NCBI RefSeq assembly: GCF_004187715.1
Contig: NZ_QZWF01000005.1
Location: forward strand, 248,001-312,000
Direction of reading: 5' to 3'
Length of the DNA stretch: 64,000 bases
DNA from: Streptomyces sp. F001
Lineage (GTDB): Bacteria; Actinomycetota; Actinomycetes; Streptomycetales; Streptomycetaceae
Under the pieces are notes generated by a model. The model was not told the origin of the DNA, made no database searches, and saw only the letters and a program-made list of their open reading frames with translations. Shown piece by piece: positions 1 to 64,000 of this stretch. Position 1 is the stretch's first letter; each line of letters starts with the position of its first letter. Both the position numbers and the translations under genes were made by a program.

Positions 1-340
1 ACGCTTCCTTCGTACTCACCCGAGAGACTCTCTCGCGGCTTTCCTCCGGGCGCTTCCCTTCGGTCTTGCGTTTCCGACTCTATCAGATCTTTTCCCGATC
101 CGATTTCCTCGGCGCTTTCCAGGTTCCCGCTTTCGCGTTTCCCTTTCCGGCGGTTCCGACTTTATCAGAGGTTTCCGACCGGACTGACCGGCCATCCATT
201 TCCGAGTTCGTCGGGAGCTGCTTCATCGAAAGTTGGTTTCGTGAAGCAAGCAGATTCTTAAGGTGCCGACCGGGCCCTACGGGGTCCAGTCCAGGCAACT
301 GTTTGAATCTACCTCCCCACATGCTCCGTGTCAACGGCTC
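1..340 (-). promoter_or_regulatory. rRNA operon promoter and leader region, transcribed leftwards out of the window
   Basis: Read on the minus strand this stretch has the look of a Streptomyces rrn leader. A near-consensus promoter has TTGACA (plus 329-334) and TAGATT (plus 306-311) separated by exactly 17 bp. Two further blocks share the phrase CTGATA(A/G)AGTCGGAA, with possible -10 elements TAAAGT (plus 159-164) and TAGAGT (plus 77-82). This resembles the tandem promoters described for Streptomyces rrn sets. Purine-rich GGAAACGC/GGAAAG segments follow, as in rRNA leaders. The 16S gene itself would lie left of base 1 and is not in the window. No protein is likely here, although open frames exist on both strands. 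Confidence 0.8.
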
Positions 341-387
341 CTGTGAGGCGAAGAGGACACTAGCAGTTCACCTGCTGTGTCCGCACA

Positions 388-1395
388 TCAGGCGGCGGTC
401 GGCACGGTCTGACTGCGTTCGGCGACGTCGACGTCGCCCGTGTCCCCTGCCCGAGCCGCGCGACGTCCGAGCACGTAGACGTACGCGAGGAAGGCCACCT
501 CGGCGACGACGCCGATGCTGATGCGGGCCCAGGTCGGCAGGCCCGATGGGGTGACGAAGCCTTCGATGGCGCCGGCGATGAAGAGGACCAGCGCGAGGCC
601 TATCGCCATGCCCACGGCGGCTCTGCCCTCCTCGGCCAGGGCCTTGCGGCGGGTGTGTGGGCCTGGGTCGATCACGGTCCAGCCCAGGCGCAGTCCCGTG
701 CCAGCCGCGACGAACACCGCCGTCAGCTCCAGCAGACCGTGCGGGAGGACGAGGCCGAGGAAGGTGTCGAGCCGGCCGGCCGAGGACATCAGGCCGAATC
801 CGATGCCGAGGTTGAGCATGTTCTGGAAGAGGATCCAGAGCACCGGGAGGCCGAGGAAGACTCCGAGAACCAGGCACACTGCGGCGGCCTGTGCATTGTT
901 CGTCCATACGCGGGCCGCGAAGGAGGCTGCAGGGTGGCTGGAGTAGTAGGTCTCGTACTGGCCGCGGGGGCGGGTGAGCTCGCGCAGTTCGCTCGGTGCC
1001 GCTATGGAGGCCTGGACTTCCGGGTGCGCGCCGATCCACCAGCCGAGGAGCGCCGCGACAAGGATGGAAAGCAGTGCGGTGGGCACCCACCAGTGGCGCG
1101 ATCGATAGACGGCGGCGGGGAAGCCGTACGCAAGGAAGCGTGTGACATCGCGCCAAGAGGCACGGCGGGTGCCTGTGACCGCACTACGCGCGCGTGCCAC
1201 GAGTTGGCTGAGCCGGCCGGTCAGCTGTGGGTCGGGTGCGCTGGACTGGATCAGGGAAAGATGGGTGGCAGTGCGCTGGTAGAGGGCGACAAGCTCGTCG
1301 GCCTCGGCGCCGGTGAGACGGCGCTGGCGCCGGAGCAGGTTCTCCAGGCGGTCCCATTCCGCTCGGTGCGCGGAGACGAAGACGTCGAGGTCCAT
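388..1395 (-). CDS. Stage II sporulation protein M (SpoIIM/DUF95) family membrane protein
   Basis: The protein has 335 residues, with a soluble N-terminal 90 residues followed by about five to six hydrophobic helices (near 101-122, 170-197, 208-238, 260-282 and 291-310). The sequences around FQNMLNLGIGFG and LPHGLLEL are typical of the SpoIIM/DUF95 family. In Bacillus SpoIIM belongs to the engulfment machinery. Actinobacteria do not engulf, so the role here is unknown, though pairing with an RDD membrane protein is common in actinobacteria. The ATG has a GAGGAG ribosome site about 12 nt upstream. It is divergent from the RDD gene at 1527. Confidence 0.85.
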   Translation of the reverse strand: MDLDVFVSAHRAEWDRLENLLRRQRRLTGAEADELVALYQRTATHLSLIQSSAPDPQLTGRLSQLVARARSAVTGTRRASWRDVTRFLAYGFPAAVYRSRHWWVPTALLSILVAALLGWWIGAHPEVQASIAAPSELRELTRPRGQYETYYSSHPAASFAARVWTNNAQAAAVCLVLGVFLGLPVLWILFQNMLNLGIGFGLMSSAGRLDTFLGLVLPHGLLELTAVFVAAGTGLRLGWTVIDPGPHTRRKALAEEGRAAVGMAIGLALVLFIAGAIEGFVTPSGLPTWARISIGVVAEVAFLAYVYVLGRRAARAGDTGDVDVAERSQTVPTAA

Positions 1396-1526
1396 CGTTC
1401 TGCATGCTCCTCGGCTGTTCGTCGGCGGGCTCGTCGTGAATGTCAGCTTGTCGCACTGCGGCGCGATGCGCCTTCAGCTTGGCAGACTGGCGGTCTTCAG
1501 GGCAGGCCAGGGGAAGGACGGCGGGC

Positions 1527-2564
1527 GTGAGTGAGCTGGTGACGGGCGAGGCGGTGGCGCTGGAGTTGCGCCCTGCGAAGCTGCCCAGCAGGGCGCTGGC
1601 CGTGCTGCTCGATCTGGTGGTGGCCGTTACCGCGTACCTCATCGTGACGATGGTTCTGGTGATGTCCACGGCGTCGTTGGACCAGGCTGCACAGATTGCG
1701 CTGTCCATCGCGACGTTTCTGCTGGTTCTGGTGGGCGGGCCGATCGCTGTGGAGACGCTCAGTCATGGGCGCTCGCTGGGGAAGGCGGCGTTCGGGCTGC
1801 GGGTGGTGCGCGACGACGGTGGGCCGATCCGTTTCCGGCATGCGCTGGTGCGGGGGGCCATCGGTACAGTCGAGATTCTGATGACGTTCGGGGTTGTGGC
1901 CTGTATCGCCTCGCTCGTCTCGGAGCGGGGGCGTCGGCTCGGGGATGTGTTCGCGGGGACCTTGGTCGTACGGGAACGGGTGCCTGTCGCCCGGGCGGGT
2001 TATATGCCTCCGCCACCGCCATGGCTGGCCGGGCGGTTCTCGGGGACTGACCTTTCCGCGGTCCCCGATGGGCTGTGGCTGGCCGTGCGCCAGTACCTGA
2101 CGCGGATGCAGCAGCTTGACCCGCAGGTCGGCGGGGCCATGGCGGAGCGCTTGGCGGCCGACCTCGCGGGGCGGACCGGGACTCCGGTGCCGGAGGGTGT
2201 GCCTCCGGCGGCGTATCTGGCCGCGGTGGTGCAGGAGCGGCAGGCCCGGGAGGTTCGGCGGGCCTTCAGGAACGGGATGGCTTCGGGCGCGCCCGTCGCC
2301 GGTGGACCGCAGTCCGTGGCTGGTGCGGCACCGGGCTCGTACGGCTCGGTGAACGCGCGTCCCCCAGCCCCTTCCGCACCGCGCTCCCCCGCCGTGCCGG
2401 ACCCGCACAGTGCGGCCGCGCCCCCTGCACACCCGCTCGCTGGTGCCACAGGGCCCGAGAGCCGCCCCTCGGATCATTCGGAGGAGCCTCCGCCCGCGCT
2501 GCCGCCGGAAGGGCCGTCGGTCGATCCGCACCGGCCCGCCACGGGGTTCGTGCCGCCCGCGTAA
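1527..2564 (+). CDS. RDD family membrane protein with proline-rich tail
   Basis: The protein has 345 residues from a GTG start preceded by GGGGAAGGACGG. The first 150 residues carry the RDD domain: Arg in PSRALA, an Asp-containing first helix (AVLLDLVVAVTAYL), then two more hydrophobic helices and the GRRLGDVFAGTLVV segment typical of the family. Residues from about 170 are soluble, and the last 100 are rich in Pro, Ala and Ser and probably disordered. RDD proteins are thought to be transporters or membrane adaptors; the substrate is unknown. It is divergent from the spoIIM-like gene with 131 bp between. An upstream in-frame start at 1440 is less likely because it lacks a ribosome site. Confidence 0.85.
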   Translation: MSELVTGEAVALELRPAKLPSRALAVLLDLVVAVTAYLIVTMVLVMSTASLDQAAQIALSIATFLLVLVGGPIAVETLSHGRSLGKAAFGLRVVRDDGGPIRFRHALVRGAIGTVEILMTFGVVACIASLVSERGRRLGDVFAGTLVVRERVPVARAGYMPPPPPWLAGRFSGTDLSAVPDGLWLAVRQYLTRMQQLDPQVGGAMAERLAADLAGRTGTPVPEGVPPAAYLAAVVQERQAREVRRAFRNGMASGAPVAGGPQSVAGAAPGSYGSVNARPPAPSAPRSPAVPDPHSAAAPPAHPLAGATGPESRPSDHSEEPPPALPPEGPSVDPHRPATGFVPPA

Positions 2565-2726
2565 CGCTGTCGGCCCGCGCAGCAGCCGACGTCAGACCCG
2601 TTGGTTCGGCGCCCAACGGCCAACGGCGCGACAGAGACAGAGGGACGACAGAGACAGAGGGACAGAGAGGGCATGCCCGTCCTCTCGGCGATCTCGGGGG
2701 TTCCTGGCTCCGCAGTCGGCCCGCGC

Positions 2727-3341
2727 TCAGGGGAAGACGGACGGCGGCGACTCGAGGTCCTCCAGCTCGATGCCGGGCGCCGCGAGCACGACGTCCCCGG
2801 CGATGTGGACGAGGTGCTGCTCTCCCGTGTCCAGGGCTGTGACCTGGTATTCGTCCACGGTCAGGGAGCCGTTGTCAGTGCCGTGTGTTTCTCTTTTCAG
2901 CAGGGTCCAGGACTGGTCCACGGTGCGTGGGGCGAGGACGGGATCAGTGAAGGCGACGAGGCGTACGCGGGTTGCGGAGTCGGAAGGGGTGAGGCGCAGC
3001 AGACGGGTGATGGCGATGAGGAACGCGGGGGACGTGCCGGTGAAGGCGTGGGCGCGGACATTGCCTTCCGTGGCATGGGCGCCGGTGGGGTCCGTACGGA
3101 CCCAGGTGACGCCGTCGAGGGCGGCGCCACGCACCTGCCAGCTCGCCGCGTGGAGTTCCAGGCGGATGGGGCGGCCGAGTTCGTCGAGGGCGAGGTCGAC
3201 GGAGCCTCGGTGATCGCCGGCGGGGGTGGTCAGTTGGGAGACGTAGCGCCAGCCGGAAGGGCCGGGGGCGCAGTGGAAGTGCTCTTCTGCGAAGGGGGTG
3301 TGATCGTGCGGATCGTGGAGCGAATAGCGGCCGCGGGGCAT
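2727..3341 (-). CDS. Conserved actinobacterial hypothetical protein
   Basis: The protein has 204 residues from the ATG (MPRGRYSLHD...). A TTG start 39 bases upstream would add 13 residues of low-complexity sequence. There is no signal peptide or membrane helix, and no motif I can name. Composition is that of a folded, beta-rich soluble protein with an acidic C-terminus. It lies downstream of ahcY on the same strand but is separated from it by a strong hairpin (3384-3418), so it is probably transcribed separately. Function unknown. Confidence 0.7.
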   Translation of the reverse strand: MPRGRYSLHDPHDHTPFAEEHFHCAPGPSGWRYVSQLTTPAGDHRGSVDLALDELGRPIRLELHAASWQVRGAALDGVTWVRTDPTGAHATEGNVRAHAFTGTSPAFLIAITRLLRLTPSDSATRVRLVAFTDPVLAPRTVDQSWTLLKRETHGTDNGSLTVDEYQVTALDTGEQHLVHIAGDVVLAAPGIELEDLESPPSVFP

Positions 3342-3383
3342 GGGGGTCCTGGGGTGTGACTGGCTGGTCCGGCGGGCCAAAGG

Positions 3384-3418
3384 GGCAGGCCCCCGGCACG
3401 GGGGTGCGGGGGCCTGCC
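3384..3418 (-). terminator. Hairpin terminator downstream of ahcY
   Basis: A 12-bp perfect inverted repeat (GGCAGGCCCCCG paired with CGGGGGCCTGCC) encloses an 11-nt loop. It lies about 68 bp beyond the ahcY stop codon and before the start of the hypothetical gene at 3341. There is no long U tract, which is usual for Streptomyces terminators. Confidence 0.6.
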
Positions 3419-3485
3419 TTGGAGGACCTGCTGCTGAGCATCGCGTCAGTGCACGGACGCACTGCTCAGCGGACCGGCTGCGGAC

Positions 3486-4943
<1,458 letters not shown>

Positions 4944-4987
4944 TGCGAGCTGCTCCTCGGGTTGGGTCGAGGGTGGGTACGGCTGAT

Positions 4988-5060
4988 CTGCGCCGCAGCG
5001 GACACATGGGTGCCCGAAAGCACACAGGCATGGCCGCGTGCGCGCAGCGCAGTCCGTCGG
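4988..5060 (-). promoter_or_regulatory. Structured leader upstream of ahcY, possible SAH-responsive element
   Basis: On the minus strand, about 45-115 nt before the ahcY ATG, the leader contains TGCGCTGC (plus 5044-5051), which can pair with GCGGCGCA (plus 4989-4996). A second short helix CGGAC (plus 5052-5056) with GTCCG (plus 4999-5003) would be nested so that the two form an H-type pseudoknot. The alternative is one continuous 10-bp helix. GCGCTGC and GGCGC core words and the pseudoknot topology recall the SAH riboswitch that precedes ahcY in other bacteria, but the conserved CCAGGCUCG-like segment is not evident. It is a structural analogy only. Confidence 0.3.
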
Positions 5061-5220
5061 AGGCCCTCTCTCCCTCGGCCGGTCCGCTGGGGGACCGCCC
5101 GACCGCCATCAGCAGCGACGTCTGGCTCCGTCCCAAGCTACACCGGGCGCCCCGGCCTTCCCCAGTCCGCCTTCGAACAATTCAGGCCGTTCACGGGCAA
5201 GTGATCGGTATCGGCCGCGG

Positions 5221-5520
5221 TTGGCCGGGCACGTTCGCGGCTTGGAGCAGATCGCCGTACCGGAGGCGGCCGCAGGCGACGAGCGGCTGCGGATCCTTGC
5301 GCTGCTGTCGCGGAAGCTGATGGACGCCGAGTTCCCGGAGCGCCTGCTGAGGGCGTCGGACGAGCGGGCGGTGCTGGACGTCCTACGGGAGGTGCAGTCG
5401 CCGCTCGAGGGCGGTCCACGACCGTGCAGGCGCGGGCCCGCACAGCGCGTCGACGACCCGCTACCCTGCCGCCTCGGCCACGGCGCAAGCGCCGTGCAGG
5501 GAGGGAGATGTCATGGGTAA
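5221..5520 (+). pseudogene. Coding-like remnant or unrecognised small gene before the signal peptidase
   Basis: Codons from about 5239 to 5415 have G or C in almost every third position and encode a sensible amphipathic stretch (AAAGDERLRILALLSRKL..., then SDERAVLDVLREV). The only nearby start is a TTG at 5221 without a clear ribosome site. After residue 65 the frame turns into Arg/Pro/Cys-rich sequence and ends inside the next gene. It may be the tail of a decayed gene, a frameshifted gene or a real small protein. No family recognised. Confidence 0.25.
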
Positions 5521-6181
5521 GGGGCGGGGTCTCGCCGTCGCGGCATGGCTGCTGGGACCGCTGGGGCTCCTGCTGGCCGTCGCGTGTGGCGTCGGGCTGC
5601 GAGTGGGTTACCAGGCGGCCACGGTGCCGAGCGAGAGCATGGCGCCGACGTACGACACCAGTGACACGGTCGTGTTCGAGGTGGTCGGCGGGGACGAGGT
5701 CGGACGGGGCGATGTGGTGTTCTTCACGGCGCCGGAGCGCTACAGCTTCGACGCGGCCGTCATGCAGCGGGTCGTCGGTGTGGGCGGTGATCGCGTCGTG
5801 TGCTGCACGGGTGAGGGCGACAAGGAGCGGCTCACCGTCAACGGGAAATCGCTCGAGGAGTCGTACGTCAAGGACGGCATCGCCGACGGCACACACCGGC
5901 CCTACGACGTGACGGTGCCCGAAGGGCGGCTGTTCTTGCTCGGTGACCACCGGCTGAACTCGAATGACTCACGGTTCTTCGCGAGCGACCACGACGGGAC
6001 GGTGCCGGTCGCCGCCGTGCAGGGCCGGGTGCTGGAGGACCACACGGTGCTGGTGCTGCTCGCCGCGAGTGCGCTGCTCGGGTTGGTTGCCGCGCTGACG
6101 GGCCTGGGCCTGGGAATCGCCGCGATGATCGTACGGCGGCGGAGGGCGGCGCCGGTGCCACCGTGGCCCACCCAGGCCTGA
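5513..6181 (+). CDS. Signal peptidase I (S26) homologue with catalytic Lys replaced by Gln
   Basis: The protein has 222 residues, with an N-terminal anchor (about 8-32) and a C-terminal helix (about 175-200) ending in a basic tail. Box B is intact: the expected nucleophile is Ser42 in PSESMAPT. Box E (GDHRLNSNDSR) is intact too. In box D, which normally reads KR(V/A)xGxxGD with the Lys general base, the sequence is MQRVVGVGGD, so residue 85 is Gln (CAG at 5765-5767). It could be a subfamily using another base, or an inactive paralogue. Start is ATG after GGGAGGGAGATGTC. A convergent hairpin at 6193-6220 follows. Confidence 0.85.
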   Translation: MGKGRGLAVAAWLLGPLGLLLAVACGVGLRVGYQAATVPSESMAPTYDTSDTVVFEVVGGDEVGRGDVVFFTAPERYSFDAAVMQRVVGVGGDRVVCCTGEGDKERLTVNGKSLEESYVKDGIADGTHRPYDVTVPEGRLFLLGDHRLNSNDSRFFASDHDGTVPVAAVQGRVLEDHTVLVLLAASALLGLVAALTGLGLGIAAMIVRRRRAAPVPPWPTQA

Positions 6182-6192
6182 CGACAGCCGAC

Positions 6193-6220
6193 GGGGCCCG
6201 CCGAATGTTCGGCGGGCCCC
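6193..6220. terminator. Bidirectional hairpin terminator
   Basis: A perfect 13-nt inverted repeat (GGGGCCCGCCGAA with TTCGGCGGGCCCC) lies between the convergent signal peptidase gene (stop 6181) and the cation efflux gene (stop 6244), and can end transcription from both sides. Confidence 0.75.
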
Positions 6221-6243
6221 GTGGCCGTGGACATGGAAATGGG

Positions 6244-7224
6244 TCAGTGGCCGGTCGCGTGCGGGGCCGGGCCGCCCGGGGACGCCGCGCGGTCGGGGCC
6301 CTTGGCCGCTTCGGCCTCGCTGTAGATGTCCGGCTCCAGGTAGATGACGCGGGCGATCGGGACGGCCTCGCGGATGCGGGCCTCGGCGGCGTCGATGGCG
6401 GCGGCGATCTCGCCGGCCGTGTCCTCGTGCTGTACGGCGATCTTGGCGGCGACCAGCAGTTCCTCGGGGCCGAGGTGGAGCGTGCGCATGTGGATGACGC
6501 GGGTGACCGTGTCGCCGTCGACGATCGCGGCCTCGATCTTCTGGACCTCCTCGACGCCCGCGGCCTCGCCGAGCAGCAGCGACTTGGTCTCGGCGGCCAG
6601 GACGAGCGCGATCAGGATGAGCAGGACGCCGATGCAGAGGGTGCCGATGCCGTCCCAGACGCTGTCACCGGTGATGAGTGCCAGACCGACGCCGCCCAGG
6701 GCGAGGATCAGACCGACGAGCGCGCCGAGGTCCTCCAGGAGAACGACCGGCAGCTCGGGGGCCTTGGCGTGGCGGACGAACTCCTTCCAGGACTTCTGGC
6801 CGCGCAGGACGTTGGACTCCTTGATGGCGGTCCGGAAGGAGAAGGTCTCGGCGATGATCGCGAAGACGAGGACGCCCACCGGCCAGTACCAGTGCTCGAT
6901 GTCGTGCGGGTGCTTGATCTTCTCGTAGCCCTCGTAGATGGCGAACATGCCACCGACGGAGAACAGGACGATCGAGACGAGGAAGGCGTAGATGTAGCGC
7001 TCGCGTCCGTAGCCGAAGGGGTGCTGCGGGGTCGCCTCGCGCTGGGCCTTCTTGCCGCCGAGGAGCAGCAGGCCCTGGTTGCCGGAGTCGGCGACCGAGT
7101 GCACCGACTCGGCGAGCATCGACGACGAGCCGCTGAAGAGGAATGCCACGAACTTCGCTACCGCGATCGAGAGATTGGCGAGCAGTGCCGCCACGATCGC
7201 CTTGGTGCCGCCTGACGCGCTCAT
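6244..7224 (-). CDS. Cation diffusion facilitator (CDF) family transporter
   Basis: The protein has 326 residues (from MSASGGTKAIVAALLANL). It has six predicted membrane helices, and the second helix region contains the metal-binding HxxxD-type pattern (ESVHSVADSGNQ). A His-containing loop (TPQHPFGYGRERYIYAF), typical of the ZnT9-like/long-loop branch, follows. The C-terminal 90 residues form the cytoplasmic ferredoxin-like domain. CDF proteins exchange Zn2+, Co2+, Fe2+ or Mn2+ for protons; the ion here cannot be read from sequence. A longer upstream reading frame exists but lacks a ribosome site and begins with low-complexity sequence. It is the last of a run of minus-strand genes from manB. 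Confidence 0.88.
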   Translation of the reverse strand: MSASGGTKAIVAALLANLSIAVAKFVAFLFSGSSSMLAESVHSVADSGNQGLLLLGGKKAQREATPQHPFGYGRERYIYAFLVSIVLFSVGGMFAIYEGYEKIKHPHDIEHWYWPVGVLVFAIIAETFSFRTAIKESNVLRGQKSWKEFVRHAKAPELPVVLLEDLGALVGLILALGGVGLALITGDSVWDGIGTLCIGVLLILIALVLAAETKSLLLGEAAGVEEVQKIEAAIVDGDTVTRVIHMRTLHLGPEELLVAAKIAVQHEDTAGEIAAAIDAAEARIREAVPIARVIYLEPDIYSEAEAAKGPDRAASPGGPAPHATGH

Positions 7225-7354
7225 GTTGTTCGCGTTGTCCCTTCGTACGCCGTCCAGGGCTGCGCCGCTGGTGGGCTTTGCCCGTCCTTTGCCGGTGGGC
7301 CATTGTTGCAGCCCGGTACGACAAACGGCGCGCCTGGCCACCGATGCCAGTCGG

Positions 7355-8506
7355 TCAGGCCACCACCGTCGCCCGGAAGACCGTGCCGGCGCCGGACACT
7401 TCGGCCTTTTCTCCCGCCGGTACGAAGACGGAGCGGCCGGGCGTCAGCTCGTGCTCGCCGGCCCGTACGGTGCCGGCCGTGCAGAGCAGGATCTGCGGAG
7501 TGGCGCGGGTGAGGTCGTGGGCGGCACCGCCGGCCGGGAGGACGTACCGGGAGAGGCGGAACTCGTCGATGGGGGTCTCGTAGACCTCCTCGCCGTCGGG
7601 GGACGCCTCCGGGCGCAGCACGCCGGGGTCGCTCGGCTCGAAGCGGACGATGCGCAGGAGTTCGGGGACGTCGACGTGCTTGGGGGTGAGACCGCAGCGC
7701 AGGACGTTGTCGGAGTTGGCCATGATCTCGACGCCGAGGCCGTCGAGGTAGGCGTGCGGGATGCCCGCGCCGAGGTAGAGGGCTTCGCCCGGCTGGAGGC
7801 GGACGTGGTTGAGCAGCATCGCGGCGATGACGCCCGGGTCGCCGGGGTAGTGGTGGGCGAGGTCGGCGTACGGGGCGTAGGCGCCGCCGAGGCGGGAGCA
7901 TGCGGCGGTGGCCTCGGCGACCGTGCGGGCCATCTCCTCGCGGTCGGCGGTGAGGACGGCGGTGAGGACTTCGCGCAGTGCCGCGTCCTCGGGGTGGGCG
8001 TGCAGCAGGTCGACGTACGGCTTGAGGGAGTCGACGCCGAGGCCGTCGAGCAGTTCGGCGGCCTCGTTCGGGTCGCGGAAGCCGCACAAGCCGTCGAACC
8101 CGGTGAGCGCGCAGATGAGTTCCGGCTTGTGGTTGGCGTCCTTGTAGTTGCGGTACGGGGCGTCCACGGAGATGCCTCGGCGCTCCTCGTCCGCGTATCC
8201 ATCCCTCGCCTGTTCCAGGTTGGGGTGCACCTGGAGGGAGAGGGGGGCGCCCGCGGCAAGGATCTTGAGGAGGAAGGGCAGCGTGGGACCGAACTTGGCC
8301 ACGGCCGCGGCGCCGAGTTCGCGTTCCGGGTCGGCCGCGATGACGTCGACGAGCGTGCCGCGGTCGGTGCGCGAGGGTGCGCCCGGGTGCGCGCCCATCC
8401 ACATCTCGGCCTGCGGCTCGCCGGTCGGCTCGACGCCGAGCAGCTGCGGGATCGCGGTGGTGGAACCCCAGGCGTAGGGGCGGATGGTGTTGTCGAGGCG
8501 GTCCAT
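7355..8506 (-). CDS. manA: Mannose-6-phosphate isomerase, class I
   Basis: The 383-residue cupin enzyme interconverts fructose-6-phosphate and mannose-6-phosphate, the entry to GDP-mannose. The N-terminal NTIRPYAWGSTTAIPQLLG and the zinc-site segment LSLQVHPNLEQA (Gln and His ligands) are present. So are the mid-protein AGIPHAYLDGLGVEIMANSDNVLRCGLTPKH block and its Arg. Start is ATG with AGAGAG upstream. It is followed by the cation efflux gene and preceded 79 bp away by the SIS-isomerase gene. Together with manB and the pyrophosphorylase at 24.9 kb it completes a GDP-mannose supply route. Confidence 0.96.
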   Translation of the reverse strand: MDRLDNTIRPYAWGSTTAIPQLLGVEPTGEPQAEMWMGAHPGAPSRTDRGTLVDVIAADPERELGAAAVAKFGPTLPFLLKILAAGAPLSLQVHPNLEQARDGYADEERRGISVDAPYRNYKDANHKPELICALTGFDGLCGFRDPNEAAELLDGLGVDSLKPYVDLLHAHPEDAALREVLTAVLTADREEMARTVAEATAACSRLGGAYAPYADLAHHYPGDPGVIAAMLLNHVRLQPGEALYLGAGIPHAYLDGLGVEIMANSDNVLRCGLTPKHVDVPELLRIVRFEPSDPGVLRPEASPDGEEVYETPIDEFRLSRYVLPAGGAAHDLTRATPQILLCTAGTVRAGEHELTPGRSVFVPAGEKAEVSGAGTVFRATVVA

Positions 8507-8585
8507 CGGTTTCTCTCTGCCCGTTCTCTCTGCGTACGACGCGGGTTCTCGTCCGCGTACGAAGGTCAGCTCGTCCTGGGCCAGA

Positions 8586-9713
8586 TCAAGCCCTCGATGC
8601 GAGCGCCAGGTAAACGGCGGCGAAATCCGTGATGGCGATCAGTTCCGCGAGGGTCTCCAGTTCGCCGCCGGGGTCCGGTTCGAGTTCGCTGATCGGCGTG
8701 TCGTGGCTGAGCGCCAGGTCACGGGCGGCGGGGGCGGCGGTGAGGCTGCCGATCGGGCGGTCGCGGAGCAGCACCACGCGCGCGTGCAGGGCGGGTGACT
8801 CCTCGACGCGGTCGCGGAAGAAGTCCTCGGGGTCGGCGCCGGCGGCGAGCCGGCCGGCGAGCAGGGCGCTGTGCGCGGCGAGCGCCTCGGGCAGTTCCGA
8901 CACCACGGCCGGGGTGCCGGAGAGTTCGGCCAGCGCGGCGGCGAAACGGCGGCCCGCCGGGCCGGCCGAGGTGCCTTCCGTCCAGATCACCGGGAGGGCG
9001 TCGGCGAGTTCGGCGGCGAGGGTCTTGGCGGGATTGCTGTACGCCGCGATGGCGGGCCCGCAGCGCTCGGCGATGTGGTCGAGCCGGTCGGCGACCTTCT
9101 CCATCGCGTCGGCGGGGGCGGCGAGCAGACCTATGCGGTCCAGGAGTGCGAGGAGCGGGGTGAGCAGCGCCCACAGGACGCCGGGGGCGGACGCGGCGAG
9201 GGGTTCGTCGTGCTCGTACGGGGCGGTCGCCAGCGGTACGAACAGGCCGTGGGCGCCCTCGGCGGCTTCGGCGAGCGGGGTGCGGGCGGGCGCCACGGCG
9301 GCGACCGTGCAGCCGCGACGGTAGGCCTGCTCGGCGAGCAGGGACAGGCCCGGTTCGGTGCCGTCGGGGGTGGCGATCAGGAGCAGGTCGACCGAGCCGA
9401 CCCAGCCGGGCAGTTCCCAGCGCAGGGCACCGGCGGCCGGTGCTACGCCGGTGGGGGCCAGCCGGGTCACGGGGCTGCCGGGGCCGGCGAGCGTGCCGAG
9501 GAGGTCGGCGGCTTGGGTGGCGGCGGCGCCGGGGCCGGCGATGAGGACGGCGCGGGGGCGGCCGTCGGGCTTGAGCTCCTGGACACCGGCCTCGGCGGCG
9601 TGCCGGGCTGCGGTGCGGACGCGGGCGCCGGCTTCCGCGGCGCCGCGGAGCAGGCCTCGGTGGTCGGCCTCGGCGAGGCCCTCCGGGGAGTCGAGCAGCG
9701 ATTCGTCGAGCAT
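8586..9713 (-). CDS. SIS-domain phosphosugar isomerase-like protein (actinobacterial PGI/PMI type)
   Basis: The 375-residue soluble protein has two SIS-like halves. The first half has a GPGAAATQAADLL sugar-phosphate loop and an LLLIATPDGTEPGLSLL strand-loop. The second half has VIWTEGTSAGPAGRRFAAALAE. In archaea such proteins are bifunctional phosphoglucose/phosphomannose isomerases; the actinobacterial ones regularly sit between manB and manA, as here. Activity is not established from sequence. The ATG has GGAGG 9 nt upstream. Downstream is manA, upstream the Trm112-like gene. Confidence 0.8.
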   Translation of the reverse strand: MLDESLLDSPEGLAEADHRGLLRGAAEAGARVRTAARHAAEAGVQELKPDGRPRAVLIAGPGAAATQAADLLGTLAGPGSPVTRLAPTGVAPAAGALRWELPGWVGSVDLLLIATPDGTEPGLSLLAEQAYRRGCTVAAVAPARTPLAEAAEGAHGLFVPLATAPYEHDEPLAASAPGVLWALLTPLLALLDRIGLLAAPADAMEKVADRLDHIAERCGPAIAAYSNPAKTLAAELADALPVIWTEGTSAGPAGRRFAAALAELSGTPAVVSELPEALAAHSALLAGRLAAGADPEDFFRDRVEESPALHARVVLLRDRPIGSLTAAPAARDLALSHDTPISELEPDPGGELETLAELIAITDFAAVYLALASRA

Positions 9714-9830
9714 GGGTGGGAGCCTCCGAACGCCGGGTCGTCGGTTACGCGGGCAGGCTCTCGCCTGTACGGGCCGGGGCCTCGTCCACGTGGGCGGCGG
9801 GCCTGGTTCTGCGCGGGCAGCGGGCCTCGT

Positions 9831-10001
9831 TCACGCGGGGCGGCGGGCCTCGTCCACGAGGAGGACGGGGATGCCGTCGCGGACGGGGTAGGCCAGGCCG
9901 CAGTCCTGGCCGGTGCAGATCAGCTCCGCGTCCTGCTCCTTGAGGGGGGCGTGGCAGGCCGGGCAGGCGAGGATCTCCAGGAGGCCGGCTTCGAGCGGCA
10001 T
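9831..10001 (-). CDS. Trm112/YcaR-family zinc-ribbon protein
   Basis: This 56-residue protein carries Cys13-x2-Cys16 and Cys29-x4-Cys34, a compact zinc ribbon, and the [10 protein letters not shown] ending characteristic of the Trm112/YcaR (DUF343) family. Eukaryotic Trm112 is an activating subunit of methyltransferases; bacterial members have no firm role. In Streptomyces a copy sits between manB and the SIS gene, suggesting co-expression with mannose metabolism, although a methyltransferase partner could be elsewhere. The preceding 300 bp contain a dispersed repeat and no other gene. Confidence 0.88.
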
Positions 10002-10149
10002 GGGGGCGTCCCTTCGGGGGCGGATCGGGTGGTCTTGTTCGGGCGGGTGCGTGCAGGTGTTGTTGTGCGGATGTGCCTGGTCAGGGTACCGCCGTGGGGT
10101 GCTGTGTGGGGCGTGCTGCGCTGTGCGGGGTGAGGCCTGCGCGGCGTTG

Positions 10150-10262
10150 CTGCTGGGGGGTGGGTTGCGCAGCCCGGCGCTGGCGGGGTGCCGCCCGCGC
10201 CCACCCGTGCCGCCCCTGGCGGCACGACTGCCCGCGGACTGAGGGGGTGGCACGACTGCCCG
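10150..10262. repeat. Dispersed intergenic repeat, copy 1
   Basis: The sequence GTTGCGCAGCCCGGCGCTGG, then GTGCCGCCCGCGCCCACCCG, then GGCACGACTGCCCGCGGAC is closely matched at 24690-24800. It contains inverted words (GTGCCGCC with GGCGGCAC) and can fold. It fills most of the 300-bp gap between the Trm112-like gene and manB. It looks like a REP-type element and encodes nothing evident. Confidence 0.6.
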
Positions 10263-10301
10263 CGGACGGCGAGCTGGCCGCAACGCACCCCCTGGCGGAC
10301 C

Positions 10302-11666
10302 TCAGCCCCGAATGATCGCCAGCGCACCGTCTCGCACCTTGGTCATCGTTGCCTCGTCCCGTGCCTCCGCGTTCAGGCGGAGCAGCGGTTCCGTGTTGGA
10401 CGGGCGGACGTTGAACCACCAGTCGGCGGCGGTGACCGTGAGGCCGTCGAGTTCGTCGAGGGTGATGCCCTCGGTCCCCTCGTACGCCGCCCTGATCGCG
10501 GCGAGGCGGGCCGTCTGGTCGTCGACCGTGGAGTTGATCTCGCCGGAGCCGACGTAGCGGTCGTATTGGGCGACCAGGGCCGACAGCGGGCCGTCCTGGC
10601 CGCCGAGGGCCGCAAGGACGTGGAGCGCAGCCAGCATGCCCGTGTCGGCGTTCCAGAAGTCGCGGAAGTAGTAATGGGCGGAGTGCTCGCCGCCGAAGAT
10701 CGCGCCGGTCCTGGCCATCTCGGCCTTGATGAAGGAGTGGCCCACGCGCGTGCGTACCGGCGTGCCGCCGTTCTCCTCGACGACCTCCGGGACCGACCAG
10801 GACGTGATCAGGTTGTGGATGATCGTGCCCTTGCCGCCGTTTCTGGCCAGCTCGCGGGAGGCGACCAGGGCGGTGATGGCCGACGGGGAGACCGGATCGC
10901 CGTTCTCGTCGACGACGAAGCAGCGGTCGGCGTCGCCGTCGAAGGCGATGCCGAGGTCGGCGCCCTCCTCGCGGACCCGCTTCTGCAGGTCGACGAGGTT
11001 GGCCGGGTCGAGGGGGTTGGCCTCGTGGTTCGGGAACGTGCCGTCGAGTTCGAAGTACATCGGGACGAGGTCCAGGGGCAGGCCGGCCAAGACCGTGGGA
11101 ACGGTGTGGCCGCCCATGCCGTTGCCCGCGTCCACGACGACCTTCAGAGGCCGGATCGAGGTCAGGTCGACGAGGGAGCGCAGGTGGGCCGCATAGTCCT
11201 CCAACGTGTCCCGCCGGGTGATCGTTCCCGGCGCGGCGGCAGGCTCCGGGGCACCCGACTCGATCCATCGCTCGACCAGTTCGCGGATCTCCGTCAGGCC
11301 GGTGTCCTGGCCGACGGGGGCGGCGCCTGCGCGGCACATCTTGATGCCGTTGTACTGGGCCGGGTTGTGCGAGGCGGTGAACATCGCGCCGGGCAGGTTC
11401 AGCGCGCCCGAGGCGTAGTACAGCTGGTCGGTCGAGCAGAGGCCGATCTCGGTCACGTCCACGCCCTGCGCCGCCGCCCCGCGCGCGAAGGCGGCCGACA
11501 GGCCGGGAGACGAGGGCCGCATGTCGTGCCCGATCACGATCGCGTCCGCGCCGGTCACCCGGACGAAGGCCGCGCCGAAGAGCTCGGCCGACGACTCGTC
11601 CCACTGGTCCGGGACGACCCCCCGTACGTCGTACGCCTTCACGACCTGTGACAGATCAGCCTCCAC
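10302..11666 (-). CDS. manB: Phosphomannomutase/phosphoglucomutase
   Basis: The 454-residue alpha-D-phosphohexomutase converts mannose-6-phosphate to mannose-1-phosphate (many also accept glucose phosphates). The phospho-serine is in FTASHNPAQYNGIK (about Ser99). The magnesium loop DGDADR lies near residue 245. The sugar-specificity GEHSAHYYFRDFW loop and the C-terminal phosphate-binding RPSNTEPLLR are present. The GTG at 11666 is preferred because AGGAGG lies 7 nt upstream; a GTG two codons earlier abuts that site. First gene of the mannose group. Confidence 0.95.
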   Translation of the reverse strand: MEADLSQVVKAYDVRGVVPDQWDESSAELFGAAFVRVTGADAIVIGHDMRPSSPGLSAAFARGAAAQGVDVTEIGLCSTDQLYYASGALNLPGAMFTASHNPAQYNGIKMCRAGAAPVGQDTGLTEIRELVERWIESGAPEPAAAPGTITRRDTLEDYAAHLRSLVDLTSIRPLKVVVDAGNGMGGHTVPTVLAGLPLDLVPMYFELDGTFPNHEANPLDPANLVDLQKRVREEGADLGIAFDGDADRCFVVDENGDPVSPSAITALVASRELARNGGKGTIIHNLITSWSVPEVVEENGGTPVRTRVGHSFIKAEMARTGAIFGGEHSAHYYFRDFWNADTGMLAALHVLAALGGQDGPLSALVAQYDRYVGSGEINSTVDDQTARLAAIRAAYEGTEGITLDELDGLTVTAADWWFNVRPSNTEPLLRLNAEARDEATMTKVRDGALAIIRG

Positions 11667-11769
11667 GGCCACCCCTCCTGAAAAGTCCTATCGGTGCCCC
11701 ACAAAGTACCCGCAGCCTCTGACAGAGCTCCGTGCGGGCCGTGAGCGGAAGCCCAGCCGTAACCTCAGG

Positions 11770-13029
11770 TCAGGGCAGCATCCAGGCCGGCACCGGCGAA
11801 CTCTGGCCGACCACGATCAGACACATCACCAGCAGCGTCACGCTCCAGGGCAGCACCTTGCGCAGCAGATCCCCCTCGCGGCCGGCGAGCCCGACGGCGG
11901 CGCAGGCGATGGTGAGGTTCTGCGGCGAGATCACCTTGCCCAGCACGCCGCCCGAGCTGTTGGCGGCGGCGAGCAGTTCCGGCGACAGCCCCGACTTGCG
12001 GGCGGCGGTCACCTGGCGGGCGCCGAAGAGCGCGCTGGCCGAGGTGTCCGATCCGGAGACGGCGACACCGAACCAGCCGAGCACCGGCGGCAGGAAGGCG
12101 AGCCGTGTCGGCGCCGTTCACTCGATCGAGTTGGAGCCGGCTCAGCTCCGGAGCGCCGATGCTACGGGTTGCCCCAGCGTGCGAGCCCCTGAAGGCACAA
12201 CTCCGGATATGTCCGGTGGCCCGGTTGTACGGGTGTCGACCACGCTAGGTGCGGGGTGCAGCCAATTGCCCCTACTGCTCGCCGGGCAGCTGGACGCAGC
12301 CGGGCCCCATCGAAGCCATCGGTGACCCGAGCAGCAAGCCCGCTCCACCGTGAGCAGGTGGTTGACGAAGGGCCGGTCGTAGTGCCGGGGCCTGCGCCGC
12401 TCGCCCTCCCATCAGGGGTGATGAGCAGAACAGGCCCTCCTTGTCCTCCAGCTCCTCGCTCTGCGCCCGGTCAGCACGGACGCCCGTACAGGCTCTGCGG
12501 CGGGCCTGCGGGCCTGGGATACGGCCACCAGCGCGGCCGCACCCGTCAAGGCGGCGCCGATGCCGGTCAGTTGCGCGGAAACATAGTTCGAGGCGGCGAA
12601 CTGAGCGACGACGAAGGCGATTCCGCACGCCACCGCCGGCACCCAGGCCTCCCGCAGGCCGCGCCGCCCGTCCACCAGCCCGACCAGCACGAGCGGCACC
12701 ACGAGGGCCGGCAGCGGCGTCTGACGCCCCACCACGAACGCCACATCCTCCAGCGGCAGCCCCGTGACCTGAGCGAGCGTCACCACCGGCGTGCCCATGG
12801 CACCGAACGCCACGGGCGCAGTGTTGGCGACCAGCGCCACGACCGCGGCGCGCACCGGCTCGAAGCCGAGGGCGACGAGGGCGGCCGTCGGCAGGCCCGT
12901 GACGCCGGCCAGGTGCGCCTTCGTGCGGACGCCGCCGAGCAGGACCAGGACGATCACGAGGGACAGGGCCGCCACCAGGGCGGACAGGCCGAGCGAGCCG
13001 GCGACGGGTTCCAGTTCCTGCACGTACAC
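11770..13029 (-). pseudogene. Degraded L-lactate permease (LctP/LldP family)
   Basis: The start (GTG at 13029, YVQELEPVAGSLGLSALVAA) and the region through VRAAVVALVANTAPVAFGAMGTPVVTLAQVTG match the N-terminal half of lactate permeases. About 100-150 residues are missing between HLAGVTG and ALGFEPVRAA. That frame ends at 12412 in unrelated sequence. The permease C-terminus reappears at 12084-11770 (LGWFGVAVSGSDTSASALFG..., LAAANSSGGVLGKVISPQNL...). The 330 bp between (12085-12411) have no recognisable coding sequence. Intact members have about 550 residues. The gene is dead by at least one internal deletion and one replacement. Confidence 0.88.
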
Positions 13030-13161
13030 GAGCACCTCCCCTGATTCCGCCATACGGAAAGCGATTTCTCGCGGGTGACGGAATGGCTGTGTCCGCGACA
13101 ACGCTGTGTCAATGGACGTGCATCACTCATGCACAACGGGAGGGGCGGCCTAACCGGTCGG

Positions 13162-13584
13162 TCAGTTGTCGGGTGAGCGCAGAACCCGCAGGTGGCCGCG
13201 GCGCGCGACCTCCATCGGATCCGCCGCGCGTCCGCCGCCACCGGCCTGGGCCGCGCGCTCCTGGGGGCGGGCCGCCTCACGCACCGCGTTGGCGAGCGCT
13301 TCCAGGTCGTCGCCACTGGGCCGGGCGGGAGCCGAACCGTCGAGGAGCCGGACGACCTCCCAGCCGCGGGGGGCGGTGAGGCGCTCGGAGTGCTCGGCAC
13401 ACAGGTCGTAGCAGTGGGGTTCGGCGTAGGTGGCGAGCGGGCCGAGGACCGCGGTCGAGTCGGCGTAGACGTACGTCAGCGTCGCTACGGCGGGACGGCC
13501 GCAAGCGGTGCGCGAACAGCGACGTACAGGGCTCACGACGTTGGACGGTACCGCACTCTTGAGCGGGCCGCGACGACTCTCCAC
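13162..13584 (-). CDS. DUF3499 family protein
   Basis: This 140-residue actinobacterial protein has the conserved core CSRTACGRPAVATLTYVYAD followed by the cysteine pair in HCYDLCAEHSERLTAPRGW. The C-terminal 60 residues are variable and Ala/Arg-rich. Four conserved Cys (two in CSRTAC, two in CYDLC) suggest a zinc ribbon. Function unknown. Start is GTG with GGAGTG upstream; an internal GTG would remove 15 residues. It is divergent from the zincin gene, with 295 bp between that hold presumably both promoters and nothing else I can name. Confidence 0.82.
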   Translation of the reverse strand: MESRRGPLKSAVPSNVVSPVRRCSRTACGRPAVATLTYVYADSTAVLGPLATYAEPHCYDLCAEHSERLTAPRGWEVVRLLDGSAPARPSGDDLEALANAVREAARPQERAAQAGGGGRAADPMEVARRGHLRVLRSPDN

Positions 13585-13879
13585 CAGGTCACTCCACCGT
13601 GTCGTGTTGTGAAACGCCCCACACGCCCCTTCCGACCCGCCGGGCTGACCTGCGCGGACGCCGCTTTCCGGGATGCCGAACGATCCCGGAAACGGTCAAC
13701 ACTCCACACAAAAGCCATCAATTGCCTAGTGATCGCCGGTCTTGGAGGGATACAGAATCGAGCCCAACCTTGGCTGGAATGGTCATCTGTCGACATGCCG
13801 TCCCGGGGGCCGACGGGGGTCCCGGACGCCGCGTGGGGCCCGGGCGCGCACTGCCCGCGAGGACTACCCTTCACCAGTG

Positions 13880-14329
13880 ATGGACAACCGAGTACCACCC
13901 CGTGCCACCGGCCCCGGGCCGCGCCGTCGTGATCGCCACGGCCGGGGCATGCGCGGGCCGATCGCCCCGCCGCAGGTGCCCCTCGCGGCGAGCCGCGCCG
14001 AGGCGTTCGCGGACCTGGTGCAGGACTCCGTGGAGCGCCTGGAGCGGCGATGGCCGCAGCTCGCCGACATCGATTTCCTCGTCCTCGAAGTACCGAGGCT
14101 GGACGGGCCCGGGCAGGCCTGGAACGACGAGGCGGTTCCGCTCGGCGGCACGGTTCCCGCGCGCGAGGGGAATCCCGCGCGCGTGGTCGTCTACCGGCGG
14201 CCCGTCGAGATCCGCACCAAGGGGCGGGACGAACGGGCCGCACTCGTGCACGAGATCGTCGTCGAGCAGGTCGCCGAGCTGCTCGGGCTGACGCCGGAGA
14301 CCGTGGACCCGCGGTACGGCGAGGACTGA
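13880..14329 (+). CDS. Zincin-like metallopeptidase family protein (DUF1025/Zincin_1)
   Basis: This 149-residue protein has a basic N-terminal 30 residues and then a compact domain whose motif HEIVVEQVAELLG (near residue 124) is the HExxx zinc-binding-like helix of the family. Many relatives carry HExxHH at this point; here the second His is Val/Glu, so protease activity is doubtful. The family commonly neighbours DUF3499 in actinobacteria. The ATG immediately follows an in-frame GTG; either could be used. Confidence 0.78.
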   Translation: MDNRVPPRATGPGPRRRDRHGRGMRGPIAPPQVPLAASRAEAFADLVQDSVERLERRWPQLADIDFLVLEVPRLDGPGQAWNDEAVPLGGTVPAREGNPARVVVYRRPVEIRTKGRDERAALVHEIVVEQVAELLGLTPETVDPRYGED

Positions 14330-14343
14330 ACGCTGTCGTCGCG

Positions 14344-15828
14344 CTACTTCTGCAGCACCGACAGATCCTGCTCCGCCTCCGGCACCTCCACCGTCCCCCG
14401 GTCGTCCGGGAGGGTCTGCACCGTGAACGCCGGCACACCGCCCTGCGCCTCCGCGAGCGTCCGGGATGCGTACACCGGGCCGCCCGAGACGGGCTCGACC
14501 ATCAGCGCGTACGTGCCCTTCAGGCCGCTCGGCACCGGCAGGTCGACGTCCTGGGTGGTGCCGGACTTGATCGTGTACGTCTCGGAAGCAGCCGTACCGC
14601 CCTCCGCGCCTGCCGACGCGGTGACCTTGACCTGCGCCGTCTCCCCCGGCGCGGCCAGAGACAGCGTGGCGCCCTTCCCGGTGTTGCCGGCGGACGTCGC
14701 GCGCGTGCCCACCGGACGCGTGGCCGGAATGAACGCCGTTTCCTGGGAGCCCGCCTTGCCGCGCACCACCTGAACCGCCGCCACCACCGGCACCGCCCGG
14801 TCCGTCGGCGTCAGGACCAGCGATCCGGGTTCGCCGCGCGTGACGTCGGCGAGGTCGACCGCCGTTGTCATGCCCGACTTCACGTGCAGCGTCTCGTGCC
14901 CGGCGGGCGTGATCAGGCCCGACGGCGAGGCGAGCCGCACCTTCAGGTCGGCGTCGGCGTCGTCGGGCGTGAAGGCGATCAGGCGGACGGACGTGGCGTC
15001 CTTCGGGATGCCCGGCAGCACCAGGCTGCCGGCCGGGTCCGTCGCCGCGGCCAGCCAGTCGCCGCCGAGCTCGTCGTCCAACGCCTGGACGGCGGCGCCG
15101 ACCCGTCCGCTGCGGACGTTGACGTGCACCGTGAGGTCGGTCTCCTCGGCGTCGGTCAGCGTCGACAGCAGGATCGGCTCGTCGGCCTGCGGCGCGACCG
15201 TGATCCCCTCGCCCACCGTGGACTCCAGCGCCCCGTCCTTGCCGTACAGCTCGATGTCGACGACGGCGGCGGAGTCGTCCGGGTTGGTCAGATGGACGTA
15301 GTCCGTGCGGCCGTCGGCGATGCTCGCGCCCGGGAACCAGAACTCGGTGTCCGGCGCGGAGCAGTTGATGCCCTGCAGTCCCCGGCCCGCGCCTGCGGCG
15401 ACCTCCGTGGTCTCCTGCACGGTCCAGCCGGGCGCGAACTTCCCCTCCGCGGTACCGATCAGCGCGGGCGAGTCGCCTCCCGAGGTGTCACCGGAGACGG
15501 GCTTGCCGGGCTCCTTCGGCTCCAGCACGGGCTTGTCGTCCTGGCCCTTCTTGCCGCCCTCGTCGGACTCCCCTATCGCGGATCGGAGTTCGGCCCTGCC
15601 CTTACTCGCCGTGCCCTTGGTGACGGGTGTGAAGGACGTGTACGTCGTCTCAGCGAGGTCGGAGGTGCTGGGTGCCGGGCACAGCAGGCTGGTGCGCTCC
15701 ACAGGCAGCTCGGCGGCCGCCTTGGCGGTGTCCGTGCCGGTGGGATCCGGGGCGGACAGCGCGGCGAATCCGGTGACGGCGGCGAGCGCGGTCACGCCGG
15801 CGATCAGGGACAGGGTGGTGCGGTTCAC
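14344..15828 (-). CDS. DUF5719 family secreted protein
   Basis: The 494-residue protein starts with a signal peptide/anchor (LSLIAGVTALAAVTGFAAL). Beta-rich extracellular repeats follow, with phrases such as VHLTNPDDSAAVVDIELYG and PVVAAVQVVRG repeating with variation. Two cysteines (LLCPAPST and INCSAPDTEFW) may pair. The ATG overlaps the stop of the giant glycosyltransferase by 4 bp (ATGA), so the two are translationally coupled. DUF5719 proteins regularly follow this glycosyltransferase in actinobacteria and are presumably exported partners; biochemical role unknown. Confidence 0.85.
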   Translation of the reverse strand: MNRTTLSLIAGVTALAAVTGFAALSAPDPTGTDTAKAAAELPVERTSLLCPAPSTSDLAETTYTSFTPVTKGTASKGRAELRSAIGESDEGGKKGQDDKPVLEPKEPGKPVSGDTSGGDSPALIGTAEGKFAPGWTVQETTEVAAGAGRGLQGINCSAPDTEFWFPGASIADGRTDYVHLTNPDDSAAVVDIELYGKDGALESTVGEGITVAPQADEPILLSTLTDAEETDLTVHVNVRSGRVGAAVQALDDELGGDWLAAATDPAGSLVLPGIPKDATSVRLIAFTPDDADADLKVRLASPSGLITPAGHETLHVKSGMTTAVDLADVTRGEPGSLVLTPTDRAVPVVAAVQVVRGKAGSQETAFIPATRPVGTRATSAGNTGKGATLSLAAPGETAQVKVTASAGAEGGTAASETYTIKSGTTQDVDLPVPSGLKGTYALMVEPVSGGPVYASRTLAEAQGGVPAFTVQTLPDDRGTVEVPEAEQDLSVLQK

Positions 15829-18800
15829 TGCTGACTCCCGTCGGGGCGCTCACTGCCGTTGTCGTGCCCGCGGTGCGCTTGCGTCTGGTCGTACACCGGG
15901 TCGTAGCCCTGCGGGTACGTCTCGTCGTAGGACTGGCCGTACGCCTGGTCGTATCCGCTGGTCTGCGACGAGCCGTCGTACGCGTACGGGTCGTACTGGC
16001 CGCCCTGGTACGGATCCGCCGGGTACTGGTCCGTCGGGTACGACTGCCCGTACCCGCCTGGCGCGTACTGCTGACCGGCGTCCTGGTACTGCTCGCCGCC
16101 GTAGGTGCCGTACTCGGCGCCCGGGTAGCTCGCCGTGTCCCACTCGCCGTACTGCTGCTGCGGAACGGCCACCGGTGTCCCCTCCTGTTCGGGGGACGGG
16201 GAATCCTCGGCCCGGTCTGCCTCTTCGGCCTCGGCCTGGGCGCGCAGGCGGCGGGCGCGGCGGCCCTCGCCGGCGACGGCCTGTGCGGGGATCGCCGGCT
16301 CCTCGGGGAGGTCGTCGTCGATGTCGCGGCGCCGGCCGGGCAGGGCGAGCACGACGAGGACGACGGCGAGGAGGCCCTGCGCCCACAGCCAGGCGGTGTG
16401 GCCGATCGGGTCCTCGTAGGTGACGTCCAGCGTGCCGCCGGTGGTGGGGAGTTCGAAGCCCTGGGCCCAGCCGTCGACCGTGGTACGGGTGAGCGGCTTG
16501 CCGTCGAGGGTGGCGGTCCAGCCGGCGGCCGCGGTGTCCGCGAGGCGCAGGGTCCGGCCCTCGGAGCCGTCCGGGACGGTCGTGTGGATCTCGACCGGAC
16601 CGGCGGCGACGGGCTGCGGGTCGCCCGAACCGGAGGCCGGGACGATGGCCGCGCGGGCGACCTGGCGGTCGACGCGCCACAGGGCGCTGCCGTCCTGCTG
16701 GCTGAGCCGGCTCAGGCCGGGTGTGGCGTCCAGGACGCGGCTGACCTCGCGGGGTGCACCCTTGTGGACGAGGACGTAGCGGACCGCGAAGCCACCGAGC
16801 TGGTCGGCCTGGTCGGCGCCGGAGCCGGCGACGAGGTTGGCGACGACCTTGTCGAGCGCGGCGTTGTCCCCGTCGGCCGCGGCGAGTTCGGCGTCGCCGA
16901 GGCGGGCGCCGGAGCCACGGACCAGGGTGTAGCCGACGTGCGCGGTGGAGTCGCTGTCGAGGACGAGGGTGCGGGCCTGGTCGCGGGTGTTGCTCTCCTC
17001 GGCGACGAACGCGGGCACCTGCACCGGGTCGCGGCGCTCCAGCGGCCCGTCGGCGCCGCGGATCATCCAGCCGGCGGCGACGAGCAGCGGGCCCGCGGCC
17101 GAGGCGAAGGCGATCAGCGCGGCGACCGGCTGGCGCCAGCCGAAGCTCTGCTCGGCGACCCGCGCGCGTGCACCTTCGGCGCCGATCACGGCGGCCGCGA
17201 GGAGGGCGATGCCGTAGACGAGCGTGGCCGGGCCGGCCCAGGCGGAGCCGTTCGACAGGACCGCGAGGACCATACCCACCAGGGCGACCGCCCAGGCCGT
17301 CCAGATGCCCGACTGACGTTCGGTGCGCATCAGGGCGGCCAGCGCGGCCAGCACGATGCCGATGAGCATCAGTCCGCTGACCGTGCCGGGCCCGCCGGGA
17401 CTGGCGCCGAGCAGATCGAGGGCGGAGGCGGCCGAGGCGCCGTACTCAAGGCCGGCCTCCTGGAAGAAGCCGAACGGCAGCAGCGACAGCGACCAGGGCG
17501 CGAGGACCAGCAGGGGTGTGCCCAGCTGAGCGAGGAAGCGCAGGCCGTAGGCGGTGATGTCGCCCCGGCGCACGGCCAGCAGCCCGATGCCGAGGACGAG
17601 CGCGACCGGCCACACGATCGGCGTGAACGCGGTGGTGATCGTCAGCAGCAGCGCGTAGGCCCAGGTGGCGCGCCAACTGCCGCGCGCGCCCGAGGCGTTC
17701 GCCAGGCCGCTCGCCGCGACGCCCGCGCGCGCGACGAGCGGCAGCAGCACGGCGAGGACGGCGGTGCCGATGCGGCCGCCGGCGAGGGCGCCGGTGGCGG
17801 CGGGCAGGAAGGCGTACACGACGGCCGCCCAGGCGCGCAGCAGCCGGGACTCGACGAGCGGGCGGGAGGCGAAGTACGCGGTGAAGCCGGCCAGCGGCAC
17901 CGAGCCGACGAGCAGGACGGTGACCGCGAGCCCGGTGGAGCCGAACAGCGTGGAGGCCAGCATCGCCACGAGCGCGAGGTACGGCGGTGCGGACGCGTCA
18001 CCGCCGGCGCCGACGGGATGCCAGGAGTCGAGGTAACGCGACCACAGCTCGCTCGAGTCCGCGGGGGCGGGCAGCAGGGCGCCGCCCGCGAGGGCGCCAC
18101 CGCCGAGAAGTTCGCGGCAGGCGGCCAGCGAGACGAACAGCAGCACCAGGAAGAGCATCGGGCCGGGATTGCGGGCGATGCGCTTCAGGCGTGCGAACTG
18201 CTCGATCTCCAGGAAGTCGGCGTCGTCGCCGCCGGGCCCGGACTCGACCGCGCCGCCGTGCCGTCCGGCGCCGCCGGCGACCTCCGGGTCGGAGCGGCCG
18301 ACGACACTGCTCGCCACCTGCTCGACGGTGGCCCGCACGGTCGCGCCGGGCGGCGGGAACAGCGGCCGCAGTTCGCCCTTGTCGATCTCCGGACGGCCGC
18401 GTCTGCGGCGGCCCGCGATGATCCGCTCGGGCCGCAGCAGCACACCCAGCAGACCGCGGATCTCGTCGACCGCCTGCCCGGGGACCTTGCCGACGAGGTA
18501 GGCGACGGTCCGCAGCAGCGTGCCCAGGACGAGGCGCAGCAGTACCCAGGGCAGCGTGGCCGTACGGGTGTTGACCAGCAGGGTGTAGACGGCGCCGGCC
18601 TTGTCGACCTTGTGCGGGGACGCCGACGTCCGGCCCACGCAGTCGACGGTCCGGCGCTCACGGGAGGCCGCCTCGGCGTGTCGTACGACCGCCTCCGGGG
18701 CGACGAGGACACGGTGACCGGCGGCGTGTGCGCGCCAGCACAGGTCGACGTCGTCACGCATGAGGGGCAGTCGGCGGTCGAACCCGCCGAGTTGTTCGAA

Positions 18801-19532
18801 GACGTCGCGTCGGATCAGCATGCCGGCGGTGGACACGGACAGCACGGGCCGTACGTGGTCGTGCTGTCCCTGGTCCTGCTCACGGCGGTCCAGGCCGGTC
18901 CAGCGGCGACCGGAGTTGGCGATGGTGACGCCGACCTCGAGGAGTTGCCGGCGGTCGTACCAGCCGCGGAGCTTGGGGCCGACGACAGCCACGTCGTCGC
19001 GGCCCAGTTCGAGTTCGTTCTCCACGACCCGCAGCAGCTGTGCGAGCGCGTCGGGCTCGGGGGCGCAGTCGTCATGCAGCAGCCACAGCCACTGCACCGG
19101 CTCCCCGTGCGGGAGCTCGGGCATGTCGTACGCGTCGTCGCGCCACGTGCGCGTGACGGGGTCCCAGCCGCTCGGCCGCTTCAGGTACGGCAGTTCCTCC
19201 GGCGTGAGGTCGGGGGCGGTGCGGTTGGCCTCCTCGACGGCCTGGCCGAAGCCGGTACGCCGGGCGAGGTGGAGCACGCGGTCGGGGCCGAGGGCGTCGG
19301 TGACCAGCTGGGCGGAGTCGTCGGCGCTGCCGGTGTCGGCCGCCATGGCGTACTGAACGGGCCGCTCCTGGCCGAGCAGCCCGGCGAGCGCGTCGGGCAG
19401 CCAGCGGGCGCCGTCATGAGAGACGAGCACCGCCGTCACCACGTGACGCGGAAACTCTGGTGGGCGGGTCGGGTCGAATCCCGCCGTGGCAGCGACATCT
19501 TGACTGGCTGCCGTGTGGCTGTGGACGGACAT
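15825..19532 (-). CDS. Giant membrane glycosyltransferase (GT2 domain plus polytopic region)
   Basis: About 1,235 residues. The N-terminal 300 residues form a GT-A family-2 domain: VVTAVLVSHDGARWLPDAL strand, acidic WLLHDDCAPEPDAL (DxD-like), and LMRDDVDLCWRAHAAGH (ED/W acceptor motif). From about 340 to 880 there are a dozen or more membrane helices. A periplasmic beta domain and a last helix (TAWLWAQGLLAVVLVVLAL) follow. The final 140 residues are a disordered tail rich in Tyr, Gly, Gln and Asp (repeated QY, YPxDQY, YDPVYDQ). It probably moves sugars to a lipid-linked or exported acceptor. An upstream GTG at 19571 is the alternative start; neither has a strong ribosome site. Confidence 0.85.
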   Translation of the reverse strand: MSVHSHTAASQDVAATAGFDPTRPPEFPRHVVTAVLVSHDGARWLPDALAGLLGQERPVQYAMAADTGSADDSAQLVTDALGPDRVLHLARRTGFGQAVEEANRTAPDLTPEELPYLKRPSGWDPVTRTWRDDAYDMPELPHGEPVQWLWLLHDDCAPEPDALAQLLRVVENELELGRDDVAVVGPKLRGWYDRRQLLEVGVTIANSGRRWTGLDRREQDQGQHDHVRPVLSVSTAGMLIRRDVFEQLGGFDRRLPLMRDDVDLCWRAHAAGHRVLVAPEAVVRHAEAASRERRTVDCVGRTSASPHKVDKAGAVYTLLVNTRTATLPWVLLRLVLGTLLRTVAYLVGKVPGQAVDEIRGLLGVLLRPERIIAGRRRRGRPEIDKGELRPLFPPPGATVRATVEQVASSVVGRSDPEVAGGAGRHGGAVESGPGGDDADFLEIEQFARLKRIARNPGPMLFLVLLFVSLAACRELLGGGALAGGALLPAPADSSELWSRYLDSWHPVGAGGDASAPPYLALVAMLASTLFGSTGLAVTVLLVGSVPLAGFTAYFASRPLVESRLLRAWAAVVYAFLPAATGALAGGRIGTAVLAVLLPLVARAGVAASGLANASGARGSWRATWAYALLLTITTAFTPIVWPVALVLGIGLLAVRRGDITAYGLRFLAQLGTPLLVLAPWSLSLLPFGFFQEAGLEYGASAASALDLLGASPGGPGTVSGLMLIGIVLAALAALMRTERQSGIWTAWAVALVGMVLAVLSNGSAWAGPATLVYGIALLAAAVIGAEGARARVAEQSFGWRQPVAALIAFASAAGPLLVAAGWMIRGADGPLERRDPVQVPAFVAEESNTRDQARTLVLDSDSTAHVGYTLVRGSGARLGDAELAAADGDNAALDKVVANLVAGSGADQADQLGGFAVRYVLVHKGAPREVSRVLDATPGLSRLSQQDGSALWRVDRQVARAAIVPASGSGDPQPVAAGPVEIHTTVPDGSEGRTLRLADTAAAGWTATLDGKPLTRTTVDGWAQGFELPTTGGTLDVTYEDPIGHTAWLWAQGLLAVVLVVLALPGRRRDIDDDLPEEPAIPAQAVAGEGRRARRLRAQAEAEEADRAEDSPSPEQEGTPVAVPQQQYGEWDTASYPGAEYGTYGGEQYQDAGQQYAPGGYGQSYPTDQYPADPYQGGQYDPYAYDGSSQTSGYDQAYGQSYDETYPQGYDPVYDQTQAHRGHDNGSERPDGSQQ

Positions 19533-19713
19533 CGAGGTACGGGCCCCGGTTCGGTGGACTGCGGTGGACACCTGTGCCCACTGGGGGCAGCGGGGTGTCT
19601 CGGACGAGCGACCACACTATCGGCTGGCCATGACGACGGCCCGCCGCCTGTGGATAACCCACCCGCGACGGACCGTTCGCCCCCTATGTACGCAGTAGAT
19701 GCATGCCGTTCGG

Positions 19714-19977
19714 TCAGATGGCCGCCTTCTTCAGCCGACGCCGCTCACGCTCGGACAGACCGCCCCAGATGCCGAAGCGCTCGTCGTTGGCGAGGGCGTA
19801 CTCGAGGCACTCGGAGCGGACCTCGCAGGCGAGACAGACCTTCTTGGCCTCGCGGGTCGAGCCGCCCTTCTCGGGGAAGAAGGACTCGGGGTCGGTCTGG
19901 GCGCACAGCGCGCGCTCCTGCCAGCCGAGTTCCTCGTCCGCGTCGTCGACCAGCAGTTGCTGCACCAGCTCGGTCAT
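19714..19977 (-). CDS. whiB: WhiB sporulation regulator
   Basis: This 87-residue Wbl protein has Cys25, Cys48, Cys51 and Cys57 (C...CxxCxxxxxC) to hold a [4Fe-4S] cluster, the GIWGG turn at 69-73 and a basic C-terminus (RERRRLKKAA). It appears almost identical to S. coelicolor WhiB (SCO3034) as I recall it. WhiB acts with WhiA to start sporulation septation, and also binds the principal sigma factor through the Wbl fold. The ATG at 19977 has GAGGGG upstream. A 728-bp gap lies upstream; the giant glycosyltransferase lies downstream on the same strand. Confidence 0.95.
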   Translation of the reverse strand: MTELVQQLLVDDADEELGWQERALCAQTDPESFFPEKGGSTREAKKVCLACEVRSECLEYALANDERFGIWGGLSERERRRLKKAAI

Positions 19978-20001
19978 GTGCGCCCCTCGTCTGTCTTTCA
20001 C

Positions 20002-20729
20002 GTCCCCGTGATGTAGCCGTTACCGATTTCGGCTGAACGACACGAGTGAAATTACAAGTGTGCTGCTCCGGGCGAGTCAAGCCGAGATCTGCTATTGAGT
20101 CCCTTATTCACTCTGCGGAACCAAGGTCATGCGGAAAGTGTTCAAATCGCCATAAACCTTGACACGCAGATCAGACCCCCGAGGCTTCCCGCTCCGCACG
20201 GGACCTGTACGGAGAAGGACGCTCACAGGTTCGATCTCGTTCCGGCACGCGCGACGAAGAGAACCGGATCACAGTCGGATCACGGGATCGCAACGAGGCT
20301 TGTGCGCCCGGTTGTGCGCCATGTGTCCCGGTGGGCCCGTGAACAAACCTTTCACCTGAGAGATGAACCGGATGAGGTGAACCATGTCCCACATTCCGGG
20401 CGTCGAGTTGACAGTGGGGGTATGAACCGCTGTTCTTGTGGGCATGCTCGCGAACTTGGCGCCCACCTCGACCCGCTCCGCCGGGTCCCTCGGTGCTGCC
20501 CACGCTCGCTGTAGCTGTTGTTGCTGTTCCAGCTGTTGAGCCTCCCCCACTCTCGAATTCACTCGAGCGGGGGACCCCCATCGCTCCGGCTGCCGTCGAG
20601 TCCACCGCGACCCGACCGCTGTTTCCCCGTGAAGCCCCACCAGGGCACCTCCACCTCGCCCGTGACCCGGGCGGACGGTACGCGACACCCCGCCAGTCCT
20701 CTCTCTTCCGCCGAGGAACACCGCACCCC
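20002..20729. other. Long gap between divergent whiB and cysteine dioxygenase genes
   Basis: No convincing gene is found. The whiB-proximal 330 bp are less GC-rich than surrounding DNA, as expected for promoter regions of developmentally controlled genes. TTGACA words at 20159 and 20408 lack good partners at 17-18 bp. The gene-distal part carries the CCCCCACTC...GAGCGGGGG hairpin repeat (20546-20580). BldD or WhiA sites could lie here but I cannot assign one by eye. Confidence 0.5.
20546..20583. repeat. CCCCCACTC...GAGCGGGGG hairpin repeat, copy 1
   Basis: The arms CCCCCACTC and GAGCGGGGG flank a short AT-richer loop, followed by GACCCCCAT. The same word order occurs in reverse complement at the right window edge (63975-64000). 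Such elements are abundant between Streptomyces genes; here it lies 150 bp before the cysteine dioxygenase gene. Confidence 0.65.
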
Positions 20730-21221
20730 ATGAACAGCGACAGCGACCTCCAGATCGCCGGCGACATCCTCGAGGTCCCGCACCTGCTCCAGGCCCCGCG
20801 CGAGCACCCGGCCACGGTTGCCGAGTTCGTCGGCCTGGCCCGCGCCATCGCCGCCGACCGCTCCCAGTGGGAGCACCTCGTCCAGTACGACGCGACCAGC
20901 CGCTGGTACCACCGGCTGCGCACCGGCCCCGGCTACGAGGTGTGGCTGCTGTCCTGGGTACCCGGTCAGGGCAGCGGCCTGCACGACCACGGCCCCTCCT
21001 CCGGCGTCCTGACCGTCCTGGAGGGCACGCTGACCGAGCGGACGGAGCGCGGCACGCGCGCGTTGGGGGCGGGGGCACAGCGGGTGTTCGCGCCGGGGTA
21101 TGTGCACGAGGTGGTCAACGACGCGCTGGAGGCCGCCGTCAGTCTGCACGTCTACTACCCGGGACTCACGCAGATGCCGATGCACACCCCCCAGTGCACG
21201 GCCGTCGGCCAGGTCCCGTAA
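20730..21221 (+). CDS. Cysteine dioxygenase family (cupin) protein
   Basis: The 163-residue single-domain cupin has iron ligands visible as HDH in [19 protein letters not shown] (about 90-92) and a third His in GYVHEVVN. Arg/Tyr residues typical of thiol dioxygenases are present (RWYHRL). Bacterial members oxidise cysteine to cysteine sulfinate, or mercaptopropionate; which thiol is not decidable here. ATG start after a short, weak GAGGAAC site. Followed 99 bp later by cofD, but a shared pathway is not apparent. Confidence 0.85.
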
Positions 21222-21320
21222 GCGGGCACCACGCTGTCGTACCCGCCTGCAAGACTGTCCCACCCGTCACCCGACCACCACCCCTCAACGAGTCGGCCCG
21301 GCGGCTGACACACTGTTTCA

Positions 21321-22280
21321 ATGCGCATTGTGGTTCTGGCAGGCGGCATCGGCGGTGCCCGGTTCCTGCGTGGTCTGAAGCGGGCCGTGCCGGACGCGGA
21401 CATCACCGTCATCGGCAACACCGGGGACGACATCCACCTCTTCGGGCTGAAGGTCTGCCCGGACCTCGACACGGTGATGTACACGCTCGGCGGCGGCATC
21501 AACGAGGAGCAGGGCTGGGGGCGGGCCGAGGAGACCTTCCACCTGAAGGAGGAGCTCGCGGCGTACGGCGTCGGGCCCGAGTGGTTCGGGCTGGGCGACC
21601 GGGACTTCGCCACGCACATCGTGCGGACGCAGATGATCGGCGCCGGGTATCCGCTGAGTGCGGTGACGGAGGCCCTCTGCGACCGGTGGAAGCCAGGGGT
21701 GCGGCTCATCCCCATGACGGACGACCGCGTCGAGACCCATGTCGCCGTCTCGATGGACGGCGAGCGCAAGGCGATCCACTTCCAGGAGTACTGGGTGCGG
21801 CTGCGGGCCTCCGTCCCGGCCGAGGCGGTGGTGCCGGTCGGCGCCGAGCAGGCCAAGCCCGCCCCGGGTGTGCTGGAGGCGATCGCCGCGGCGGACGTCA
21901 TCCTCTTCCCGCCGTCCAACCCGGTCGTGTCGGTCGGCACGATCCTGGCCGTGCCCGGCATCCGGGAGGCGATCGCCGACGCCGGGGTGCCGGTCGTCGG
22001 CCTGTCCCCCATCGTCGGGAACGCGCCCGTGCGCGGCATGGCCGACAAGGTGCTCGCCGCGGTCGGGGTGGAGTCGACGGCCGCCGCGGTCGCCGAGCAC
22101 TACGGCTCGGGACTGCTCGACGGCTGGCTCGTCGACACCGTGGACGCGGAATCGGTGCAGCGGGTCGAGGCGGCCGGCATCCGCTGCCGGGCCGTACCGC
22201 TGCTGATGACCGACGAGGACACGGCCGCGCAGATGGCTCGCGAGGCGCTGGCGCTGGCGGAGGAGGTGCGGGCGTCGTGA
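21321..22280 (+). CDS. cofD: 2-phospho-L-lactate (phosphoenolpyruvyl) transferase of F420 synthesis
   Basis: The 319-residue enzyme is the FbiA/CofD that transfers the phospho-lactyl or enolpyruvyl-phosphate group to the deazaflavin Fo. The N-terminal nucleotide loop [36 protein letters not shown] and [15 protein letters not shown] are signature blocks. In actinobacteria the donor derives from phosphoenolpyruvate, giving dehydro-F420-0, reduced later by the FbiB C-terminal domain. It overlaps fbiB by GTGA (22277-22280), indicating translational coupling. Confidence 0.96.
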
Positions 22281-23587
22281 GTCAGGAGACCGCGGAGGGC
22301 TACCGGGTCTGGGCCGTGCCCGGCATCCCCGAGGTGGCGCCCGGTGACGACCTCGCCAAGCTGATCGCCGCCGCCGAACCGGGGCTGGCCGACGGGGACG
22401 TCCTGCTCGTCACCTCGAAGGTCGTGTCCAAGGCGGAGGGCCGGATCGTCGAGGCGACCGACCGGGAGGCCGCGATCGACGCCGAGACCGTACGGGTGGT
22501 GGCACGGCGTGGCGCACTGCGCATCGTCGAGAACCGGCAGGGCCTCGTCATGGCCGCCGCCGGCGTCGACGCCTCCAACACCGCCGCCGGGACGGTGCTG
22601 TTGCTGCCCGAGGACCCGGACGCGTCCGCGCGCGCGATCCGGAGCGGGCTGCGCGACGCCCTCGGCGTCAACGTCGGGGTCGTCGTCACCGACACCTTCG
22701 GGCGGCCCTGGCGCGCGGGGCTCACGGATGTGGCGATCGGCGCCGCCGGTGTGCGCGTCGTCGACGATCTGCGTGGGGGCGCGGACGCGCAGGGCAATCC
22801 GCTCAGCGCCACCGTCGTCGCCACGGCCGACGAACTCGCCGCCGCGGGCGACCTGGTCAAGGGCAAGGCCGCCGGGCTGCCCGTCGCCGTGGTGCGCGGC
22901 CTGCCGCAGCTGGTGGCCGAGGAGGACGGAGAGGGGGCGCGAGCCTTGGTACGGGATGCGCGCGACGACATGTTCCGGCTCGGTACGTCGGAGGCGGTAC
23001 GGGAGGCGGTGACCCAGCGGCGTACGATCCGGGCCTTCACGGACGAGCCCGTCGACCCCGGGGCGGTACGACGGGCGGTGGCCGCGGCCGTCACGGCGCC
23101 GGCGCCGCACCACACGACGCCGTGGCGTTTTGTGCTGCTGGAGTCGGCCCGGTCGCGGACCGAGCTGCTGGACGCGATGCGGGACGCGTGGATCGCGGAC
23201 CTGCGCCGGGACGGCAAGAGCGAGGAGTCGATCACCAAGCGGGTGCGGCGCGGGGATGTGCTGCGCAACGCCCCGTATCTGGTCGTGCCGTGCCTCGTCA
23301 TGGACGGATCGCACACCTATGGGGACGCACGGCGGGACGGGGCCGAGCGGGAGATGTTCGTGGTCGCCGCGGGGGCCGGCGTACAGAACTTCCTGGTGGC
23401 GCTGGCCGGGGAGCGGCTCGGATCGGCGTGGGTGTCGTCGACGATGTTCTGCCGGGATGTCGTGCGCGAGGTGCTGGGGCTGCCGGAGGGGTGGGATCCG
23501 ATGGGGGCGGTTGCGGTCGGGCATCCGGCTCAGGAGCCGAAGCCGCGGGCGGAGCGGGATGCGGGAGCGTTCATCGAGGTGCGGTGA
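22277..23587 (+). CDS. fbiB: Bifunctional F420-0:gamma-glutamyl ligase / FMN reductase
   Basis: 436 residues in two domains. The first 240 or so residues are CofE-like gamma-glutamyl ligase ([42 protein letters not shown]). Residues from about 245 to 436 are a nitroreductase-like FMN domain ([26 protein letters not shown], GLGxA-type [34 protein letters not shown]). The ligase adds poly-gamma-glutamate to F420-0; the FMN domain reduces dehydro-F420-0. The GTG start is coupled to cofD. Followed by the broken AlkA-like gene. Confidence 0.95.
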
Positions 23588-23673
23588 CCTCGCGGCCGCG
23601 CGAAGTGCGGTGACCATGCCCCGTGGGCGCCTACCCTCGTAGGGCCCCTCCTTCTCTTCTCCGGGAACTCTTC

Positions 23674-24674
23674 GTGGCAGGACGTTTCGCTCCGCGGCCC
23701 ACGCGTACGACCGTGCGTGGTGGGGAGGTCGCCGTGTCCGCGGGGTGTCGCGGCAGGCGGTGGCTGCGGCGGGGCGGCTACGGGTCCTGGTGCCGGACGG
23801 GCCGCTGGATCTGGGGCTGGTGCTCGGGCCGTTGCGGCGCGGGCCCGGGGATCCGACGTTCCGGGCGATGCCGGACGGGTCGGTGTGGCGGGCCAGCCGT
23901 ACGCCGGTCGGGCCGGGGACGTTGCGGGTTTCCGTGCGGGGTGGGAAGTACGCGGGGAGGCGTGGGGGCCGGGGGCGGAGTGGCTGCTCGAGCAGTTGCC
24001 CGACCTGCTCGGGGCGTCGGACGATCCGTCCGTCTTCGCGCCGCGGCATCGGATCGTGGCGCTGGCGCGGCATCGGCGGCCGGGGTTGCGGCTGACCCGG
24101 ACCGGGTTGGTGCTGGAGTCGTTGATTCCGTCGATTCTGGAGCAGAAGGTCACGACCGATGAGGCGTATCGGGCGTGGCGGTTGCTGGTGCGGAAGTTCG
24201 GGGAGCCGGCGCCGGGGCCCGTGCCGGGGCGGATGTGTGTGATGCCGGCGCCGCGGACGTGGGCGCTGATTCCGTCATGGGAGTGGCATCGGGCCGGGGT
24301 CGACAACAAGCGGGCGTCCACGATCCTGCGTGCCGTGCGGGTTGCTGCGCGGCTGGAGGAGGCGGTGGGGATGGAGGCCCGGGCCGCGCAGGCGCGGTTG
24401 GAGGTTGTGCCGGGCGTGGGGCCGTGGACGTCGGCGGAAACCGTGCAGCGCAGTCATGGGGCGGCGGATGCGGTGACCGTGGGGATCTGCATCTGCCGGG
24501 GATTGTGGGGTGGGCGTTGGCCGGGAATCGGGATGCGGACGACGCGGTGATGCTTGAGCTGCTGGAGCCGTATGCGGGGCAGCGGCATCGGGCGGCTCGG
24601 TTCGTTCTGCTGAGCGGGAAGGTGCCGCGCGGAGGGCTCCGCGGATGCCGCGGGGGGACATCGGGCGGTTGTAG
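23674..24674 (+). pseudogene. AlkA-type DNA-3-methyladenine glycosylase, four frameshifts
   Basis: Joined across frames the product is a usual-length (about 330 aa) HhH-GPD DNA glycosylase for alkylated bases. It starts GTG (AGRFAPRPTRTTVRGG). The frame slips by one missing base near 23741 (GGGG run), near 23950 (AAGTACG where AAGGTACG fits), near 24480 (GTGGGGATC where GGGGG fits) and near 24627 (CCGCGCGG). It contains LTRTGLVLESLIPSILEQKVTTDEAYRAWR and the hairpin LEVVPGVGPWTSAETVQRS. The third slip falls at the expected catalytic Asp (GDLHLPG). The end is MPRGDIGRL. Either a dead gene or sequence errors. Confidence 0.85.
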
Positions 24675-24689
24675 GGGCGCGGCGTTGGG

Positions 24690-24800
24690 GCTGACGCGGG
24701 GTGGGTCGCGCAGCCCGGCGCTGATGGGGGTGCCGCACGCGCCCACCCGTGCCGCCCTGGGGCCCCTCTGAGGGGAGGCACGGCTGCCGCGGACTGACGA
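24690..24800. repeat. Dispersed intergenic repeat, copy 2
   Basis: It matches 10150-10262 through GCGCAGCCCGGCGCTG, GTGCCGC(A/C)CGCGCCCACCCG, GTGCCGCC and a GGCACG(A/G)CTGCC block. A 9-bp hairpin-like insertion, GGGGCCCCTCTGAGGGG, lies in the middle. Noncoding. Confidence 0.6.
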
Positions 24801-24815
24801 GGCGGCGGGGTGCGG

Positions 24816-24893
24816 CACGCGCCCGCGGGCTGATGGGTGGGGTGCCGCACGCGCCCGCGGGCTGACGGGTGGCCGCACGCGCCCGCGGGCTGA
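24816..24893. repeat. Short tandem repeat (3 copies of an 18-bp core)
   Basis: The core CACGCGCCCGCGGGCTGA begins at 24816, 24848 and 24876 (periods 32 and 28 bp), with GGGTGG-type linkers. It continues from the end of dispersed repeat copy 2 and stops just before the stop codon of the convergent pyrophosphorylase gene. The GCCCGCGGGC palindrome in each unit can fold and could act in termination. Confidence 0.65.
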
Positions 24894-24921
24894 CGCGGCG
24901 CCCCGCAAGCACCCACCCCCG

Positions 24922-26004
24922 TTACTGATCCGACGAGAACCGCAGTGCCCCCGCTGGGATTTGGGCGTCACACCAGACTCGGGCGCCGGATTGGAGTTCG
25001 TTGTCGGGGCCTATGATCGCGCCGTCGCCGATGACCGTGTCGCTGAGGACGGAGCGTTCGCCGATGCGGGCGCGGGTGCCGATGAGGGAGTCGGTGATGA
25101 CGGCGCCGGGTTCGATGACGGCGCCGGGGAGGATCGTGCTGCCGAAGATGCGCGCCCCCTCGGCGACGAACGCGCCCTCTCCGACCACCGTGCCGCCGGC
25201 CAGCTTGGCGTCGGGGGCCACCCTTGCCGTCGGCAGGACCAGACGGTCGCCGCAGCGGCCGGGGACCGCCGGAGACGGGGCGCGGCCCAGGACCAGGTCC
25301 GCCGAGCCGCGGACAAAGGCCGCCGGGGTGCCGAGGTCGAGCCAGTAGGTGGAGTCGACCATGCCCTGGAGGTGGGCGCCGGCCGCCAGGAGGTCGGGGA
25401 ACGTCTCGCGTTCCACCGAGACCGGGCGGCCGGCCGGGATCGTGTCGATGACCGAGCGGCGGAAGACGTAGGCCCCCGCGTTGATCTGGTCGGTGACGAT
25501 CTCCTCCGGCGTCTGCGGCTTCTCCAGGAAGGCGGTGACGCGACCGGACTCGTCCGTCGGGACCAGGCCGTAGGCCCGCGGATCGGTCACCTTCGTCAGG
25601 TGCAGGGAGACGTCCGCGCCCGTCGTCCGGTGCGTGCGCACCAGGGCACGGATGTCGAGGCCGGTGAGGATGTCGCCGTTGAAGATCAGGACCGGGTCGT
25701 CGGGTCCGGAGTGCAGCCGCGAGGCCACGTTGCGGATCGCGCCGCCCGTGCCGAGTGGCTCATCCTCCGTGACGTACTCGATGTGCAGCCCCAGGTCCGA
25801 GCCGTCACCGAAGTACGGCTCGAAGACCTGGGCCAGATAGGACGTGGCGAGCACGATGTGCTCGACGCCCGCCGCTCTCGCTCTCGCCAGCTGATGCGTG
25901 AGGAACGGCACCCCCGCCGCCCTGACCATCGGCTTGGGCGTGTGCACCGTGAGCGGGCGCAGCCGGGTGCCCTTGCCGCCGACCAGGAGGATCGCTTCTG
26001 TCAC
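24922..26004 (-). CDS. Mannose-1-phosphate guanylyltransferase-like sugar nucleotidyltransferase
   Basis: The 360-residue protein has an N-terminal nucleotidyltransferase domain: GGKGTRLRPLTVHTPKPMV signature, TEDEPLGTGGAIRNV, LIFNGDIL metal Asp and the FLEKP motif. A left-handed beta-helix of hexapeptide repeats (AKLAGGTVVGEGAFVAEGARIFG...) follows to the end. This is the ManC/RmlA-like fold. By analogy with GDP-mannose pyrophosphorylases it would use the mannose-1-phosphate from ManB, but nucleotide preference cannot be proven. GTG start. Neighbour of the secreted amidase gene. Confidence 0.85.
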   Translation of the reverse strand: MTEAILLVGGKGTRLRPLTVHTPKPMVRAAGVPFLTHQLARARAAGVEHIVLATSYLAQVFEPYFGDGSDLGLHIEYVTEDEPLGTGGAIRNVASRLHSGPDDPVLIFNGDILTGLDIRALVRTHRTTGADVSLHLTKVTDPRAYGLVPTDESGRVTAFLEKPQTPEEIVTDQINAGAYVFRRSVIDTIPAGRPVSVERETFPDLLAAGAHLQGMVDSTYWLDLGTPAAFVRGSADLVLGRAPSPAVPGRCGDRLVLPTARVAPDAKLAGGTVVGEGAFVAEGARIFGSTILPGAVIEPGAVITDSLIGTRARIGERSVLSDTVIGDGAIIGPDNELQSGARVWCDAQIPAGALRFSSDQ

Positions 26005-26109
26005 CTGTCGTCTCTGCTTCCTGCCGGGACCGGCCGAACTGTGTTTCGGCCGGCCAGTGTATGCAGACCGTTGTCCGGCTCCTTCGACGGCCGTCGGTGT
26101 CGTGCGGCC

Positions 26110-27513
26110 TCAGGGCCGCCCCTGGAAGCGGGCCGCCTGTGAGCGGATCGAGCCGAGCTTGCCGTAGAGGAGTCCTCCTGGGCAGTCCGTGAGGAAACCG
26201 TCCCGGTGACCGGAGATCACGTTCAGTCGTACGTTCTTGCCCTTTGCGTAGAGATTGCCACCGGCGGACTTCAGGTATGTCTTGCCACTGGGATTGCCTC
26301 CGTGCAGGCCCAGCTTCCAGGAGGCCAGCTGACTGACGGCCGTCACTGTGTTGGCGGAGGGCCTGGTGGTGTTGAACGTGCCGATGACGGCGATCCCCGC
26401 GCTGTCGCTGTTGAAACCGAGGGTGTGGGCGCCCATGACCGGGTTGGCCACGCCGCCGGCGCGTCCCTCGTAGATGTTTCCGCACTTGTCGACGAGGAAG
26501 TTGTAGCCGATGTCCCGCCAGCCGTTGCTCACGACGTGGTAGCGGTAGATACCGCGGATGACGGACGGGGCCTGCGCGCAGGTGTAGTTGTTGCCGGTCG
26601 CCGTGTGGTGCACGAACGCGGCCTTGACCCGCTTCGTGTAGAGGAACGCCTTCTCCCGCAGCGACTCGTCCGCGCCCCAGCCGCGGCGGGTGACGATGGG
26701 CGGGCGCGGGCCGATGTACGGATTGGCCCGCTGCTCTTCGGTCAGCCCGGCGGCGTGCAGGGTGAGCAGTTCGTGCTGTGTCTGCGCCTGGTCCAGTGCC
26801 GGGATCTCGGTGGCGCCGAGCGGGGCGAGGTCGGAGTTGGGGGCGGATGCGTCGGCCGTGTCCGGGCTCAGCGGTTCGGTCACGGGAGGGTCGGCGGGGG
26901 CGCCGCCGGCGGGGGCCTCGGCGGTGGATTCGGAGCCCGGGTCGACGAGTTCGAGGCGGAGGCCGGAGGGGAGGGGTGCCGGGGTGGTCCCGGCGGGCTC
27001 GTCGGCCGGCCGCACGCGGACCTCCACTCCGTCCGACTCGCCCACCCACAACGGTGCGGTGGCTCCGCGCACGCGACCGGAGGTGCGTTCGTCCGAGCCC
27101 TGGTCGGGTGCGTGGTCGGCGTTGTGGGTCTCGAGGTCCTGCCAGCCGGACCAGGCGCCGGTGGCTGTGGCACGGGTGCGGACCTGGACGCTGCCGTGCA
27201 ATTCGGTGTCGGGGTCGTCCCAGATGACGCCGACGAGCGAGAAGGGCCGTACGTCCCGCGGGGTCAGGCCCTGTGCGGAGCCGAGGGTGCGGTCGTCGGC
27301 GAGGGGGGCGAGGGGCAGCGACTGGGTGCTGCCGGGGATACCGGGATCGGCGGCTCGCGCGGGCTCGGCGCCCGGTGCAGCGGCCGGCCCTGATATCTCG
27401 GTCGCCGTCGTCGTCGTGGTCAGGGTCATCGGGAGGGCGAGTGCGGCGGCGCAGGTGACGCCTATCGAGGAAGCGAGGAGTTTGCGCATGCCCCCGATCT
27501 TGGACATATCCAT
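26110..27513 (-). CDS. Secreted peptidoglycan-recognition N-acetylmuramoyl-L-alanine amidase
   Basis: The preprotein has about 467 residues with a signal peptide (MRKLLASSIGVTCAAALALP). A region of about 200 residues with beta-rich WDDPD and GWQDLETHN segments follows. A Pro/Ala linker leads to a PGRP/amidase_2 domain in the last 190 residues. Zinc ligands are visible in AAFVHHTATGNNYTC, ISGHRDGFLTDCPG (His and Cys). The domain cleaves the muramyl-alanine bond in peptidoglycan. Possible starts are ATG 27513, 27507 and 27489; the longer frame to 27639 would run into the divergent gene. Confidence 0.88.
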   Translation of the reverse strand: MDMSKIGGMRKLLASSIGVTCAAALALPMTLTTTTTATEISGPAAAPGAEPARAADPGIPGSTQSLPLAPLADDRTLGSAQGLTPRDVRPFSLVGVIWDDPDTELHGSVQVRTRATATGAWSGWQDLETHNADHAPDQGSDERTSGRVRGATAPLWVGESDGVEVRVRPADEPAGTTPAPLPSGLRLELVDPGSESTAEAPAGGAPADPPVTEPLSPDTADASAPNSDLAPLGATEIPALDQAQTQHELLTLHAAGLTEEQRANPYIGPRPPIVTRRGWGADESLREKAFLYTKRVKAAFVHHTATGNNYTCAQAPSVIRGIYRYHVVSNGWRDIGYNFLVDKCGNIYEGRAGGVANPVMGAHTLGFNSDSAGIAVIGTFNTTRPSANTVTAVSQLASWKLGLHGGNPSGKTYLKSAGGNLYAKGKNVRLNVISGHRDGFLTDCPGGLLYGKLGSIRSQAARFQGRP

Positions 27514-27619
27514 ATGAATCTGTCCATTGGGGAATTGACACGCCGTCGGGTCCCATTCGCCCGAACCGGTGAGCCCCGCCGCTCGATGCACAGGCGGCCG
27601 CCCGCGTACGCTTGCGCGG

Positions 27620-28375
27620 GTGAACGCCACTGATCGCACCCCTGCCGACCTGCTGCGTTCCGCGCTCGCCGCGGATCCCGCGCGCCCCCTGGTGACCTTC
27701 TACGACGACGCCACGGGCGAACGTGTCGAATTGTCCGTGGCCACCTTCGCCAATTGGGTGGCCAAGACCGCCAACCTCCTCCAGGACGGGATGTCCGCCG
27801 AACCCGGTGACCGGGTCGCACTGCTGCTGCCCGCGCACTGGCAGACGGCGGTGTGGCTGCTGGCGTGTTCGTCGGTGGGCGTCCTCGCGGACATGGACGG
27901 TGATCCGGCGCGGGCCGACTTCGTGGTGGCCGGGCCCGGTCGGTTCCAGGATGGACTCGCGTGCGGCGGGGAGCGGTACGCGCTGTCGCTGGCGCCGCTG
28001 GGGCGCCGCTTTCCGGTGCCGCCGGAGGGATACGCCGACTACGCCGTGGACGTGCCGAGTCACGGTGACCGTTTCGCGCCGTACGCGCCGGTCGACCCGG
28101 AGGCGCCCGCGCTGATCGTCGCCGGGGCGCAGTACACGGGGGCCGAGGTGGTGGAGCGGGCGCTGACCGACGCGCCCGGGCTGGATCTGACGGGGCCCGG
28201 TTCGCGGATCCTGTCCGCACTGCCGTACGACACCTGGGAGGGCCTCAGCGCCGGGCTCTACGCACCGCTTGCGACCGGCGGCTCCGTGGTGCTCTGCCGT
28301 CACCTGACGGAGCTGGACGAGGAGGCCCTGGCCAAGCGGATCGAAAGCGAACGGATCACGGCGACGGCCCGCTGA
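27620..28375 (+). CDS. TIGR03089 family protein (truncated acyl-adenylate enzyme-like)
   Basis: The 251-residue protein resembles the N-terminal portion of AMP-forming acyl-CoA synthetases (TFYDDATGERVELSVATFANWVAKTANLL, DRVALLLPAHWQTAVWLLACSSVG). It lacks the P-loop-like STG signature and the C-terminal lid domain, so adenylation is unlikely. It is conserved in actinobacteria beside LCP genes. GTG start; divergent from the amidase gene. Confidence 0.8.
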   Translation: MNATDRTPADLLRSALAADPARPLVTFYDDATGERVELSVATFANWVAKTANLLQDGMSAEPGDRVALLLPAHWQTAVWLLACSSVGVLADMDGDPARADFVVAGPGRFQDGLACGGERYALSLAPLGRRFPVPPEGYADYAVDVPSHGDRFAPYAPVDPEAPALIVAGAQYTGAEVVERALTDAPGLDLTGPGSRILSALPYDTWEGLSAGLYAPLATGGSVVLCRHLTELDEEALAKRIESERITATAR

Positions 28376-28399
28376 GCGCTCCGCCGGACGTCCGGTACG

Positions 28400-28440
28400 C
28401 CTCCTGCGGGTGCGTCGTGGCTGGTCGCGCCCACGGTGGA
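28400..28440. repeat. REP-like element, copy 1
   Basis: On the minus strand it reads CACCGTGGGCGCGACCAGCC then ACGACGCACCCGCAGG. It matches the element at 46323-46353 with a single mismatch over about 33 nt. It lies between the TIGR03089 gene and the first LCP gene. Confidence 0.65.
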
Positions 28441-28616
28441 GGAGAACCCGAGAGGCCCGCAAGCGCACCGTCACCACCCGCGCCGCCCCCACCCCCATCA
28501 CCCATTCGGCCTCCCCCGCCCGCGCCCCCTCCCGTCCGCGTCATGGTCGTAAGAGCAGCACGACATGCACGACTCGCTCGTACACGCTCGTACGCCATGA
28601 TGGGGTGGATCCAGCC

Positions 28617-29873
28617 GTGACGGACACCGCAGGTACGCCATCCGGAGGTCCGGACGACGACACGCCGGCGGCGGGCGGCGACAGAGCCCAGGGGCCGGAG
28701 GTCGGGGCGTCCGCATCCGGGATCGGGCTCATACGCAGGCACCGGCGCAGATGGGCGCGGTACGGGTCCGTCGGGGTTGCCCTCCTCGCCATCGGGGCCG
28801 TGGCCGGCGGATGGGCCCTCTACGCGAAGCTGAACGGGAACATCACCCCCGACGAGGCCGCCGCCGCGGAGCTCGCGCGGTACGAGAAGGAGCGGCCCAC
28901 CGCCCTGGTGCACGGCGCGCAGAACATACTGCTGATCGGATCGGACTCCCGGGCGGGCGACAACCGGCGTTACGGACGCGACCTCGGGACCGAGAGGTCG
29001 GACACCACGATCCTGCTGCATCTGTCAGCCGGGCGACGCAGCGCCACCGCCGTTTCGATACCCCGCGACCTGATGGTCGACATACCCGGCTGCCGGCGGT
29101 CGGACGGCAGCCGCACCGAACCCACGTTCGCGATGTTCAACTACGCCTTCGAAAAGGGCGGTTCGGCCTGCACGATCCGAACGGTCGAGAAACTGACGGA
29201 CATTCGAGTCGACCACCACGCCGTCATCGACTTCAGCGGCTTCAAGAAGATGGTCGACGCCGTCGGCGGTGTGCAGATCTGCCTGGCCGAGCCGATCCGG
29301 GACAAGGCCGCCAAGCTGCAGCTGCCCGCCGGCCGCGTGACGCTCAACGGCGAACAGGCACTCGGCTACGTCCGCGCCCGCAAGTCCCTCGGCGACGGCA
29401 GCGACACCGACCGGATGGAGCGTCAGCAGCGATTCCTCGCAGCGCTGGTGAAGAAGGTGCGCAGCAACGACGTACTGCTCAACCCGGTGAAGCTCTATCC
29501 CCTGCTGAACTCGGCCACATCCGCACTCACCACGGACCCGGGACTGGCGAGTCTGCGCGGTCTGTACGACCTCGTGCGCGGAGTACGCGACATCCCCACC
29601 GAAAATGTGCAGTTTCTGACGGTTCCGCGGGAGTCGTATGTGCACAACTCCAATCGCGACCAACTGATGGAGCCCGCTGCGGAGCGACTCTTCGAGCGAC
29701 TGCGGTCCGACGCTCCGGTCGATGTCACCCGAAACTTCGCGCGGGATTACGGCGAGAACACCCACGGAAACGCCGATACGGAGTCGAACGGTTACAGCCT
29801 GTACGCCGATTCCGAGGCTTCCCCGGCCCCCACCTTCAGCGGGGGTACGGCCGATGAGGACCACTGTCGGTAA
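28617..29873 (+). CDS. LytR-CpsA-Psr (LCP) family protein 1
   Basis: 418 residues with an N-terminal cytoplasmic tail of about 45 residues, one membrane anchor (YGSVGVALLAIGAVAGGWALY) and the extracellular LCP domain. Family motifs seen are NILLIGSDSRAGDNRR, RSDTTILLHLS, SIPRDLMVDIPG, VDHHAVIDFSGFKKMVDAVGGV and LNGEQALGYVRARKSLGDGSDTDRMERQQ. LCP enzymes transfer lipid-linked glycopolymers to peptidoglycan. There is no LytR_C domain. GTG with GGGGTGGA 7 nt upstream; a GTG four codons earlier is possible. Confidence 0.93.
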   Translation: MTDTAGTPSGGPDDDTPAAGGDRAQGPEVGASASGIGLIRRHRRRWARYGSVGVALLAIGAVAGGWALYAKLNGNITPDEAAAAELARYEKERPTALVHGAQNILLIGSDSRAGDNRRYGRDLGTERSDTTILLHLSAGRRSATAVSIPRDLMVDIPGCRRSDGSRTEPTFAMFNYAFEKGGSACTIRTVEKLTDIRVDHHAVIDFSGFKKMVDAVGGVQICLAEPIRDKAAKLQLPAGRVTLNGEQALGYVRARKSLGDGSDTDRMERQQRFLAALVKKVRSNDVLLNPVKLYPLLNSATSALTTDPGLASLRGLYDLVRGVRDIPTENVQFLTVPRESYVHNSNRDQLMEPAAERLFERLRSDAPVDVTRNFARDYGENTHGNADTESNGYSLYADSEASPAPTFSGGTADEDHCR

Positions 29874-30121
29874 AGCACTCACCAAGCCGACGAACTTTCG
29901 TTCCGGGAAATGGGCGGATTGCCCAGTTGTAGGGACGTGGAATTTGTCACCGTCGTCGCTCGACGCTGAACTGGGCGGATAGTGTGAGCGCTTCGGTGCA
30001 CCCGACTCCCGGCCACGAAGTCCATTTCCGGGGGGCGCGCACTGTGTACGAGGTTTGTACGAGACCGAGCGCCTCGAAGGGGGAAGGCGCCGCGTGGCCC
30101 CGACGGAGGATTCAGACAACC

Positions 30122-31855
30122 GTGGACGCGCAAGGCCGTGGGCGGGCGGACAACATCGACCCCGCAGACCAGTGGGTGCTCAATCCGAACACCGGCGAAT
30201 ACGAACTGCGACTGGGCCCTTCCGCACCGCAGTCGACGGTTCCCGGACCTCGCAGATCCGCCCCCCGCGGCGGCACACCGCGCGGCCGTACGGCGACACC
30301 CGGCCGCCCGCCGCAGGACGCACCGAGCCGTGAGATCCCGGCGCAGCGCAGGCGCCGCAGTGCGCCCGCCGAGCCACCGCCGGGACGGCGCGGGCGACGG
30401 CCGGCGCAGAAGGCGTCCAAGGCGAAGAAGGTCGTGCTGTGGACCGGTGGCGCGATGGCGTTCGTGCTGGTCGCCGCGGCGGGCGCCGGATACCTCTACC
30501 TCGAGCACCTCAACGACAACATCACGTCGGTCGCGGACGACGGGGCGAGCACCGGTGGCTTCCAGAAGGACAAGGCCATCAACATCCTGCTGATCGGCAC
30601 GGACAAGCGCACCGGCGCGGGCAACGAGTCCTACGGCGACGCGGGCAGCCCCGGACACGCGGACACCACGATCTTGCTGCACGTCTCCAAGGACCGCTCC
30701 AACGCGACCGCGCTCAGCATCCCCCGCGACCTGATCGTGGACATCCCGGACTGCCCGACGACGCAGGAGGACGGCACCCAGGAGGTCATCCCGGGCTCGC
30801 AGGGCGTCCGCTTCAACACCAGCCTCGGCCAGAGCGGCCGTACGCCCAGCTGCACCATGCGTACGGTGACCGAGCTGACCGGGATCACGCCGGACAACTT
30901 CATGGTCGCCGACTTCAACGCGGTGAAGACGCTGACCACGGCGGTCGGCGGCGTCACGGTGTGCCTGGCCAAGGACATCAACGACCCCGACTCCAAGCTC
31001 AACCTACCGGTCGGCGAACACGAGATCGAGGGCGAGGAGGCGCTCGCCTTCGTCCGCACCCGGCACTCCGTCGGCACCGGCGGCGACCTGAGCCGGATCA
31101 ACCTGCAGCAGCAGTTCCTGAGCGCGTTGATGCGCAAGCTGAAGTCGAACGACACGCTCACCAACCCCTCGAAGATGCTGAAGCTGGCCGAGGCGGGCAC
31201 CGAGGCGCTGACCGTCGACTCCCAGCTGGACAGCATCGGCAAGCTGAAGGACCTCGGTCTGGAGCTGGGCAAGCTCGACACCAAGAACCTGACGTTCACG
31301 ACCGTGCCGGTGGTCGACAACCCGGCCGAGACGGTCAAGGCGACGGTCGTGCCCCATCCGACGCAGGCCTCCGAGGTCTTCGAGGCGATCCAGAACGACG
31401 TCTCCTTCACCGAGGTCAAGCAGCAGAAGGCGAAGGAGAAGGCCGCGGTGGCCGCCCGGCTGAAGGGCACCAAGGCCGACCCGTCCGAGGTGCGGGTGCA
31501 GATCCTGAACGGCGGTGCCCCCGACGGCAGCGCCCAGGAAACCCTCAACTGGCTGCAGATCGAAGAAGGCGTCACCAAGTCCGAGAACGCCGGCAACGCG
31601 GACGCCGAACTGAGCAAGACCACCCTGGAGTACGCGCCCGACCAGGCGGACCAGGCGCGCAGGCTGGCCGACGTCATGGGTCTGTCGGGGTCCGCGATGA
31701 AGCCCGGCGAGAGCGTGACCAACTCCCAGGGCCTGCCCACGATGACGCTGACGCTGGGCAAGGACTTCAAGGGTGCGGGCGTCTCCCTCACCGCTCCGAC
31801 GAAGGCGCCGGACGTCGACAAGTCCACGGCGGACAAGGTCGTGTGCGCCGAGTAG
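30122..31855 (+). CDS. LCP family protein 2 with LytR C-terminal domain
   Basis: 577 residues. A long basic, Pro-rich cytoplasmic N-terminus (about 105 residues) precedes one anchor (KVVLWTGGAMAFVLVAAAGA). The LCP domain follows (NILLIGTDKRTGAGNESYGD, HADTTILLHVSKD, SIPRDLIVDIP, ALAFVRTRHSVGTGGDLSRINLQQQ). A LytR_C domain at about 465-560 starts at VRVQILNGGAPDGSAQ. GTG start with GGAGGA 11 nt upstream. Same direction as LCP 1 and LCP 3. Confidence 0.93.
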   Translation: MDAQGRGRADNIDPADQWVLNPNTGEYELRLGPSAPQSTVPGPRRSAPRGGTPRGRTATPGRPPQDAPSREIPAQRRRRSAPAEPPPGRRGRRPAQKASKAKKVVLWTGGAMAFVLVAAAGAGYLYLEHLNDNITSVADDGASTGGFQKDKAINILLIGTDKRTGAGNESYGDAGSPGHADTTILLHVSKDRSNATALSIPRDLIVDIPDCPTTQEDGTQEVIPGSQGVRFNTSLGQSGRTPSCTMRTVTELTGITPDNFMVADFNAVKTLTTAVGGVTVCLAKDINDPDSKLNLPVGEHEIEGEEALAFVRTRHSVGTGGDLSRINLQQQFLSALMRKLKSNDTLTNPSKMLKLAEAGTEALTVDSQLDSIGKLKDLGLELGKLDTKNLTFTTVPVVDNPAETVKATVVPHPTQASEVFEAIQNDVSFTEVKQQKAKEKAAVAARLKGTKADPSEVRVQILNGGAPDGSAQETLNWLQIEEGVTKSENAGNADAELSKTTLEYAPDQADQARRLADVMGLSGSAMKPGESVTNSQGLPTMTLTLGKDFKGAGVSLTAPTKAPDVDKSTADKVVCAE

Positions 31856-31994
31856 TGAATTGGGGGGTAACCCAACGGGTCCGTCGTGCGTCTGACTTGT
31901 CGCGGGGCGGACCCGTGTTCGTATGCAGGGGTGGGAGGGCAGGCAGTTGGCGCGAAGCGGTGTGCGCGGGGACGTGCCGGCGGTGGAGGACACG

Positions 31995-33584
31995 ATGTCC
32001 CTCGCACCGCGATCCGGGAGCAGTACGGCCGAGAGCGGCGGAAGGCACGGTGGCGGGGGGCGTCGCGGCACCGGACGGCCACCCCGCAGACGGCGGGTGC
32101 TGCGCTGGTCGGCCACGGTCCTGGCGGTGGTGATACTCGGCACCGCGACTGCGGGCTATCTCTACTACCGGCATCTGAACGCCAACCTCGAGACCGGCAA
32201 ACGCAGCAGCGGTGACTCCAAGGCCGAGAAGCCACAGCCCAACGCGGCCGGGCAGACGCCGCTGAACATCCTGCTGATCGGCTCCGACAGCCGGAACTCG
32301 GCGGAGAACCTGGAGCTCGGCGGCAGTAAAAGCAGCGTCGGCAGCAAACCGCTCGCGGACGTGCAGATGCTGGTCCACCTGTCCGCGGACCGCAAGCACG
32401 CGTCGGTGGTGAGCATTCCGCGCGACACCCGCGTCGACATCCCCGAGTGCACGGACCCGGAGACCGGCGAGACCTATCCGGCGACCAACACGATCATCAA
32501 CGCCTCACTTGCCCGCGGCGGCGCCGGCTGCACGCTGGCCACCTGGCAGAACCTCACCGGGGTCTATATCGACCACTGGATGATGATCGACTTCGCGGGC
32601 GTGGTGAGCATGGCGGACGCCGTCGGCGGCGTCGAGGTCTGTGTGAACCAGAACGTCCATGACCGCCCCCTGCCCGGCGTGCCCGGCGGTTCCGGCCTGA
32701 AGCTGAAGGAGGGCAGGCAGAAGGTGCAGGGCGAGAAGGCGCTGCAGTGGCTGCGCACCCGGCACGCGTTCTTCAGCGACGTGGGCCGGGCCAAGGCCCA
32801 GCACATGTACATGAACTCGATGATCCGCACACTGAAGGAGCAGAACGCCTTCACCGACACCGGCCGGCTGATGAACCTGGCCGAGACGGCCACGGACGCG
32901 CTGAAGGTCTCCGAGGAGATCGGCTCGGTCAAGAAGCTGTACGACCTTGCCATGCAGCTCAAGACGGTGCCGACGAACCGGATCACCATGACGACCATGC
33001 CGACCGACGTGGATCCGCAGAACGCGAACCATCTGGTGCCGGCCGGGGAGGACGCCGAGAAGATCTGGTCGATGGTCCGCGACGACGTGGCCTTCGACAA
33101 GAACGGCAAGGCGGCAGGCTCGAAGAAGACGTCGGGCACGGAGAAGGCGTCCAGCGACCCCGCGGCGGACGACGCCGAGATCGGCGTCCTGGTGCAGAAC
33201 GCCACCCGGTCCGACGCCGAGGGCGCGGTCGACAGACGCGCGAGCGAGCTGGCCGGGCTGCTGGTGGAGAAGGGCTTCACCAGGGCGGCGGCGGACTTGA
33301 CGGGCGGCCTCTCCGAGGAGCAGACCGTCGTCCGCTACCCGAGCGCGGAACTCGAGGGCGACGCCCAGCGGATCGCCAAGTCACTGGGTATTCCGCTGAG
33401 TTCGGTGAAGAGGTCGACCGACGTCTCCGGGGTCACCCTCGTCGTGGGCGCCGACTGGCGCACCGGCACCAGCTACCCGAAGAAGTCGGCCCCCCAGGCC
33501 GGGGAGATTCCCGAGTCCGCCGACGCGATCAACGGCTCGGACAGCGGCCAGTGCATGGACGTGTACGAGCCGTACCGCTGGTAG
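31995..33584 (+). CDS. LCP family protein 3 with LytR C-terminal domain
   Basis: 529 residues: short basic N-terminus, one anchor (VLRWSATVLAVVILGTATAGYLY), LCP domain (NILLIGSDSRNSAENLELGG, VSIPRDTRVDIPEC, VDAVGGVEVCVNQNVHDRP, ALQWLRTRHAFFSDVGRAKAQ) and LytR_C from about 395. The usual Asp/Arg of the ALxYVRxR-D stretch is varied (HAFFSDVGRAK), so substrate handling may differ from its neighbours. ATG with GGAGGA 4 nt upstream. A strong hairpin follows at once. Confidence 0.92.
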   Translation: MSLAPRSGSSTAESGGRHGGGGRRGTGRPPRRRRVLRWSATVLAVVILGTATAGYLYYRHLNANLETGKRSSGDSKAEKPQPNAAGQTPLNILLIGSDSRNSAENLELGGSKSSVGSKPLADVQMLVHLSADRKHASVVSIPRDTRVDIPECTDPETGETYPATNTIINASLARGGAGCTLATWQNLTGVYIDHWMMIDFAGVVSMADAVGGVEVCVNQNVHDRPLPGVPGGSGLKLKEGRQKVQGEKALQWLRTRHAFFSDVGRAKAQHMYMNSMIRTLKEQNAFTDTGRLMNLAETATDALKVSEEIGSVKKLYDLAMQLKTVPTNRITMTTMPTDVDPQNANHLVPAGEDAEKIWSMVRDDVAFDKNGKAAGSKKTSGTEKASSDPAADDAEIGVLVQNATRSDAEGAVDRRASELAGLLVEKGFTRAAADLTGGLSEEQTVVRYPSAELEGDAQRIAKSLGIPLSSVKRSTDVSGVTLVVGADWRTGTSYPKKSAPQAGEIPESADAINGSDSGQCMDVYEPYRW

Positions 33585-33585
33585 C

Positions 33586-33639
33586 GGCGTGACGGCCGAG
33601 GGGCGTGCCGCAGGCGGTACGCCCCTCGGCCGTCACGCC
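33586..33639. terminator. Bidirectional terminator overlapping a stop codon
   Basis: The 21-bp perfect inverted repeat has arms at 33586-33606 and 33619-33639 with a 12-nt loop. It lies between convergent LCP 3 (stop 33584) and the glycosyltransferase (stop 33633), whose last codons form part of the right arm. Confidence 0.85.
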
Positions 33640-34667
33640 GTCGCGGAGTCCCGGACCGCCGGGCGCCGGGAGGCGATGACCTTCCTCGCCAGCGACTTGG
33701 GGCTGGTGAGAAAACCGAAGCCCCAGGACATGTGCATGGTGGCGAGGGCCACGGGAATCTGGAGGCGGGCCTTCAGAGGCAGGCCCTTGCCGGCGGGGAC
33801 GGAGCCCAGCGCGATCGCCGCGAGGTAGCCGCCGGGGATCACGAACGCCCACGGCGTCAGGGCGGCGCCGGCGACCAGGCCCGCGGCTATCGCGCACACC
33901 GCGGTCGGCGGGGCGAGGTAACGCAGGTTGATGGAGCCGGAGTGGTAGCGGGCGACGACGTGCCGCCAACGGCCGTAGTCCTTGTACTGCTTGGCCAGCG
34001 CCCGCACGCTCGGCCGCGGCCGGTACGACACCTTCAGCTCCGGCGAGAACCAGATCAGACCGCCCGCCTCACGGATGCGGAAGTTCAGCTCCCAGTCCTG
34101 GGCGCGGATGAACTCTTCGTTGTATCCGCCCTGCTGCTCCAGCGCCTCGCGCCGGAAGACGCCGAGGTAGACCGTCTCGGCGGGACCGGCCTCCCCGCCC
34201 GTGTGGAAGGCCGCGTTGCCGACGCCGATCCGTGAGGTCATGGCCGCCGCGACCGCGTGCTCCCAGTCGTTCTCGCCCTCGGCGTGCATGATGCCGCCGA
34301 CATTCTGCGCGCCGGTCTCCTGAAGGAGCCGTACCGCGGTCGCGATGTAGTTCGGCGAGAGCATGCCGTGGCCGTCGACGCGGACCACGATCGGGTGCCG
34401 AGAAGCCTTGATCGCGGCGTTGAGGGCCGCGGGCGTACGGCCCGTCGGGTTGGGGACCGTGTGCACGCGAGGGTCCTCACGGACCAGCTCGGCGGCGATC
34501 TCGTCCGTGCGGTCCGTGGACGGACCGAGGGCGATCACGACCTCCATCTCGCCTGCGTACTCCTGGGCGAGGATCGCGTGGACGGCGCCGCGCAGATGCC
34601 GCTCCTCATTGAGGACGGGCATGATGACGGACACGGCGGGAAGCTGCACGTCGGGATTGGCGTTCAT
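33633..34667 (-). CDS. Family 2 glycosyltransferase
   Basis: The 344-residue protein has an N-terminal GT-A domain (VSVIMPVLNEERHLRGAVHAIL, EVVIALGPSTDRTDEIA, VRVDGHGMLSPNYI with DxD-like Asp) and the acceptor-side RAQDWELNFRIREAGG. The last 100 residues hold about two to three membrane helices. Succinoglycan-type ExoA enzymes look like this. Start ATG with GTGAGG upstream. It stands opposite the LCP genes and may build the polymer they attach (inference from position). Confidence 0.88.
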   Translation of the reverse strand: MNANPDVQLPAVSVIMPVLNEERHLRGAVHAILAQEYAGEMEVVIALGPSTDRTDEIAAELVREDPRVHTVPNPTGRTPAALNAAIKASRHPIVVRVDGHGMLSPNYIATAVRLLQETGAQNVGGIMHAEGENDWEHAVAAAMTSRIGVGNAAFHTGGEAGPAETVYLGVFRREALEQQGGYNEEFIRAQDWELNFRIREAGGLIWFSPELKVSYRPRPSVRALAKQYKDYGRWRHVVARYHSGSINLRYLAPPTAVCAIAAGLVAGAALTPWAFVIPGGYLAAIALGSVPAGKGLPLKARLQIPVALATMHMSWGFGFLTSPKSLARKVIASRRPAVRDSATA

Positions 34668-34801
34668 AGGGGCCTCACGTTACCGCGAACGGGGGACAGC
34701 GAGCCGCCCTGCCCGGGTCGGTGCACCGGGCCACAGATCGTATGGGCCTACGGTGCTCATGATCCCATTTACGCCGCTCCCGCTTCAGCGGAGGTGCCCC
34801 C

Positions 34802-36268
34802 ATGCCCGCAACGCCGCCTCGTCCGTACCCGGTCCGGCCGCAGCGCCGGCCGGAGTCGCGCCGCGCCGTGCGGCCGCCCGTACGACGGAGGAAGCCGCGT
34901 TGGGCCATGCGGGCGGTGACCACGCTGTCCGTGGTGATCCTCGCCTCGGCCGGGATCGGGCACGCGGTGGTCTCGAGCCTGGACGCGGACATCACCCGGG
35001 TCGATCCCTTCAAGGACATGAAGAACCGGCCTCGGGCCGGTCACGGCATGAACGTGCTGGTGGTCGGCACCGACGGCCGGGACAAGATCTCCGAGGCCGA
35101 GCGGCGCCGGTACCGGCTCGGCGGGGCCCCCTGCCACTGCACCGACACGATCATGATCGTGCATATCTCGGAGGACCGGGAGCGGGCCAGCGTGGTGAGT
35201 CTGCCGCGGGACTCCTACGCCGAGGTGCCCGCACACACCGACCGCACCACCGGTGAGCGGCACAAGGCGCATCCGGTCAAGCTGAACGCGGCGTACGCGG
35301 AGGGCGGGCCGCAGCTGACCGTGCGCACGGTCGAGCACATGACCCGGGTGAAGATCGACCACTACCTGGAGGTCGACTTCACCAGCTTCATGAAGACGGT
35401 GGACGTGCTCGGCGGCGTGAAGATCTGCACCGCCCGGCCGCTGAAGGACACCCACACCGGCCTGAACCTACGGGCCGGGAACCACACGCTGACCGGCGGG
35501 CGGGCCCTGCAGTACGTGCGCGCCCGGTATGTCGACGGGGCCTCCGACCTCGGGCGGATGCAACGGCAGCAGCGCTTCCTGGCCGCGCTGATCGACCAGG
35601 CGACCTCCTCCGGGGTGCTGCTGAACCCGATGAAGTTCCGCGACGTGACCCGGGCGGTGCTGGGCTCGGTGCGGGCGGACAAGGAGTTCGGCGCGCACGA
35701 ACTGCTGGACCTCGGACGGGCGATGCGGAACTTCTCCCCCTCGTCGTCCGAGTTCACGACCGTCCCGATCGGGCAGATGGGGTACGCCGTGAAGGGCATC
35801 GGTTCGACGCTGAAGTGGGACCCGGTCAAGTCCCGGCGGCTCTTCCAGGCACTGCGCGACGACAAACCACTGGCCGCCGGGCGCCCGAAGGACACGGCGG
35901 TACAGGTGGACGTGGCTCCGCAGCAGATCCGCGTCCAGGTGGAGAACGGCACGCGGACGGCCGGGCTGGGCCAACGCGTCGACACGGCGCTGGCGCGGGC
36001 CGGCTTCCTCACGACGCGGCAGCCGAAGAACGCGAGGAATCAGTCGGTCGCGCGGACCGTCATCTCCTACGACCCCCAGTGGGACCGTTCCGCCAAGTCG
36101 CTCGCGGCGGCCCTGCCCGGAAGCCGGCTGCGGGCGGTCAAGGGGCAGGGGGCAACGCTCAAGGTGATCGTCGGGACGGACTTCCGGGAGGTACGGAAGG
36201 TCAAAGGGACGGACCTCCGGCAGGGCGAGGCCGGGGTGGTGCGGGGGGACGAGGTGCGGTGCTCGTAG
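34802..36268 (+). CDS. LCP family protein 4 with LytR C-terminal domain
   Basis: 488 residues with a basic N-terminus, one anchor (RAVTTLSVVILASAGIGHAVV) and the LCP domain: LVVGTDGRDKISEAER, CTDTIMIVHISEDRE, SLPRDSYAEVPAH, LQYVRARYVDGASDLGRMQRQQ. A C-terminal LytR_C domain starts about IRVQVENGTRTAGLGQ. Ribosome site GGAGGTG is 6 nt before the ATG. The stop lies 7 bp from the stop of the convergent thioesterase gene. Confidence 0.93.
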   Translation: MPATPPRPYPVRPQRRPESRRAVRPPVRRRKPRWAMRAVTTLSVVILASAGIGHAVVSSLDADITRVDPFKDMKNRPRAGHGMNVLVVGTDGRDKISEAERRRYRLGGAPCHCTDTIMIVHISEDRERASVVSLPRDSYAEVPAHTDRTTGERHKAHPVKLNAAYAEGGPQLTVRTVEHMTRVKIDHYLEVDFTSFMKTVDVLGGVKICTARPLKDTHTGLNLRAGNHTLTGGRALQYVRARYVDGASDLGRMQRQQRFLAALIDQATSSGVLLNPMKFRDVTRAVLGSVRADKEFGAHELLDLGRAMRNFSPSSSEFTTVPIGQMGYAVKGIGSTLKWDPVKSRRLFQALRDDKPLAAGRPKDTAVQVDVAPQQIRVQVENGTRTAGLGQRVDTALARAGFLTTRQPKNARNQSVARTVISYDPQWDRSAKSLAAALPGSRLRAVKGQGATLKVIVGTDFREVRKVKGTDLRQGEAGVVRGDEVRCS

Positions 36269-36275
36269 GGCCGCG

Positions 36276-36842
36276 TCAGTCCTCGAAGCCCTCGGCCGCG
36301 CGCTTCTCCCGCAGCTCCATGATGGCCCGGCGGCGGGCCAGGCGGTGGGTGCGGCGGATCTGGGCCTCCTGGTAGCGGCGCTTGTCCTTTTCCGTCTCCG
36401 GGATCACCGGCGGGACCGGGCGGGGCTTGCCGTCGGCGTCGACTGCGGCGAAGACGAGGTAGGCCGAGCCGACCTGGGTGGGCGGGGCGGACTCGTTCCA
36501 GCGTTCGGCCAGGACCCGTACCCCCACCTCCATCGAGGTACGGCCGGTCCAGTTGACCTGCGCCTTCACATGGACCAGGTCACCCACGCGGACCGGCTCC
36601 AGAAACGCCATCTCGTCCATGGAGGCCGTGACGGCGGGACCGCCGCTGTGCCGGCCGGCCACCGCGCCGGCCGCGTCGTCGACCAGCTTCATGATCACCC
36701 CGCCGTGCACCGTGCCCAGAAGGTTGGTGTCGTTGTGGGTCATGATGTGGCTGAGGGTGGTCCGGGAAGCGGAGGTGTGCCTGCCCGGTATGTCCGGAGT
36801 GCCGGGTGTCTCCTGCTCCGGGGCGCTGGCCTGGTCTGTCAT
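36276..36842 (-). CDS. Acyl-CoA thioesterase (hotdog fold)
   Basis: The 188-residue protein has the acyl-CoA hydrolase hotdog signature: NLLGTVHGGVIMKLVDDAAGAVAGRHSGG, then MDEMAFLEPVRVGDLVHVKAQVNWTGRTSMEVGV. The Asp in the long helix is the usual catalytic residue. The C-terminal 45 residues are charged and helical. It hydrolyses acyl-CoA in the cytoplasm; chain length unknown. ATG at 36842; longer frames to 37163 overlap the next gene and are Arg-rich. Divergent from LCP 5. Confidence 0.9.
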   Translation of the reverse strand: MTDQASAPEQETPGTPDIPGRHTSASRTTLSHIMTHNDTNLLGTVHGGVIMKLVDDAAGAVAGRHSGGPAVTASMDEMAFLEPVRVGDLVHVKAQVNWTGRTSMEVGVRVLAERWNESAPPTQVGSAYLVFAAVDADGKPRPVPPVIPETEKDKRRYQEAQIRRTHRLARRRAIMELREKRAAEGFED

Positions 36843-36961
36843 GGCCTCCACCTTATGCCGAAGCGACTTCCGGTGATTTTGTGTCGGCTTCGCAACAGCC
36901 GCGCTGTGATTTTCTGCCGACTCTTGTAACGCACACAGCCGCGACCTGCACACTGGGGCCC

Positions 36962-38236
36962 ATGAATGATTGGCCCCAGGGATGGTCCGACGACAACCGC
37001 GGCACCCGGTACGGGCGCGGCAGCACAGGCGCACAGCCTGAAGGCGCCCGTGTGATGCGCCAGGTGCGGCGCGGCCCGGCGGCACCGCCCGGCGGGGGCC
37101 AGGCACCGCCGTACGGCGTTCCGCAGCAGCCGTCGTACGTCGACGGACAGGGATACGACGCATACGACAGCGGTTACAACACCGGTCAGGTCTACGGCGG
37201 CCGCGGCCCCGGCGGGCCCGGCGACGGTGCGGGCATGTACGAGCCGCGCCCCGCGCCGAACTGGCGGCGCCGGATCAAGATGACGTCGATCACCGTGGTG
37301 ACCGTGCTCGTCGTGACGCTCGTCGGCACGTACTTCTGGGCCGACTCCAAGCTCAACCGCGACGTCGACCTGTCGAAGGTCATCGACCGGCCGGAGAAGG
37401 GCGAGGGCACCAACTACCTCATCGTCGGCTCCGACAGCCGCGAGGGCATGTCCGCCGAGGACAAGAAGAGGCTGCACACCGGGTCCTCGGAGGGCAAGCG
37501 CACGGACTCGATGATGATCCTGCACACCGGTGACAACGGGCCGACGCTGATCTCGCTGCCGCGCGACTCGGACGTGGAGATACCGACGTTCGTCGGCTCC
37601 GAGTCCGGCAAGACGTACCAGGGCACGGGCCGGCATGTGAAGCTGAACGCCGCCTACGCCGAGGACGGGCCGGAACTGCTGGTCCGCACCGTAGAGGCCA
37701 ACACCGGCCTGCACATCGACCACTACGTCGAGATCGGCTTCGCCGGCTTCGCGAACATCGTGGACGCGGTCGGCGGCGTGGAGATCGAGATCCCCAAGGG
37801 CGGCATGAAGGACACGAAGTCCGGTGCCGACTTCGAGGCGGGCAAGCAGACCCTCAACGGCGAGCAGGCCCTCGCCTTCGTCCGCACCCGGTACGCGCTG
37901 GCCGGCTCCGACCTGGACCGGACGAAGAACCAGCAGAAGTTCCTCTCGGCCCTCGCCAACCAGGTGGCCACCCCGGGCACGGTCCTCAACCCCTTCAAGC
38001 TGTACCCGACCATGGGCGCGGGCCTGGACTCCCTCATCGTCGACAAGGACATGGGCCTGTTCGACCTGGCCGACATGTTCTGGGCGATGAAGGGCGTCAG
38101 CGGCGGGGACGGCAAGTCCATGAACATGCCGATCTCCGGCTCGTCCGGCGGCAACCTGGTCTGGGACGAGGCCAAGGTGAAGACACTCGTCGAGCAGCTG
38201 AACAACGACGAGAAGGTCACGGTGTCGGGTGACTGA
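36962..38236 (+). CDS. LCP family protein 5
   Basis: 424 residues. A Gly/Gln/Tyr/Pro-rich cytoplasmic N-terminus of about 95 residues precedes one anchor (ITVVTVLVVTLVGTYFWA) and the LCP domain. LCP motifs are YLIVGSDSREGMSAEDK, RTDSMMILHTGD, SLPRDSDVEIPTF, IDHYVEIGFAGFANIVDAVGGV and LNGEQALAFVRTRYALAGSDLDRTKNQQ. No LytR_C domain. Its last codons overlap the HAD gene by 8 bp, so the two are translationally linked. Confidence 0.93.
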   Translation: MNDWPQGWSDDNRGTRYGRGSTGAQPEGARVMRQVRRGPAAPPGGGQAPPYGVPQQPSYVDGQGYDAYDSGYNTGQVYGGRGPGGPGDGAGMYEPRPAPNWRRRIKMTSITVVTVLVVTLVGTYFWADSKLNRDVDLSKVIDRPEKGEGTNYLIVGSDSREGMSAEDKKRLHTGSSEGKRTDSMMILHTGDNGPTLISLPRDSDVEIPTFVGSESGKTYQGTGRHVKLNAAYAEDGPELLVRTVEANTGLHIDHYVEIGFAGFANIVDAVGGVEIEIPKGGMKDTKSGADFEAGKQTLNGEQALAFVRTRYALAGSDLDRTKNQQKFLSALANQVATPGTVLNPFKLYPTMGAGLDSLIVDKDMGLFDLADMFWAMKGVSGGDGKSMNMPISGSSGGNLVWDEAKVKTLVEQLNNDEKVTVSGD

Positions 38237-38852
38237 CGCGGGCGGCAGACGGCCCTTCGACGTGGTGCTCTGTGACGTCGACAACGTGATCCGGTTCTAC
38301 GACCCCTCCCGGCTGACCGCTCTGGAGCGGGCGGCGGGGCTGGCCGAGGGCACCACGATGAAGGTGGCGTTCGCGCCCGAGACCGATCTGCCGCTGATGC
38401 TGGGGCGGATCACCCCGCAGGAGTGGGTCCACTCGATCGTCGCGGGCCTCGCCGGGCTGGTGCCCGAGCCCGTCGCCTATGAGCTGGGCAACGCCCTTGC
38501 GGACGCGCCGTTCCACGCCGACGAGACGGTGGTGGCGCTGCTGCGCCGGGCGCGGGAGCACGTCCCGCTCGTCCTGCTCAGCAACGCCTCGGTGACCCTG
38601 GAGGCCGATCTCGCCTCCCTCGGTCTGTCCGGCTTCGCCGACGACATCGTCAGCAGCGCCCGCGTCGGCCTCACCAAACCGGACCCGCGCATCTTCCGGC
38701 TGGCGGCCGAGCGGGCGGGCGCCGCGCTCGACCGGTGCCTCTTCGTGGACGACATGCCGGAGAACGTGACGGCCGCGGCCGCGCTGGGCATGCAGACGGT
38801 CCACTTCCGCGCACCGGCCGACCTGGAACGGGCGCTCGCGCCGCTGTTCTGA
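38229..38852 (+). CDS. HAD-family hydrolase
   Basis: The 207-residue protein has motif I VVLCDVDNVIRF (Asp16 nucleophile, Asp18), motif II LVLLSNAS, motif III Lys in VGLTKPDPRIF and motif IV FVDDMPENV. An alpha-helical cap lies between motif I and II. Phosphatase of the HAD-IA type; substrate unknown. The GTG start lies inside the end of LCP 5. A hairpin (38856-38889) follows. The first Asp of the helix is followed by Val-Asp-Asn rather than the usual Asp-Gly-Thr, which is common in this branch. Confidence 0.87.
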   Translation: MTDAGGRRPFDVVLCDVDNVIRFYDPSRLTALERAAGLAEGTTMKVAFAPETDLPLMLGRITPQEWVHSIVAGLAGLVPEPVAYELGNALADAPFHADETVVALLRRAREHVPLVLLSNASVTLEADLASLGLSGFADDIVSSARVGLTKPDPRIFRLAAERAGAALDRCLFVDDMPENVTAAAALGMQTVHFRAPADLERALAPLF

Positions 38853-38855
38853 GGC

Positions 38856-38889
38856 CCGCCGCCAAGGGCCGCAGAGCCCTTGGCGGCGG
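38856..38889. terminator. Bidirectional hairpin terminator
   Basis: Arms CCGCCGCCAAGGGC and GCCCTTGGCGGCGG (14 bp, 6-nt loop) lie between the convergent HAD (stop 38852) and Cys-rich protein (stop 38897) genes. Confidence 0.75.
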
Positions 38890-38896
38890 CCGGGTT

Positions 38897-39253
38897 TCAC
38901 ATCGTGGCGCCCGCCATCACGCGGCACGTCTCGGCACTGCGGCGACACGCCTCGGCGCACCGCATCATCTGCGGGTCGTCCGGCATGGACATACACGCCT
39001 CGGCACACGTGTCGCACGCCTTGGCACACATGGCGCACATGTCTGCCGACATCGGCGAGCGGCGCATCATCATGTCCGCACACATACGAGTCGTCTCGGC
39101 GCAGTCCATGAGCGCCCGCATGATCTGCATCTGAGCCTGGCCGCCCATCTGCATGACGGAGTTCATGGTCTCCTCGCAGATGCTGTGGCTGGACATGCAC
39201 GCGTCGACGCAGTCCTGCATCTGCTTGCTCATCGCGGGCATGGTTCCGGTCAT
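38897..39253 (-). CDS. Four-helix-bundle copper-binding protein (DUF326, Csp-like)
   Basis: 118 residues with 13 cysteines spaced along predicted amphipathic helices (CVDAC, CAMCAKACDTCAEAC, CAEACRRSAETC) and many methionines. This is the pattern of cytosolic copper-storage four-helix bundles (Csp/DUF326) that line the core with Cys-bound Cu(I). No signal peptide or Tat motif is seen. ATG with AGGAGGAG 3 nt upstream. A longer frame upstream lacks a site and is Arg/Pro-rich. Confidence 0.85.
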   Translation of the reverse strand: MTGTMPAMSKQMQDCVDACMSSHSICEETMNSVMQMGGQAQMQIMRALMDCAETTRMCADMMMRRSPMSADMCAMCAKACDTCAEACMSMPDDPQMMRCAEACRRSAETCRVMAGATM

Positions 39254-39374
39254 GGCTCCTCCTGGGGTGAGTGGAGTCCGGGTCGGACCCCGCGCCCTTC
39301 CGTGGTACGCCTTGCCGACGCGCCGCGCCATCCGGCGGACACCCACAATCCACCACGAATGCCATGCCGCCAAA

Positions 39375-39413
39375 GCGACAAAAGCCCCCGGATCCGCTCC
39401 GGGGGCTTGTCGC
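39375..39413 (-). terminator. Hairpin terminator of acyl-CoA dehydrogenase gene
   Basis: Arms GCGACAAAAGCCCCCGGA and TCCGGGGGCTTGTCGC pair over 16 bp with bulged A residues and a 5-nt loop, 27 bp past the acyl-CoA dehydrogenase stop. Confidence 0.75.
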
Positions 39414-39439
39414 CGGTACGCCGAGTGCCTACGGCACGA

Positions 39440-40597
39440 CTACGGCAGGTTCCGCGCCATCACGATCCGCTGGACCTGATTCGTGCCCTCATAAATCTGC
39501 GTGATCTTCGCGTCGCGCATCATCCGCTCGACCGGATAGTCACGGGTGTAGCCGTAGCCGCCGAGCAGCTGGACGGCGTCCGTGGTGACCTCCATTGCCA
39601 CGTCCGAGGCGAAGCACTTGGCGGCGGCACCCTGGAAGGTGAGGCCGCTGTCGCCCCGCTCCGACTTGGCGGCCGCCGCGTAGGTGAGCTGGCGGGCGGC
39701 CTCGATCTTCATCGCCATGTCGGCGAGCATGAACTGGATGCCCTGGAAGTCGGCGATCGGCTTGCCGAACTGCTTGCGCTCCTGGACGTAGCCCTTGGCG
39801 TAGTCGAGGGCACCCTGGGCGATACCGAGGGCCTGGGCGGCGATGGTGATGCGGGTGTGGTCGAGGGTCTTCATCGCCGTCGCGAAGCCGGTACCCTCCT
39901 CGCCGATCATGCGGTCCGCGGGGATGCGGACGTTGTCGAGGTAGACCTCGCGGGTCGGGGAGCCCTTGATGCCGAGCTTCTTCTCGGGGGCGCCGAAGGA
40001 GACGCCCTCGTCGGACTTCTCGACGACGAACGCCGAGATGCCCTTGGAGCGCTTGGACGGGTCCGTGACCGCCATGACGGTGTAGTACTCGCTCACGCCC
40101 GCGTTGGTGATCCAGCGCTTCACGCCGTTGAGGACGTAGTGGTCGCCGTCGCGGACCGCCTTCGTCTTCATGCCGGCGGCGTCGGAGCCGGCGTCCGGCT
40201 CGGAGAGGCAGTACGAGAACATCGCGTCGCCCTTGGCGAGCGAGGTCATGTACTTCTTCTTCAGCTCCTCGGAGCCGGAGAGGATCACGGGCAGGGAGCC
40301 GAGCTTGTTCACGGCGGGGATGAGGGAGGAGCTCGCGCAGACGCGGGCCACCTCCTCGATGACTATCACCGTGGCCAGCGCGTCGGCGCCCGCGCCGCCG
40401 TACTCCTCGGGGACGTGCACGGCGTGCAGGTCGTTCGCGACCAGGGCGTCGAGCGCCTCCTGCGGGAAGCGGGCCTCCTCGTCCACCGCGGCGGCGAACG
40501 GCGCGATCTTCGCCTCGGCCAGCGAGCGGACGGCGTCACGGAGCATGTCGTGCTCCTCGGACGGGCGGTACAGGTCGAAGTCAGCCGATCCGGCCAA
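39440..40597 (-). CDS. Acyl-CoA dehydrogenase
   Basis: The 385-residue flavoenzyme has the FAD/substrate loops CLSEPDAGSDAAGMKTKA and WITNAG. Its C-terminal QIYEGTNQVQRIVMARNL contains the expected catalytic Glu (about Glu370). It oxidises acyl-CoA at the alpha-beta bond, passing electrons to ETF. Chain-length or branched-chain preference cannot be read. The start is TTG (AGAG upstream); the first in-frame ATG is at DMLRDAV, which would cut conserved residues. Single gene with its own terminator. Confidence 0.93.
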   Translation of the reverse strand: MAGSADFDLYRPSEEHDMLRDAVRSLAEAKIAPFAAAVDEEARFPQEALDALVANDLHAVHVPEEYGGAGADALATVIVIEEVARVCASSSLIPAVNKLGSLPVILSGSEELKKKYMTSLAKGDAMFSYCLSEPDAGSDAAGMKTKAVRDGDHYVLNGVKRWITNAGVSEYYTVMAVTDPSKRSKGISAFVVEKSDEGVSFGAPEKKLGIKGSPTREVYLDNVRIPADRMIGEEGTGFATAMKTLDHTRITIAAQALGIAQGALDYAKGYVQERKQFGKPIADFQGIQFMLADMAMKIEAARQLTYAAAAKSERGDSGLTFQGAAAKCFASDVAMEVTTDAVQLLGGYGYTRDYPVERMMRDAKITQIYEGTNQVQRIVMARNLP

Positions 40598-40786
40598 GGT
40601 CTCTCACGCTCCAAAACGCTGCGATGGTGGCGCTAACTACCGTTAAGTAACCCAAATTTTATGGGGTCGCCCACTCGAGTGATACGTGAGCTTGGCGACA
40701 GCGGGAAAGTTGCCCGGTGAAGCACGTTCTCATGCCCCGGCTATGCTCGGGCGCGCACCGCCCTGCCGTAGACCTCTGGAGCACCC

Positions 40787-42130
40787 ATGGCCCTCAAGAT
40801 CACCGTGATCGGTACCGGTTATCTCGGCGCCACGCACGCCGCGGCCATGGCCGAACTCGGCTTCGAGGTGCTCGGCCTGGACGTCGTGCCTGAGAAGATC
40901 GAGATGCTCCGGCGCGGTGAGGTCCCGATGTACGAGCCGGGTCTCGAGGAGCTGCTGCGCAAGCACGTCGTCGGGATCGAGGGATCCAGCGGGCGGCTGC
41001 GGTTCACCACGGACTACGCGGAGGTCGCCGCGTTCGGCGATGTGCACTTCGTGTGTGTGAACACTCCGCAGAAGCACGGCGAGTACGCCTGCGACATGTC
41101 GTACGTCGACTCCGCGTTCGCCTCTCTCGCCCCGCATCTGACCGGTCCGGCCCTGGTCGTCGGCAAGTCGACCGTGCCCGTGGGCTCCGCCGACCGCCTC
41201 GCCGCCTACCTCGCCGAGCACGCGCCGGCCGGTGCGGACGCCGAGCTGGCCTGGAATCCGGAGTTCCTGCGCGAGGGCTTCGCCGTGCAGGACACGCTGC
41301 GCCCGGACCGGATCGTGGTCGGCGTGGTCAGTGACCGGGCCGAGAAGCTGCTGCGGGAGGTGTATGCCACGCCGGTCGCCGAGGGCTCGCCCTTCGTCGT
41401 CACCGACTTCCCGACCGCCGAGCTGGTGAAGACCTCCGCGAACTCCTTCCTCGCCACGAAGATCTCGTTCATCAACGCCATGGCGGAGGTGTGCGAGGCC
41501 GCCGGTGGCGATGTCGCCAAGCTCGCCGAGGCGATCGGGTACGACGACCGGATCGGGAAGAAGTTTCTGCGGGCCGGGATCGGCTTCGGCGGCGGCTGTC
41601 TGCCGAAGGACATCCGGGCGTTCATGGCGCGGGCCGGTGAGCTGGGCGCCGACCAGGCGCTGACGTTCCTGCGCGAGATCGACTCGATCAACATGCGCCA
41701 GCGTGGCCAGATGGTGGAGCTGGCCCGGCAGGCGCTGGGCGGCGGCCCCTTCCTGGGCAAGCGGGTCGCGGTGCTCGGCGCGACGTTCAAGCCGGACTCC
41801 GACGACGTACGGGACTCGCCCGCGCTCAATGTGGCCGGGCAGATCCATCTGCAGGGCGGGCAGGTGACGGTGTACGACCCGAAGGGCATGGACAACGCCC
41901 GCCGGATCTTCCCGACACTGGGCTACGCCGACTCCGCGCAGGAGGCGGTGCGCGGCGCGGACGTCGTACTGCACCTGACGGAGTGGCGGGAGTTCCGCGA
42001 GCTGGACCCGGCGGCGCTGGGCGAGGCCGTCAAGGCCCGCGTGATCCTGGACGGGCGCAATGCCCTCGACCCGGAGCTGTGGCGGCGGGCCGGCTGGACG
42101 TACCGGGCGATGGGCCGCCCGACCGCGTAG
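40787..42130 (+). CDS. ugd: UDP-glucose 6-dehydrogenase
   Basis: The 447-residue enzyme has the N-terminal NAD motif VIGTGYLGATHAAAMAELGF and the KSTVPVGSADRL loop. It also has the EFLREGFAVQDTLRPDRIVVGV block, the catalytic Cys in GFGGGCLPKDIRAF, and GATFKPDSDDVRDSPAL. It oxidises UDP-glucose to UDP-glucuronate, a precursor of acidic cell-wall or capsular polymers, which fits the LCP cluster. Start ATG. Followed by a 17-bp stem terminator. Confidence 0.95.
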   Translation: MALKITVIGTGYLGATHAAAMAELGFEVLGLDVVPEKIEMLRRGEVPMYEPGLEELLRKHVVGIEGSSGRLRFTTDYAEVAAFGDVHFVCVNTPQKHGEYACDMSYVDSAFASLAPHLTGPALVVGKSTVPVGSADRLAAYLAEHAPAGADAELAWNPEFLREGFAVQDTLRPDRIVVGVVSDRAEKLLREVYATPVAEGSPFVVTDFPTAELVKTSANSFLATKISFINAMAEVCEAAGGDVAKLAEAIGYDDRIGKKFLRAGIGFGGGCLPKDIRAFMARAGELGADQALTFLREIDSINMRQRGQMVELARQALGGGPFLGKRVAVLGATFKPDSDDVRDSPALNVAGQIHLQGGQVTVYDPKGMDNARRIFPTLGYADSAQEAVRGADVVLHLTEWREFRELDPAALGEAVKARVILDGRNALDPELWRRAGWTYRAMGRPTA

Positions 42131-42138
42131 CGCACGGC

Positions 42139-42179
42139 GACGCCGGTTCGGCCGAGGCTCAGTCGGCCGAACCGGCGTC
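42139..42179 (+). terminator. Hairpin terminator after ugd
   Basis: A perfect 17-bp stem (GACGCCGGTTCGGCCGA with TCGGCCGAACCGGCGTC) and a 7-nt loop, followed by TTCCC, 9 bp beyond the ugd stop. Confidence 0.85.
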
Positions 42180-42298
42180 TTCCCGCATTCTGCACCACGC
42201 GCGGGGGCCGCACGCCCGCTTCCCCGGGTACGGTTGACGCCCGCCAGGCGGGGGCACCCGTTCTGTCGCTGCGCCTGCCGAGCCCGGAGGTGAGGTCC

Positions 42299-42691
42299 AT
42301 GGCGCCCGTGGCACGCCTGCTCAACGTCGTCCTCGACTGCCCCGACCCGCGCGCACTCGCCCGCTTCTACGCCGAGATCATCGGCGGCACCCCCGACGAC
42401 GAGGAGCACGACTGGGTGGTGCTCCAGGTCCCCGGCGGTCCGCGGCTCGCCTTCCAGCGGTCGGAGGGCCACACCCCGCCGGAGTGGCCGCGCGCCGACC
42501 GGAACGCGCAGCAGTTCCACCTCGACCTCGACGCCGGCTCCACCTGGGAGCAGGTCGACCTGGTCGAGAAGCGGGTGCTGGGGCTGGGCGCCCGCGTCCT
42601 GGACTCGGAGGACTACGAGACCAAGGACTTCCGGGTGTACGCCGATCCGGCGGGGCATCCGTTCTGCCTCTGCCGGATCGAGCACCCGTAG
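42299..42691 (+). CDS. VOC (glyoxalase-like) family protein
   Basis: The 130-residue protein has two beta-alpha-beta-beta-beta modules: LLNVVLDCPDPRALARFYAEIIG, then QQFHLDLDAGSTWEQVDL, and the end ADPAGHPFCLCRI. It belongs to the glyoxalase-like domain group found in many actinobacterial small proteins. Metal and substrate are unknown. The ATG has GGAGG 8 nt upstream; a GTG three codons earlier overlaps that site. Confidence 0.85.
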   Translation: MAPVARLLNVVLDCPDPRALARFYAEIIGGTPDDEEHDWVVLQVPGGPRLAFQRSEGHTPPEWPRADRNAQQFHLDLDAGSTWEQVDLVEKRVLGLGARVLDSEDYETKDFRVYADPAGHPFCLCRIEHP

Positions 42692-42706
42692 GAGCCGTAA
42701 GGCGGC

Positions 42707-43885
42707 CTATCCGTCCAGGTCCTCCAGGGTGGCGTTCGACGGGGAGCGTCTCGCCTTGAGCTCTCGTGCCACGTCCTCCGCCGCGCCCAGCACCCGTACC
42801 GCGTTCTGCCAGGTCAGCTTGGCCAGGTCGGACTTCGACCAGCCGCGGTCGAGGAGCTCGGCGATGAGGTTCGGGTAGCCGGAGACGTCGCTGAGGCCGT
42901 CGGGGGTGAAGGCCGTGCCGTCGTAGTCGCCGCCGATGCCGAGGTGGTCGATGCCGGCGACCTCGCGCATGTGGTCCAGGTGGTCGGCGACGGTGGCCAC
43001 CGTGGCGACCGGGCGCGGATTGCGTTCCTCGAAGGCGTGGTGGACCTTCATCGCCTCGGCGGTGGTGTCGAGGTGGTGGAAGCCGTGCGCGCGCATGTTG
43101 TCGTCCGCCGCGGCCGTCCAGTCGACGGCGGCCTGGAGCACGAACTTCGGTACGAAGGTCACCATGGCCATGCCGCCGTTGCCGGGCAGCCGTTCCAGCA
43201 CGTCGTCGGGGATGTTGCGGGGGTGGTCGCACACCGCGCGCGAGGAGGAGTGGGAGAAGATGACCGGCGCCAGGGAGGCGTCCAGCGCGTCCCGCATGGT
43301 CGTCGCCGCCACGTGCGAGAGGTCGACGAGCATGCCCTCGCGGTTCATCTCCCGCACCACCGCCCGGCCGAAGGCCGACAGGCCGCCGACGCCCGGCTTG
43401 TCCGTCGCCGAGTCGGCCCACGCCACGTTGTCGTTGTGCGTGAGGGTCATGTAGCGGACGCCGAGTGCGTACAACTGCCGTAGTGTGCCGAGGGAGTTGG
43501 CGATGGAGTGGCCGCCCTCCGCGCCCATCAGCGACGCGATACGCCCTTCCGCACGCGCCGCCTCCATGTCCGCGGCCGTCAGCGCGGGCGCCAGGTCGCG
43601 CGGGTAGCGGGCGAGCAACTGCCGTACGCAGTCGATCTGTTCCAGCGTCGCGGGCACCGGGTCGGGCAGGTCCGAGCGGACATACACCGACCAGTACTGC
43701 GCGCCGACCCCGCCCGCCCGCAGCCGCGGGATGTCGGTGTGCAGGTGGGCGCCCTGGGGGACGGCGATGTCCCGGGCGTCGAGGTCGTAGCGGACCTGCT
43801 CACGCAGCGCCCAGGGCAGGTCGTTGTGCCCGTCGATCACCGGGAACTCGCGCAGCAGTTCCCGGGCTTCGTCCAGCGCGGTCAT
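42707..43885 (-). CDS. Membrane dipeptidase family protein (peptidase M19)
   Basis: The 392-residue soluble protein has [11 protein letters not shown] (zinc HxD), [15 protein letters not shown] with the bridging Glu, VDLSHV and [15 protein letters not shown], and the conserved [13 protein letters not shown]. Renal-dipeptidase-type enzymes cleave dipeptides including D-residues. There is no signal peptide, so it is cytoplasmic. ATG start. Convergent with the VOC gene (16 bp). It lies 15 bp downstream of purE on the same strand, so it may be cotranscribed. Confidence 0.92.
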
Positions 43886-43900
43886 CGCCGTACCCTCCCG

Positions 43901-44425
43901 TCAGTTGCCGAAGCCGAAGCCGCTCGCCGCACCCTCGACCTTGGCGCGCAGACGCTTGCCCTTCTCGGTGGCCTGGTCGTTCAGCTCCTGCTGGAACTCC
44001 CGCATACGGGTGAGGAGTTCGTCGTCGTGGGCGGCGAGGATACGAGCCGCGAGCAGGCCGGCGTTGCGGGCACCGGCGACGGAGACGGTCGCGACCGGGA
44101 CACCGGCCGGCATCTGCACGATGGACAGCAGCGAGTCCATGCCGTCGAGGTACTTCAGCGGCACGGGGACGCCGATGACCGGCAGCGGGGTGACCGAGGC
44201 GAGCATGCCGGGCAGATGGGCGGCGCCGCCCGCGCCCGCGATGATCACCTTCAGTCCGCGGTCGGCGGCCTGCTCGCCGTACGCGACCATCTCGCGCGGC
44301 ATACGGTGCGCGGAGACGACGTCGACCTCGTAGTCGATCTCGAACTCGTCGAGGGCCTTGGCGGCGGCCTCCATGACGGGCCAGTCGGAGTCCGACCCCA
44401 TGACGATGCCAACGACTGGGCTCAT
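43901..44425 (-). CDS. purE: N5-carboxyaminoimidazole ribonucleotide mutase
   Basis: The 174-residue enzyme has [28 protein letters not shown] (His) and [25 protein letters not shown], the class I PurE signatures. It isomerises N5-CAIR to CAIR in purine synthesis, following PurK. Its ATG overlaps the purK stop (44422-44425). The C-terminal 45 residues are helical. Confidence 0.95.
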
Positions 44426-45561
44426 TCGGTGATCGTGCCTCTCAGGTATCCGGCAGCGTGACGGGCGCGCTCCAGCACGTCGTCCAGGTCGTCGCCGTAG
44501 GTGTTGACGTGGCCGACCTTGCGGCCGGGCTTCACGTCCTTGCCGTACATGTGGATCTTCAGTTTGGGGTCGCGGGCCATGCAGTGCAGGTACGCGGAGT
44601 ACATGTCGGGGTAGTCGCCGCCGAGGACGTTGACCATGACGGTCCACCTGGCGCGCGGGCGCGGGTCGCCGAGCGGGAGGTCGAGGACGGCCCGGACGTG
44701 GTTGGCGAACTGAGAGGTGATCGCGCCGTCCTGGGTCCAGTGGCCCGAGTTGTGCGGGCGCATCGCCAGTTCGTTGACGAGGATGCGGCCGTCGCGGGTC
44801 TGGAACAGCTCGACGGCGAGGTGGCCGACGACGTCCAGCTCCTTGGCGATGCGCAGGGCGAGCTCCTCCGCCTGCAGGGCGAGGGCCTCGTCGAGGTCGG
44901 GGGCCGGGGCGATGACCGTGTCGCAGACGCCGTCCACCTGGCGGGACTCGACCACAGGGTACGCAACCGCCTGACCGTGCGGGGAGCGGACGACGTTCGC
45001 CGCGAGCTCCCGCACGAAGTCGACCTTCTCCTCGGCAAGCACGGGCACACCCGCCTTGAAGGGGGCCTCGGCCTCCTCGACGGAGTCGACCACCCATACG
45101 CCCTTGCCGTCGTAGCCGCCGCGAACGGTCTTGAGGACGACAGGGAAACCGTCGCCCTCCCCCGCGAACGAAGCGACGTCCTGCGGGTCGCTCACGAGGC
45201 GGTGCCGTGGGCAGGGCACGCCGATCGCGTCGAGCCTGGCGCGCATCACACCCTTGTCCTGGGCGTGCTGGAGCGCGTCCGGGCCCGGGCGCACGGGGAT
45301 GCCGTCCGCCTCCAGGGCCCGGAGGTGCTCGGTGGGTACGTGCTCGTGATCGAAGGTGATCACGTCACAACCGCGTGCGAAGGCGCGCAGCGTGTCGAGG
45401 TCGCGATAGTCGCCGATGACGACTTCGCTCACGACCTGCGCCGCGGAATCCTGAGGGGTGTCACTGAGGAGCTTGAACCTGATGCCCAACGGGATGCCCG
45501 CCTCGTGTGTCATACGAGCGAGCTGACCCCCGCCGACCATGCCGACTACCGGGAACGTCAC
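44422..45561 (-). CDS. purK: 5-(carboxyamino)imidazole ribonucleotide synthase
   Basis: The 379-residue ATP-grasp enzyme has [15 protein letters not shown] at the N-terminus, [20 protein letters not shown] (ATP loop), [17 protein letters not shown] and NVLGG. It carboxylates AIR with bicarbonate and ATP. GTG start at 45561; longer frames upstream are Arg/Pro-rich. Divergent from GtrA. Confidence 0.95.
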
Positions 45562-45733
45562 GCCCCCAGGGTATCGGCCGCGCCAGGTCGGCCGGATTCC
45601 GCCTCTTTCCGCACCGGTTCCCGGCCGGTTCCGGCCTCTCTCGTCACGGTGAGCTCTTCCACAAGCGATCACAGAATGGCGGTGGTTAGCATGGTTGGGC
45701 TGACGACACCGACGAGTGGGGGCCTGCACGGCC

Positions 45734-46267
45734 ATGGGACGTGGTTCATCGGGGCTCCGACCGGCGCCCCCCAGCGCGCTGCGGCAGCGCATCGAACGGC
45801 TCGTGCGTGAGGTCGCCAAGTTCGGCGCGGTGGGTGGGGCGGGACTGCTCGTCAATCTCCTCGTGTTCAACCTGGTACGGCATGTGACCGGCCTCCAGGT
45901 GGTGCGCGCCAGCGTGATCGCGACGGTCGTGGCGATCGCCTTCAACTACGTCGGCTTCCGCTACTTCACGTACCGCGACCGCGACAAGAGCGGCCGTACG
46001 AAGGAGATGTCGCTGTTCGGGCTGTTCAGCGCGGTCGGCCTGGTGATCGAGAACGGCGTGCTGTACACGGCGACGTACGGTTTCGACTGGGACAGCCCGC
46101 TGCAGAGCAACATCTTCAAGTTCCTCGGCATCGGCATCGCGACGCTGTTCCGCTTCTGGTCCTACCGCACCTGGGTGTTCCGCGCGCTCCCGGGCCGGGA
46201 GGCGATCGTCGACGCGGAATCGTTCCTGGAGGCGGAACGAGCCCGGCCTCCGCAGCGCGCCCGCGTC
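45734..46267 (+). CDS. GtrA family membrane protein
   Basis: About 178 residues with four membrane helices (GAVGGAGLLVNLLVFNLV, ASVIATVVAIAFNYVGFRYFTY, FGLFSAVGLVIENGVLYTA, IFKFLGIGIATLFRFWSYRTWVF). The NYxxxRxxTY and RFWSYRTWVF motifs are typical of GtrA/DPMS1-like flippases of polyprenyl-linked sugars. A GTG six codons earlier (45716) is possible. Convergent with the histidine kinase gene; a REP-like element lies between. Confidence 0.87.
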
Positions 46268-46270
46268 TGA

Positions 46271-46353
46271 CGCGCCCCGAAAGGGGCGCGGGGCTGTATC
46301 GACCTGCGGCTCCTCCCCCACCGTGGGCGCGACCAGCCACAACGCACCCGCAG
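46271..46353. repeat. REP-like element, copy 2, with hairpin
   Basis: It starts with CGCGCCCC-GAAA-GGGGCGCG (46271-46290), then GGCTGTATCGACCTGCGGCT. It ends with the block GTGGGCGCGACCAGCCACAA then CGCACCCGCAGG (46323-46353), which is shared with 28400-28440. It sits between convergent gtrA and the kinase gene and may act as a terminator. Confidence 0.75.
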
Positions 46354-46366
46354 GCGGCGTACGGAC

Positions 46367-47635
46367 TCAGCGGACCGTCCGGTCCCCGTCCCCCTTCTTC
46401 TTCACCGGTGTCCGTGACAGGAACAGGCCGAACACCGGAGGCTTGGCCTGGAGCATTTCCAGGCGGCCGCCGTCGGCCTCCGCCAGGTCGCGGGCCACGG
46501 CCAGGCCGATGCCCGTGGAGTTGTGGCCGCTGATCGTCCGCTCGAAGATCCGGGCGCCCAGGTCGGCCGGGACGCCGGGACCCTCGTCGGTGACTTCGAT
46601 GACCGCCTGGTTGCCGGTGACGCGGGTGCGCAGCGCCACCGTGCCGCCGCCGTGCATGAGGGAGTTCTCGATCAGCGCCGCCAGCACCTGCGCGACCGCG
46701 CCCGGCGTGCCCACCGCCTGGAGGTGCCGTTTGCCGGAGCTGACGATGGCGCGGCCGGCGCTGCGGTAGGCCGGGCGCCACTCGGCGACCTGCTGCTGGA
46801 TGACCTCGTCGAGGTCGAAGGTGACGGCGGAGCCGGTGCGCGGGTCGCGGGAGTTGGTCAGCAGCCGCTCGACGACGTCCGTGAGGCGTTCCACCTGCGT
46901 GAGCGCGATGGTCGCCTCCTCCTTCACGGTGTCCGGGTCGTCGGTGAGGGTGATCTCCTCCAGGCGCATGGACAGCGCGGTGAGCGGGGTGCGCAGCTGG
47001 TGGGAGGCGTCGGCGGCCAGCCGGCGCTCCGCCGTGAGCATGCGGGCGATGCGCTCGGCGGAGGCGTCGAGAACGTCGGCGACGCGGTCCAGCTCGGGGA
47101 CGCCGTACCGCTTGCGGCGGGGCCGGGGGTCGCCGGAGCCGAGGCGTTCGGCGGTTTCGGCGAGGTCGGTGAGCGGTGAGGCGAGGTGGTTGGCCTGGCG
47201 CAGGGCGAGCAGCACCGCGGCGATCACGGCCAGCAGCGCCACCGCCCCGATGATCATCAGCGTCCGGCCGACCTCCCGGGTCACCGCCGAGCGCGGCTCC
47301 TGGACGGTGACCGTCTCGCCCTCCTCGCCGGTGCGCGTCGCCTCGATGACGTCGCCCGAGGGCTTCTCGCCGACCTCGATCGGCTTCTGGCCGGGGATAC
47401 GGACGACCGCGTACCGTTCGTCGCCGACCTGGTCGGCGAGTATCTCCGAGGTGATCTGCTCGGCGCCGAGGATCCGGCTGTCCACGATGCTGGCCAGCTG
47501 CACGGCCTCGGACTCCACGCGCTCCTGGGCGGTGGTGCTGATCGTCTTGGTCTCGACCACGACGAGGGAGACGCCGAAGACGGCGATCACGACGAGCACC
47601 ACGGCGAGCGTGGACTGGATCAGTCGACGGCGCAT
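46367..47635 (-). CDS. Sensor histidine kinase
   Basis: 422 residues: helix 1 (IQSTLAVVLVVIAVFGVSLVVV), an extracytoplasmic sensor of about 100 residues, helix 2 (TLMIIGAVALLAVIAAVLLAL) and HAMP. HisKA follows with ADASHQLRTPLTALSMRLEE, then HATPase (ALIENSLMHGGG, VTDEGPGVP, GHNSTGIGLAVARDLAEADGG). It phosphorylates the response regulator encoded upstream in the same operon. Signal unknown; the sensor has no cysteines. The 5' start lies 56 bp after the regulator stop. Confidence 0.93.
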   Translation of the reverse strand: MRRRLIQSTLAVVLVVIAVFGVSLVVVETKTISTTAQERVESEAVQLASIVDSRILGAEQITSEILADQVGDERYAVVRIPGQKPIEVGEKPSGDVIEATRTGEEGETVTVQEPRSAVTREVGRTLMIIGAVALLAVIAAVLLALRQANHLASPLTDLAETAERLGSGDPRPRRKRYGVPELDRVADVLDASAERIARMLTAERRLAADASHQLRTPLTALSMRLEEITLTDDPDTVKEEATIALTQVERLTDVVERLLTNSRDPRTGSAVTFDLDEVIQQQVAEWRPAYRSAGRAIVSSGKRHLQAVGTPGAVAQVLAALIENSLMHGGGTVALRTRVTGNQAVIEVTDEGPGVPADLGARIFERTISGHNSTGIGLAVARDLAEADGGRLEMLQAKPPVFGLFLSRTPVKKKGDGDRTVR

Positions 47636-47691
47636 TTTTCTTACTTACTTGTAGGGAAAGCTGTAGCTCGGCCTCATGTGGAAGCCGCGGC

Positions 47692-48369
47692 TCAGCTCTT
47701 CTCGAAACGGAAGCCCACCCCGCGCACGGTCGCGATGTACCGGGGGTTGGCCGCGTCGTCGCCCAGCTTCTTGCGCAGCCAGGAGATGTGCATGTCGAGG
47801 GTCTTGGTGGACGACCACCAGGTGGTGTCCCAGACCTCGCGCATCAGCTGGTCGCGGGTGACCACCCGCCCGGCGTCCCGGACCAGGACCCGCAGCAGGT
47901 CGAACTCCTTGGCGGTGAGCTGGAGCTCTTCCTCGCCCATCCAGGCGCGGTGCGACTCGACGTCGATGCGCACGCCGTGCGTGGCGGGCGGCTGCTGGGG
48001 CTCGGCGGCGCCGCGCCGCAGCAGGGCCCGGACCCGGGCGAGCAGCTCGGCCAGCCGGAACGGCTTGGTGACGTAGTCGTCGGCGCCCGCGTCGAGCCCG
48101 ACGACGGTGTCGACCTCGTCGGCGCGTGCGGTCAGGATCAGGATCGGCACGGTGTGGCCTTCGGCACGCAGTCGGCGGGCCACCTCGAGACCGTCCATCC
48201 CGGGCAGGCCGAGGTCCAGCACGACCAGGTCGACGCCGCCCTGGAGTCCTGCGTCGAGCGCGGTGGGGCCGTCCTGACGCACCTCGACCTCGTAGCCCTC
48301 CCGGCGCAGCGCACGAGCCAGCGGTTCCGAGATGGCAGCGTCGTCCTCGGCGAGCAGTACTCGGGTCAT
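47692..48369 (-). CDS. OmpR-family response regulator
   Basis: 225 residues: receiver domain with the acidic pocket (LLAEDDAAI), phospho-Asp in VVLDLGLPGMDGL, ILTAR and Lys in YVTKPF, and a C-terminal winged helix (LTAKEFDLLRVL, TLDMHISWLRKKLGD, RYIATVRGVGFRF). It would be phosphorylated by the kinase encoded next. Possible targets include the divergent peptide transporter. ATG at 48369 has little ribosome site. Confidence 0.93.
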   Translation of the reverse strand: MTRVLLAEDDAAISEPLARALRREGYEVEVRQDGPTALDAGLQGGVDLVVLDLGLPGMDGLEVARRLRAEGHTVPILILTARADEVDTVVGLDAGADDYVTKPFRLAELLARVRALLRRGAAEPQQPPATHGVRIDVESHRAWMGEEELQLTAKEFDLLRVLVRDAGRVVTRDQLMREVWDTTWWSSTKTLDMHISWLRKKLGDDAANPRYIATVRGVGFRFEKS

Positions 48370-48592
48370 GAGGAGATGGTAGTCCGCGCCCGACAAGTGC
48401 CGGAGGCCGATCGCAGGGCCCGGATTCTTACCTTCGGGCGTACTGGTACGAACCTATGACTGAAGGGTGCGATCCTGGAAAGGACCTTCGAATGGGTGCC
48501 TGCGGTTCCACCGACACCTGTGATCCCTGTCTCAAGTCCTTCCATATCCGGTAGTGTCATGACGTATGGTGATGGAACGCCTGTAACACCCA

Positions 48593-48630
48593 GGACCTTC
48601 GGCGAAGTGACGCTGAGGGTCCGTTTTGTG
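48593..48630 (+). terminator. Leader hairpin (possible attenuator) before the peptide transporter gene
   Basis: A 12-bp stem (GGACCTTCGGCG with CGCTGAGGGTCC, two G-U pairs) and a 6-nt loop, then GTTTTGTGTG. It is a factor-independent terminator-like structure in the 457-bp gap between the response regulator and POT genes, about 200 bp before the POT start. A weak -10 TAGTGT at 48552 would put it 30 nt into the transcript. The word GGACCTTCG also occurs at 48482. Confidence 0.55.
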
Positions 48631-48826
48631 TGAGGAATGACCTGTGGCCGGGCCCTTGCGCGCACCACGCGCGGGGCGTGGATCCCGGTGGGCGCCGTCC
48701 ACCGTTCCGTGATCCGGAGCGGACTCCCCGTGGGCGTGGGGCGGACGGGCGCCCCCGCCGGTGCCGGCCGCCCCCCACCGGGCGCGCATCGCTCTTCGAG
48801 CGCGTCCCGACCAGCAAGGATCGACC

Positions 48827-50338
48827 ATGGCGTCCAGCCTGACGAAGGACTCGGCCTCCCCGGGCAACCCCGGCTCCGAGAAGACCTTCTTCGGCCACCC
48901 CCGCGGTATGGCCACGCTTTTCATGACGGAGATGTGGGAGCGCTTCTCCTGGTACGGAATGCGCGGCATTCTCGTCCTCTACTTGATCGCGGGTGTCCTC
49001 GACGGCCCCCTGGCGGGCCGGGAGGCCCTGGCCGCCTCGATCTACGGTGTGTACAACGCGGTCGTGTACATGGCCGCCATGCCGGGCGGCTGGGTCGCGG
49101 ACCGCCTCTGGGGTGCCCGCAAGGCCGTGCTGGTCGGCGGCATCGTCATCGCCCTGGGCCACTTCACGCTGGCGATCCCCTCCGACGCCGCCTTCTTCTG
49201 CGGTCTCGGCCTGATCGCGATCGGCACCGGTCTGCTGAAGCCGAACATCTCCGCGATGGTCGGTGGCCTCTACGAGGGCCAGCCCAGCGCCCGCCGCGAC
49301 GCCGGCTTCACGCTCTTCTACATGGCGATCAACATCGGCGGCATGGCCGCCCCGCTGGTCGTCGGTTACCTCGGCGAGAACGTCAACTGGCACCTCGGCT
49401 TCGGTGTCGCCGGTATCGGTATGACCCTCGCCGTGATCCAGTACGTCCTCGGCGGCCGCCACCTCGGCGACATCGGCAAGCAGCCCGGCACCCCGGCCTC
49501 CCCGGAGGAGAAGCGCGCCGTGCTGCGCAAGGTCGCGTTGTGGAGTGGCATCGCCGTCGCGGCGCTGGTCCTGGACATCGCGCTGGGTACGTACGACATC
49601 GAGCACATTGTCAACGTGCTCGCGGTCCTCGGCATTGTGATCCCGATCGTCTACTTCGTGACGATGTACCGGAACCCGGCCCTGACCAGCGAGGACAAGC
49701 CCAAGATCCAGGCCTTCGCCTGGTTCTTCGCCACCGCCGTGCTGTTCTGGATGATCTACGACCAGTCCGGTTCGCTGCTGACGATCTTCGCGGACACCAA
49801 GACCGACCGTACGATCGGCGGCTGGGAGTTCCCGGCGTCCTGGTACCAGTCCGTGAACCCGGCCATGGTCATCGTGCTCGCCCCGCTCTTCGCCGCTCTG
49901 TGGGTGAAGTTGGCCCAGCGCAACCGTGAGCCCAGCACGCCCATGAAGTTCGCCCTGGCGATGCTCCTCATCGGTGGCTCGTTCGGCATCATGGGCCTGG
50001 CCGGCGCCGCCGCCGCGAACAGCGACACCGGCAAGGTCACCGTCTTCTGGCTGCTGAGCGTCTACCTGGTGCAGACCCTCGGCGAGATGTGCCTGTCGCC
50101 GGTGGGCCTGTCCCTGTCGACGAAGCTGGCGCCGAAGCAGTTCGTGGGCCAGATCATGGGTCTGTGGTTCCTGGCCACCGCGACGGGCAATGCCCTCAAC
50201 GGCTGGACCACCAAGCTCAACGCGCCGCTGGGCGACGCGGTCTACTACACGATGTGGGCCATCATCGCCGTCGCGGCCGGACTGGCCTTCATGACGGCGG
50301 GCCGCAAGATCCGCGCGCTCATGGGCGATGTGAAGTAG
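48827..50338 (+). CDS. POT family di/tripeptide transporter
   Basis: 503 residues with about 14 helices. Family signatures are MTEMWERFSWYGMRGILVLYL (the ExxERFxYY-like motif with Trp) and GTGLLKPNISAMVGGLY. The PTR2 signature is FYMAINIGGMAAPLVVGYLGE. It takes up small peptides with protons. ATG with AAGGA 7 nt upstream. A 17-bp stem terminator follows. Confidence 0.93.
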   Translation: MASSLTKDSASPGNPGSEKTFFGHPRGMATLFMTEMWERFSWYGMRGILVLYLIAGVLDGPLAGREALAASIYGVYNAVVYMAAMPGGWVADRLWGARKAVLVGGIVIALGHFTLAIPSDAAFFCGLGLIAIGTGLLKPNISAMVGGLYEGQPSARRDAGFTLFYMAINIGGMAAPLVVGYLGENVNWHLGFGVAGIGMTLAVIQYVLGGRHLGDIGKQPGTPASPEEKRAVLRKVALWSGIAVAALVLDIALGTYDIEHIVNVLAVLGIVIPIVYFVTMYRNPALTSEDKPKIQAFAWFFATAVLFWMIYDQSGSLLTIFADTKTDRTIGGWEFPASWYQSVNPAMVIVLAPLFAALWVKLAQRNREPSTPMKFALAMLLIGGSFGIMGLAGAAAANSDTGKVTVFWLLSVYLVQTLGEMCLSPVGLSLSTKLAPKQFVGQIMGLWFLATATGNALNGWTTKLNAPLGDAVYYTMWAIIAVAAGLAFMTAGRKIRALMGDVK

Positions 50339-50351
50339 CCGTACGCCCCTG

Positions 50352-50389
50352 GGAAGGGCCGCCGCACCCCACGGTGCGGCGGCCCTTCC
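50352..50389. terminator. Bidirectional hairpin terminator
   Basis: Arms GGAAGGGCCGCCGCACC and GGTGCGGCGGCCCTTCC (17 bp, loop CCAC) lie between convergent POT (stop 50338) and the LAETG surface protein (stop 50393). Confidence 0.85.
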
Positions 50390-50392
50390 GCG

Positions 50393-51784
50393 TCAGCGCA
50401 CCCGCCGTCCCGGCAGGAACGTGAGCACCGCGCCGCCCAGCAGGATCACCGTGCCCGCCACCAGGCCGAGAGCCTTCAGGCCGCCGTGGTCCTCGGCGCC
50501 TGTCTCGGCGAGGCCGCCGTCGGGAGAGGTGCCGCCCGACGTGCCGCCGGATGTCGAACCGCCGCCGGAGGCACCGCCTGCCTGTTCGGTGGTGTCCAGG
50601 GTCAGCGAGACCTCGGTCTTGGCCGGTGTGCACGTGGTGGTGGTGCCCAGCGCCTCGATCGTCAGAACGCCGGGGGACAGGGTGGACTCACCGCTCGCGC
50701 CCGGCTTGTAGGTGCCGGTCAGGTCGGGGATCTCGATCGGGTCACCCGCCTTGATGGCCTCGGGGTTGGTGGGGCCCTCGACATGGACCGTGCCCGTGTC
50801 GGCACCGCCGAGCACCACCTCCATGGACGGCTTGACCGAGTCCTTCGGGATGTCGGCCGGGCTGTCCATCACCGACTTCTTGAACTGCACGGTGAGGTCG
50901 AAACTCCCGCCGTCCTTCTTCGCGTTGATCTGCACCGGCGAGGTCGCGTTCTTGTCGCCGATGGGCGTCTTGCACTCGTAGGGGACCTGGACCTCCTTGC
51001 CGGTGAAGTCGGTCTGGCCGCCGCCTCCGCCGCCCGTGCCCGACGAACTGCCTCCGCCCGTCTCGCTCTCGCTGGGCGTCGGCGTCGGCGTCGGGCTCGA
51101 CGACCCCGTCGGCAGACCGGTCGGCACACTCGTCGGCAGTGTCGGGACGACGGTCGGCAGGCCTCCCGTCGTACCGCCCGAAGTCCCGCCCCCGTCCGTC
51201 ACCTTGATGGTCGCCGCCGGCTGCACCGTCTCCTTCGGGGAGCACTTGGTGTCCGTCGAGATCGGCTTGTTTACGTTGATGTTGTACGCGTCCGGGGTCA
51301 GGGACACCTCGCCCGGCGCCGTCAGCTTCAGTCTGCCCTTCATGTCGGACAGCTTCATGTCGCTGTTCTTGGGGATCGGCGGATTCTGCCGGGGCCCCTC
51401 CATCGCGACCTCGGCCGTCTGCGCGCCGGCCGCCTTCAGCGTGCCGGTCGGCTGGACCGTGTCCTTCTCCAGATCGAGGATGTCGGGGTTCTTGGACGCC
51501 GCCTGGACGAACTTCCAGACGATCTCCACCTCGTCCCCGACCTTCGCCTCCGCGGGGGCGGTGATCTCCACCTTCGTCGTCCCCTGGACCGGCGGCAGCC
51601 CGGAGATCGAGGGCGGGATGCACTCGGTCGCGTACGACACCTCCGCGGCCTGCGCGGGCCCGGCGGCCACGCCGAGCAGGACACCCGCCCCGCCCAGCAT
51701 CAGGGCGACGCCCACCGCTGACGTTCTGCTTCCCCGAGGACGACCACGTCGGCCGACCGGTGTGACTCTCCTTCTCTCGCTCAC
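50393..51784 (-). CDS. Secreted two-domain surface protein with LAETG sorting signal
   Basis: 463 residues: N-terminal signal peptide (SAVGVALMLGGAGVLLGVAAGPAQA) and domain 1 (about 50-200, Cys at ECIPPS and KCSPKE). A Thr/Pro/Ser-rich linker follows. Domain 2 (about 265-390) has YECKTPIGDK, LGGADTGTVHVEG, TLSPGVLTIEALGTTTTCTP. A Gly/Ser linker leads to LAETGAEDHGG (425-429), a hydrophobic helix and GRRVR. LAxTG is the sortase E-type signal of Streptomyces, so it is probably wall-anchored. GTG start, GGAAGGGA upstream, overlapping the previous gene by GTGA. Confidence 0.85.
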   Translation of the reverse strand: MSERRRVTPVGRRGRPRGSRTSAVGVALMLGGAGVLLGVAAGPAQAAEVSYATECIPPSISGLPPVQGTTKVEITAPAEAKVGDEVEIVWKFVQAASKNPDILDLEKDTVQPTGTLKAAGAQTAEVAMEGPRQNPPIPKNSDMKLSDMKGRLKLTAPGEVSLTPDAYNINVNKPISTDTKCSPKETVQPAATIKVTDGGGTSGGTTGGLPTVVPTLPTSVPTGLPTGSSSPTPTPTPSESETGGGSSSGTGGGGGGQTDFTGKEVQVPYECKTPIGDKNATSPVQINAKKDGGSFDLTVQFKKSVMDSPADIPKDSVKPSMEVVLGGADTGTVHVEGPTNPEAIKAGDPIEIPDLTGTYKPGASGESTLSPGVLTIEALGTTTTCTPAKTEVSLTLDTTEQAGGASGGGSTSGGTSGGTSPDGGLAETGAEDHGGLKALGLVAGTVILLGGAVLTFLPGRRVR

Positions 51785-52848
51785 GTCGTTCCCTTCCTGG
51801 AGGGAGTCGTAGGACTCGTCGGGCTGTCGTCGTGCGGTGCGGAGAGCCGACCGGCCGTGCCCGGATCGGCGTCCGGGGTGAACCACGGCAGGGTCGAGGT
51901 CGATACGGGCGCCTGCTCGCGCGAGGTCAACCGCGGCAGGCGCAAGGTGAGTTCGGGCAGTCGCAGGCCCCGGTGACGGGCGCCGCCCGGCCGGGGTGGG
52001 CGGACCCGGTCCACCACGGCCATCCCGATGCGGAACACCGCGGCCGGTACGACCAGGCACACCAGGACCCAGAACAGGGTCACGCCCCACGGCCGGCCCA
52101 CGCCCCAGGGCTGCTCGGCGAGCACCTTGCCGCCGTACTTCAGCGAGACGGTGTAGTCGCCGTGCGCCCCGGCCGCCAGCTCCACCGGCAGCCTGATCTG
52201 CGCCTTGCGGCCGGGCTCGATGGTGCCCCGCCACTGCTGCTCCTCCCACTGCGGGGCGAACACACCGTGCGAGGTGCCGACCTGGAAGACCGGGTTCCTG
52301 ATCGCCGAGGTGCCGACGTTGCCGACGGTGAAGACGAGGGTGCGGGCGGGGGGCGCCCCGAACCAGGTGAGCAGTCCGCTGGAGCCGTCCAGCCGGGTGT
52401 CGTTGAGCACCGACAGCCGGCCACCCGCCGGTTCCGCGGGCAGCGGTTCGACGGCGTGCCCGGCGACCTGGAAGATCGCGTCGGCCTGCGCCTTCGCCCC
52501 GGTCACGGTGGCGACGTGCACCACGCACGGGCACGGCACCGGCGGCTCGGCGACCGGCAGCTCCTTGCGGAAGCGGCCCTCGGCGTCGGTCGTGACGGCC
52601 CGGCCGTCGGCGTTGGCGCAGGAGTTGGTGCCGCCGATCACGCCCCGGGACGGCACCGACTGCCCGCAGACCAGGATCATCAGCAGCGCCCGCTCCCGCC
52701 ACCCGCTGCCGGTCACGGTGACCGAACCGCCGGTTCCTGTCTGGGACTTGGACAGCTTCACGGTGGGCCCGTCGGCGGCAGTGGCCGGCGCGAGGGGCAC
52801 GAGGAGCAGCGCAAGTGCCGCAATCAGCACAGGGATCCGCGTCTTCAC
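51781..52848 (-). CDS. Secreted protein with beta domains and C-terminal membrane helix
   Basis: 355 residues with a signal peptide (IPVLIAALALLLVPLAPATAA). Immunoglobulin-like beta segments follow (VKLSKSQTGTGGSVTVTGSGWRERALLM, FTVGNVGTSAIRNPVFQVG). Four cysteines include PCPCVV. One helix (VTLFWVLVCLVVPAAVFRIGMAVV) then precedes a cytoplasmic tail of about 75 residues. GTG start, coupled by GTGA overlaps to the gene before and after. No named family recognised; probably membrane-anchored. Confidence 0.72.
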   Translation of the reverse strand: MKTRIPVLIAALALLLVPLAPATAADGPTVKLSKSQTGTGGSVTVTGSGWRERALLMILVCGQSVPSRGVIGGTNSCANADGRAVTTDAEGRFRKELPVAEPPVPCPCVVHVATVTGAKAQADAIFQVAGHAVEPLPAEPAGGRLSVLNDTRLDGSSGLLTWFGAPPARTLVFTVGNVGTSAIRNPVFQVGTSHGVFAPQWEEQQWRGTIEPGRKAQIRLPVELAAGAHGDYTVSLKYGGKVLAEQPWGVGRPWGVTLFWVLVCLVVPAAVFRIGMAVVDRVRPPRPGGARHRGLRLPELTLRLPRLTSREQAPVSTSTLPWFTPDADPGTAGRLSAPHDDSPTSPTTPSRKGTT

Positions 52849-53684
52849 CGCATCGCTCCCGTCAACTCGGCCTGGTCCCACTGGTGTTCCGGCTCACTCT
52901 CGGTCGTACGACGCCTTCGACGTCGTACGACCGCCCCGGCCGCCGCTACGACGATCAGCGCGCCGACCCCTGCCACGCCGCCCCATGGCACGAACCGCGC
53001 CGACGCCTGCGCCGTGTCGCGCGCGCCGCCCGCCGCGGTCACCGTCAGCCGGACGTCCACCGCGTCCAGGGCGGGCCGGTCGGGCCACGGTTCGTCGAGC
53101 CGCACCCGGTGGCCGGGCGGCAGCTGGAGCGGCAGGGTGCGCGGGGACCGGTCGAGGACGGTGCCGAGGACGCCGTCGGCGTGCACGGCGAGGGTCGGTA
53201 CGAGGACCGTCGTACCCCGGTTGACCAGGTCGTACGTGATGCGGTCACCGTCCACGGCCAGGTGCTCGACGGTCAGCGCGGACAGCGTCGGACCGTCGGT
53301 GCGCAGCCGCAGGGGGACGGACCGGGAGCGGCCGTCGCCGTCGCGTACGACGATCGTGCCCGCGCGGTCCTCCGGCACGGCCCCCTCGGGAACGGTCACG
53401 GTGAACGGGATGTCGGCGCGGGTACGGGCGGGCACGCGCACCTCGGCGTCGGCGAAGGTGACCGGGACACCGGTGCCGCGCAGCCGTACGGTGACCGGGC
53501 GTCCGGCACGGTTGGTCACGGACACCGTGTCCTGCAGGGCGGTTCCGGGCGTGCCCTCGGCGTAGAAGGACGGGCGGCCGCCGCCGGCGGGCGCGACGGA
53601 CCAGCCGCCGGCAGCGGTCGCCGTCGGGGCGGCGCACAGCAGGGCGAGGAGGGACAGGCACACGGCACGGGCGGCATACGACAT
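52845..53684 (-). CDS. Secreted protein with WxL/peptidoglycan-binding-like beta domains and membrane anchor
   Basis: 279 residues: signal peptide (RAVCLSLLALLCAAPTATA). Two Ig-like regions follow (WSVAPAGGGRPSFYAEG, DTVSVTNRAGRPVTVRLRGTG; LTVEHLAVDGDRITYDLVNRG), the layout of actinobacterial WxL peptidoglycan-domain proteins. One helix (WGGVAGVGALIVVAAAGAVV) and an Arg-rich tail end it. ATG with GGGAG upstream. First gene of a three-gene coupled operon. Its 5' untranslated region borders the tandem repeat at 53699. Confidence 0.78.
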   Translation of the reverse strand: MSYAARAVCLSLLALLCAAPTATAAGGWSVAPAGGGRPSFYAEGTPGTALQDTVSVTNRAGRPVTVRLRGTGVPVTFADAEVRVPARTRADIPFTVTVPEGAVPEDRAGTIVVRDGDGRSRSVPLRLRTDGPTLSALTVEHLAVDGDRITYDLVNRGTTVLVPTLAVHADGVLGTVLDRSPRTLPLQLPPGHRVRLDEPWPDRPALDAVDVRLTVTAAGGARDTAQASARFVPWGGVAGVGALIVVAAAGAVVRRRRRRTTESEPEHQWDQAELTGAMR

Positions 53685-53698
53685 CGGCGGCTCCCTCA

Positions 53699-53980
53699 AC
53701 GCCTCGTTGAGAAGCGGCGGCGGGTGGCAATCAAGCAGGTGCGGCGCGGAGCGCCTCGTTGAGGGGCGGGGGTCGGTGACGGGTGGGCAGGTGCGGCGCG
53801 GAGCGCCTCGTTGAGGGGCGGGGTCGGTGACGTGGCAGGTGCGGCGCGGAGCGCCTCGTTGAGGGGGGTCGGGTGACGATCAAGCAGGTGCGGCGCGGAG
53901 CGCCTCGTTGAGGGGCGGGGTCGGGTGACGATCAAGCAGGTGCGGCGCGGAGCGCCTCGTTGAGGGCGGGGTCGGGTGAC
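53699..53980. repeat. Six-copy intergenic tandem repeat (48-52 bp unit)
   Basis: The core GCGCCTCGTTGAGG begins at about 53699, 53751, 53803, 53851, 53900 and 53952, spaced 52, 52, 48, 49 and 52 bp. Units carry GCAGGTGCGGCGCGGA before the core and GGGTCGGTGACG-type sequence after it. Each core is a small hairpin (CCTC-GTT-GAGG). It fills the entire gap between the LPQTG gene (stop 54000) and the operon starting at 53684. Confidence 0.9.
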
Positions 53981-53999
53981 GGGCGGCATACCGGCACGG

Positions 54000-54689
54000 T
54001 CAGCGGCGGACGCGTACCGCCTGGTTCCGGCGTGTCAGCCACAGCGCGCCCGCCGCGCCCGCGAGCAGGACCGTTCCGCCGAGCGTGCCGAGGGCGATCG
54101 CGGAGTCCTCGGGGCCGGTCTGCGGGAGCTCGGCTCCGGAGTCGCTGCCGCTCTGGGTGCCGGTCGAGCCACCGCCGGCCGCCGCCGTGACCTCGAGGGT
54201 CAGGGACGGTCCGGGATCGTTGCTGGGCGTGCAGGTGGTGGTCGTACCGAGGGCCTTGATGGTGAGTACGCCCGCCGTGAAGGTGACCTTGCCCGTCTTC
54301 TTCGGGGTGTAGGTGCCGGACAGGTCGTTGATCTTGATCGGGGTGTCGGCGGGGATCGCTTCCTGGTTGGCGGGGCCGGTGACCTTCATGGTGCCGCTGT
54401 CGGCGCCGCCGAGTTCGATGGTGGCGCTCGGGTTCATCGCACCCTTGCCCAGTTCGACGGGGCTGGAGGAGACGCCCTTCTGCCAGGACATGGTGATCTT
54501 GTAGCCGCTGCCGCTCTTGACGCCCTTGATGTCGATCGGCGAGACGGCACTCTTGTCACCGATCGGCGTCTTGCACTGGTAGTTGACGTCGACGACCTCG
54601 GCGTGGGCCGTCGGGGCGGCGAGCAGCACCGCCGAGCCGGCCAGGGCCGCGGCGGACGCGAGCGCGGCGGTTCGTTTCCGGTACGACAT
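54000..54689 (-). CDS. Secreted single-domain surface protein with LPQTG sorting signal
   Basis: 229 residues: signal peptide (AALASAAALAGSAVLLAAPTAHA) and one copy of the domain found in the LAETG protein (YQCKTPIGDK, LGGADSGTMKVTGPANQEAI, GVLTIKALGTTTTCTP, Cys at both ends). A Gly/Ser linker, LPQTG at 188-192, a helix and a basic tail complete it. Classical LPxTG signal. Clear paralogue of the 463-residue protein. Upstream is 157 bp of promoter-like gap. Confidence 0.87.
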   Translation of the reverse strand: MSYRKRTAALASAAALAGSAVLLAAPTAHAEVVDVNYQCKTPIGDKSAVSPIDIKGVKSGSGYKITMSWQKGVSSSPVELGKGAMNPSATIELGGADSGTMKVTGPANQEAIPADTPIKINDLSGTYTPKKTGKVTFTAGVLTIKALGTTTTCTPSNDPGPSLTLEVTAAAGGGSTGTQSGSDSGAELPQTGPEDSAIALGTLGGTVLLAGAAGALWLTRRNQAVRVRR

Positions 54690-54846
54690 CGTCCCCTCAT
54701 TCCTGACGGCACATCAGATCGGCCGTCAAGGTACGCCCGGGGAGTTGAGGAGGGAAGACGCGGAGCACGCCGGAGTTGTGACGATCCGGCGTGCGTGTGG
54801 TGACGTACGAAGAGGGGTTCGAACCCCGGGTAACCCCAGACGGGCG

Positions 54847-55368
54847 TTACGCGGGCGCTCCGAGTTCGGCCCACACCGTCTTGCCTGCGACGCCGGGCGT
54901 GCGCACGACCCCCCAGTCCAGGCACAGGCGCTGGACGATGAACATGCCATGGCCGCCGGGACGGCCGGCGCGGTGCGGGGTGCGCGGGGCCGGCTGCCCC
55001 GTCCCCCGGTCGGAGACCTCGATACGGATCACCTTGTTGTCGCAGGCGATCCACATCCCGTCCGGGCCCTCCGCATGGAGACACGCGTTGGTGACCAGCT
55101 CGGAGACGACGAGCAGCACGTCCTCGGCGGCGGCCCGCTGGTCCGCGGTGGCGGCCGGCAGCCAGCCCCACGCGTACAGCGCCTGGCGGGCGAAGTCGCG
55201 GGCGAGCGGGACGACGCCGCTCGCGCCGTCGAAACTCAGCCTGCGGGCCTGAGGCCCCGCCGACGACACGGACGCCCCGGCCCCTGACGCGCCCCCCTCG
55301 GACGCCCCGGAAGCACCGCTGGGCTCCGGGCCGCGGTCGCCCGGCGAGTAGGACCGGGTGGTGCTCAT
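54847..55368 (-). CDS. Anti-sigma factor ATPase (SpoIIAB/RsbW-like)
   Basis: The 173-residue protein has a disordered acidic/Ser-rich N-terminus of about 55 residues and a GHKL ATPase domain: VLLVVSELVTNACLHA (N box), IEVSDRGTGQPAPR (G1) and GGHGMFIVQRL (G2). In partner switching it binds a SigB-family sigma and phosphorylates the STAS antagonist. Located after the STAS gene, with sigma divergent. In S. coelicolor the corresponding genes are next to sigI (recalled). Confidence 0.85.
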   Translation of the reverse strand: MSTTRSYSPGDRGPEPSGASGASEGGASGAGASVSSAGPQARRLSFDGASGVVPLARDFARQALYAWGWLPAATADQRAAAEDVLLVVSELVTNACLHAEGPDGMWIACDNKVIRIEVSDRGTGQPAPRTPHRAGRPGGHGMFIVQRLCLDWGVVRTPGVAGKTVWAELGAPA

Positions 55369-55625
55369 CAGCGCTTCACCTCACCGATTCACCGGTTCAC
55401 GTTTCAAGAGTGCTTTCCGAACACGCGGTGTGCTCAGTGTTCGGTACTCAGTGTGGGTCACACGGTCGGCACGGGTACACACGGCCCGTACACCGCACGC
55501 GGGAAAGTGACCGGTTCGCCCGGTCCGCCGTGCCACCCCCGTCATGATTGCCGCCGACATGTTCAGGATGTCTCCTGCCCGGCCCGACCGTCGGGACACC
55601 CCCTTGTTCGGCACGACCGGCGCGC

Positions 55626-56009
55626 TCAGTCGGACTCGTCCTCACCGGCCAGGGCTGCCTCCACCGAATCGTGGACGGTGAAGACCGCCTCGGCTCCGGT
55701 GATCTCGAAGACGCGGGCCACCACGGGCTGCATGCCCGCCAGATGCACCCCGCCCCCGGCGGCCTCGGCCTTGAGCCGGGCACCCAGCAGCACGTTGAGC
55801 CCGGTGGAGTCGCAGAACTCCAGCCGGGAACAGTCGACGACAAGCCGGCTGAAACCCTTGGCAAGGCATTCCTCGAGTGGTTCACGCAACAGATCGGCAG
55901 TGTGGTGATCCAACTCACCTGCCGGAGTCACGACGGCGCTGGGGCCCTCTTCCCGCACCTCCACCAGAAGCCGGCCCGACTGTGCGCTGCCGACCGTCCC
56001 GTGGTCCAT
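55626..56009 (-). CDS. STAS-domain anti-sigma factor antagonist
   Basis: The 127-residue protein has a STAS domain: VVTPAGELDHHTADLLREPLEE, then LVVDCSRLEFCDSTGLNVLLGA, in which the Ser of CDSTGLN is the phosphorylated residue. Free unphosphorylated antagonist would release the sigma from the anti-sigma. GGGAGAG 8 nt before the ATG. 257 bp separate it from the anti-sigma gene on the same strand. Confidence 0.88.
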   Translation of the reverse strand: MDHGTVGSAQSGRLLVEVREEGPSAVVTPAGELDHHTADLLREPLEECLAKGFSRLVVDCSRLEFCDSTGLNVLLGARLKAEAAGGGVHLAGMQPVVARVFEITGAEAVFTVHDSVEAALAGEDESD

Positions 56010-56258
56010 GCCGTCTCTCTCCCGAGGTCGTGGCTGCTGACGTTTGCCCTCGAACACTACGCCTTCCCTTCGCCCTTCGACAGCCGAACATCCGCCCAGA
56101 AACGGACATTTCCACACAGAGCGGACTTGCGATCGGCTCGGGAAAGCGGGTAGGGCTAGTAGAGACACGCAACCGACACGGCCGGCTTTGGAGGCGCCGC
56201 ACACCGCAGTGCACGTACTGGCTTCGGCAGCCATATGCCGAGAACGATGGAGGACATC

Positions 56259-57206
56259 ATGTCACCCCGGCTCGACGCATCGCATACCCGGACGGCGACG
56301 TCGACACCCCCTCCGGAACATCTGGATCCCATCGAGCACAACGGCGATCACTCCGGCACACTCGCCGTCAGGGACGACGTACTCGCCCTGCAGGACGACG
56401 TACTCGCCGGACTTCCGGAGATCCCCCCGTACGACGAGGTCGGCCCCGTCGATGCACGGGCCCTGTCCAAGACCCTCTTCGAGCGGCTGGAATCCCTCGA
56501 GGAAGGCACACACGAGTACTCGTACGTCCGCAACACGCTCGTCGAACTCAACCTCGCCCTGGTCAAGTTCGCCGCCTCCCGGTTCCGCTCCCGCAGCGAA
56601 CCGATGGAGGACATCATCCAGGTCGGCACGATCGGCCTGATCAAGGCGATCGACCGCTTCGAACTCAGCCGCGGCGTCGAGTTCCCGACCTTCGCGATGC
56701 CCACCATCGTGGGCGAGATCAAGCGCTTCTTCCGCGACACCTCGTGGTCGGTGCGCGTGCCGCGCCGGTTGCAGGAACTCCGCCTCGACCTGGCCAAGGC
56801 CGGTGACGAACTGGCCCAGCAGCTGGACCGCGCCCCCACGGTGGGGGAACTGGCCGAGCGCCTCGGTATCTCCCACGACGAGGTCGTCGAGGGCATGGCC
56901 GCGTCGAACGCGTACACCGCCTCGTCGCTGGACGCCCAGCCCGAGGAGGACGACAGCGAGGGTGCGCTCGCGGACCGGATCGGCTACGAGGACCACGGGC
57001 TCGAAGGCATCGAGTACGTCGAGTCGTTGAAGCCGCTGATCGCCGAACTCCCGCACCGGGACCGGAAGATCCTCTCCCTCCGCTTCGTCGCCAACATGAC
57101 CCAGTCCGAGATCGGCGAAGAACTCGGTATCTCGCAGATGCACGTGTCGCGGCTGCTGTCACGCACGCTGGGGCGACTGCGCAAGGCGCTGACGGTCGAG
57201 GAGTGA
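56259..57206 (+). CDS. sigI: SigB/SigF-type RNA polymerase sigma factor (SigI-like)
   Basis: The 315-residue protein has an N-terminal extension of 60 residues, region 2 (MEDIIQVGTIGLIKAIDRFELSRGVEFPTFAMPTIVGEIKRFFRD), region 3 and region 4 (LPHRDRKILSLRFVANMTQSEIGEELGISQMHVSRLLSRTL). This is the general-stress/sporulation group. Adjacent STAS and ATPase genes make a partner-switch set like S. coelicolor SCO3066-3068 (sigI), recalled not checked. ATG at 56259 chosen because GGAGG lies 5 nt upstream. Confidence 0.85.
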   Translation: MSPRLDASHTRTATSTPPPEHLDPIEHNGDHSGTLAVRDDVLALQDDVLAGLPEIPPYDEVGPVDARALSKTLFERLESLEEGTHEYSYVRNTLVELNLALVKFAASRFRSRSEPMEDIIQVGTIGLIKAIDRFELSRGVEFPTFAMPTIVGEIKRFFRDTSWSVRVPRRLQELRLDLAKAGDELAQQLDRAPTVGELAERLGISHDEVVEGMAASNAYTASSLDAQPEEDDSEGALADRIGYEDHGLEGIEYVESLKPLIAELPHRDRKILSLRFVANMTQSEIGEELGISQMHVSRLLSRTLGRLRKALTVEE

Positions 57207-57228
57207 CGACCGTCCCGCAGTAAGCAAC

Positions 57229-57267
57229 GGCTCGTCGTCCGGCGCCTTCCGGGGCGCCGGACGAGCC
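57229..57267 (+). terminator. Hairpin terminator after sigma gene
   Basis: GGCTCGT...CCGGCGCC pairs with GGCGCCGGACGAGCC (15 bp with a 3-nt bulge), 22 bp past the stop. Confidence 0.7.
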
Positions 57268-57406
57268 ATGCCCGGAAACCTCTCGGTTACCGGGTTGTTG
57301 GCGGAAAGACCTCCCCACGGGCCGCCTTCCACCACTATGGTCACCCGCAAACTGGCCGGTACGTCAGGGATCTTGACCTGTCACGGGGTCACGAGGAGGC
57401 GGGTGG

Positions 57407-58930
57407 ATGGCTCGGGCCGACGGGACCGGCAAGGATGCCGGAGCGGCACCGCACTCCGGCGCGTCCGACGCACGGCTGACGGAACTGCTGCGCGCCGACA
57501 CCGCCACCGCGTATCCGGCCCTCCAGGAACTGCGTGCCCGCCACCGCGCATCGGTTCTCGCCTACGCCCGGCTGTGCACGACGAGCGAGTCCACCGCCCG
57601 GCAGCTCGCGGCACAGGCCTTCACGCTCGCGGCCCGCGAGACGGCCCGCGGCACCGACCCCGCCGTGCCGTTGCGGCACCACCTCCTGCTGCTCACTGTG
57701 CGGGTGGCCACGGACTGGGCCGCGGACGAACGGTCCGCCGGTCTCGACGCGGGTCTGCTGCTGGTCCTGAACACGGCAGGCCCGGTGGGCCCCGTCCCGC
57801 CCATGCTCGCGGCGTACCAGTCCCTGCCGTCCCGCACCCAGGGACAGCTCTGGTACGCGATGGTGGAGCAGGAACCCGACGAGCGCACGGCCACCCTGCT
57901 CGGCCGCACCCGCGAGGACGTGACATACGGCACAGAACCGGCCCTCCAGGCGTTGGGCCGGGCCTGTCTGACGTCCCGGCTCGTGGCCTCCGACGACCCG
58001 CACTGCCGGGACTTCCGCCGGCTCATCGAGGAGGCGGTACGGCCCGACGGCCCACGCCACAGCCCCGACCTGGACGCCCACATGGCGCGCTGCGTGCACT
58101 GCGCCACGGCGTACGAGGAGCTGACCGCCCTGCGCGACTCCCCGCGCACCGCGCTGGCCGAGGGGCTGCTGCCGTGGGCGGGCACGGCGTACGTCACACG
58201 CGACGGCGAGCCGGGCGTCCACCTCCGTATCCGGCAACGGAACCGGCCGCCCTACCGCCGCCTCGCGCTGACCTCCGCGGTACTCGGCGCGGTCCTGGTG
58301 CCGCTGCTGGTCGTCCTGCTCGCACCGGGCGAGACTGTCTCCCAGGACAGGACCGACCCCGGCCCCGTCACCACACCGGTGGCCCCGCCCCCCGTAACGG
58401 TCACGGCGACGGTGTCGGCAAGTCCGCCGACGCCCACCACGAAGTCCCCGTCACCGACGAGGAGTTCGACCCCGCCGCACACTCCGAGCCCGAAGCCCTC
58501 CCCCACGCCTCCGCCGACCCATCCGCCGAGCGGCTCCTACGCCCAGGTCGTGAACGTCGCCTCCGGGCTGTGCCTGGACATCCGCGACGGGGTGATGGAG
58601 AAGGGCACGGATGTCGTCACGGCGCCGTGCGGCGCGTCTTCTACGCAGCGGTGGCGGGTCGATGCGGGACGGGGTGTCGTCCAGTCGGCCGCCGACCCCG
58701 ACTACTGCCTGGACAGCCGCGGCTCCACCGACAAGGGCGTGGGCATCTGGGAGTGCGCGTCGGTCGACGGGAGCAACGGGCAGAACCTGAAGTTCGCGGT
58801 GGGCGGTGACGGGGTGATCCGTCCGGCGGTCGCGGTCGAGACGGCGGTGACACCGGACGGGGACGGCGGCCTGGCGCTGCTGCCGGTGAACGGGGGAAGC
58901 GGACAGCGGTGGCGGGCGGGCGCGCCGTGA
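57407..58930 (+). CDS. Membrane protein joining sigma-like domain, zinc-finger-like motif and ricin-type lectin
   Basis: 507 residues. N-terminal 1-200 resembles ECF sigma regions (LTELLRADTATAYPALQELR..., HTH-like PDERTATLLGRTREDVT). A HxxxCxxC (HMARCVHC, about 226-233) like the zinc site of anti-sigma factors follows. One helix (LALTSAVLGAVLVPLLVVLLA) at about 285-305 precedes a Pro/Thr linker. Residues 380-507 form a beta-trefoil with QRW repeats (GLCLDIRD, TQRWRV, GQRWRAG). Predicted cytoplasmic sigma-like end and outer lectin. GAGGAGG before the ATG. Confidence 0.85.
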   Translation: MARADGTGKDAGAAPHSGASDARLTELLRADTATAYPALQELRARHRASVLAYARLCTTSESTARQLAAQAFTLAARETARGTDPAVPLRHHLLLLTVRVATDWAADERSAGLDAGLLLVLNTAGPVGPVPPMLAAYQSLPSRTQGQLWYAMVEQEPDERTATLLGRTREDVTYGTEPALQALGRACLTSRLVASDDPHCRDFRRLIEEAVRPDGPRHSPDLDAHMARCVHCATAYEELTALRDSPRTALAEGLLPWAGTAYVTRDGEPGVHLRIRQRNRPPYRRLALTSAVLGAVLVPLLVVLLAPGETVSQDRTDPGPVTTPVAPPPVTVTATVSASPPTPTTKSPSPTRSSTPPHTPSPKPSPTPPPTHPPSGSYAQVVNVASGLCLDIRDGVMEKGTDVVTAPCGASSTQRWRVDAGRGVVQSAADPDYCLDSRGSTDKGVGIWECASVDGSNGQNLKFAVGGDGVIRPAVAVETAVTPDGDGGLALLPVNGGSGQRWRAGAP

Positions 58931-59014
58931 ACTGACCGGATGGTGATCGCCGACACCGGTGTTCACCTGCTCATGACTACGCTGCCCCTCCGCTTCGCAC
59001 CAGGAGGAGTACCC

Positions 59015-60030
59015 ATGAGCAGCGCCGCGGCCCGCCTCGGCCGACTGGCCGATCTTCCCGTCCTGCTGGTCGCGGTGGTGTGGGGCTCCAGCTACCTCGC
59101 CGCCAAGGAAGTCACCACGGCGCAGACCGTGCTGGCCGTGCTGGTGCTGCGGTTCGCCGTGGCGCTGCCCGTTCTCGTGGTGGCGGGGTGGCGGCGGCTG
59201 CGGGCGCTGAGCGCCGTTCAGACACGCGGCGCGGGGGTGCTGGGGCTGATCCTCGCCGGGATCTTCCTGCTGGAGACGTACGGCGTGGTGCACACCTCGG
59301 CGACGAACGCGGGGCTGATCATCAGCCTCACCATGGTGTTCACGCCGCTCGCGGAGAGCCGGGTGCGCGGGACGCGGCTGCCGGGCTCCTTCATGGCGGC
59401 CGCGGCGGTGTCGGTGCTCGGCGTCGCGCTGCTGACCCAGGGCGCCGGGTTCACCGCCCCGTCCGTGGGCGATCTGCTGATGCTGGGGGCCGCCGTCGCC
59501 CGTACCGTGCATGTGCTCGCCATGGCACGCATGGGCTCCGTGCGCGGCGCCGACGCCCTGTCGCTGACCACGGTCCAGCTGGGTGGCGCGGTGGTGGTGT
59601 TCGGCGTGCTCTTCGCGCTGCCGGGGACGGGGGCGTCGCCGTGGACGGCCGCGGCGGACTTCGGTGTCGGGGACTGGCTGGGGCTGCTGTACCTGTCCGC
59701 GTTCTGCACGCTGTTCGCGTTCTTCGTGCAGATGTGGGCGGTCCGGCGTACCTCGCCGTCCCGGGTGAGCCTGCTGCTCGGCACGGAGCCGGTGTGGGCG
59801 GCGGCCGTGGGCATCGCCCTGGCCGGGGACCGGCCGGGGTGGCTGGGCTGGTGGGCGCGGTGCTGGTCCTCGTGGGCACGGCCTGGGGGCGAGTGGTGGC
59901 CGATCGGGGGCAGGCGGCGGAGGCTTCCGTTCCGGTGGCTTCCACACCGGCTGCCGGGGCCGCTCCCGCAGGGCGTACCGAGTCCGGGGAAGCCGCCGAG
60001 TCCGCGAGGGCCGGGGCCCCTGCAACCTAG
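59015..60030 (+). pseudogene. EamA/DMT-family transporter with late frameshift
   Basis: Ten-helix drug/metabolite exporter: PVLLVAVVWGSSYLAAKE, then two EamA halves (TSATNAGLIISLTMVFTPL and LLGTEPVWAAAVGIALAGD). The original frame is lost at about 59845-59855 (GGCTGGTGGGC where GGCTGGGTGGGC fits). The other frame continues VGAVLVLVGTAWGRVVAD and ends in an Ala-rich tail with stop at 60028-60030. Only the tenth helix and tail are affected. ATG with AGGAGG 8 nt upstream. Substrate unknown. Confidence 0.85.
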
Positions 60031-60085
60031 GGCCGGCGGATCATGCCGGAATCGCGGGGCGCGCCTGGCGCCGGGCGCAGGTCGC

Positions 60086-61300
60086 TCAGACCAGCCGCTC
60101 GCCCCGCCGCCACACGCCGGTGACCAGGGGCACGCCGGGCCGGTAGGACAGGTGCACATGGCTCGGCGCGTCGAGGAGGACGAGGTCGGCGCGGGCGCCC
60201 GGGGTGAGCCGGCCGATGTCGTCGCGGCGGAGGGCTGCCGCGCCGCCCGCCGTGGCCGACCAGACCGCCTCGTCCGGCGTCATCCCCATGTCCCGTACCG
60301 CGAGCGCGATGCAGAAGGGGACGGAGGAGGTGAACGACGAGCCCGGGTTGCAGTCGGTGGAGAGGGCGACGGTGACGCCCGCGTCGAGAAGGCGGCGGGC
60401 GTTCGGCCACTCGGCGCGGGTGGAGAACTCGGCACCGGGGAGGAGGGTGGCGACGGTGTTGCCGTTCGCGAGGGCGTCCACGTCCGCGTCCGTCAGGTGG
60501 GTGCAGTGGTCGGCGCTGGCGGCGTCCAGTTCGACGGCGAGCTGGACTCCGGGGCCGTACGACAGCTGGTTGGCGTGGACGCGGGGGTGCAGGCCCTTGG
60601 CCTTGCCCGCGGTGAGGATCGTGCGGGCCTGGTCGCCGTCGAAGGCGCCCTTCTCGCAGAAGACGTCGATCCAACGGGCGTGCGGGACGCAGGCGTCGAG
60701 CATCTCGCCGGTGACCAGGGCGACATAGGCGGCGGGGTCGTCGGCGTAGTCCGGGGAGACGATGTGGGCGCCGAGGTAGGTGACCTCGTCGGTGTGGGCG
60801 GCGGCGATGCGCAGGGCGCGGGACTCGTCCTCGACGGTCAGGCCGTAGCCGGACTTCGTCTCGAACGTGGTGGTGCCCTGGCGGAGGGCCTCTTCGAGGT
60901 AACGGGTGAGGTTCGCCTCGAGTTCCTCGTCGCTCGCGGCCCGGGTGGCGGCGACCGTCGTACGGATGCCGCCCGCACTGTACGGCCGCCCCGACATCCG
61001 GGCGTTGAACTCCTGCGTCCGGTCGCCCGCGAAGACGAGGTGGGAGTGGGAGTCGACGAAGCCGGGGATGACCGCCCGGCCGGCTGCGTCGACCCGATTG
61101 TCAGTGGCGGGTGCTTTGCTTTGATCACCGGTCCACACGACGCGGTCGCCTTCGATGACGACGGCCGCGTCCTGGATCAGTCCGAGGGGGGAATTGTCAC
61201 CGGAGGAGGGGTCGTTGGTGACCAGGGCGGCGATGTTGGTGATGAGCGTGCTTGCGGTGCTCGCGGAGTGGGCGGGGCTGACGGTCGTCGCGTTGCTCAT
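60086..61300 (-). CDS. hutI: Imidazolonepropionase
   Basis: The 404-residue amidohydrolase has [20 protein letters not shown] (metal HxH), [18 protein letters not shown] and STDCNPGSS with metal Asp. It hydrolyses 4-imidazolone-5-propionate to N-formimino-L-glutamate. Histidine degradation via formiminoglutamate deiminase (hutF) is indicated by the neighbours. ATG at 61300; long frames upstream are shadows of hutF. Last gene of a minus-strand hut set. Confidence 0.95.
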
Positions 61301-61377
61301 GGCGTCCTTGCTGGCCTGGTCGGCGGTGGGGTCGGGTTCGGGGGCGGAGGCGGGCCGCTCGGGTGGGCGGCCCGGCG

Positions 61378-62717
61378 TCATCCGCGCAGGGCTTCGACGG
61401 CGTCCGCGAGGGCTTTCGGCACATCCGGTACGAGAGTGTGAACCCCGTCCCGTACGACGTGCCGACCGCCCACGACCGTATGCGACACGTCTGCTGCCGA
61501 CGCAGCGAATACGGCCGTCTCGGCCCCGAGCCGCGGAAGCGGCCCTGCCGTCCTGACCGAGTCGAGCGCGATCGTCGCGAAGTCGGCGCGTGCACCCGGC
61601 TCCAGGGTGCCCGCGTCGTCCCAGCCGAGGGCCGCGTGGCCGTCGGCCGAGGCCGCCCGCAGCAGGGCCGCCGCCGTCCAGTGACCTCGCGTACGGGTGC
61701 GCAGCCGCTCGTTCAGCTCCATCGCGCGCGCCTCTTCCAGCAGGTCGATCACGGCGTGGCTGTCGGAGCCGAGGGAGAGCGGGGAGCCTTCGTTCTGCAG
61801 GGCGACGGCCGGCCCGATGCCGTCCGCGAGGTCCCGCTCGGTCGTCGGGCACATACAGGTGCCGGTGCCGCTGCCACCGATGAGGGAGATGTCCTCGGCG
61901 GTGAGGTGGGTGTTGTGGACGCCGGTGGTACGCGGCCCGAGCACGCCGTGCAGGGCGAGGAGCTGCGTCGGGGTGCAGCCGTGGACTTCCAGGCACGCCT
62001 CGTTCTCGGCGGTCTGCTCGGACAGATGCACATGGAGCGGGGCCCGCCGCTCCTCGGCCCACCGCGCCACCGTTGCCAACTGGTCGGCGGGCACGGCCCG
62101 TACGGAGTGAATCGCCGCCCCGATCCGCGCATGATCCCGTTCCTTGAGAACTGAACAGCGTTCCGCCCAGGCTTCCGCGCTGCCGTCGGAGAAACGGAGC
62201 TGGTGGGCGTTGGGGGGCTGTCCGAAGCCGGAGGACAGGTAGGCGGTGTCGAGGAGGGTGATACGGATGCCGGCTTCGGCGGCGGCTGCGATCAGGGCCT
62301 CGCCCATGGCGTTGGGGTCGGCGTACGGGGTGCCACCCGGGGCGTGGTGGACGTAGTGGAACTCGCCGACCGCGGTGATCCCCGCCAGTGCCATCTCGGC
62401 GTACACGGCGCGGGCGAGGGCGTGATAGGTCTCCGGGGTCAGCCTGTCGGCGAACGAGTACATGACCTCGCGCCAGGTCCAGAAGGTCCCGGAGCCGACC
62501 TGGACGGTGCCGCGCAGGGCGCGGTGGAAGGCGTGCGAGTGCGCGTTCGCGAGACCGGGGAGGTGAGCCCGCGGAGGATCTCGGCGCCGGGGGGCGGGGT
62601 GGGGACGTCGGTGCGGAGGGCGGTGATACGGCCGTCGTCCGTGTCCACGGCCACGCCCGGCTCGACGTGCGTGCCGAGCCAGGCGTGCTCCAGCCAGTAC
62701 GTCTGCGTCTGCGTCAC
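61378..62717 (-). pseudogene. hutF: Formimidoylglutamate deiminase, frameshifted early
   Basis: Amidohydrolase-fold protein of about 450 residues if repaired. It starts GTG ([20 protein letters not shown]) and reaches [12 protein letters not shown], after which the frame slips near 62561-62563 (AGGTGAG where AGGGTGAG fits). The other frame then reads the metal-binding [18 protein letters not shown] and the rest of the enzyme ([32 protein letters not shown]). It converts formiminoglutamate to formylglutamate plus ammonia. The slip separates the HxH site from its start. GTGA overlap with the preceding M20 gene. Confidence 0.88.
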
Positions 62718-63916
62718 GAGCAGGCCAGCCCTTCCAGTACGTCGGCGAGTGCGGTCACCCCGGCCACGCAGTCGTCCTCGGCCGCGAACTCGGCCGGGGA
62801 GTGCGAGACGCCCGTGGGGTTGCGCACGAACAGCATGGCGGTCGGGATGCTCCCGGAGAGGATCCCGGCGTCGTGTCCGGCACCAGTACCCAGGACGGGG
62901 ACCGTGAGGTCGGGGTCCTTGCCGAGGATGCGGGCCAGTTCGTCGCGCAGGGCGTGGTCGAACTCCACGACGGGTGTGAAGGACTCCCGGACGACGTCGA
63001 GGTCGACGCCGTGCGCGGCGGCGTACTCACGGGCAGCCTTCTCGACGCCGCCGACCACCGCGTCGAGGCTCGTCTGGTCGGCGGCGCGGGAGTCGAGCCA
63101 GCCGCGCACCAGAGAGGGAATGGCGTTGACGCCGTTGGGCTCGACGGCAATCTTGCCGAAGGTGGCGACGGCACCGGCGAGCTGCGCCTCCCGGCGGGCG
63201 GCCAGCACGGTCTCGGCGTACGACAGCATGGGGTCACGCCGGTCCACCAGCCGCGTGGTCCCCGCGTGGTTGGCCTCGCCCCGGAAGTCGAACCGCCACC
63301 GCCCGTGCGGCCAGATGGCGCCGGCGATGCCCACCCGGTCGCCGGACAGATCCAGCGCCCGCCCCTGCTCGACGTGCAGCTCGACGAAGGCACCGATGCG
63401 CGCAAGCCGCTCCGGGTCCGGTCCGATGGCACCGGGGTCGTACCCGGCGGCCTCCATGGCCTGCGGCAACGTGACCCCGTCGCCGTCGGTCAGCCGATGC
63501 GCCTGCTCGACAGTGAGCTGCCCGGCGGTCAGCCGCGACCCGACGCAGGCGAGCCCGAAGCGGGCGCCCTCCTCGTCACCGAAGTTGACGATGGCGAGGG
63601 GCTTGGTGAACCGGGCGTTGCGGTGGCGCAGTTCGTCGAGCGCGGCGAAGGAGGAGACGACCCCGAGGGGCCCGTCGAAGGCCCCGCCATCGGGCACGGA
63701 GTCCAGATGCGACCCGGTGACGACGGCGTCCCCTTGGGCGGGGTCCCCGAGCCATGCCCACTGGTTGCCGTTCCGGTCGACTTCGTACGTCAGCCCACGC
63801 GACTCCGTCTGCGCCTTGAACCACTCCCGACACTCACCATCAGCACCGGTCCAGGCGAAGCGCCGGTAGCCACCGGTATCGGGATGCCGACCGATGGGAC
63901 GCAACTCGCGCCACAT
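62714..63916 (-). CDS. M20 amidohydrolase (allantoate amidohydrolase/carbamoylase type)
   Basis: The 400-residue protein has GSHLDSVPDGGAFDGPLGV (metal His/Asp), NFGDEEGARFG (catalytic and metal Glu), FVELHVEQGRAL, HAGTTRLVDRRD and GAGHDAGIL. These are the N-carbamoyl/allantoate amidohydrolase motifs. Position directly before hutF and overlapping it suggests it acts on a hut intermediate such as N-formylglutamate (inference). The first ATG may not be the true start because the preceding in-frame codons SFHE resemble family sequence and continue upstream with no further start codon. Confidence 0.88.
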   Translation of the reverse strand: MWRELRPIGRHPDTGGYRRFAWTGADGECREWFKAQTESRGLTYEVDRNGNQWAWLGDPAQGDAVVTGSHLDSVPDGGAFDGPLGVVSSFAALDELRHRNARFTKPLAIVNFGDEEGARFGLACVGSRLTAGQLTVEQAHRLTDGDGVTLPQAMEAAGYDPGAIGPDPERLARIGAFVELHVEQGRALDLSGDRVGIAGAIWPHGRWRFDFRGEANHAGTTRLVDRRDPMLSYAETVLAARREAQLAGAVATFGKIAVEPNGVNAIPSLVRGWLDSRAADQTSLDAVVGGVEKAAREYAAAHGVDLDVVRESFTPVVEFDHALRDELARILGKDPDLTVPVLGTGAGHDAGILSGSIPTAMLFVRNPTGVSHSPAEFAAEDDCVAGVTALADVLEGLACS

Positions 63917-63974
63917 CTCATGAAACGAGCCGCCCTGGCCCCGTACAGGCTGTGGGCAGTCGTTCCGCAGGGCG

Positions 63975-64000
63975 ATGGGGGTCCCCCCGCTCGAACGAAG
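63975..64000. repeat. Hairpin repeat, copy 2 (cut by the window edge)
   Basis: GGGGGTCCCCCCGCTCGAACG is the reverse complement of the right arm and GACCCCC tail of the element at 20546-20583. The other arm would lie beyond base 64000. It sits about 60 bp before the M20 gene. Confidence 0.6.

Follow-up and report, generated by a model that had tools for sequence, protein, structure and literature searches.

A conserved four-gene surface-protein cluster of Streptomyces combines sortase signals and DUF6801-like domains with a relative of WxLIP

The genes analysed here lie on the minus strand of a 64-kb stretch of Streptomyces DNA (the window), and their reading frames are as an earlier reading from the sequence alone had described them. 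The features are as follows.

54689-50393, minus strand: four-gene surface cluster, in the order LPQTG, WxLIP-like, NCS-like, LAETG
54000..54689, minus strand: LPQTG protein (P0002), 229 aa; signal peptide, one DUF6801-like domain, LPQTG, hydrophobic stretch, basic tail
54195..54599, minus strand: DUF6801-like domain of the LPQTG protein (AlphaFold2 pLDDT 93.9; hhalign Prob 96.9 for the wider family)
52845..53684, minus strand: WxLIP-like protein (P0004), 279 aa; signal peptide, two Ig-like regions, C-terminal membrane helix
52845..52848, minus strand: 4-base overlap of the WxLIP-like and NCS-like genes, kept in 49/51 loci
51781..52848, minus strand: NCS-like membrane protein (P0003), 355 aa, with a neocarzinostatin-like (NCS-like) domain
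51781..51784, minus strand: 4-base overlap of the NCS-like and LAETG genes, with AGGAAGGG upstream, kept in 55/57 loci
50393..51784, minus strand: LAETG protein (P0001), 463 aa; signal peptide, two domain copies, LAETG sorting signal
51200..51646, minus strand: N-terminal, divergent domain copy of the LAETG protein (E 1e-9)
50579..50992, minus strand: C-terminal domain copy of the LAETG protein (E 1e-44)

P0003 consists of a signal peptide, the NCS-like domain, a membrane-proximal Ig domain, a membrane helix and a cytoplasmic tail with the motif LPWFTPD, and the linkers of the LAETG protein are low-complexity stretches of Ser, Thr, Pro and Gly. The proposed translational coupling to the LAETG gene is supported by the recurrence of both overlaps in relatives, and a ribosome-site-like AGGAAGGG or AGAAAGGG precedes the start of that gene in 6/6 example loci. 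The window holds no sortase gene. A tRNA-like stretch near 54820 was set aside, no tRNA being found in 50000-58000. An RsbW-like ATPase gene lies close to the cluster in 79/80 loci, and STAS and sigma-factor genes follow the cluster in the window.

Relatives of the LPQTG protein are present in 194 of 293 genomes sampled from the order. The LPQTG and NCS-like genes occur together in 76/76 complete loci, and the WxLIP gene is absent from 26 of these 76 and is therefore not essential. It is found in 50 of the 57 complete loci with a LAETG gene vs 0 of the 19 without one, and gene retention across the complete loci is nested (50/7/19/0). Mirror-tree correlations over 48 loci (rho 0.43 for the LAETG protein and WxLIP, 0.24–0.45 for the rest) did not single out that pair and gave no sign of a special co-evolution of the two.

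The sorting motifs divide by protein: LP.TG occurs in 108 of 110 ORFs related to the LPQTG protein, and LA.TG or LAESG in 56 of 57 related to the LAETG protein, that is, LPxTG in the former and LAxTG/LAxSG in the latter. The LPQTG protein passes the NCBIfam model LPXTG_anchor (25.4 bits, cut-off 15.9) and lies below the cut-off of the Pfam anchor model (19.4 bits against 20). As the LAETG protein passes none of the curated anchor models of Pfam and NCBIfam, the evidence for its sorting signal is the motif together with its hydrophobic stretch and basic tail, and their conservation. With widespread relatives, coupled genes and conserved motifs, the idea of a conserved surface-protein cluster with sorting signals held up; this is one part of the earlier interpretation, which also suggested that the cluster may be a wall-attached adhesin or receptor system. 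Class E sortases reportedly cleave LAXTG selectively (PMC5148588, available text), and the LAETG protein has the features of a class E substrate, namely an LAXTG motif, a hydrophobic stretch and a basic tail, as read from its sequence; the LPQTG protein carries LPQTG, not LAXTG. The same three features are described for SrtE-dependent wall proteins, which include the long chaplins of Streptomyces and CwpA and CwpB of Actinoplanes, while CwpG, a candidate sortase substrate, has a neocarzinostatin-like domain, as does P0003 (available text of PMC5148588 and PMC13251363). Unlike the long chaplins, none of the four cluster proteins matched a chaplin model in the Pfam scan. CwpA and CwpB were considered as relatives; across 394 genomes of the class, matches to the domain profile were confined to the own genus and a single further family. 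The cluster was not recognisable in the open-licence literature on sortase substrates or under its presumed locus tags, and the data of a glycoproteome paper (PMC6593405), in its available text, could not be mapped to the cluster genes.

The repeated domain occurs where it had been placed. With the LPQTG protein as query, a search of the own genome at E<=0.001 returned three places: the protein itself (E 6e-143) and the two copies in the LAETG protein, one C-terminal (50% identity, E 1e-44) and one divergent and N-terminal (30% identity, E 1e-9). The cysteines of the domain are both invariant across 61 aligned copies. It had been called unnamed, which is right only in that no model covers it when the four proteins are scanned against Pfam and NCBIfam, or 24 copies of the domain against Pfam (stray hits at E 0.019–0.35, to one or two members each and to unrelated families, were discarded), but profile comparison links it to a named family, DUF6801 (PF20611). 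When 27 distant rows are included, the wider domain family aligns with DUF6801 over 114 columns (hhalign Prob 96.9, E 1.8e-10), in register from an N-terminal Y.C motif; the probability is 76.6 for all 61 window-type copies together without the distant rows, and 3.6, 5.3 and 35.7 for the copy types singly. Reversed profiles gave 3.4 and 2.3, and the match score of 64 compares with 15 for the best of 100 column shuffles. The window proteins themselves receive no Pfam score for DUF6801, and DUF6801 over its Pfam cut-off is absent from the own genome and passes in 33 of 119 genomes of the order. Bridged by its distant relatives, the domain thus appears to be a divergent branch of DUF6801, a homology at superfamily level. 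The sequence-only reading was to fall if the domain belonged to a known characterised family; the family to which it is linked, DUF6801, is uncharacterised and has, to our knowledge, no characterised member. No paper was found in the open-licence literature under the term DUF6801.

AlphaFold2 models the domain of the LPQTG protein as a confident beta sandwich (pLDDT 93.9). Foldseek returned no match to this model at E<=0.001. Its best structural match was 3LSO, a putative membrane-anchored protein of Corynebacterium diphtheriae (Z 9.2 and rmsd 3.7 over 130 of 135 residues; the second-best match had Z 6.6), which is 18% identical and was not found by sequence search. A heme/HtaA reading of 3LSO was considered, and the HtaA homologue of the own genome, as query, did not find 3LSO. 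Sequence searches of the PDB yielded nothing useful, whether started from the LPQTG protein, P0001, a WxL-type protein, the domain profile or the WxLIP alignment; a hit of the WxLIP profile to a streptococcal R4 repeat (E 0.0016) covered a short generic stretch and was dismissed.

The two genes between the sortase substrates had been described as membrane-anchored partners, to which we can now add an identity: a WxLIP relative (P0004) and a protein with a neocarzinostatin-like domain (P0003). P0004 has a hydrophobic N terminus ending in ATAA, read as a signal peptide, and a hydrophobic stretch at about 236–256 followed by RRRRRR, read as a membrane helix; a second Ig-like region can be seen in the alignment. 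It does not match PF06030 (WxLIP_PGBD), and its best Pfam match is the generic Ig model FixG_C. It is, however, 36% identical (E 3e-37) to the WxLIP of one comparison locus (L157), and four of its homologues, this one included, match PF06030 at 31.5–35.6 bits (cut-off 27.3). The case for homology between P0004 and the PF06030-matching WxLIPs, as judged from sequence, is strong. PF06030 matched 4 of the 28 WxLIP alignment rows scanned, all four of them WxL-linked, so that 0 of the 24 window-type rows match. Six families were detected in the 28 rows at E<=0.01, and none of them, even in the WxL-linked rows, was DUF3324/HBD. The loop was measured as the number of residues that fall in fixed columns of the alignment (a regular-expression count of length was too noisy): 0 in 53/53 window-type loci and 21–23 in 30/30 comparison loci. 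This contrast may be exaggerated, since the query that picked out the 30 comparison WxLIPs as its best matches itself bears the loop. The 23-residue stretch without a counterpart in P0004 probably corresponds to the loop described in the available text of PMC10599100.

P0003 scores 19.2 bits against the neocarzinostatin family (PF00960), below the cut-off of 25, and E 2e-7 against NF040680, also below cut-off; PF00960 is matched at E<=0.01 by 37 of 43 P0003 orthologues. The structure model of P0003 is poor (pLDDT 58.7) and usable at about residues 144–281 only, and the membrane-proximal part matches many glycosidase Ig domains and nothing specific. In 12 WxL-type proteins the domain that lies in the middle aligns with the NCS-like domain of P0003 (hhalign Prob 96 over 65 columns), with four other comparisons giving 0.1–1.8. 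An LPWFTPD-like tail motif is present in 54 of 57 loci with a LAETG gene and in 10 of 20 without, and an SAP tail (whole ORFs) in 55 of 57 vs 3 of 20. This tail end doubles as the ribosome site of the LAETG gene.

The distant relatives of the domain are proteins of the form [domain]-[NCS-like]-[WxL], mostly encoded beside a true WxLIP (PF06030). Among the best 30 WxLIP loci, domain and WxL co-occur in 12, and WxL stands beside WxLIP in 23. Against PF13731 (WxL) one protein (L155) scored 27.2 bits (cut-off 25) and another (L144) 24.2; L155, the only one over the cut-off, had no WxLIP match in the 14 kb examined. The actinobacterial WxL-type loci (L153, L156-L158, L144, L185-L193, L195-L197) share with the window the DUF6801-like domain, the NCS-like domain and a homologous WxLIP; they differ in having a C-terminal WxL, no terminal sorting signal in the proteins examined, and two genes instead of four. 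Within the four cluster proteins WxL had no Pfam match, and a six-row WxL profile found none in the own genome, in a search without a positive control. A second point of comparison is the csc/WxL clusters of Firmicutes, a group that accounts for over 91% of 938 WxL sequences (PMC9772566, available text). There, CscA is a WxLIP with DUF916/DUF3324, CscB and CscC are WxL proteins and CscD is a small LPxTG protein, according to the available text of PMC1534035 and PMC10599100, which makes these clusters like that of the window in their all-surface genes, membrane-anchored WxLIP relative and LPxTG protein. The window cluster differs in that no WxL protein was found, in its two sortase substrates with DUF6801-like domains, in its extra NCS-like membrane protein and in its WxLIP without loops. 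Among the matches listed from the open-licence literature (titles and abstract starts), WxL in Streptomyces is the subject of no paper, and the cluster was not recognisable in that literature on WxL in Actinobacteria.

Altogether, the homology of the cluster parts to parts of the WxL/WxLIP system is well supported by sequence and profile comparison, and in one lineage sortase anchoring seems to have taken the place of WxL, with the remaining modules retained. Building on the observed gene content, homologies, conservation, loop difference and co-occurrence, we consider it somewhat probable that the cluster encodes a sortase-anchored surface complex of Streptomyces hyphae, rearranged from an actinobacterial WxL/WxLIP system; the physical complex, the covalent anchoring, the direction of evolution and any ligand are what we infer. 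The ancestral-type layout, which would survive in other genomes of the genus, would be a secreted [DUF6801-like]-[NCS-like]-[WxL] protein with a membrane-anchored WxLIP alongside to hold its WxL part. The window cluster lacks WxL, sortase signals (LPQTG, LAETG) are found on its DUF6801-like domains instead, its NCS-like domain has a separate membrane anchor, and its WxLIP would have lost loops. The two proteins anchored in the wall and the two Ig-domain partners anchored in the membrane might then bind one another across the space between membrane and wall, the LAETG protein being the partner of the WxLIP-like protein; the membrane side may capture or position substrates, and the finished complex may display the DUF6801-like domains on the surface.

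Alternatively, the four could be unrelated wall-anchored coat proteins that share an operon, forming no complex and having no link to WxL, with the WxLIP-like and NCS-like proteins being generic Ig-domain membrane proteins. The common sandwich folds, the failure of P0004 to reach PF06030 with its best Pfam match to FixG_C, and the low-complexity linkers are all consistent with this. We nevertheless regard it as rather unlikely, given that WxL-type loci combine these same three modules, that gene retention is nested and that the gene overlaps are conserved. It is also quite unlikely, in our estimate, that P0003 and P0004 are a membrane chaperone pair that holds substrates and passes them to sortase, both being assembly factors outside the final surface structure: we know of no need for partners in most Streptomyces sortase substrates, and the conserved cytoplasmic tail of P0003 has no obvious use in a chaperone. 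Such a role would fit the constant pairing of the LPQTG and NCS-like genes, the window's lack of a sortase and the proposal that WxLIP stabilises WxL (PMC10599100, available text). A signalling receptor, in which the state of the wall or a ligand is sensed by the wall-anchored domains and the P0003 tail signals to the neighbouring ATPase, STAS and sigma-factor genes, is suggested by the tail motif and by those neighbours, but is very improbable, since the motif is kept in only half of the loci without a LAETG gene, the tail end also serves as the ribosome site of the next gene, and neighbourhood alone is weak evidence.

If the cluster is a rearranged WxL/WxLIP complex, it would for the first time give a functional context to DUF6801-like domains and to some of the sortase substrates of Streptomyces. 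A more specific and doubtful version is that a non-covalent WxL system was made covalent, such that the loopless WxLIP docks a DUF6801-like domain, and LPxTG and LAxTG substrates reach two layers of one membrane-to-wall bridge, through separate sortases or at separate times; this would be a new way to couple membrane receptors with two covalently anchored partners. The strict LPxTG/LAxTG split within one gene cluster offers a straightforward way into the specificity of Streptomyces sortases. The rearrangement, if real, would also be a natural test of the role of the WxLIP loop. P0004 is the only WxLIP found in its own genome, and 84 of the 296 genomes searched across the class contain WxLIP relatives, window-type ones included.

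The repeated cysteine-flanked domain proposed in the sequence-only reading proved real, with one copy in the first and two in the last protein of a four-gene cluster:

54689-54000, minus strand: LPQTG protein (P0002)
53684-52845, minus strand: WxLIP-like protein (P0004), a relative of the membrane-anchored partners of WxL proteins
52848-51781, minus strand: NCS-like (neocarzinostatin-like) membrane protein (P0003)
51784-50393, minus strand: LAETG protein (P0001)

The strain's own 9.7-Mb genome yielded no further copies at E<=0.001. Among 61 aligned copies, taken from this genome and its relatives, the cysteines at both ends were invariant (12 invariant columns), and no Pfam or NCBIfam model matched the domain. 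When 394 genomes of the class were searched with a profile, 36 proved to contain relatives, every one of them belonging to the strain's own genus or to another family, f19 (21 of 150 f19 genomes); a single-sequence search additionally hit two other genera of the order. Once 27 distinct distant rows were included, the profile of the family matched DUF6801 (22 of 24 loci on the DUF6801 side) with a probability of 96.9%; the match covers 114 columns and stays in register between the N-terminal Y.C and the C-terminal G..T.T.G. Reversed alignments gave 3.4 and 2.3, control profiles gave 0.7 (WxLIP), 1.1 (WxL), 0.6 and 1.9 (NCS-like) and 0.4 and 0.3 (P0003 Ig), and the top score of 100 column shuffles was 15, against 64 for the real alignment. 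The firm link to DUF6801 runs via the distant rows, since the probability falls to 76.6 for the 61 window-type copies by themselves and to 3.6, 5.3 and 35.7 for the three copy types taken singly. The domain is confidently predicted to be all beta (pLDDT 93.9, pTM 0.86), and the closest structural neighbour of the model is 3LSO (Z 9.2 over 130 residues; runner-up Z 6.6), a putative membrane-anchored protein of Corynebacterium diphtheriae that a figure legend terms Ig-like (PMC10034466).

Of 293 genomes sampled from the order, 194 contain a relative of the LPQTG protein, and these fall into three of nine genera. We compared 80 Streptomyces loci, chosen by name from the 270 found; 79 of them contain, close by, a match to the ATPase gene preceding the cluster. 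After exclusion of four loci ending at a contig edge, 50 of the 76 complete loci carry all four genes, seven lack the WxLIP-like gene only, and 19 have the LPQTG and NCS-like genes only. The WxLIP-like gene was never seen without the LAETG gene (0/76; Fisher p 1.7e-12 for co-occurrence, shared descent being ignored). The NCS-like gene overlaps the WxLIP-like and the LAETG gene by 4 bases each, and these overlaps are kept in 49/51 and 55/57 loci, respectively. Adjoining the cluster, an RsbW-like ATPase, a STAS protein and a sigma-70 factor are encoded at 54847-57206. The gap between the LPQTG and WxLIP-like genes holds a tandem array (53700-53981) in which a 52-base unit is repeated about 5.6 times. 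The array looks specific to this strain or its close kin because the 24-base core of the unit is found exactly in just 2 of 225 loci compared, both representing this same place.

Elsewhere, the domain is joined to WxL. In four loci of the same genus (L153, L156, L157 and L158) and in L144, the secreted protein consists of the domain, then an NCS-like domain, with a WxL-like region at the end. Pfam WxL scores 24.2 in L144, just below the cut-off of 25, and partially in L153 (16.5) and L157 (17.1). The gene adjoining the domain gene in L144, L153, L157 and L158 encodes a WxLIP (PF06030, 31.5-35.6 bits; cut-off 27.3); gene calling gave no WxLIP in L156, and one is present in L193, another locus of the same place. 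A further locus encodes two tandem large proteins (L155:5984-9831), both starting with the domain. The first has a Pfam WxL match (27.2 bits, over the cut-off) that the second lacks, and Pfam finds TIG in the second; no WxLIP match was found in L155 within 14 kb. Counting those of the window type, 84 of 296 genomes of the class have a WxLIP relative. Among the best 30 loci of the WxLIP search a WxL-like protein lies beside the WxLIP in 23 and a domain-WxL fusion in 12, and absence in the remainder says little, since flanks were about 1.5 kb. Comparison of the middle domain of the 12 domain-WxL proteins with the NCS-like domain of P0003 gave a match of 96% over 65 columns (0.1-1.8 in four other comparisons). 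Through the shared domain, NCS-like and WxLIP parts, the window cluster thus comprises three of the four modules of a WxL-type locus, spread over four genes and with sorting signals in place of WxL. An actinobacterial WxL profile found nothing in the strain's own genome, in a search without its own positive control; a model from the same six WxL proteins finds WxL in 23/30 loci.

Scored as the last such motif within the final 60 residues, the sorting signals split by protein. Among 110 ORFs of the first protein we found LPQTG in 102, LPRTG in four, and LPETG and LPKTG in one each, the other two being an LSRTG and a fragment. The 57 LAETG-protein ORFs carry LAATG (25), LAETG (16), LADTG (12), LAQTG (2) or LAESG (1), and one is truncated. 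Selective LAXTG cleavage has been reported for class E sortases (PMC5148588). A sortase search of the genome gave 15 matches, all outside the window; some may be pieces of a single gene. On contig C2 of this genome (near 185110), L215:472-2283 encodes a protein that has an LAGTG motif and is weakly NCS-like (NF040680 E 1e-6, which does not reach the cut-off); the gene immediately downstream encodes an HtaA-domain protein. In this genome, NCS-like domains may be a recurring feature of sortase substrates.

In f19, where most loci had flanks of about 1.5 kb, a sortase gene adjoins the domain protein in 7 of 27 places, three of them in one genome (L145, L146, L147, L148, L152, L160 and L175; in L152 the protein lies between two). 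Five of these seven neighbours were hand-picked to build the sortase model, Pfam confirming all five, and the remaining two came from the model. These are probably dedicated sortase-substrate pairs. At two of the 27 places, the protein is a domain-WxL fusion with a WxLIP beside it, and both have an opposite-strand sortase match, one confirmed by Pfam (111 bits). The confirmed gene, L144:7567-8346, lies divergently beside the WxL-type domain protein and WxLIP, placing WxL and sortase within one locus. The same domain is therefore associated with WxL at some loci and with sortase at others.

The nearest system to the window cluster is the csc/WxL surface cluster of Firmicutes, which combines WxL proteins with a WxLIP that bears a membrane helix and often includes a small LPxTG protein as well (PMC1534035, PMC9772566). 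The two have parts in common, and by analogy the window cluster may work in the same way, but we do not class it as a member because it falls short on defining features: no WxL protein was found, and P0004 does not pass PF06030. P0004 is homologous to WxL-linked WxLIPs (36% identity, E 3e-37) but is missing three stretches found in them, one of 23 residues (YGADAYNT.RDGGFAVRT..EK in relatives) and two of 12. Counted over fixed columns, the 23-residue stretch has 0 residues in 53/53 window-type loci passing a coverage filter, versus 21-23 in 30/30 comparison loci; because the latter are the top hits of a query that carries the loop, this is a two-group contrast and not a random sample. In published AlphaFold models, the WxL sandwich is completed by a hairpin from the WxLIP, and a 20-residue loop braces both WxLIP domains (PMC10599100); the missing stretch could correspond to either. 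The accessible parts of the open-licence literature yielded no paper describing this cluster.

Building on the observed parts, homologies, conservation and co-occurrence, we propose that the LPQTG and LAETG proteins would be linked to peptidoglycan while the WxLIP-like and NCS-like proteins would remain in the membrane. The Ig-like domains would bind one another, and the resulting complex would bridge membrane and wall, displaying the DUF6801-like domains. Co-occurrence suggests a link between the WxLIP-like and LAETG proteins, to which mirror-tree correlations add nothing. The cytoplasmic tail of P0003 (51784-52010) has an LPWFTPD-like motif in 54/57 loci with the LAETG gene and in 10/20 without it (one of these truncated at a contig edge); a SAP-containing tail end occurs in 55/57 versus 3/20, and the very end of the tail overlaps the LAETG ribosome site. 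By analogy, a developmental role may be worth testing because SrtE-dependent wall proteins restrain exploratory growth in Actinoplanes (PMC13251363).

Two other neighbours lie in the window. The protein encoded at 57407-58930 has a C-terminal ricin-B lectin domain behind a Pro/Thr-rich linker, its N-terminal part having no Pfam match at E<=0.01. At 46367-48396, a histidine kinase with a DraK N-terminal domain (PF18092) is encoded with an OmpR-type response regulator, which we take to be the DraK/DraR pair.
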